Of a stretch of DNA of 33,036 nucleotides, positions 1 through 33,036 are shown piece after piece (the first letter of the stretch is position 1; every line of letters begins with the position of its first letter). Position numbers and translations under genes: made by a program. This stretch comes from an uncultured Pseudomonadota bacterium. Its GTDB lineage: Bacteria; Myxococcota_A; UBA796; UBA9615. The stretch covers positions 1 through 33,036 of the forward strand of contig CALAGR010000479.1 in the NCBI GenBank assembly GCA_937891735.1, written 5' to 3'. The notes below the pieces were generated by a model. The model saw only the letters and a program-made list of their open reading frames with translations. It did not search any database and was not told the origin of the DNA.

Positions 1-136
1 GGTCGCCCCGCTGGTCTGCGAATCCACTGGCAGCGTCACTCATCGGTCACGGGGGGTTCACCCCGTTCCCTCTTCGGAATCCGCCAGTGAATCCGTACCC
101 TCACCGGTGCTCAACCTCGGTACGCGGTTCAACTCT

Positions 137-1966
137 CTAGTCGAACTTCTCGCTGTAGAAGGCGTCGATCATCGTCTCGTACCGCTGCTGGATCGCCCGT
201 CGCTTCACCTTCAGCGACGGCGTCAGCTCGCCTGACTCGACCGTGAAGTCCTCGGGCAGGACCCTGAACTTCTTCACGGTCTCGTACGACGCCAACTCGC
301 GGTTGACGGTGTCGATGTACCCCCGCAGCAGCGAACGGACCCGCTCGTCCTCCGGCAGGGCGGCGGGGCTCGGTAGCTTCCAGCCGTTCCGTTCGAACAC
401 CTCGGCGAGCGCCTCGGAGTCCAGCGTGATCAGCGCCGACAGGAACTTGCGCTTGTCGCCGAGCACCACCACCTGGCTGATGCCCGGCCCCGTCTTGAGG
501 CGGTTCTCGATGTTCTGGGGGCTGACGTTCTTCCCCCCCGCCGTGACGATGATGTCCTTCTTGCGGTCGGTGATCTTCACGTAGCCGTCCGCGTCGATCT
601 CGCCCACGTCGCCGGTGGCCAGCCAGCCATCGATGATGGCCTCGGCGGTGGCTTCGGGCTGGTCGCGATAGCCCATGAAGACGTTGGCGCCGCGCACCAG
701 GATCTCGCCGTCCTCGGCGATGCGGACCTCCATGTCGGGGCAGGCCACGCCGACCGTGCCGAACTTCGGTCGGTTGCGCGGGTTGTAGGTGCACACCCCG
801 GTGCACTCCGTCTGGCCGTACACCTCCTGGATCACGATCCCCAACGAAGCGAAGAACCGCCCCACCTCGGCGGACAGAGGCGCCGCCCCGCTCAAGAACG
901 TGCGCGTGCGTCCCATGCCCAGCCGCGCGCGCAGCTTGCCGAGCACCAGCCGGTCAGCCACCTCGTACCGGATCCGCAGCCCCAGGGGCAGCGCGCCAGT
1001 GCCCTTCGCCGCGGTGACGGACTGGACCTCGCTGCCGACACCGGCGGCCCAGTCGAACAGCTTGCGGCGCAGCGGAGATGCGTCTTGCAGACCAGAGGTG
1101 ATGCGGGCGTAGTACTTCTCCCAGAGGCGTGGCACACACACCAGCAGGGTGGGCTCCACCTCCACGAGGTTCTCAGCGACCGCCGGGATGCCCTCGCCGA
1201 TGTTGACCGCGTAGCCGACCCGGATGGCCATGATCTCGCCCTGCAGCCTCTCCGCGATGTGGGACAGGGGCAGGAACGACAGGCTGGAGTCGGTCTCGTT
1301 GCCGTCCACCACCGCGATGAGGCTGTCGCCCATCGCCATGACGTTCCGGTGGGAGAGCATGGCTCCCTTCGGCGGGCCGGTGGTGCCGGACGTGTACACG
1401 ATGGTCGCCAATGACTCCGGGTCCAGATCGAGCACCGACGCCTCGAGCGCAGCGAGGCTGGCCACTCCGGCGGTCTCTCCGCGCGCCTCCAGCTCTGCGA
1501 AGCTGACCACGGCCGGGTCGCCCGAGGCCTCACCGGAGACCAGCACCAGGGTGTGCAGCGCGGGCAGGTGCTCGCGGACCTCGTTTACCTTCGCGAGCTG
1601 CTCGCTGTCCTCGAGGAGCACAGCCTTGCTGGCGCTGTGCTCGAGGATGTATCGGACCTGACTGGGGATGCAGCTCGGGTAGATCGGAACCGTGCCGGCT
1701 CCGAGCACCATGGCGGCGAGGTCATAGACCAGCCACTCCACCGAGTTGGTGCTGAGGATCCCGACGAGATCCCCCGGACCGACGCCCCGCTCCTTCAGCC
1801 CCGCCGCGAGCCGAAGGACGCGGTGCCGGTACCGAGCCCAGTTGACGTCGTGCCAGCTCCCGTCGCGCTTGTATCGCAGCGCGGGCCGTTCGCCCCGGAC
1901 CTGGGCGTTGTGGAAGAAGGCGTGAAGGAGTGTGGGGAACGCTGTCACCAGGGCTTTGTACCGCAT
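137..1966 (-). CDS. Long-chain fatty-acid--CoA ligase / AMP-dependent synthetase
   Basis: AMP-binding motif YTSGTTGPPKGAMLSHRN, plus YGQTECTG, GWLATGDVGEIDADGYVKITDRKKDIIVTAGGKNVSPQNIE. Start chosen at MRYKALVTAFPTLLHAFF (1966) rather than the upstream ORF start 2056, which would run into the MATE gene. Confidence 0.93.
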   Translation of the reverse strand: MRYKALVTAFPTLLHAFFHNAQVRGERPALRYKRDGSWHDVNWARYRHRVLRLAAGLKERGVGPGDLVGILSTNSVEWLVYDLAAMVLGAGTVPIYPSCIPSQVRYILEHSASKAVLLEDSEQLAKVNEVREHLPALHTLVLVSGEASGDPAVVSFAELEARGETAGVASLAALEASVLDLDPESLATIVYTSGTTGPPKGAMLSHRNVMAMGDSLIAVVDGNETDSSLSFLPLSHIAERLQGEIMAIRVGYAVNIGEGIPAVAENLVEVEPTLLVCVPRLWEKYYARITSGLQDASPLRRKLFDWAAGVGSEVQSVTAAKGTGALPLGLRIRYEVADRLVLGKLRARLGMGRTRTFLSGAAPLSAEVGRFFASLGIVIQEVYGQTECTGVCTYNPRNRPKFGTVGVACPDMEVRIAEDGEILVRGANVFMGYRDQPEATAEAIIDGWLATGDVGEIDADGYVKITDRKKDIIVTAGGKNVSPQNIENRLKTGPGISQVVVLGDKRKFLSALITLDSEALAEVFERNGWKLPSPAALPEDERVRSLLRGYIDTVNRELASYETVKKFRVLPEDFTVESGELTPSLKVKRRAIQQRYETMIDAFYSEKFD

Positions 1967-1979
1967 TGCGCGGCGTCGG

Positions 1980-3335
1980 TCAGACCGCGATTCCCTCCCA
2001 GCTCCTCCCGTTGAACTTGTGCAGCGCGACCGCGCCCAGGAACACCCGGGACACAACGAGACCCGTCCACAAGCCGACGAGCCCGCCGTCCAGCTGCAGG
2101 CCGAGCAGCCAGGCGAGGGGGAGCATCACCCCATACTGGGCCGACAGCTGCACCGCCGCTGCCCACCGCGTGGCCCCCGCCCCCACGAGGCTGTAGAGCA
2201 GCACGAACGGCAGACAGTCGATCAGGAACGACAGCGCGAGCAGCCTCACCGCCGGCACCGCCAGCTCGATCACCACCGCGTCGGGCGTGAACAGCGAGAG
2301 CACCGCCGCCGGCCCGGCCTGCATCACGATGATCGGCACCAGCATCGCCACGAGGGCGATCCGCACGGTCTGCCACACCATCCTGCGGGCCTCCTCGGGC
2401 TTGCCTGCGCCGAGGTTGCGTCCCACGAAGGTGGCCCCCGCGAGCCCGAAGCCCAGGGCCGGCAGGAACCCCACGGACGCCAGGGTGACCAGGATCGTGC
2501 CCGCCGCCACCTCGCGTGTGCCCAGCCAGCTGTGCAGACGCAAGAAGAGCACGAAGCCGACCATCAACCCGATGCCGCGCAGGGCCTCGGGCCAGGAGAG
2601 GGACACCAGCCGTCCCGCGACCGTCGCGGAGATGGAGCGGAACCGGAACGGCAGGTAGCGCTGTCGGATGTCCTTGTTGACCACCGTCAGGCCCACGTAC
2701 GTCAACGTGCCGATGGCCGCGGCGAGCGCCGACGCGAGGGCCGCTCCCCGGACCTCCATGCGTGGGGCGCCCAGGTGTCCGTAGATGAAGACCCAGTTCA
2801 GGAAGATGTTGAGCACGTGGATGACGATCAGGGTCGACATGTAGGTGCGGGACCGGCCGATCCCGTTGTAGAAGCCCCGGAAGCAGTAGTTGGCCGTCAC
2901 GACCCCGATCGCCATCAGCCGGATCTGCAGGTACCCGGCGCCGCCCGCGACCACCAGCGGGTCGTCCGACAGGAGGGGGAAGATGTCGTCGGCCAGGAAC
3001 GACAGGCCGTAGCCCAGGGGCAGCGCGACGAACACCGCCAGGACCAGGGCCGTGTCCAGGGCCGCGCCTGCACCTTCGGCCCGGCCCTCTCCGTCCCGAC
3101 GAGACACCATCGCCTGCACGCCCGTGCCCAGACCGATGACGAGGTTCGCCAGCACGAAGAAGGAGAACGATCCGAGGCCCGCGGCCCCCTGCGCCGCTGG
3201 ACCCAGCCGCCCCACCATCGCCGTGTCGACGAGGTTGAGCACGCTCTGCGACATCATCCCCGCGATGATCGGCGCGGCGAGGAACAGGACCTCCCGGCTC
3301 CGGGCGGGCTCGAACACCTCGCGCACGGACCTCAC
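1980..3335 (-). CDS. MATE family efflux transporter
   Basis: 451 aa polytopic membrane protein; N-terminal LAAPIIAGMMSQSVLNLVDTAMVGRLG and the mid-protein YNGIGRSRTYM...NIFLNWVFIYG pattern are typical of MATE transporters. Confidence 0.93.
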   Translation of the reverse strand: MRSVREVFEPARSREVLFLAAPIIAGMMSQSVLNLVDTAMVGRLGPAAQGAAGLGSFSFFVLANLVIGLGTGVQAMVSRRDGEGRAEGAGAALDTALVLAVFVALPLGYGLSFLADDIFPLLSDDPLVVAGGAGYLQIRLMAIGVVTANYCFRGFYNGIGRSRTYMSTLIVIHVLNIFLNWVFIYGHLGAPRMEVRGAALASALAAAIGTLTYVGLTVVNKDIRQRYLPFRFRSISATVAGRLVSLSWPEALRGIGLMVGFVLFLRLHSWLGTREVAAGTILVTLASVGFLPALGFGLAGATFVGRNLGAGKPEEARRMVWQTVRIALVAMLVPIIVMQAGPAAVLSLFTPDAVVIELAVPAVRLLALSFLIDCLPFVLLYSLVGAGATRWAAAVQLSAQYGVMLPLAWLLGLQLDGGLVGLWTGLVVSRVFLGAVALHKFNGRSWEGIAV

Positions 3336-4093
3336 CGGCGGCGTCCCGGCGGAACGCGGTCGGGGTACAGGTCTGCGAGGCAGTCGCCGCAGAACGACAC
3401 CGGCAGGTAGCCCGTGAACAGAGTCGGGAAGAAGTAGAGGAACGCCGTCGCCGCGTCGACGCCGTCATACATCGAGCACCACGCGTTGGTGCAGTGGCCG
3501 TTCATCCCGTGGCTCGGGTCGTTCACGAGGCCCAGGGTGTGGCCGAACTCGTGGGTCAGCACGGAGGCCTCCTGCCGCGCGCCGGTGATCCACAGGATGG
3601 AGCGCAGGCGGTCCTGCAGGACCAGCACCAGCGCCGCGTCGTACCCGGCGGCGGTCTTGACCATCACCGGCCGCGCCCACGCGTATCCGCGGTACCGCAG
3701 GTACTCGGGCGCGTACAGGATGTGCAGCGTCGCGCCGCCCGACTGGCCGGCCCGGCGTTGGGACCGCACCCTGCGGGCGAGGCGCCGGATCGAGATGCTG
3801 TCCGGCTCGTAGCGGTCCGCCGCGATCACGTCGTCGACCACCACCTCGATCCCGCCCGGCTTGTCCGTATAGAAGCGCAAGCGCTCCATGAACAGGCGCA
3901 GCGCGCGGGGGCGAGGCTCGGTTCCGGCCACCCGGTCGATCTCGACGAGGAGCCGGTCCGCGTCTGTGCTGTCCAGCACCCGCTCGTCCCGCCACGCGGG
4001 CGCTTCGGGACCGCTCGGCCGGGGCAAGGAGGCGCAGCCAGCGCACAGGAAGAGCGCCACGGCGAGGAGCCCGAGATGCCTCGACGGGGCCAT
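3332..4093 (-). CDS. Lipoprotein zinc metalloprotease, archaemetzincin-like
   Basis: Signal/lipobox LLAVALFLCAGCAS; zinc motif HEFGHTLGLVND; HC-x4-C-x-M (HCTNAWCSM) then a C-terminal CGDC. Start at 4093; overlaps the MATE start by 4 nt. Confidence 0.75.
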   Translation of the reverse strand: MAPSRHLGLLAVALFLCAGCASLPRPSGPEAPAWRDERVLDSTDADRLLVEIDRVAGTEPRPRALRLFMERLRFYTDKPGGIEVVVDDVIAADRYEPDSISIRRLARRVRSQRRAGQSGGATLHILYAPEYLRYRGYAWARPVMVKTAAGYDAALVLVLQDRLRSILWITGARQEASVLTHEFGHTLGLVNDPSHGMNGHCTNAWCSMYDGVDAATAFLYFFPTLFTGYLPVSFCGDCLADLYPDRVPPGRRR

Positions 4094-4166
4094 GCGGCGC
4101 AGATTAGCGGGAATGCACCGCTCCGTGCCCTGGACCCGCCCGGCTTCGAGGCCCAGGATCACCCCG

Positions 4167-5210
4167 ATGACCCGTCGGTTCGCATTGACGCTCCTTCCCC
4201 TGTTCCTCGGCTGCGGCTGGTCGGCCGCCGACGGACCATGGAACGAACGTCCGCCCACGGACGAACCGGCCGTCGCGAGCACCGAGGGGGTCGTGTGTGC
4301 GCCCGACGGCGTTCGGGGCGCCCCCGGGCTGGTGGTGAGCTGGCGCGACGCGCTGGAGGAGGAGGTGATCCGGGAGATCACGGATCCGTGGGGCGTCTAC
4401 CAGGCCCTGGACCTGGGACCGGGCAGGTACACCGTGCAGGTCGGTGAGGGGGTGTTCACCGCCCTCGGCATCGCGATCCTCGCGCCCGACCAGCCCGCGC
4501 CGTCGCCCCTGTGCCTGGACCGCTCCCGTCCCCAGGCCCTCGTGCTCCGCACGGAGCTCGCCTCGGCGACGGACCTGATCGCCGACCGGCTGGACGGCCT
4601 CGGGCTGGAGCACGTGCACGACGGCCCCACCGACGCCAGCGATGCAGGACAGCTCCTCGGCTCGCCAGCGGGCCTGGTGGACTACGGGGTGCTCGCGATC
4701 GCCGGCGAGCTCGACTTCCAGGCCCTGGCGGCGGAGCCCGGCGCGCTGGACGGGCTCCTGGAGTTCCTGGGTCGCGGCGGCGGCCTGTATCTGAGCGGCG
4801 AGGCCTGGCCGGTGCTCGAGCTGCTGGCCCCGGGCCGCGTGGCTCCCGCCGAGTCCAGCGCCACCGGCTATGTGCAGGCGGACGTGGTGAATGCCGTCCT
4901 GGCGGACGAGCTCCAATGGGACCGGGTCGGCGTGCGCCTGCACTCGGGCTCCGTGCTCTTCGAGCAGCCGGGGCCCGACGTGGACGTGCTCCTGCGTGGA
5001 CTCGTCACCACCGCGGCGGGGGAGCAGTACGACGCGCCGCTGCTGCTCAGGACCGAGGTCAACGGCGGAGCCGTGGTGCTGTCCACGTTCCTGGCGCCCG
5101 GACCGCGCAGCGGGGACTGGTGGATCGGCGACCCCGCCGAGCACATGCTCCCCGATGGCTCCTGGGACGGACGCGGGGCGGTGCTCGACCGGCTGATCCT
5201 GCAGCTCTGA
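4167..5210 (+). CDS. Hypothetical lipoprotein
   Basis: N-terminus MTRRFALTLLPLFLGCGWS has a signal peptide and lipobox; the interior (VDYGVLAIAGELDF...LLEFLGRGGGLYLSGE) looks like a GATase/flavodoxin-like fold. Start chosen at 4167. Confidence 0.7.
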   Translation: MTRRFALTLLPLFLGCGWSAADGPWNERPPTDEPAVASTEGVVCAPDGVRGAPGLVVSWRDALEEEVIREITDPWGVYQALDLGPGRYTVQVGEGVFTALGIAILAPDQPAPSPLCLDRSRPQALVLRTELASATDLIADRLDGLGLEHVHDGPTDASDAGQLLGSPAGLVDYGVLAIAGELDFQALAAEPGALDGLLEFLGRGGGLYLSGEAWPVLELLAPGRVAPAESSATGYVQADVVNAVLADELQWDRVGVRLHSGSVLFEQPGPDVDVLLRGLVTTAAGEQYDAPLLLRTEVNGGAVVLSTFLAPGPRSGDWWIGDPAEHMLPDGSWDGRGAVLDRLILQL

Positions 5211-5228
5211 GGCCGCGATGGGCCCGGC

Positions 5229-6188
5229 TCACCGCGCGGGGTGCTGCAAGGGCCTTCCCGCGGCGAAGTCGAGCACCGCGTCGGTGGCCAGCTGGGCCAT
5301 GCGCAGGCGCGTCGCGCGCGTCGCTGAGCCGATGTGCGGGACGAGCAGCACGTCGTGCCGATCCAGGAGCGAGGGGTGCACCCGGGGTTCCTCTTCAAAC
5401 ACGTCCAGCGCCGCGAAGGCCAGCGGGCCGGTCTGCAGGGCATCGGCCAGGGTGGCCTCCTCGATCAGCCCCCCTCGCGACGTGTTGACCAGGATCGCGC
5501 CGTCCTTGACGGACCCCAGGCGCGCCCGGGACAGCAGATGGTGGGTGTCGGCGGACAGGGGCACGTGCAGGCTGATCACGTCGGCCCGCGCGAGCAGCGT
5601 GTCCAGGGGGAGCCACTCCGCCTGCAGGCTGGCCTCCACGTCACTGGGCGCCCGGCGGGGGCTCGCGTAGCAGATCCGCATGCCGAAGCCCCGGGCCCGC
5701 GCCGCCACCGCCTGCCCGATCCGGCCCAGTCCCACGATCCCGAGCACCGCGCCGCGCAGCTCCAGCCCGGCCATCAGGTCGAGCGACCACACGTCCCAGC
5801 GCCCCGCCCGAAGGTAGCGCTCCGCCTCGGGCAGTCGACGGGCGGCGGCGAGCAGGAGCGCCATCGTCAGGTCCGCCGTCGCGTCGGTCAGGACGCCGGG
5901 GGTGTGGGCCACCGCGATCCCCAGGTCCGCGCAGGCGGCGAGATCGACGTTGTCGAGCCCCACCGCCACCTGGCTCACCAGGCGCAGCCCCGCGGCCGCG
6001 CCGGCTTCCAGCACCATCCGGCTCATGGGCTCGGTGAGCTGGCAGAGCACGGCGTCGTGGCCGGGCACCAGCTCGGCCAGCTCGGCTTCCGTGGGGGGGG
6101 TGTCCGCGGGCCGAGTGGTGATCTGCACAGAGGCCCGGAGCGCATGCATGCACGCCGCCGGCAGCGGGCGAGTGACCAGGACGCGCAC
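5229..6188 (-). CDS. D-isomer-specific 2-hydroxyacid dehydrogenase
   Basis: Rossmann motif GAVLGIVGLGRIGQAVAARARGFGM; VNTSRGGLIEEATLADAL; ALDVFEEEP; PHIGSAT catalytic His region. Confidence 0.94.
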   Translation of the reverse strand: MRVLVTRPLPAACMHALRASVQITTRPADTPPTEAELAELVPGHDAVLCQLTEPMSRMVLEAGAAAGLRLVSQVAVGLDNVDLAACADLGIAVAHTPGVLTDATADLTMALLLAAARRLPEAERYLRAGRWDVWSLDLMAGLELRGAVLGIVGLGRIGQAVAARARGFGMRICYASPRRAPSDVEASLQAEWLPLDTLLARADVISLHVPLSADTHHLLSRARLGSVKDGAILVNTSRGGLIEEATLADALQTGPLAFAALDVFEEEPRVHPSLLDRHDVLLVPHIGSATRATRLRMAQLATDAVLDFAAGRPLQHPAR

Positions 6189-6191
6189 AGG

Positions 6192-7175
6192 TCAGCCGAA
6201 GTCGAGGTCGTCGCGCGGCCCGGCTTCGTACAGGGCCTCCAGCTGCTCCACCAGGGCCTCCGAGTCTTCCCCGAGGCTGGTGGGCGGGGTCGGCCGCAGG
6301 ACGAGGTACAGATCGCCCTGCTGGGTGTCCTTGCCGCCCTTGGGGAGGCCGCGGCCCCGCAGTCGCATGCGGGTGCCGCTGGGCGCCGCCGGGGGGATCT
6401 TCACCTTCACCACCCCGGTGGGCGTCGGAAGCGTGATCTGCCCGCCCCGCAAGGACTCGGCGAACGTGAGCAGCACGTCCATCTCGAGGTCGTCCCGATC
6501 GACGTGCACCAGGGAGTGCTCCAGGACCTCGATGTCGAGCAGCAGATCGCCGGCCGGGCCGCCGTCCATGCCGGGGCTTCCCTTGCCCCGAAGCCGGACC
6601 GTGGTGCCCGTGCGCACGCCCTTGGGGATCCGCACCTTCACCTTGCTGCCGGTGGGCAGCATGAAGGCGGCCTCGGTCCCGCTGATCGCCTCGATCAGCG
6701 ACACCTGGGTGACGACCTTGATGTCCTGACCACGACGGGGTCCGCGGCTGTAGCCGGGGCCGCCGAACCCGCCGGGGCCCCCGAAGCCGCCGCGGCCGCC
6801 CTGCCCGAACTCGAAGGAGAAGGAGCTCCCCCGGCCTGCCCCGCCGCCGCCGAACATGGACTTGATGAGGTCGTCCAGATCGACGCCGGGGCCGGGACCG
6901 CCGCGGCCGCGCATCGAGCCGCCGAAGGCGCGGGCCTGGGCCGCATCGAACCCGGGCCGGAACGCGGAGTAGCCGAACTCGTCGTACAGCTTGCGCTTGT
7001 CCTCGTCGCCCAGGACGCCGTGGGCGGCGTTGACCTCCTTGAACTTCGTGTCGTCGCCTCCGGTTCGATCCGGATGGTGCTCGCGGGCGAGGGCCCGGTA
7101 GGCCTTCTTGATGTCTTCGGCCGATGCGTCCTTCGCAACGCCGAGCACCTCATATGCGTCACGTGCCTGAGCCAT
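6192..7175 (-). CDS. dnaJ: DnaJ/CbpA-type co-chaperone (J domain, G/F-rich linker, DnaJ C-terminal domain, no zinc finger)
   Basis: MAQARDAYEVLGVAKDASAEDIKKAYRALAREHHPDR J domain with HPD; G/F-rich region; C-terminal GTEAAFMLPTGSKVKVRIPKGVRTGTTVRLRGKG. Confidence 0.92.
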   Translation of the reverse strand: MAQARDAYEVLGVAKDASAEDIKKAYRALAREHHPDRTGGDDTKFKEVNAAHGVLGDEDKRKLYDEFGYSAFRPGFDAAQARAFGGSMRGRGGPGPGVDLDDLIKSMFGGGGAGRGSSFSFEFGQGGRGGFGGPGGFGGPGYSRGPRRGQDIKVVTQVSLIEAISGTEAAFMLPTGSKVKVRIPKGVRTGTTVRLRGKGSPGMDGGPAGDLLLDIEVLEHSLVHVDRDDLEMDVLLTFAESLRGGQITLPTPTGVVKVKIPPAAPSGTRMRLRGRGLPKGGKDTQQGDLYLVLRPTPPTSLGEDSEALVEQLEALYEAGPRDDLDFG

Positions 7176-7210
7176 GAGCCTCCCTGGGAGCAGCAACGTT
7201 GAATGTGAGT

Positions 7211-7242
7211 CGGCCGCCCCTCCCGTCAAGGAGGCGCGGCCG
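7211..7242 (-). terminator. Stem-loop downstream of atpC, possible atp operon terminator
   Basis: cggccgcccctcc-cgtcaa-ggaggcgcggccg: 13-bp stem with one mismatch and a 6-nt loop, between the atpC stop (7266) and dnaJ start (7175). No U-tract follows, so terminator function is uncertain. Confidence 0.5.
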
Positions 7243-7265
7243 CTCGATCTCGATGCGAGCGCGGA

Positions 7266-7697
7266 TCAGTGCGCGGTGTCGCCGGCCTCCCGAAGGGCGT
7301 CGATGGCTCGGAGACGACCGAGAGCCATCGCCTGGTCCATGAGGGCGTCGTGGTGGTCGGAGTCCTGGGGCCCCCGCTCCAGCAACGCGCTCTCGGCCTT
7401 GGCCAGCGCCGACTGCACCGCGCCGAGGTCCAGCGAGCTGGCCTCTTCGGCGGACGACACGATGACCGACACCCGCTCTGCCGCCACCTGCACGAAGCCG
7501 GCACCCACGGCGAGCACCCTCTTGCCCTTGGCCTCTTCGATCACCAGGGCGCCCGGTGCAACCGCGGTGATGTACGCCACGTGGCCCGGGAGCACGCCGA
7601 AGTCCCCGGCCTGACCGGGGGCGGTGACGGTCACCACCTCGCCCGAGAAGGCCTTGGCGAGGGGGGTGAGCACGCTGAGCTGGAAGGTGTCGCCCAT
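7266..7697 (-). CDS. atpC: F1Fo ATP synthase subunit epsilon
   Basis: MGDTFQLSVLTPLAKAFSGEVVTVTAPGQAGDFGVLPGHVAYITAVAPGALVI; adjacent to atpD. Confidence 0.95.
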   Translation of the reverse strand: MGDTFQLSVLTPLAKAFSGEVVTVTAPGQAGDFGVLPGHVAYITAVAPGALVIEEAKGKRVLAVGAGFVQVAAERVSVIVSSAEEASSLDLGAVQSALAKAESALLERGPQDSDHHDALMDQAMALGRLRAIDALREAGDTAH

Positions 7698-7699
7698 GA

Positions 7700-9232
<1,533 letters not shown>

Positions 9233-10114
9233 TTAGAGGGCCTCGGCGCCAGACACGATCTCGATGAGTTCCTTCGTGATCGCGGCCTGGCGGGCCCGGT
9301 TGTAAACGAGGGTGAGGTCTTCGATGACCTTCTTCGCGTTGGTCGTCGCGCCGTCCATGGCCATCATCCGCGCTGCATGCTCGCCGGCCTCGGACTCCAG
9401 CAGGACCTGGAAGATCCGGGTGCGCAGGAACAGCGGCAGGATGTCGTTCAGGATCGCGGCCTGGCTCGGCTCGTACACGAAGTCGACCAGATGCTCCGGC
9501 TCGGCGATGTCGGTGCCCAGGGAGGTCAGCGGGAAGAGCTGCTCGATCGTCGGCTCCTGGTTCAGCGTGCTGACGAACCGGTTGTAGGCGATGAACACCT
9601 CGTCGAAGTCTTCGCATATGAAGCGGTCGGTGAGCTCCGCGATGAGCTTGGCGCTCTGATCCAGGAACTGCTTCGGCTCCATGCCGATCGTGGTGCGGCC
9701 GTATGCGACGTCCGTGCGCCGCCGAAGCTGATCGCGGCCCTTCTTGCCGTACACGATCACCTCGACCGACTCGTAACGCTCGTCGATCTTCTGATTGTCG
9801 TACAGCCAGCCGTCCACCTTGCGCAGGAGCTGGCTGTTGAAGCCACCGCAGAGCCCGCGATCGGAGGTCAGCACCACGAGGGCGGCCTTCTTGACGTGGG
9901 CGTGGGGCTGGAGGAGCGGATGCTCCGCGTCCACGAGCCGCGCCATCAGGGAATGCAGGACCGCCGTGACCTCGTTGCTGTACGGCCGCGAGGACACCGC
10001 CGCGTCGACCGCACGCTTCATCTTCGAGGCCGCCACGAGCTTCATCGCCCGGGTGATCTTCTGGGTGTTCTTGACCGACGCGATCCGCGTCTTGATCGCC
10101 TTCAGTGAGGGCAT
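9233..10114 (-). CDS. atpG: F1Fo ATP synthase subunit gamma
   Basis: MPSLKAIKTRIASVKNTQKITRAMKLVAASKMKRA; TSDRGLCGGFNSQL; C-terminal LTLVYNRARQAAITKELIEIVSGAEAL. Confidence 0.98.
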   Translation of the reverse strand: MPSLKAIKTRIASVKNTQKITRAMKLVAASKMKRAVDAAVSSRPYSNEVTAVLHSLMARLVDAEHPLLQPHAHVKKAALVVLTSDRGLCGGFNSQLLRKVDGWLYDNQKIDERYESVEVIVYGKKGRDQLRRRTDVAYGRTTIGMEPKQFLDQSAKLIAELTDRFICEDFDEVFIAYNRFVSTLNQEPTIEQLFPLTSLGTDIAEPEHLVDFVYEPSQAAILNDILPLFLRTRIFQVLLESEAGEHAARMMAMDGATTNAKKVIEDLTLVYNRARQAAITKELIEIVSGAEAL

Positions 10115-10124
10115 GGATGCCTCC

Positions 10125-10149
10125 GCCAGGCCCCGAAGGAGGGCCCGGC
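10125..10149 (-). promoter_or_regulatory. Intercistronic GC hairpin upstream of the atpG Shine-Dalgarno
   Basis: Transcript strand GCCGGGCCC-TCCTTCG-GGGCCTGGC: 9-bp stem with one G-U pair, directly followed by GGAGG CATCC ATG of atpG. Confidence 0.5.
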
Positions 10150-10160
10150 AATACGGGTGA

Positions 10161-11672
<1,512 letters not shown>

Positions 11673-11727
11673 CAGGATGCCTTTCTGTTCGCGTCGTGGC
11701 GTTCAGATTCGAGGTTGCTGGTCTGGG

Positions 11728-12291
11728 TCAGGCTTCGCCAGCGGACTGTCCCGCGACCAACTGGTCACGGAGCAGCTGCAGCTGCGTACGTACGCTGCCA
11801 TCGAGGACGAGGTCCCCGATCCGGGTGACGATCCCGCCCAGGAGCTCGGGGTCCACGTCCTCGCGGACGATGACTTCCTTTGCTCCCGTGATGTTCTGGA
11901 GGTGGTCTCGCAGGGTCTTGATCGATGCGGCGTCCAGCCCCTTGGCTGACGTCACGTGCGCGCGCACGCGGCCGGTCCGGACGTCGGACAGGTCGCCGAA
12001 CGCATCGACGATGGCGCTCAGGGCGGCCAGCCGGTTGCGGTCGTTCAGCACGAACATGAAGTTGCGGGTGTGCCGGTGCACGCCGAGCCTGCCCAGGACG
12101 ACGTCCAGGACGGCGCGGCGCTCCTCGGCCTTGAACGCGGCGTTCGTCAGCATGTCGCCCAGCTCGGGGGACTCCGTGACGAGGGCGGCCACGCGGGCGA
12201 GGTCCTTTTCGACCTCACCGAGGGTGCCCTCCTCGGCGGTCAGCTGCACAAGGGCGGTGGCATAGCGACGGGCGACGGCGAGCGTGCTCAT
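11728..12291 (-). CDS. atpH: F1Fo ATP synthase subunit delta (OSCP)
   Basis: VARRYATALVQLTAEEGTLGEVEKDL; C-terminal DPELLGGIVTRIGDLVLDGSVRTQLQLLRDQL. Start overlaps the atpF stop by 4 nt. Confidence 0.96.
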   Translation of the reverse strand: MSTLAVARRYATALVQLTAEEGTLGEVEKDLARVAALVTESPELGDMLTNAAFKAEERRAVLDVVLGRLGVHRHTRNFMFVLNDRNRLAALSAIVDAFGDLSDVRTGRVRAHVTSAKGLDAASIKTLRDHLQNITGAKEVIVREDVDPELLGGIVTRIGDLVLDGSVRTQLQLLRDQLVAGQSAGEA

Positions 12292-12887
12292 CCTCGTGCG
12301 GTCTCCTCGACCTTGACCAGGTAGTCGCTGGTGAGGCGAGCCTGGTCGTCATCGGTGATGTTGGACGTCAGCAGGTCCTGGGCGATCTGGACGCTGAGGT
12401 CGACGGCCTCGGCGCGCAGCTCGGTGCGGGCGCGCCGGAGCTCTTCGGTGATCGTGCGCTGGGCTGCCTCTTCGAGCTGCTTGCCGGTGCGGGCGGCGTT
12501 GGCGAGCAGGGCGTCCCGCTCGGCCGCAGCGTCCGCCTGCATCTTGTGCTGCAGCGCGGCCAGCTCCGTCTCGAAGTTGTCCAGGCGGCTCTGCAGCGCG
12601 GCGTGCTCCGCTTCAGCCGTGGTCTTGGCGTCCTGCGACTTGTCGAGCTGGTCCTCGACCTCGTTCCGGCGGAACTTCAGGAAGTCCGACAGGGGACCCC
12701 GCAGGGCCATGTACAGGATGCCCGCGAGGATGAGGAAGTTGATCCCGTGGCGGATCAGGCCCGGCACGTCCGCGTGAGGAGCGGCGGCGCCGTGCGCGCC
12801 TTCAGCTTCCACGCCGGCGGCGAGCGCCAGGAGCGGGAGGATCGCCGTCGCCGCGAAGGCCAGGCCGACTGTGATGCGCTTGTTCAT
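12288..12887 (-). CDS. atpF: F1Fo ATP synthase subunit b
   Basis: TM segment IRHGINFLILAGILYMALRGPLSDFLKFRRNEVEDQLDKSQ followed by a long coiled coil; an extra N-terminal hydrophobic segment resembles a signal peptide. Confidence 0.93.
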   Translation of the reverse strand: MNKRITVGLAFAATAILPLLALAAGVEAEGAHGAAAPHADVPGLIRHGINFLILAGILYMALRGPLSDFLKFRRNEVEDQLDKSQDAKTTAEAEHAALQSRLDNFETELAALQHKMQADAAAERDALLANAARTGKQLEEAAQRTITEELRRARTELRAEAVDLSVQIAQDLLTSNITDDDQARLTSDYLVKVEETARG

Positions 12888-13328
12888 CTAGTTCTCCGCG
12901 ACCTTCCGGCCGAGGATGGTGCTCGCGATGCTCGACGAGAGCGAGCGGGCCGTGACGGCCAGCTCCTTGCTGGCCGTGGCCTTCTCCGCGGCGATGGTGA
13001 CCCGAGCCTCGCCCAGCACCGTCTCGGACTGCGCGCGGGCGGCGCGGATGATCTCGGCCTCGGTGGCCTTGCTGTCCCGGCGCAGGCTGGCTCGCTCGAT
13101 GGCGGCGTCTGCCTTCGCGTGCGCCAGCTTCGCCTCGAGCTCGTCGAGCTTGCCGGCGACCTCCCGCTGCAGGGCCTCCGCCTCACGCTTGAAGCCGTCG
13201 ATGTTCCGTTCCCGGTCCGCGAGATGGGCGAGCATCGGCTTGAAGATGATGAAGTGCAGGCCGATGAGGGTGACCAGGAACGGGACCAGCTGGATGAGCA
13301 CCATGTCCAGGGTGACTTCGTCGATCAC
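12888..13328 (-). CDS. atpF': F1Fo ATP synthase subunit b'
   Basis: VIDEVTLDMVLIQLVPFLVTLIGLHFIIFKPMLAHLADRERNIDGFKREAEALQREV. GTG start at 13328 preferred over the upstream GTG at 13367 because TCAGGAGCGACC-GTG gives an AGGAG SD with 5-nt spacing. Confidence 0.9.
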   Translation of the reverse strand: MIDEVTLDMVLIQLVPFLVTLIGLHFIIFKPMLAHLADRERNIDGFKREAEALQREVAGKLDELEAKLAHAKADAAIERASLRRDSKATEAEIIRAARAQSETVLGEARVTIAAEKATASKELAVTARSLSSSIASTILGRKVAEN

Positions 13329-13396
13329 GGTCGCTCCTGAGCGGAAGGAATTGCTGCTGATCGCCACACACGGAGGGGGCAGTAGCGGGCGCGCGC

Positions 13397-13425
13397 CTTA
13401 TACGGGTCGTTCCAGGCGGAGTCAA
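13397..13425 (-). promoter_or_regulatory. Predicted sigma70-type promoter of the atp operon
   Basis: On the minus strand TTGACT - 17 nt (CCGCCTGGAACGACCCG) - TATAAG; 5/6 matches in both hexamers with optimal spacing, upstream of atpF'. Confidence 0.75.
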
Positions 13426-13602
13426 GAGTCGCGAACAGGTGGGCGAAGCGGGGCGCTGGCCTCCATTCATGGTCTGTCTGGGCCTGGTCGAGCGCCGAAG
13501 GATGGCGTGATATGATCGGTGGCCGTTCGGCGCCCTGGCAAATGGCCAACTCCGCGGAATTCGGTGGGAAACTCCTTAGCGACAGCATGGTCGGGAGACT
13601 CG

Positions 13603-15063
13603 ATGGCGCGCAGTCGGTTCGCGTGGCTTGCTCTGATTGGCCTGATCGGCCTCGTCCTTGCGCCGGATCTCGCCCTGGCCTCGGACCACCCCGAGGGCCT
13701 CTCCCTGGGGGCCATGCTTCCCATGTGGACCTGCATCCCGTTCGCCGGGATCCTGCTCTCCATCGCCCTGTTTCCGCTGGTGGCGCCGGAGTTCTGGCAC
13801 CACCACTACCCCAAGGTCGCTGCCTTCTGGGCCGTGGCCTTCGGGCTGCCCTTCATGATCGGGTACGGGCGGGCGGCGTTCGACTCCATCGTCCACATCT
13901 ACTTGATCGACTACGTGCCGTTCATCATCCTGCTGTGGTCCCTGTTCACCATCTCGGGGGGCATCCTCGTGCGCGGCACCCTCAAGGGCAGCCCGGTGGT
14001 GAATGTGGTCCTGCTCCTGATCGGAACGCTGCTGGCGTCGGTCGTGGGGACGACAGGGGCGTCCATGCTGCTGATCCGGCCGCTCATCCGGGCCAATGGC
14101 TGGCGCATCCACAAGACGCACCTGGTCGTGTTCTTCATCTTCCTGGTGAGCAACATCGGCGGCGCCCTGACCCCGCTGGGCGACCCGCCGCTCTTTCTCG
14201 GCTTCCTGCACAGCGTGCCGTTCTTCTGGACGCTCAACCTGTTTTCGCCCTACGCCTTCCTCAGCGTGCTCCTGCTGACGGGCTTCTTCATCCTGGACAT
14301 GTGGCTGTACCGGAAGGAGCCCGAGGACGCCCGGAGCCGGATGCAAGCGGAGGAGTCGGTGCCCCTCAAGCTCGTGGGCCTGCACAACTTCCTGTACCTC
14401 GGCGGCGTGGTGGGCTTCGTGCTGCTGTCGGGCAGCGTGAAGCTCGGAGGGTTCCACCTGGGGCACACCGAGCTGACCTACCAGAACCTGATCCGTGACA
14501 TCGGGCTCGTCGCGCTGGGCATGGCGTCCCTGCGAACCACGTCCCGGGCCTTGCGGACCGAGAACCAGTTCAGCTGGGGGCCCATCGCCGAGGTGGCGTA
14601 CCTGTTCGCCGGCATCTTCATGACCATCATCCCGGCGCTCGCGATCCTCGGAGCCGGCACCGACGGCGCGATGGGCTGGCTGGTGGAGGGAGTCAAGAGC
14701 GACGCCTCCTACTTCTGGGTCACGGGCGGGCTGTCCTCGTTCCTCGACAACGCGCCGACCTACCTGACGTTCTTCCAGACCGCGCTGGGCGGGCTGCACT
14801 GCGACCCCGGCGCGGTGTGTGGGGAGCCGGAGAAGGTCGCGCTGCTCATCGAGTCCCAGCCGCGCACGCTGCTCGCCGTGTCGGCCGGCGCGGTGTTCAT
14901 GGGCGCGAACACCTACATCGGAAACGCCCCCAACTTCATGGTGAAGGCCATCGCCGAGGAGAGCGGCGTCGCGATGCCGAGCTTCTTTGGCTACATCCTG
15001 CGCTGGTCCCTCCCCATCCTCATCCCGTGCTTCATCGTCTTGACGCTGGTCTTCTTCCTTTGA
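13603..15063 (+). CDS. Sodium:proton antiporter (NhaD / ion transporter superfamily)
   Basis: Polytopic membrane protein; NIGGALTPLGDPPLFLGFL and LSSFLDNAPTYLTFFQ, GANTYIGNAPNFMVKAIAEESG are typical of NhaD/ArsB/CitM-type transporters. Start chosen at MARSRFAW (13603). Confidence 0.88.
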   Translation: MARSRFAWLALIGLIGLVLAPDLALASDHPEGLSLGAMLPMWTCIPFAGILLSIALFPLVAPEFWHHHYPKVAAFWAVAFGLPFMIGYGRAAFDSIVHIYLIDYVPFIILLWSLFTISGGILVRGTLKGSPVVNVVLLLIGTLLASVVGTTGASMLLIRPLIRANGWRIHKTHLVVFFIFLVSNIGGALTPLGDPPLFLGFLHSVPFFWTLNLFSPYAFLSVLLLTGFFILDMWLYRKEPEDARSRMQAEESVPLKLVGLHNFLYLGGVVGFVLLSGSVKLGGFHLGHTELTYQNLIRDIGLVALGMASLRTTSRALRTENQFSWGPIAEVAYLFAGIFMTIIPALAILGAGTDGAMGWLVEGVKSDASYFWVTGGLSSFLDNAPTYLTFFQTALGGLHCDPGAVCGEPEKVALLIESQPRTLLAVSAGAVFMGANTYIGNAPNFMVKAIAEESGVAMPSFFGYILRWSLPILIPCFIVLTLVFFL

Positions 15064-15081
15064 TCTCCTGAGGATGCACCC

Positions 15082-15672
15082 ATGACTGACGCGGTCCAGT
15101 TCATCGTCGAGGGAAACGAGCACCTCGTCCTGGGGTTCCTCCGGGGACTCTTCATCGGCGCGCGCCTTCACGACTGGCCGGTGGTCAACGACGAGCGGGG
15201 GATCCGTACGGAGAGCTTCGCGGAGCAGCTCAAGGGGTGGGTCGGGATCGTCGAGCCCATCAACCACTTCGTGGTCCCCGCGACCGCGGCGCCGCAGGTC
15301 CTGGCTGCGCTGTCGGATCCGCGCTGCAAGGGCGTCAAGCTGCGCGAGGCACGGATCGTCAAGGCCGCGTCCTTCTCCTTCAAGTTCAAGGTGTTCACCG
15401 AGGAGGCGGGCCAGCAGGTGCGCGACATCTTCGGGAAGGTCCCCGCCGACGTGCACGTGACCGGGTTTGACCCCAAGGAGACCCGCGGCGCCCCGGACAC
15501 CAAGGGGGTGGAGCTGTACACGCCGGTCCATCACTACCGGCTGCAGGGCCACGGCACGGTGGCCGGCCCCTTCCGCCATGTCCTGTACGTGCACGAGCAG
15601 GCCCGCCGCCTGGAGCAGATCGCCGAGACCGAGATGGTCCTCGAGCTGGGCGCGGAGTTGACGGCGGGCTGA
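15082..15672 (+). CDS. Hypothetical protein
   Basis: Complete 196 aa ORF, same strand as and 18 nt after the antiporter; no family recognised. Confidence 0.8.
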   Translation: MTDAVQFIVEGNEHLVLGFLRGLFIGARLHDWPVVNDERGIRTESFAEQLKGWVGIVEPINHFVVPATAAPQVLAALSDPRCKGVKLREARIVKAASFSFKFKVFTEEAGQQVRDIFGKVPADVHVTGFDPKETRGAPDTKGVELYTPVHHYRLQGHGTVAGPFRHVLYVHEQARRLEQIAETEMVLELGAELTAG

Positions 15673-15679
15673 TCGTCCG

Positions 15680-15698
15680 CCGAACACGCCTTGTTCGG
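15680..15698 (+). terminator. Small stem-loop after the 15082..15672 gene
   Basis: ccgaaca-cgcct-tgttcgg, 7-bp perfect stem; no strong U-tract. Confidence 0.35.
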
Positions 15699-15746
15699 GT
15701 TGGGACCGCTGTGTATGGTCCGCCGCCTTCGGGGAGTGAAGCAGTT

Positions 15747-16205
15747 ATGGGCTTTCGCAAGCAGGTCAAGGTCCGGTTCAGTGACACGGACCCCGCCGGG
15801 GTGATGTATTTCCCGCGGTTCCTCGACACCTTCCACGGCGTGTTCGAGGACTGGTTCGACGACGAGCTGAAGATGCCGTACCGCTGGATGTTGGAAGACA
15901 CCCGGGTCGGCTTCCCCACCGTCAGCGTCGATGTCGACTACCGGGCTCCGTTCCGCTTCGGCGACACGATGGAGGTCGAGCTGGTGGTCACCGACGTCGG
16001 CGCCCGCTCCTTCGCGTGCACCTACAACGCGCGCCTTCACGGCGACGAGCGTGTGCGGGTGCGGGCCTGCATGAAGGTGGCCACCGTGGATCTGGATCTC
16101 TTCAAGGGGGTGCCGATCCCCGCGAAGCTCGAGCAGGCGCTGCTGCAGCGGCTGGAGTCGCCGATCCGCGAGGTGGCTCCGCAGCGCACCGCCGCCCGGA
16201 GCTGA
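15747..16205 (+). CDS. Acyl-CoA thioesterase (4-hydroxybenzoyl-CoA thioesterase / YbgC-like hotdog fold)
   Basis: MGFRKQVKVRFSDTDPAGVMYFPRFLDTFHGVFEDWF (hotdog thioesterase motif with the catalytic Asp). Confidence 0.9.
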   Translation: MGFRKQVKVRFSDTDPAGVMYFPRFLDTFHGVFEDWFDDELKMPYRWMLEDTRVGFPTVSVDVDYRAPFRFGDTMEVELVVTDVGARSFACTYNARLHGDERVRVRACMKVATVDLDLFKGVPIPAKLEQALLQRLESPIREVAPQRTAARS

Positions 16206-16209
16206 GGGC

Positions 16210-17625
16210 GTGGCCGAGCGCACGTACTTCAGCTCGGTCGCCGGAGACCGCCTGGCCTTCGACCAGGCCGCGAAGCTCGAGCGCCTCAAGTACACGGTGG
16301 AGCAGGCGAAGAAGGCCCCGGTCTACAAGGAGCGCCTCGCGGGGGCCCGGATCCAGACGTTGGACGACCTGCGCTCCCTGCCCCTGACCACGAAGAAGGA
16401 CCTCAAGGACAACCCGCCCCAGGCCTGGCGCGCCGTGCACAAGGACAAGGTCTGGCACTACCACGAGAGCTTCGGCACGACCGGGGCCCCCGTGGTGGGC
16501 TGGTACACGCTGGACGACATCGAGTGCGAGATCGACATGATCCAGCGCTGGCTGCCCGAGTTCGGGCCCGGGCAGACGATCATGAACCGCTACCCGTACA
16601 GCTTCCCGGTGCCGGCCCAGCTGGTCGAGACGGCGGCGCGGTTGATGGGCGGCACGGTCATTCCCACCAGCAACCTCGTCTACAACGTCGGCTACCCGCG
16701 GGTGCTGGAGCTGGTGAACAAGCTCGAGGTGAACGTCGTCACGTCGATGCCCCTGGAGGCGGTCCTGCTGAAGGAGGCCGCGCTCTGCCACGGGATGGAC
16801 CCGCTCAAGGACTTCCCGACGATGCAGGCCTTCTCGTTCGCAGGTCGGATCCTGACCCCGTCGTGGAAGGCCACGATGGAGGACGACTGGGGCTGCGCCG
16901 TGCGCAACCTGTACGGCTCCACCGAGGGCGGCCCGTTCGCCACGTCCGGCGACGACGGGCACCTGCGCCTGCACGACGAGGCGTTCCTGTTCGAGATCCT
17001 CGACGTGCACACCAAGGAGCCGATCCCCGTCGTGGACGATCACCCGGTGATCGGCACGCTGGTCGCCACGACCCTCACGCGCGAAGCCCAGCCGATGATC
17101 CGGTACTGGACCGACGACCTGGTCAAGGCCTGGCGCAACGAGGCTGGCGAACGGTGCATCCAGGTGCTCGGCCGCGCGGGCGGCCTCAAGAGCCACGGCG
17201 GCAAGGAGGTCACCGACTTCGATCTGGAGGAGGAGATCCTGCAGTGGAGCCGCGAGTTCGGCAGCAACGTGTTCTTCGTGATCATCACGCACAAGGGCTT
17301 CCTGGTGCGCGTGGAGGCCAGGGAGCCCGGGCGGGTCAACGCGGCGGAGGGCAGCCGGCGCCTCAGTGATCGCCTGGGCGTGCCGGTCAAGGTCGAGGTC
17401 GTGCCCCGCGGCGTGCTCGTCAACCACGTCTCGCTGGTGACCTCGCCGCAGGTCTTCAAGCCGCGCGTGGTCAGCGACCACCGGATCGAGGACCGCAGGG
17501 TCATCAACCTGTCCGGCGGGCTGATCAACTTCTGGGCCGACTTCACGCCGGCGCTGATCGGGCAGGTCATGCTGAAGTCCATCAAGGACTGGTGGACCGC
17601 CCTGCGCATGCGGCTGCTCGAGTAG
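16210..17625 (+). CDS. AMP-binding adenylate-forming enzyme, phenylacetate-CoA ligase (PaaK)-like
   Basis: LERLKYTVEQAKKAPVYKERLAGARIQTLDDLRSLPLTTKKDLKDNPP; HYHESFGTTGAPVVGWYT; NLYGSTEGGPFA. GTG start at 16210. Confidence 0.85.
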   Translation: MAERTYFSSVAGDRLAFDQAAKLERLKYTVEQAKKAPVYKERLAGARIQTLDDLRSLPLTTKKDLKDNPPQAWRAVHKDKVWHYHESFGTTGAPVVGWYTLDDIECEIDMIQRWLPEFGPGQTIMNRYPYSFPVPAQLVETAARLMGGTVIPTSNLVYNVGYPRVLELVNKLEVNVVTSMPLEAVLLKEAALCHGMDPLKDFPTMQAFSFAGRILTPSWKATMEDDWGCAVRNLYGSTEGGPFATSGDDGHLRLHDEAFLFEILDVHTKEPIPVVDDHPVIGTLVATTLTREAQPMIRYWTDDLVKAWRNEAGERCIQVLGRAGGLKSHGGKEVTDFDLEEEILQWSREFGSNVFFVIITHKGFLVRVEAREPGRVNAAEGSRRLSDRLGVPVKVEVVPRGVLVNHVSLVTSPQVFKPRVVSDHRIEDRRVINLSGGLINFWADFTPALIGQVMLKSIKDWWTALRMRLLE

Positions 17626-17630
17626 CGCGA

Positions 17631-18122
17631 ATGAGCACCCCCACCCGACTCGCGGCCCTGGCGCTGAGCCTGCTGCTGGCGGCGTGCGATCCGGTCTTCG
17701 ATGACGACGACTCGGCGTTCCTGGGCCCGGTGGTGATGTTCCCAGAGGGCACGGCGGCGGAGGCCGAGCCCAACGACACCGCCGCCACCGCCCAGTCCCT
17801 CGGCATCGTCGGCCTCGGCTACTCGGTGACGGGCGACTCGTCCGCCTGTGGCTCGGACGGCACGCTCGACGGCGCGGACGTGGACTGGCTGTCGCTCTCC
17901 CTGGACACGGGGGCTCCGGTGCGCCTGCGCCTGGACATGTACGACGGCGACGTGGACCTCGCGGTGTTCGACGACGACGGCGCGCTCGTCGCGGACGCGG
18001 CCACCACGGGGGTGGACGATGAAGAGCTCGCCCTGGCCCTCGATCCAGACCGGGTGTGGCTCGTGCGGGTGCGCTGCTGGATGGGCAACCCGGGCGCGCT
18101 CTGGCGGCTGCGCGTGCTCTGA
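17631..18122 (+). CDS. Small lipoprotein with PPC-like (pre-peptidase C-terminal) domain
   Basis: LALSLLLAACDP lipobox; AEPNDTAATAQSLG...DVDWLSLSLDTGAPVRLRLDMYDGDVDLAVFDDDG resembles a PPC domain. Confidence 0.72.
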   Translation: MSTPTRLAALALSLLLAACDPVFDDDDSAFLGPVVMFPEGTAAEAEPNDTAATAQSLGIVGLGYSVTGDSSACGSDGTLDGADVDWLSLSLDTGAPVRLRLDMYDGDVDLAVFDDDGALVADAATTGVDDEELALALDPDRVWLVRVRCWMGNPGALWRLRVL

Positions 18123-18134
18123 GGGCCCTGCCGG

Positions 18135-20531
18135 CTACTCGCCCCAGAGCAGCTGGTTGAGGTCTCCCGGCTCCAGCAGACCCAGCGCCCCATGGGCCGC
18201 GCTGTCCTCGTCGAAGGCCGTGTGCTCCCCGTGTTCGTCGAGATCTGCGCTCCAGCGCGCGACCAGCAGCGGAACCGGGTCCGGCAGGTGGTCGCCGGTG
18301 TGGGAGTCCGTGCCGTGGTCCGCGGAGACCACGATTCGCAGCCCCTCCGAGATCTCGGGGTGGGCGCGGAGCATCCGCCCCAGCGCCGCGTCGGTGGCCT
18401 CGACGAACGCCTGCTTCTCCAGCGGGCGCCGGTCGTGGGCCGCGATGTCGGTTCCCTTCAGGTGCACGACGACCAGCCCGCGCCGCCCCAGCAGCGTGGC
18501 CGCCGCGTCGAACTTGCCGTCGATGTCCGTGTCCAGGTTGGCCGTCATGCCGGGACGGTGCACGGGCTGGAGCCCGAGGGCGCGGGCCACGCCCTGGGCC
18601 GTCGAGCAGCCGGTCACCATCGCCGCGTCCAGCGGGGAGAACGCCTGGGGCGCCAGGGCATGGCCCGAGCTTGCCCCGCGCGTGATCAGGCAGTTCGCGG
18701 GCATGAGCCCTCGCCGGGCGCGCTGGGCGTTGAGCGGGTGGGCCGCGAGGTTGCGGGAGACCACCGCCATGAGCTCGGTCAGGGCCGCCGCGGTGCGCTC
18801 GGCGCCGTCGCTCCCGTCCAGCGCCTGGCAGGGCTGGATGCGCTGATCGAGGGCGCTCGTGCCGGGGTCCGTGTCGCTGACCTCCTCGGAGAGGCCGTGG
18901 CCCCGGAGCATCACGACGACGCGGTGCTCCTGCGCTGGAAAGACGGAGCCCCGGATCTGGCCCGACAACGGCACGTTGCGCAGCGCCGCGAGCAGGTCGG
19001 AGGTGCCTTCGCGGATCCGCCCGGCGCGCCGGTCCACGAGCTCGCCCGAGGGCGACAGCGTCGCGAGGTTCCCCCGGAACACGATCGCGTCGGCGGACAC
19101 CCGGATCCCCAGCCCCATCGCCTCCAGCAGTCCCCGGCGCACGGGCGGGCCCGGGTCCGCCTGCGCTGCCAGCAGCGACATGAGGCCCTCGTCGGTCTCC
19201 GGGAGCGGGTTGCGGCCGGTGCCGGTCTGGATGCGACCCTGGCCGCCGACCGAGGCGAGCAGCTCCAGCGTCGGAGTCTTCGCCGCCCCGAGGGGCGTCA
19301 GGCCGCCCAGGGCCGCGTTGGGACGATCCGCCAGGCCGTCGAGGATCACGAACAGGGTGCGTGGAGTCAGGGGCCGGCGCTCCGGCGCGGGCTGCGTGGA
19401 CGCCCCGAACTCCAGGGTGCGGGAGAGCACGTCGATCATCTGATCGACCGTCGAGTCGAGATCGGCGTTGGGGATCACCACCGAGCCGTGGGTCTCCGCG
19501 TCGGCGAGCAGGTCCTCGTGGATCCAGCGCACCGCCTGGAACGAGTCGAGGTACGCGTCCGGCTGGCGCTGCGGCTGCTTGAGGGCCCGGATCGGGAAGC
19601 GTTCGCGGTGCGCCTTCGAGCTCGGTACGGCGAGCAGGATCCCCGCCACGACGGCGTCCACGTCGGCCGGCACGTAGTTGGTGAACGGCGGCCGGAGATG
19701 GGTGCCCTCCACGACCATGGACGCGGCCTCCCGGCCGGCCCGACGCACCAGCGCGCGGATCCCCACCGCGACCTGATCGGCCTGCTGGTGAAAGCCCGCC
19801 AGCACCCGCTCCTGGGGATCTGACAGCGCGTCCTTGCCCAGCGCCATGCCCCGGAAGCTGTGGTCGTGCAGGCCGGGCACCACCTCGCGCGACAACACCG
19901 AGCGCATCGCTTCCCGGACCATGTCCGTGCTCGTGACCGACGAGATCCCCAGGCGGAAGGCCAGCTCGGTGGCCAGGGTGCTCTTGCCCGTGCCCGTCGC
20001 GCCCCCGATGAGGACCACGACGGGTCGGTCGGAGCGGCGGATCGACGCCGTGAGAAGGTAGCGCCGGGCGGCCCGCTCGCCGAACTGGGAGGCCAGGACC
20101 TCGGACACCAGGGCCTCGGTCTGGGCCTCATCGACGGTGCCCAGGGGCAGGCCGTCCAGCCGGGCCTCCACCTCCCCGGTCAGGGCGAGCGCGTCGGCAG
20201 GATCGAGCCCCGCGGTGATGGCGAATCGCAGCAGCCGGTTTCTCGCGAACGACACGGGCCCCGTCGCGGGCCGCGCGCGCTCGGGGCCTGCGCCCTCAGA
20301 GGGGCTCGGGGCGTGCATGGCGGCGATGGCCTCGATGCGCGCTTCCAGATCCTCGGTGGTGATCTCCGCGACCCCGCGCAGGGCCTCCCTGAGCTGTGCG
20401 GAGCCGGCGAACGCGTCGTCCATGGGCACGCCGCGAGCGAGCAGCGCAGAGGTGATCATCCCGGTCTGGAAGCGCCAGGTCCCTTCGGACCCGACGACCA
20501 GCGTGCGTTTGCTTCGCTTCTTGCTGCCCAT
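18135..20531 (-). CDS. Fusion protein: 2-phosphoglycerate kinase-like (ATP-cone plus P-loop kinase) and ApgM-type 2,3-bisphosphoglycerate-independent phosphoglycerate mutase
   Basis: N-terminal half: SFARNRLLRFAITAGLDPADALALTGEVEARL (ATP-cone-like), VVVLIGGATGTGKSTLATELAFRLGISSVTSTDMVREAMRSVLSREVVPGLHDHSF (2PGK-like). C-terminal half: TLFVILDGLADRPNAALGGLTPLGAAKTPTLELLAS, LLEAMGLGIRVSADAIVFRGNLATLSPSGELVDRRAGRI, VVHLKGTDIAAHDRRPLEKQ, VVSADHGTDSHTGDHLPDPVPLLV (ApgM-like). Start chosen at MGSKKRSKRTL (20531). Confidence 0.82.
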   Translation of the reverse strand: MGSKKRSKRTLVVGSEGTWRFQTGMITSALLARGVPMDDAFAGSAQLREALRGVAEITTEDLEARIEAIAAMHAPSPSEGAGPERARPATGPVSFARNRLLRFAITAGLDPADALALTGEVEARLDGLPLGTVDEAQTEALVSEVLASQFGERAARRYLLTASIRRSDRPVVVLIGGATGTGKSTLATELAFRLGISSVTSTDMVREAMRSVLSREVVPGLHDHSFRGMALGKDALSDPQERVLAGFHQQADQVAVGIRALVRRAGREAASMVVEGTHLRPPFTNYVPADVDAVVAGILLAVPSSKAHRERFPIRALKQPQRQPDAYLDSFQAVRWIHEDLLADAETHGSVVIPNADLDSTVDQMIDVLSRTLEFGASTQPAPERRPLTPRTLFVILDGLADRPNAALGGLTPLGAAKTPTLELLASVGGQGRIQTGTGRNPLPETDEGLMSLLAAQADPGPPVRRGLLEAMGLGIRVSADAIVFRGNLATLSPSGELVDRRAGRIREGTSDLLAALRNVPLSGQIRGSVFPAQEHRVVVMLRGHGLSEEVSDTDPGTSALDQRIQPCQALDGSDGAERTAAALTELMAVVSRNLAAHPLNAQRARRGLMPANCLITRGASSGHALAPQAFSPLDAAMVTGCSTAQGVARALGLQPVHRPGMTANLDTDIDGKFDAAATLLGRRGLVVVHLKGTDIAAHDRRPLEKQAFVEATDAALGRMLRAHPEISEGLRIVVSADHGTDSHTGDHLPDPVPLLVARWSADLDEHGEHTAFDEDSAAHGALGLLEPGDLNQLLWGE

Positions 20532-20703
20532 GCGCGACAGGATAGGCGACCTGCGAGCCACCGGGTACGGTCGCCCCCTGGACGGCGAGGGGCCCGTGGC
20601 CGCCCTTGTGGACCCGGTCGCCGCCCGCAATAAGAGGAACACATCCGGTTCGTCTCGCGTATGCTGCGCCCCCGGACGAAGCGTGACTCCAGTCAGAGTG
20701 ACT

Positions 20704-23166
<2,463 letters not shown>

Positions 23167-23178
23167 CTCCGGAGAACC

Positions 23179-24681
23179 ATGATGCGCCGCCTGCGGTTGG
23201 CAGTCCTGTTGCCCTTGCTGCTGCTGTGCCTGGACCCGGGTCCGGCGCACGCGGACGCGAGCTTTCGCCCGGCGAGCGTGGGTGGCTACTTCCGGATCAT
23301 GGCCCGCCCGGACTTCCAGGGCGGCAGCGGACGGCTGGGTCACTGGAACCTGTACGGACGCCTGCTCAACGAGGGCCCGTGGGCCGCGCTGGAGCTGCGC
23401 CTGCATCTGCTGCCCCAGGAGTCTGGTAGCCGCGCGGTCTGGACGAACCTGCACCTGCGCATCGAAGGCGGCTCCGTGCGCAACGCCGAGGCGTCCGGCG
23501 GCAAGCTCGGTGAGTTCTCCTTCAGCCAGCTGTACGTCGAGGCCGGCAACGTGCTCCTGGAGGGGGTGACCTGGCGGCTGGGTACGCTGGAGTACTGGTA
23601 CGGCGACCTGGGCTTGTACGACATGCGGCCCGCGGAGCTGTTCTTCCAGACCCTGGGCGTGTCCGCGAAGCTGCAGAAGGGGCCGGTGGAGCTGCTCCTG
23701 GGCTTTGGGGACTCCGGGTTCGCCATCGGGGGCTTTGAGTACTCCACGGTCCTGACCGCGGGTGGGGCGGTTCGGCTGCGCGCGCCCAAGCACCTGGAGA
23801 TCGGGCTCGGCGGGCAGGTCAACTACGAGCCGAAGGTGCAGGGCAACCGCAACGCCCCCTACGACACGCCCAACCTGGACTACGAGGACTGGACCCGGGG
23901 CGAGATCGTGGAGCGGTACCTCGAGGCGCGCCCCGAGCAGGAGGACTACTTCCCCAAGCCCGTCGCCACGAACTCCATGAGCTTCAAGGCGGTGGGGTAC
24001 CTGGGCTTCGGCGACCTCGGGCCCCTGAAGTGGAACTCCTTGTTCGTCAACATCCAGCGGCGCCACCACGACAAGTCCACCGTCGAGACCTTCGAGGGGC
24101 GCGAGTACGACCTGTTCGTGAAGTCGCTGACCGATGAGCGGTACGAGTTCAACCTGGGCAACGAGATGCAGCTCGAGATCGTGCCCGGGCGCTTCGACAT
24201 CGCCTGGGCGCTGCTGTATGGCACCCACTGGGACGCGGACAACGACGTCGCGCCGAGCGACTTCGACCGGGTGATCATGTCCACCGTGCTGCGCATGCAG
24301 GTCTACCTGTCTCCCGTGCTGCACCTGCTCGTCGAGTCCAGCGTGGCCCGGGAGAAGAGCCGCAACGGCAACGCCTACCGAAACCACGCGGACTCCATGT
24401 TCGAGTCGTCCGGGGGCCGGCCCGACCAGCGCGGCCTGGAGTTCGGCGACGCCGACACGCGCGTCACCTGGCAGGGGAAGGGCGGCGTCGTGCTGAGCCC
24501 TCTGGGAGCGGGCATCTACGTGCGCCCCTCGCTGCGCCTCCTGTACGGCGTGCAGTACTCCACGATGAACAACGCGTTCGGCAACAGCTTCGTCGAGACC
24601 CCGTCGCAGTACGCCCTGTTCGACACCGTCGAGCGTCACTGGCACCACGTGATCGCGCTCGAAGCGGAGGCCTGGTTTTGA
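23179..24681 (+). CDS. Outer-membrane beta-barrel, maltoporin/carbohydrate-porin-like
   Basis: Signal peptide MMRRLRLAVLLPLLLLCLDPGPAHA; alternating beta-strand pattern; C-terminal aromatic residue (EAEAWF); SQLYVEAGNVLLEGVTWRLGTLEYWYGDLGLYDMRP resembles LamB-type porins; sits in a glucan cluster. Confidence 0.65.
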   Translation: MMRRLRLAVLLPLLLLCLDPGPAHADASFRPASVGGYFRIMARPDFQGGSGRLGHWNLYGRLLNEGPWAALELRLHLLPQESGSRAVWTNLHLRIEGGSVRNAEASGGKLGEFSFSQLYVEAGNVLLEGVTWRLGTLEYWYGDLGLYDMRPAELFFQTLGVSAKLQKGPVELLLGFGDSGFAIGGFEYSTVLTAGGAVRLRAPKHLEIGLGGQVNYEPKVQGNRNAPYDTPNLDYEDWTRGEIVERYLEARPEQEDYFPKPVATNSMSFKAVGYLGFGDLGPLKWNSLFVNIQRRHHDKSTVETFEGREYDLFVKSLTDERYEFNLGNEMQLEIVPGRFDIAWALLYGTHWDADNDVAPSDFDRVIMSTVLRMQVYLSPVLHLLVESSVAREKSRNGNAYRNHADSMFESSGGRPDQRGLEFGDADTRVTWQGKGGVVLSPLGAGIYVRPSLRLLYGVQYSTMNNAFGNSFVETPSQYALFDTVERHWHHVIALEAEAWF

Positions 24682-26900
24682 TCCGTCGAGCTCTGCCGCT
24701 GTTGATTCTGATCCTCGCGAGCGGCTGCCTGCGCCGGGCGGAGCTGGTGCGCGCGCCGGCGCCGACGGCCGTGGCGGCGGTGTTCCTGTTCGATCAGGAG
24801 GACGACTCCGCGGTCCTGGAGGCACCCGAGTCCCTCGTCCGGGCGTGCACGTCGCTGCTCCAGGGGCACAACCTGCTGGTGGGGGCGCTGCCGACGGAGC
24901 AGTGGGCGGATGCGTTCGCGACCAGGCGCAGCACCCGTCAGCGCATGCTGTCCCTCTTCGAGCAGACGGACCAGGACGTGGTGCTGCTGGTCGAGACGCG
25001 GGCCCGGTTCGGCACCCTCATAGAGGGGCGCTATCGATGGACGGTGCCCGTGCAGCTGACCCTGGCCCGGAGGGGTGGCGAGGACTTCCCGGTTCAGGCG
25101 AGCGTGGAGGTGCCGGTCTTCCTGCGGTTCGCCCACGAGGGTGGGCTGGAGGCGGTGGAGGCTGCGAGCCCGACGATCACGCGGCGGCTGACCCGCATGG
25201 CGGACGAGCTCCTGGCCGAGGGGAGCAGGATCGGAGCCCGGCGTCGTCCGGCGGCTCCGGATCGGATGGCGGCGCGGGTCCCAGCCTCTGCCGACGCGAT
25301 CTACTTCGCCCTGCTGGACCGGCACCGCAACGGCGATCCGAGCAACGACGGCGACGTGGATCGGGCGGATCCCCAGGCGTTTCACGGCGGCGATCTGCGG
25401 GGCGTGATCGACGATCTCGACCGCCTCGCGGGCATGGGCTTTGCCAGCGTCTGGCTCAGCCCCGTGTGGCGCACGCGGGACGAGCGGATCGGACCCTGGG
25501 GGGCGTTTCACGGGTACTGGGTGCAGGATCCGGGGGCGGTCGATCCCCGCTTTGGCACCGCGGACGAGCTCGCCGAGCTGAGCGACGCCCTTCGGGACCG
25601 GGGCATGGGGCTGATCCTCGACATGGTGACCAACCACGTGGCCCCGGGCAGCCCGCTGCTCACGGAGCACCCCGACTGGTTTCATCACAACGGCGACATC
25701 ATCGACTGGAACGACCCGGTGCAGGTCGTGATCAACGACGTGCATGGCCTTCCGGATCTGGCCCAGGAGCTCCCCGCGGTGCGCGACTGGCTCGTGGGGG
25801 ACGGACAGGCCTGGATCGAGCGTGTGCATCCGGAGGGGTTCCGGCTCGACGCGGTGCGCCACGTGGGGCTCGACTTCTGGGCGGACTACAACCGCTCGAT
25901 GCGCGCAGTGGGGGGTGAGGATCTGACGCTGGTGGGCGAGCTCTTCGACGGGGATCCGGCCACGGTCGATCACTACTGGAGGACCGGCGGGTTCAGCGGG
26001 ATGTTCGACTTCCCGCTGCACTACGCGCTGCTCGATGTGCTGTGCGGGGATGCACCGGTGGGCAAGCTCGCCTCGGTGCTGGCCCAGGATCGCCACCACC
26101 CGGATCCAAGCCAGCTCGTGACCTTCCTCGACAACCACGACCTGCCCCGCGTCGCGTCGCGCTGCACGCCGGACGAGCTCGGTGGGGCGCTCACCGCCCT
26201 GCTGAGCCTGCGGGGGCGGCCCGCGATCACCTGGGGCACCGAGGCGGGACTGGACGGCGCCGAGGAGCCAGCCAACCGCGCGGACTTCCCCTGGGGGGAG
26301 GCTCGGCCCTGGGAGAAGCAGATCGTGCACGGGCTGAGCTTGCGCGCCGCGAATCCGGCCCTGCGATCCGCCCACCGGGAGGTCCTGTTCCTCGGAGACG
26401 CGCAGGTCGCGTTCCTGCAGCGAGCTCCGGGGGGCGACGACGCCGCGGTCCTGGCCGTCAACCGCGCAGATCGGGATTGGTCGATGGACCTGCCCAGCGG
26501 AGAGTGGCGGGACACCTCCCGGGGGGCCGTCGTGCGCAGCCCCGTCAACGTGCCCGCGCGGTCGGTGCTGCGGTTGCTGGGCCAGACGACCTACGCCCGG
26601 CTGGCGGGTCCGGCGAGCGTGTCGTTCCGCGTGACCGGGGCGCCCCTCGCCGACGGCGACGTGCTGCTCCTGGTGGGCAGCGGGCCGGAGCTCGGCAACT
26701 GGGACCCGATGGCCGGGCTCCTCGCGTCGGGACGGAGCGCCGCGACGCTGGCGACCGCGCAGGTGCCCGCTGGGTTCGTCATGGAGTACAAGTTCGTCGT
26801 GCTCGCCGCTGACGGCACCGTCACCTGGGAGCAGCGGGGCAACCGCTACCTGCTCGCCGAACCCGGCGCCTCTGAGATCGCCGCAACCTGGAGCGTCTGA
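24678..26900 (+). CDS. Lipoprotein alpha-amylase family protein (GH13) with an N-terminal domain of unknown function and a C-terminal CBM20 starch-binding domain
   Basis: TTG start overlapping the upstream TGA; LLILILASGCLRR lipobox; DRHRNGDPSNDGDVDRADPQAFHGGDLRGVIDDLD, LDMVTNHVAPGSPL, EGFRLDAVRHV, LVGELFDG, FLDNHDLPR; C-terminal VSFRVTGAPLADGDVLLLVGSGPELGNWDPMAG...EYKFVVLAADGTVTWEQRGNR (CBM20-like). Confidence 0.92.
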   Translation: MIRRALPLLILILASGCLRRAELVRAPAPTAVAAVFLFDQEDDSAVLEAPESLVRACTSLLQGHNLLVGALPTEQWADAFATRRSTRQRMLSLFEQTDQDVVLLVETRARFGTLIEGRYRWTVPVQLTLARRGGEDFPVQASVEVPVFLRFAHEGGLEAVEAASPTITRRLTRMADELLAEGSRIGARRRPAAPDRMAARVPASADAIYFALLDRHRNGDPSNDGDVDRADPQAFHGGDLRGVIDDLDRLAGMGFASVWLSPVWRTRDERIGPWGAFHGYWVQDPGAVDPRFGTADELAELSDALRDRGMGLILDMVTNHVAPGSPLLTEHPDWFHHNGDIIDWNDPVQVVINDVHGLPDLAQELPAVRDWLVGDGQAWIERVHPEGFRLDAVRHVGLDFWADYNRSMRAVGGEDLTLVGELFDGDPATVDHYWRTGGFSGMFDFPLHYALLDVLCGDAPVGKLASVLAQDRHHPDPSQLVTFLDNHDLPRVASRCTPDELGGALTALLSLRGRPAITWGTEAGLDGAEEPANRADFPWGEARPWEKQIVHGLSLRAANPALRSAHREVLFLGDAQVAFLQRAPGGDDAAVLAVNRADRDWSMDLPSGEWRDTSRGAVVRSPVNVPARSVLRLLGQTTYARLAGPASVSFRVTGAPLADGDVLLLVGSGPELGNWDPMAGLLASGRSAATLATAQVPAGFVMEYKFVVLAADGTVTWEQRGNRYLLAEPGASEIAATWSV

Positions 26901-27994
26901 TGGCCACCGTCGAACTCGACAAGGTCGGCAAGCTCTACGGCGCCACCCGCGCCATCTCGGACGTGTCCCTGTCGGTCGCGCAAGGGGAGTTTCTGGTGCT
27001 CGTGGGGCCGTCCGGCTGCGGCAAGTCCACGCTGCTGCGCATGGTCGCGGGGCTGGAGGAGATCAGCGAAGGGGAGCTCCGGATCGGCGGCGCGCGCGCC
27101 AACGAGAAGGCACCGCGGGACCGGGACGTGGCGATGGTGTTCCAGAGCTACGCGCTGTATCCGCACATGACGGTCCGGGACAACATGGCCTTCGGGCTCA
27201 AGGTGCGGAAGCAGCCGAAGGCCGAGATCGATCGACTGGTCGCCGACGCCGCCCGCATGCTGGAGCTGGAGCCGTTGCTGGACCGCCTGCCCAAGGCCAT
27301 GTCGGGCGGTCAGCGGCAGCGTGTCGCGATGGGTCGGGCGATCGTGCGGCAGCCGCAGGTGTTCCTGTTCGACGAGCCCCTGTCCAACCTCGACGCCGCC
27401 CTGCGCACGCAGATGCGGGGCGAGCTCAAGGCGCTGCACGCACAGCTCGGCGCCACGATGCTGTACGTGACCCACGACCAGGTCGAAGCGATGACGCTGG
27501 CGGATCGGATCGCGGTGCTGCGTCTGGGGGTGCTGCAGCAAGTGGGCACCCCCGTGGAGCTGTACGAGCGCCCCGCGAACCGGTTCGTCGCCGGCTTCAT
27601 CGGCTCACCCGCCATGAACTTCCTCGAGGGCCGCATCGTGGGCGGCGCGTTCGAGCACGGAGGGGTGACGGTGCCGCTGGGCCAGGCCATCCCGGCCTCC
27701 GAGGGGACCGACGTCGTGCTCGGGGTGCGGCCCCACGGGCTGGAGTTGAGCACCGATGGGGCTGGCTTTGCAGGGCGGGTGGGGCTCGTCGAGCTGACCG
27801 GCTGGGAGACCCATGTGCACGTGGACGTCGCTGGCGTCGAGCTGGTGGTGAGAGTCGAGACAGCAGGCTCCGCGGGCCGCATCCGCCAGGGTGACGAGGT
27901 CCGGGTGCGACCCAAGGCGGGAGCTGCCTACCTGTTCGAGCCAGGAGCCACCGGCGCGGCGTTGCTCCACCCCGGCGGCGCCGCGGCGTCCTAG
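26900..27994 (+). CDS. malK: ABC transporter ATP-binding protein, MalK/UgpC (CUT1) family
   Basis: LVGPSGCGKSTLLRMVAGLEEISEGELRIGG; VFQSYALYPHMTVRDNMAFGLKVR; MSGGQRQRVAMGRAIVRQPQVFLFDEPLSNLDAALRTQMRGELK; VTHDQVEAMTLADRIAVL; TOBE-like C-terminus. ATG overlaps the amylase stop (TGATG). Confidence 0.93.
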   Translation: MATVELDKVGKLYGATRAISDVSLSVAQGEFLVLVGPSGCGKSTLLRMVAGLEEISEGELRIGGARANEKAPRDRDVAMVFQSYALYPHMTVRDNMAFGLKVRKQPKAEIDRLVADAARMLELEPLLDRLPKAMSGGQRQRVAMGRAIVRQPQVFLFDEPLSNLDAALRTQMRGELKALHAQLGATMLYVTHDQVEAMTLADRIAVLRLGVLQQVGTPVELYERPANRFVAGFIGSPAMNFLEGRIVGGAFEHGGVTVPLGQAIPASEGTDVVLGVRPHGLELSTDGAGFAGRVGLVELTGWETHVHVDVAGVELVVRVETAGSAGRIRQGDEVRVRPKAGAAYLFEPGATGAALLHPGGAAAS

Positions 27995-30618
27995 ATCGGC
28001 GGCAGGTGCTCGTCGAAGATCCCGCCGTACCGGGGGTCGAGGGGATCGTCCAGCACCCCAGGGCCCGCGGGCTCGGGCGGCAGACTCATGGCCAGGCGGA
28101 ATCCGGAGTCGCCGTACACGCTGGTCGCGGGCCAGCCTGAGCGGGACGCGAGCCGGGCCCTGTCGGGGCGGTCCCACCATGCGCCGCCGCGCTGCACGCG
28201 CATCTCCCGATTCGCGGTCTTCCAACCGTCACACCAGTCCCTGCTCCCCCCCGCGAGGTCGCGCACGCCGAAGCCGTTTACGTCCGCCTCGGCGAACCCG
28301 ACGGGCTTGGGCTGCACCGTGTCCAGGGCGCCCAGCACCAGGGCGTAGCCCGGCACGAACCGGTCACCCCAGGGGAAGAAGCGGCCGTCGGGGGACCGGG
28401 CGGCGTACTCCCACTCGGCCTCCGTGGGCAGGCGGAACCGGATCCCCTCCCGGCGGGTGCGCCACTCAGCGTAGGCGACCGCGTCATCGAAGGACACGGC
28501 CATCACCGGCAGGTTCGGATCCCACACATGCCCCGCGTCGTCGATGGTCGGCAGGGCGATCCGCCCGTGCTCGTCGCGAACGACCAGCTGCCCGCCGTCA
28601 GGCTCGTTGCGGGGAGCGCGGCTCCAGCCCGCCCCCGCCTCGGCCTGCTCGATGTCCTGCAGGAACTCCATGTACTCGGCCATGGTCACGGGCCGGGTCT
28701 GGAAGGCGAAGTCCGGCAGCCGCACGTGCAGACCGGCGAGCCCCTTCTGGGCGTCGCGATCACCGCCGATCCACGCGCGCCCCGCCGGGATGTGCACGAA
28801 GCCGGCGGGCACCTCCTGCGCCGGACGCAGGTTGATCTCCAGGGCGATCCGTTGGCCCCGCGTCGCCCGGAAGGGGAGGCTGACGGGCGCGTAGCCGGGG
28901 AGCCCGGCCCGCAGCAGGTAGCGACCGGGAGCGACGTCGCGGCGCTCGGGGGTGCTCAGGGCCTCCGGCGGGCGGGGGGTGAGCCGTCGGTCGACCTCCA
29001 CCAGCGCACACATGGTGATGCGGGCATCTGCGGGGCTCACCTGCACATCGACCAGCGCGGGGGCCGACAGCAGCGGAGCCCATGTGCCGTCGTCGATGCC
29101 CCGCAGTTCCTCCTCGTAGCGCACGCAGGCCTGAACGTCCCCCTGCAGCTCGGCCTCCTGCAGCCGATCCCATGCGTGCTCGGCCAGGGCGCTGCGGGCC
29201 GGCGCGAACCCGGGCAGCTCCCGAAGCGACGCTCGCAGGCTGTGCTCCATGGCGTTTCGCTGCCGTTCGACCGTCAGCTCCAGGCGATCACGTTCGTCCT
29301 CCGCCGCCCACACCGCCCTGCGGGCCTCAATGGGATCCGTCGCCCGCAGCTGCGCAAGGCGCCGTGCCGCCGTCCGGGTCGCGGCCCGAAGCGAGGTCCG
29401 GGACTGGTACCACTGCAGGCGGTGCTCTTCGGCCTCGCGTAGACACGCCGCCGCCGCCGCCTGCTTGCGTTGCTTCTCCTCGGTGCCCTGCAAGAAGCCT
29501 TCGATGGCCAGGAACAGGTCCCACGCCGTCCCGAACCGGTCCTTCGGGTCCAGCGCCATGGCCTTGAGACAGATCCGCTCCAGGGCTGGCTCGATCAGGC
29601 GCTCGGAGGGCGCGCGGCGGCTGGGCGGGTCGAACCTCCCGCGCGCCACCGCCGTCATCACATCGGCCGCCCGGGATCCCCTGAACGCTGGGCGCAGCGC
29701 CAGCAGCTCGTACAGGATCGCGCCCAGGGCATACACGTCCGCTCGGACGTCGAGCTCCCACCCCCGGGCCTGCTCGGGAGCCATGTACGCCGGTGTGCCG
29801 AGCACCCTTCCATCCTGGGTCTCGTAGATCCCCGCGGTCTCCCCTTCGGCGCCCAGGATGTCGCTGCCTGGGGGCTCCGTCGTGCTCCAGTCGCTGTCGA
29901 GCTGATCCAGTCGCCGGCTCAGGCTGTCGGATTCCGGAGCCAGCGTGGGGGCGAGCTCGGCCAAGGGGGGCGGATCTTCATCGAACAGCGCGGCCAGCCG
30001 TCCCGTGTCGTCGTGGGCGAGGGCCTCCAGGGTGGCGGAGTCTGGCGCACGGCGCGGCGGCTCCACCTTCTCGCCGAAGGGATCGGCCGCGTGGGAGGGC
30101 AGGGGAGCGATCCGCTTGGCGAGCCCCCAGTCCATCACCAGCACCTCACCGAGGCCCCCGATCATGATGTTCCCCGGCTTCAGGTCGCGATGCAGCACGC
30201 CGCGCGTGTGCGCGTAGTGCACGGCCTGGCACATCTGGCCGAAGAGCGTGAGCAGCCGGGGCAGGGAGAAGTGGCCCGCGAGCACGGGGTCTCCGCCCGC
30301 GAGCTCCCGGAGGATCCAGTCGAGGGCGCGTCCGTGCACCCGCTTCATGGCGAAGAAGAGGTTGCCGTCCGCGTCCACACCCAGGTCGTGCACGGGGACG
30401 ATGTTCGGATGCTGCAGCTGCGCGGTCAGCCGCGCCTCGCGGACGAACCGGGCGCGGTACGCGGCGCCCTCGGCGCGCTCGGGCAACAGGACCTTGTAGG
30501 CGAGCTCGCGGTGCAGGCTGCGGTCGCGGGCGGTGTGGATCGCGCCCACGCCCCCCCGCGCGAACACGTCTCCAACGACGTAGCGGCGGGGCAGTTCGTC
30601 GAGGGGATCGTCGCTCAC
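27991..30618 (-). CDS. Serine/threonine protein kinase with C-terminal FGE-sulfatase (SUMF1)-like domain
   Basis: RELAYKVLL, GVLHRDLKPGNIMIGG, VMDWGLAKRI, GTPAYMAPEQARGWELDVRADVYALGAILYELLALRPAF; C-terminal VHIPAGRAWIGGDRDAQ, FRLPTEAEWEYAARSPDGRFFPWGD, VQRGGAWWDRPDRARLASRSG...GFRLAMS. Confidence 0.95.
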   Translation of the reverse strand: MSDDPLDELPRRYVVGDVFARGGVGAIHTARDRSLHRELAYKVLLPERAEGAAYRARFVREARLTAQLQHPNIVPVHDLGVDADGNLFFAMKRVHGRALDWILRELAGGDPVLAGHFSLPRLLTLFGQMCQAVHYAHTRGVLHRDLKPGNIMIGGLGEVLVMDWGLAKRIAPLPSHAADPFGEKVEPPRRAPDSATLEALAHDDTGRLAALFDEDPPPLAELAPTLAPESDSLSRRLDQLDSDWSTTEPPGSDILGAEGETAGIYETQDGRVLGTPAYMAPEQARGWELDVRADVYALGAILYELLALRPAFRGSRAADVMTAVARGRFDPPSRRAPSERLIEPALERICLKAMALDPKDRFGTAWDLFLAIEGFLQGTEEKQRKQAAAAACLREAEEHRLQWYQSRTSLRAATRTAARRLAQLRATDPIEARRAVWAAEDERDRLELTVERQRNAMEHSLRASLRELPGFAPARSALAEHAWDRLQEAELQGDVQACVRYEEELRGIDDGTWAPLLSAPALVDVQVSPADARITMCALVEVDRRLTPRPPEALSTPERRDVAPGRYLLRAGLPGYAPVSLPFRATRGQRIALEINLRPAQEVPAGFVHIPAGRAWIGGDRDAQKGLAGLHVRLPDFAFQTRPVTMAEYMEFLQDIEQAEAGAGWSRAPRNEPDGGQLVVRDEHGRIALPTIDDAGHVWDPNLPVMAVSFDDAVAYAEWRTRREGIRFRLPTEAEWEYAARSPDGRFFPWGDRFVPGYALVLGALDTVQPKPVGFAEADVNGFGVRDLAGGSRDWCDGWKTANREMRVQRGGAWWDRPDRARLASRSGWPATSVYGDSGFRLAMSLPPEPAGPGVLDDPLDPRYGGIFDEHLPPI

Positions 30619-30630
30619 GGCGGGGCGGGC

Positions 30631-32853
30631 CTACCGGGTGCGGGTCAACGCCTGGCAGTCGGCCGTGCCAGCTGCGGCGCCCGCACACCCCCTGAGGCCG
30701 AGGGTCGCTACGCGGGGGGCCTTGGCGGCGACCAGCTTCTGGTTTTGTGACCCGAGCCGGATGGCCTGGGCCACCAGGAGGCGCGTGGCCGCCTCCTTGG
30801 CAGCAGGATCCGCGAGGCCGATGCCCCGGGTCAGGGCCAGGTCCGTGGCGGTGATCGAGGCCTGGATCAGCAGGTCTCGTTCCTGTCCGTTGCAGCCGCC
30901 GTCCGCGCAGCCTGCGTACAGCGCGAAGGAGATGCGCGACCACCCGTCGCAGGCGTCGAAGCGGGAGCCATCCCGGCACTCCTTCTCGAGGGCGTCGGCG
31001 ACCATGCCCGCCTTGCGGCGCGCGTCGGCGGACTTGAGGTCCTTCGCGGTGGCGATGTTCAGGCTGCCGAATCCCGTGACCGCCTGGTCCACTGCGTCGT
31101 TGGCCGTGCCCTCACCGGTGGTGTAGGGGGCGAGCCGCAGATCCTCGGAGAGCCGGGGAGCGCTGGCCGCGGCCTTCGGGGCCGGGGCGTCGGCGTCGGA
31201 ATCAGACGTGCCCTTGTCCCGCGTCAGCAGCGCGTAGCCCAGGCAGACAGCGACGACGAGCAGCACTCCCAACGCGACGAACAGCCCCGCGTTGCTGGCC
31301 TTCTTCGCAGGCTTGCCTCCGAGCGGTGGTGGAGTCTTCTCCTTCTTGGAGTCCGCGCCGAGGGCTGCAGAGGTCTCCGACCGCGTCAGGGTCCGGGTCT
31401 TGGCCGTGACCGGCTGCTGTCCGGGCTCGGGAGCGGCCTGGGTGACCGGCGACATCGCCACGACCCGCTCGGTGTTCGCCTTGTTGGTCGCCTTGACCGC
31501 CGCTGCCTTCTCAGCCGCCGCTTTTTCGGCCGCTGCCTTGTCCGCGGCAGCCTTGTCGGCCGCTGCCTTTGCGGCTGCCGCCTTGTCCGCTGAAGCCTTG
31601 TCGGCCGCTGCCTTGTCCGCGGCCGCCTTGTCTGCTGCTGCCTTTTCGGCCGCCGCCTTGTCCGCGGCTGCCTTTTCGGCCGCTGCCTTGTCCGCGGCCG
31701 CCTTGTCTGCTGCTGCCTTGTCTGCCGCCGCCTTGTCGGCCACCGCCTTCTCAGCCGCCGCCTTCTCAGCTGCTGCCTTGTCTGCTGCTGCCTTGTCAGC
31801 CGCCGCTTTCTCTGCTGCTGCCTCTTCTGCCGCTGCCTTTTCTGCTGCCGCCTTGTCTGCTGCTGCCTTCTCCGCCGCCGCTTTCTCAGCCGCTGCCTTC
31901 TCGGCCGCCGCCTTCTCCGCTACGGCGGCTTCCTTTGCGGCCTTCGCGGCGTCTTCTTCGGCCTTCGCGGCCGCCGCCTTGGCGGCTTCCACCCGGGCCC
32001 GAGCTGCCTCGACGCGCTGCCGTGCGGCCTCCGCGGGGCTCAACGGCGCAGTGGGCTTCTCGGCTGCCGCAGGCGCAGCGAGTGACTCTGGGATCGGGGC
32101 GGGCGGCGCAGTGGGGGGCGGCTCGGACCGCACCGTCGCCTCGCCCGGATCAGAGCGGACGGTGGCCTCGGCAGCGCCCCCGGTGCTCGATGGGGGCGGG
32201 GCCTTGTCTGCGTCGGGTCGCGTGTGGGCCTGCACCTCGCCGGTGTCCGCGCGCTTCTTCTTCTTCCGGCGCTTCACCTCGCCAGTGTCGGCTGCCTTGG
32301 GCCCCGGAGCGGCCGCCGCGGGGCGGGAAAGAGCGGCCATTTCCCCGGTGGCGGCTTCTCCGGGAGCGCGCTTCTTCTTCCTTCGCTTCTTCTTCGGGGG
32401 TTGGGCGCCAGGGACGTGGCGGACCGATTCGAGCGCATCGATTTCGACCATGTCGGTCAGGTCGAGGGCTTCCTCCTCCTGGATCGGCTCGGGCGCGGTG
32501 GGGGCCTTCTTGGGAGGGGGCGGCTTCGGAACGAAGAAGCGGATCCGATAGGCGTAGGCCTGTCCCTCGTGCTCGCCCGGCCCCGCGAACCCGCCCTTGC
32601 CAGGTCCGTCCAGGGAGGCAGCCCAGGTGCTGGCGACGCTGAGGGATCCGTGGGGCTGCAGGGGAGCGATGTTCCCGGTGGCGCCCGGGGCGAACAGCTT
32701 CCAGTTCTTCTTCTTGCCGTCCTCATCGACGAGTGGGCGCTTGACGAGACCCGACAGCACCTCGGCCGCCGCCTGCGCGGTGGACGAAGAATCGAGGGTT
32801 GCGACCAGCTTCTCCCCGCCGATTACCTCGACGAGAACCTTGACGTCTGCCAC
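30631..32853 (-). CDS. TolA-like Ala/Lys/Glu/Asp-rich repeat membrane protein of unknown function
   Basis: GTG start with GGGGAGGT SD; compact N-terminal domain, basic/disordered linker, KAAA[DE] repeats, a single TM ([23 protein letters not shown]) and a Cys-containing C-terminal domain. Confidence 0.85.
31495..31914 (-). repeat. Tandem repeat of 28 x 15-bp units encoding KAAA[E/D]
   Basis: Counted from the translated ORF: 28 consecutive 5-residue units from the first KAAAE (codon at 31912-31914) to KAAAV (ending 31495). Confidence 0.93.
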
Positions 32854-32896
32854 GCGGGCGACCTCCCCTGCCTCACCACGAGGCCCGCAGGGCGCG

Positions 32897-32925
32897 AATT
32901 TACCAGAAGGGTCCGGTGGCGTCAG
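32897..32925 (-). promoter_or_regulatory. Possible promoter of the TolA-like/kinase pair
   Basis: Minus strand CTGACG - 17 nt - TAAATT, 4/6 matches in each hexamer, about 45 nt upstream of the GTG start. Confidence 0.35.
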
Positions 32926-33036
32926 GACGGGCCGTCGGTGTTGAACATGGAGACGGGCGCGAATCGGACTAGGTCGGAAGTCATGCGTGATCGGATAAGG
33001 GCAAGAAACGGCTTACATCGCCGCTGCTACTGGCGC

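Follow-up and report, generated by a model that had tools for sequence, protein, structure and literature searches.

2-Phosphoglycerate kinase (2PGK), known from Methanothermus fervidus and its relatives (PRK04220/PRK12337, COG2074), and the route on which it works together with cyclic 2,3-diphosphoglycerate (cDPG) synthetase have so far been regarded as a thermoprotection pathway of archaea. cDPG has been described as occurring exclusively in hyperthermophilic methanogens (PMC10690619), a similar restriction is given elsewhere (PMC12136491), and a review discusses the compound as a store of carbon and phosphate (PMC1224877). In rice, a 2PGK homologue influences seed phytic acid and total phosphorus, and LPA1 is a proposed inositol monophosphate kinase (PMC4844318). 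Our analysis of a 33,036-nucleotide stretch of DNA from an uncultured bacterium that its named relatives place in the Myxococcota (contig CALAGR010000479.1; here called the window) revealed a single gene in which a 2PGK-family kinase is joined to an enzyme resembling ApgM, the cofactor-independent phosphoglycerate mutase of archaeal type; an open-access literature search found no published account of such a fusion. Compared with the M. fervidus-type kinase, the fused protein has the P-loop kinase fold in common and matches the family across the entire catalytic domain and a portion of the N-terminal region; it differs by the joined ApgM-like enzyme, by scores below the equivalog level, by a genome without cDPG synthetase and by the location of its relatives' fusion genes near phosphate-uptake genes. 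With the cDPG pathway it would share the expected first step, and a homologous kinase in Thermoleophilia has a cDPG synthetase homologue as its coupled partner, whereas the bacterial class of the fusion has no such synthetase. The initial annotation had seen none in the window, and this absence extended to all 71 genomes of the class, the same query being positive in 4/4 control genomes.

The fusion is confirmed as a genuine, conserved gene, with an N half of the 2PGK family and an ApgM-like C half. The minus strand carries an open frame of 881 codons (20780 to 18135), and the conserved start, an ATG at 20531, gives a protein of 798 amino acids (Table 1); the frame of about this length and all of the motifs quoted in the initial annotation were present. 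Family searches, in which the NCBIfam scores for both halves all lay under the curated cut-offs, matched residues 177 to 457 of the 881-residue frame to the 2PGK model NF003259 (E = 3e-66; 224 bits against a cut-off of 343), residues 94 to 457 to a second 2PGK model, NF008994 (E = 2e-67; 228 against 603), and residues 474 to 877 to the ApgM model TIGR00306 (E = 1e-78; 265 bits against 320), bearing out the two families that had been proposed; the Pfam models found in the C half were PF10143 and PF01676. Full-length or near-full-length fusions with 47 to 66% identity and no internal stops occur in ten further genomes of the same class. These independent genomes rule out an assembly join or a frameshift as the source of the fusion, a doubt that the initial annotation had itself raised. 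Any match to the fusion was found in 16 of the 71 class genomes, and more fusion loci were seen in a member of the Polyangiaceae (L021), in L022/L126, and in L125. A model of the full-length protein (mean pLDDT, 80.5; pTM, 0.54) was good for each half and poorly informed about how the halves pack. Elsewhere in the window, an ordinary-looking gene at 10161-11672 encodes an ATP synthase alpha/beta-family subunit and probably belongs, together with its neighbors, to an atp operon.

Table 1. Coordinates of the fused gene, its parts and the divergent neighbouring genes in the window
Feature	Position	Strand	Basis or remark
Fused gene, 798 aa: 2PGK-family kinase and Thr-type ApgM-like enzyme	18135..20531	(-)	Stop codon at 18135-18137
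N-terminal regulatory-looking region, residues ~8-77	20300..20510	(-)	Alignment and secondary structure of the model
P-loop kinase core, 2PGK type, residues ~170-370	19422..20024	(-)	Family search, alignment, model
ApgM-like half, residues ~391-798	18138..19361	(-)	Family searches, structure matches, alignment
Thr446 codon, position of the ApgM catalytic Ser	19194..19196	(-)	Alignment and model
Starch/maltodextrin genes (CBM48 amylase, LamB-type porin, amylase with CBM20, MalK-type ATPase)	20728..27994	(+)	Divergent from the fusion; outside the system

The C half matched solved archaeal ApgM structures (2zkt, E = 1e-46), and a Foldseek search with the full model returned 2zkt, 3idd, and 3kd8 at the top, with phosphopentomutase and iPGM next. 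Its likeness to ApgM (TIGR00306; PDB 2zkt, 3kd8, and 3idd) extends from the fold to the metal-ligand positions D398, D695, H699, D738, H739, and H748, which are invariant wherever the sequence covers them, and to the substrate arginines of DRRAGR, HR, and RGA, which are the same as in 2zkt and 3kd8, again wherever the sequence covers; we take the ligand and substrate roles of these residues to be those known from iPGM and ApgM. The fused halves differ from ApgM by a Thr in place of the catalytic Ser, found in 13/13 fused proteins aligned with 2zkt and 3kd8, by loss of the GSDTAH..GYDP motif around that residue, and by forming a clade of their own together with one split Thiotrichales gene. This split homologue (L025) and a fusion fragment (L013) also have Thr at this position, and each of the 22 unfused ApgM-type sequences in the comparison keeps the catalytic Ser; L084, whose gene is an unfused ApgM-type gene with Ser, was counted outside the fused set. 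In the model, Thr446 forms the N-terminus of a predicted helix (446-454), and the nucleophile in this superfamily is expected at the start of a helix. Because the catalytic Ser is missing and the score is below the family cut-off, the C half should, judging by its sequence, be labeled ApgM-like rather than ApgM: the initial annotation had the family right, but the unchanged ApgM chemistry that it assumed was not supported by the comparison. As a separate observation, an ApgM-type subgroup of this phylum (L147-L149, L015, and L084) is without the DRRAGR and RGA residues; L147-L149 and the gene of L015 from genome G027 pass the TIGR00306 cut-off despite this different substrate site, so that their automatic naming as phosphoglycerate mutases may be wrong.

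Of the 14 fusion loci, 11 have phosphate-uptake genes (pstSCAB-phoU, or DUF47/Pit) next to the fused gene. The row pstS-phoU-pstC-pstA-pstB-pstB adjoins it in L076 (same contig as L020), L075, L081, and L125; a partial pst set, broken off at the contig end, accompanies it in L077 and L021; and DUF47, Pit, or both are found next to it in L072, L073 (from the window's genus), L074, L079, and L080. Phosphate neighbors are missing from three fusion loci: the one in the window and, on short contigs, L078 and L126/L022. The arrangement is tightest in L081, where pstS-phoU-pstC-pstA-pstB-pstB-porin-fusion run on one strand with a 3-bp gap ahead of the fusion, and where the porin resembles an L075 protein matching phosphate-selective porin O/P. 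The sole PhoU gene found in genomes G061, G062, G064, G003, and G203 is the neighbor of the fusion, and the same is true of the sole Pit gene found in G059, G011, and G067; in the window's genome, phoU is on a separate contig, and no Pit gene (PHO4 match) was found. Among GpmI loci of the same class, given the same treatment as controls, none of 20 was phosphate linked (Fisher p = 1e-6, a value that ignores kinship and, through the shared ancestry of loci, overstates their independence). The unfused 2PGK genes of the same phylum were considered as a second phosphate-linked set and ruled out, with 1 linked locus out of 18 (L123, Ppx). Because the modules and gene orders vary from locus to locus, the phosphate linkage of the fusion must have arisen or been kept repeatedly. 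Such linkage is evidence of a shared process, not of a reaction.

Sequences upstream from the fusion point in the same direction at some of the loci. A three-half-site scan (TGACA at 11-bp steps), drawn up from general Pho-box knowledge after some of the sequences had been viewed, gave a shuffle p of <0.035 upstream from the fusion in 6 of 11 regions, with Pho-box-like repeats in L075, L021, L076, L077, L073, and L125; the repeats were found in 0/12 GpmI control regions and not in the window, and the plain two-half-site Pho-box consensus was nowhere significant. These putative repeats count as supporting evidence only.

In the kinase tree, the fused proteins cluster in a single clade apart from every other group (100/100), and their ApgM-like halves do likewise in the ApgM tree (100/100), consistent with a single fusion event in Myxococcota. 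In the Thiotrichales locus L025, two separate genes with an 8-bp overlap encode the kinase and the Thr-type ApgM-like protein, within the row ppx-ppk2-2PGK-ApgM-like (L025:2553-8323; ppk2 is of the two-domain kind), which gives the split form a link to polyphosphate. The ApgM-like protein of this locus is sister to the fused clade (100/99), and its kinase clusters with other unfused kinases, apart from the fused ones. Because genes that are fused in one lineage are coupled in another, this arrangement provides good evidence that the kinase and ApgM-like activities work together. The split form, like the link to phosphate uptake, lay beyond what the window by itself could reveal.

Our preferred reading, to which we assign a probability of about 0.58, is that the fusion encodes a phosphoglycerate enzyme with two functions, which serves phosphate homeostasis by turning over 2,3-bisphosphoglycerate (2,3-BPG). 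We infer the substrate, product, direction, and regulation of this enzyme as follows: the kinase half would convert ATP and 2-phosphoglycerate (2PG) to 2,3-BPG, and the ApgM-like half, with Thr as its nucleophile, would work on this same pool of phosphoglycerates, its most likely task being the interconversion of 3-phosphoglycerate (3PG) and 2PG, whereby 3PG could be drawn into, and regained from, the 2,3-BPG pool. The 2,3-BPG would be a soluble phosphate store or a phosphate-status metabolite, made and regained in step with phosphate uptake through Pst or Pit; a phosphate store was among the possibilities named in the initial annotation, and that idea gained support here. If this reading is true, 2PGK-based metabolism would be a widespread form of bacterial phosphate handling, for which Myxococcota would have a two-headed enzyme of their own and soil Actinobacteria probably a cDPG pathway. 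The reading would also give 2,3-BPG a directly testable role in GpmI-using bacteria, which have no known need of it, and the phosphate-uptake loci of bacteria would gain one more kind of gene in addition to those for PhoU, DUF47, and polyphosphate enzymes.

A different division of labor, in which an opposed kinase and phosphatase share one chain as in PFK-2/FBPase-2 (PFKFB), is the nearest rival, although we consider it less probable. The C half would then be a 2,3-BPG phosphatase, and the enzyme would control the amount of 2,3-BPG, which would act as a signal or buffer. The change from Ser to Thr and the lost GSDTAH..GYDP motif, with the substrate residues kept, would fit an altered fate of the phosphoenzyme, and the gene adjacent to the kinase elsewhere belongs to the histidine-phosphatase family (in the gammaproteobacterial locus L027, which also has Pit) or encodes the phosphatase GlpX (in Thermoleophilia). 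However, the change from Ser to Thr alone decides neither for a mutase nor for a phosphatase, because phosphopentomutase, a mutase of the same superfamily, uses Thr. The coupled partner in the Glassbacteria locus L023 (2097-5052), where the two genes overlap, is moreover a GpmI-type mutase, of a family other than ApgM, and a kinase and phosphatase on one chain would require regulation, of which none was seen. As for PFKFB itself, it too joins a P-loop kinase to a phosphoryl-transfer domain working on the same metabolite pool, and the kinase half has a weak match to PFKFB2 in fold, but the C half of the fusion belongs to the alkaline phosphatase superfamily and that of PFKFB to the histidine phosphatase superfamily; the two are analogous in design, and their architectures are not homologous. 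A broader picture that we offer tentatively is that 2,3-BPG, in its cyclic form in Actinobacteria, may be a phosphate store or status signal in several bacterial phyla, and that in Myxococcota it may be made and unmade by one kinase/phosphatase encoded with Pst and Pit, as a design counterpart of PFK-2/FBPase-2 or of the inositol pyrophosphate kinase/phosphatases.

The Walker A motif of the kinase half, GGATGTGKST, occupies residues 176 to 185, and G177, G180, G182, K183, T202, D203, R206, and R210 are invariant in an alignment of 22 fused, unfused, and archaeal-type sequences. Residues ~8 to 77 resemble the first of two N-terminal repeats in unfused 2PGKs and are ATP-cone-like by position and secondary structure; no match to the Pfam ATP-cone (PF03477) was reported for the fused protein. 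The kinase half as modeled by AlphaFold2 (mean pLDDT, 86) had gluconate and nucleotide kinases as its fold matches, and a sequence search with this half found no solved 2PGK structure. The initial annotation had considered that another P-loop kinase family might fit better; sequence and fold searches returned generic NMP and gluconate kinase matches, none better than the 2PGK models, which were by far the best kinase families. The N half is a 2PGK-family protein with 2PG as its predicted substrate.

It is rather improbable that the kinase half acts on a substrate other than 2PG, such as an inositol phosphate or another phosphorylated acid, with the C half acting on the product. The wider family is certainly varied, as seen from the distant match of the kinase half to a mevalonate-3-phosphate 5-kinase model (NF008996, E = 3e-10) and from rice LPA1 (PMC4844318), and the kinase scores under the 2PGK equivalog cut-off. 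Yet 2PGK is the best family match by a wide margin, the fused partner retains the substrate residues of phosphoglycerate mutases, and related bacterial kinases have cDPG synthetase or a GpmI-type mutase as their neighbors.

A canonical GpmI (401 bits, above the cut-off) is encoded elsewhere in the same genome, one of the 62 of 71 class genomes in which GpmI passes this threshold. Because of this enzyme, the fusion is not the housekeeping mutase and is not needed for glycolysis in this genome. GpmA over the family cut-off was found neither in this genome nor in the 11 other fusion genomes. A glycolytic enzyme, with the mutase half working in glycolysis and the kinase half providing GpmA with 2,3-BPG as its cofactor, had been proposed in the initial annotation with an eye to the neighboring starch genes and is very improbable: both families are phosphoglycerate enzymes and the starch-degrading genes do adjoin the fusion in the window, but canonical GpmI is present, no GpmA passes the cut-off, the fusion is patchily distributed in its class, and no starch genes were seen at the fusion loci of the same-genus genome and the other relatives examined.

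2PGK itself turned out not to be the bacterial rarity that it had been taken for, since a match at E < 1e-40 was found in 66 of the 284 genomes sampled from the phylum, 10 with the fusion and 56 without it. Within the phylum, the unfused 2PGKs make up a clade of their own. In other phyla, an unfused kinase occurs with pst in a planctomycetotal locus (L024), and all 10 Thermoleophilia-type loci with upstream sequence (L028-L036 and L039) have a cDPG synthetase homologue, the kinase, and then GlpX; DUF47-Pit is close by in two of the Thermoleophilia-type loci (L032 and L034). The synthetase homologue of L032 matched the M. fervidus enzyme (PDB 8ork) at E = 3e-62. A cDPG pathway is, by this gene content, probable in mesophilic Thermoleophilia-type bacteria. 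L032:4760-7841 is an example of such a locus from these MAGs, with genes for the cDPG synthetase homologue, 2PGK, and the GlpX FBPase.

Poseidoniales kinases, which sit on a long branch of the kinase tree, were rejected as phosphate linked, their neighbors being type II secretion-like, aldehyde dehydrogenase, and enoyl-CoA hydratase genes. The unfused 2PGK genes of other Myxococcota families (L107-L124) lie inside a conserved gene block whose members include genes for M48 and S49 peptidases, RlmN, and a ParA-type protein with a glycogen-binding domain (CBM).
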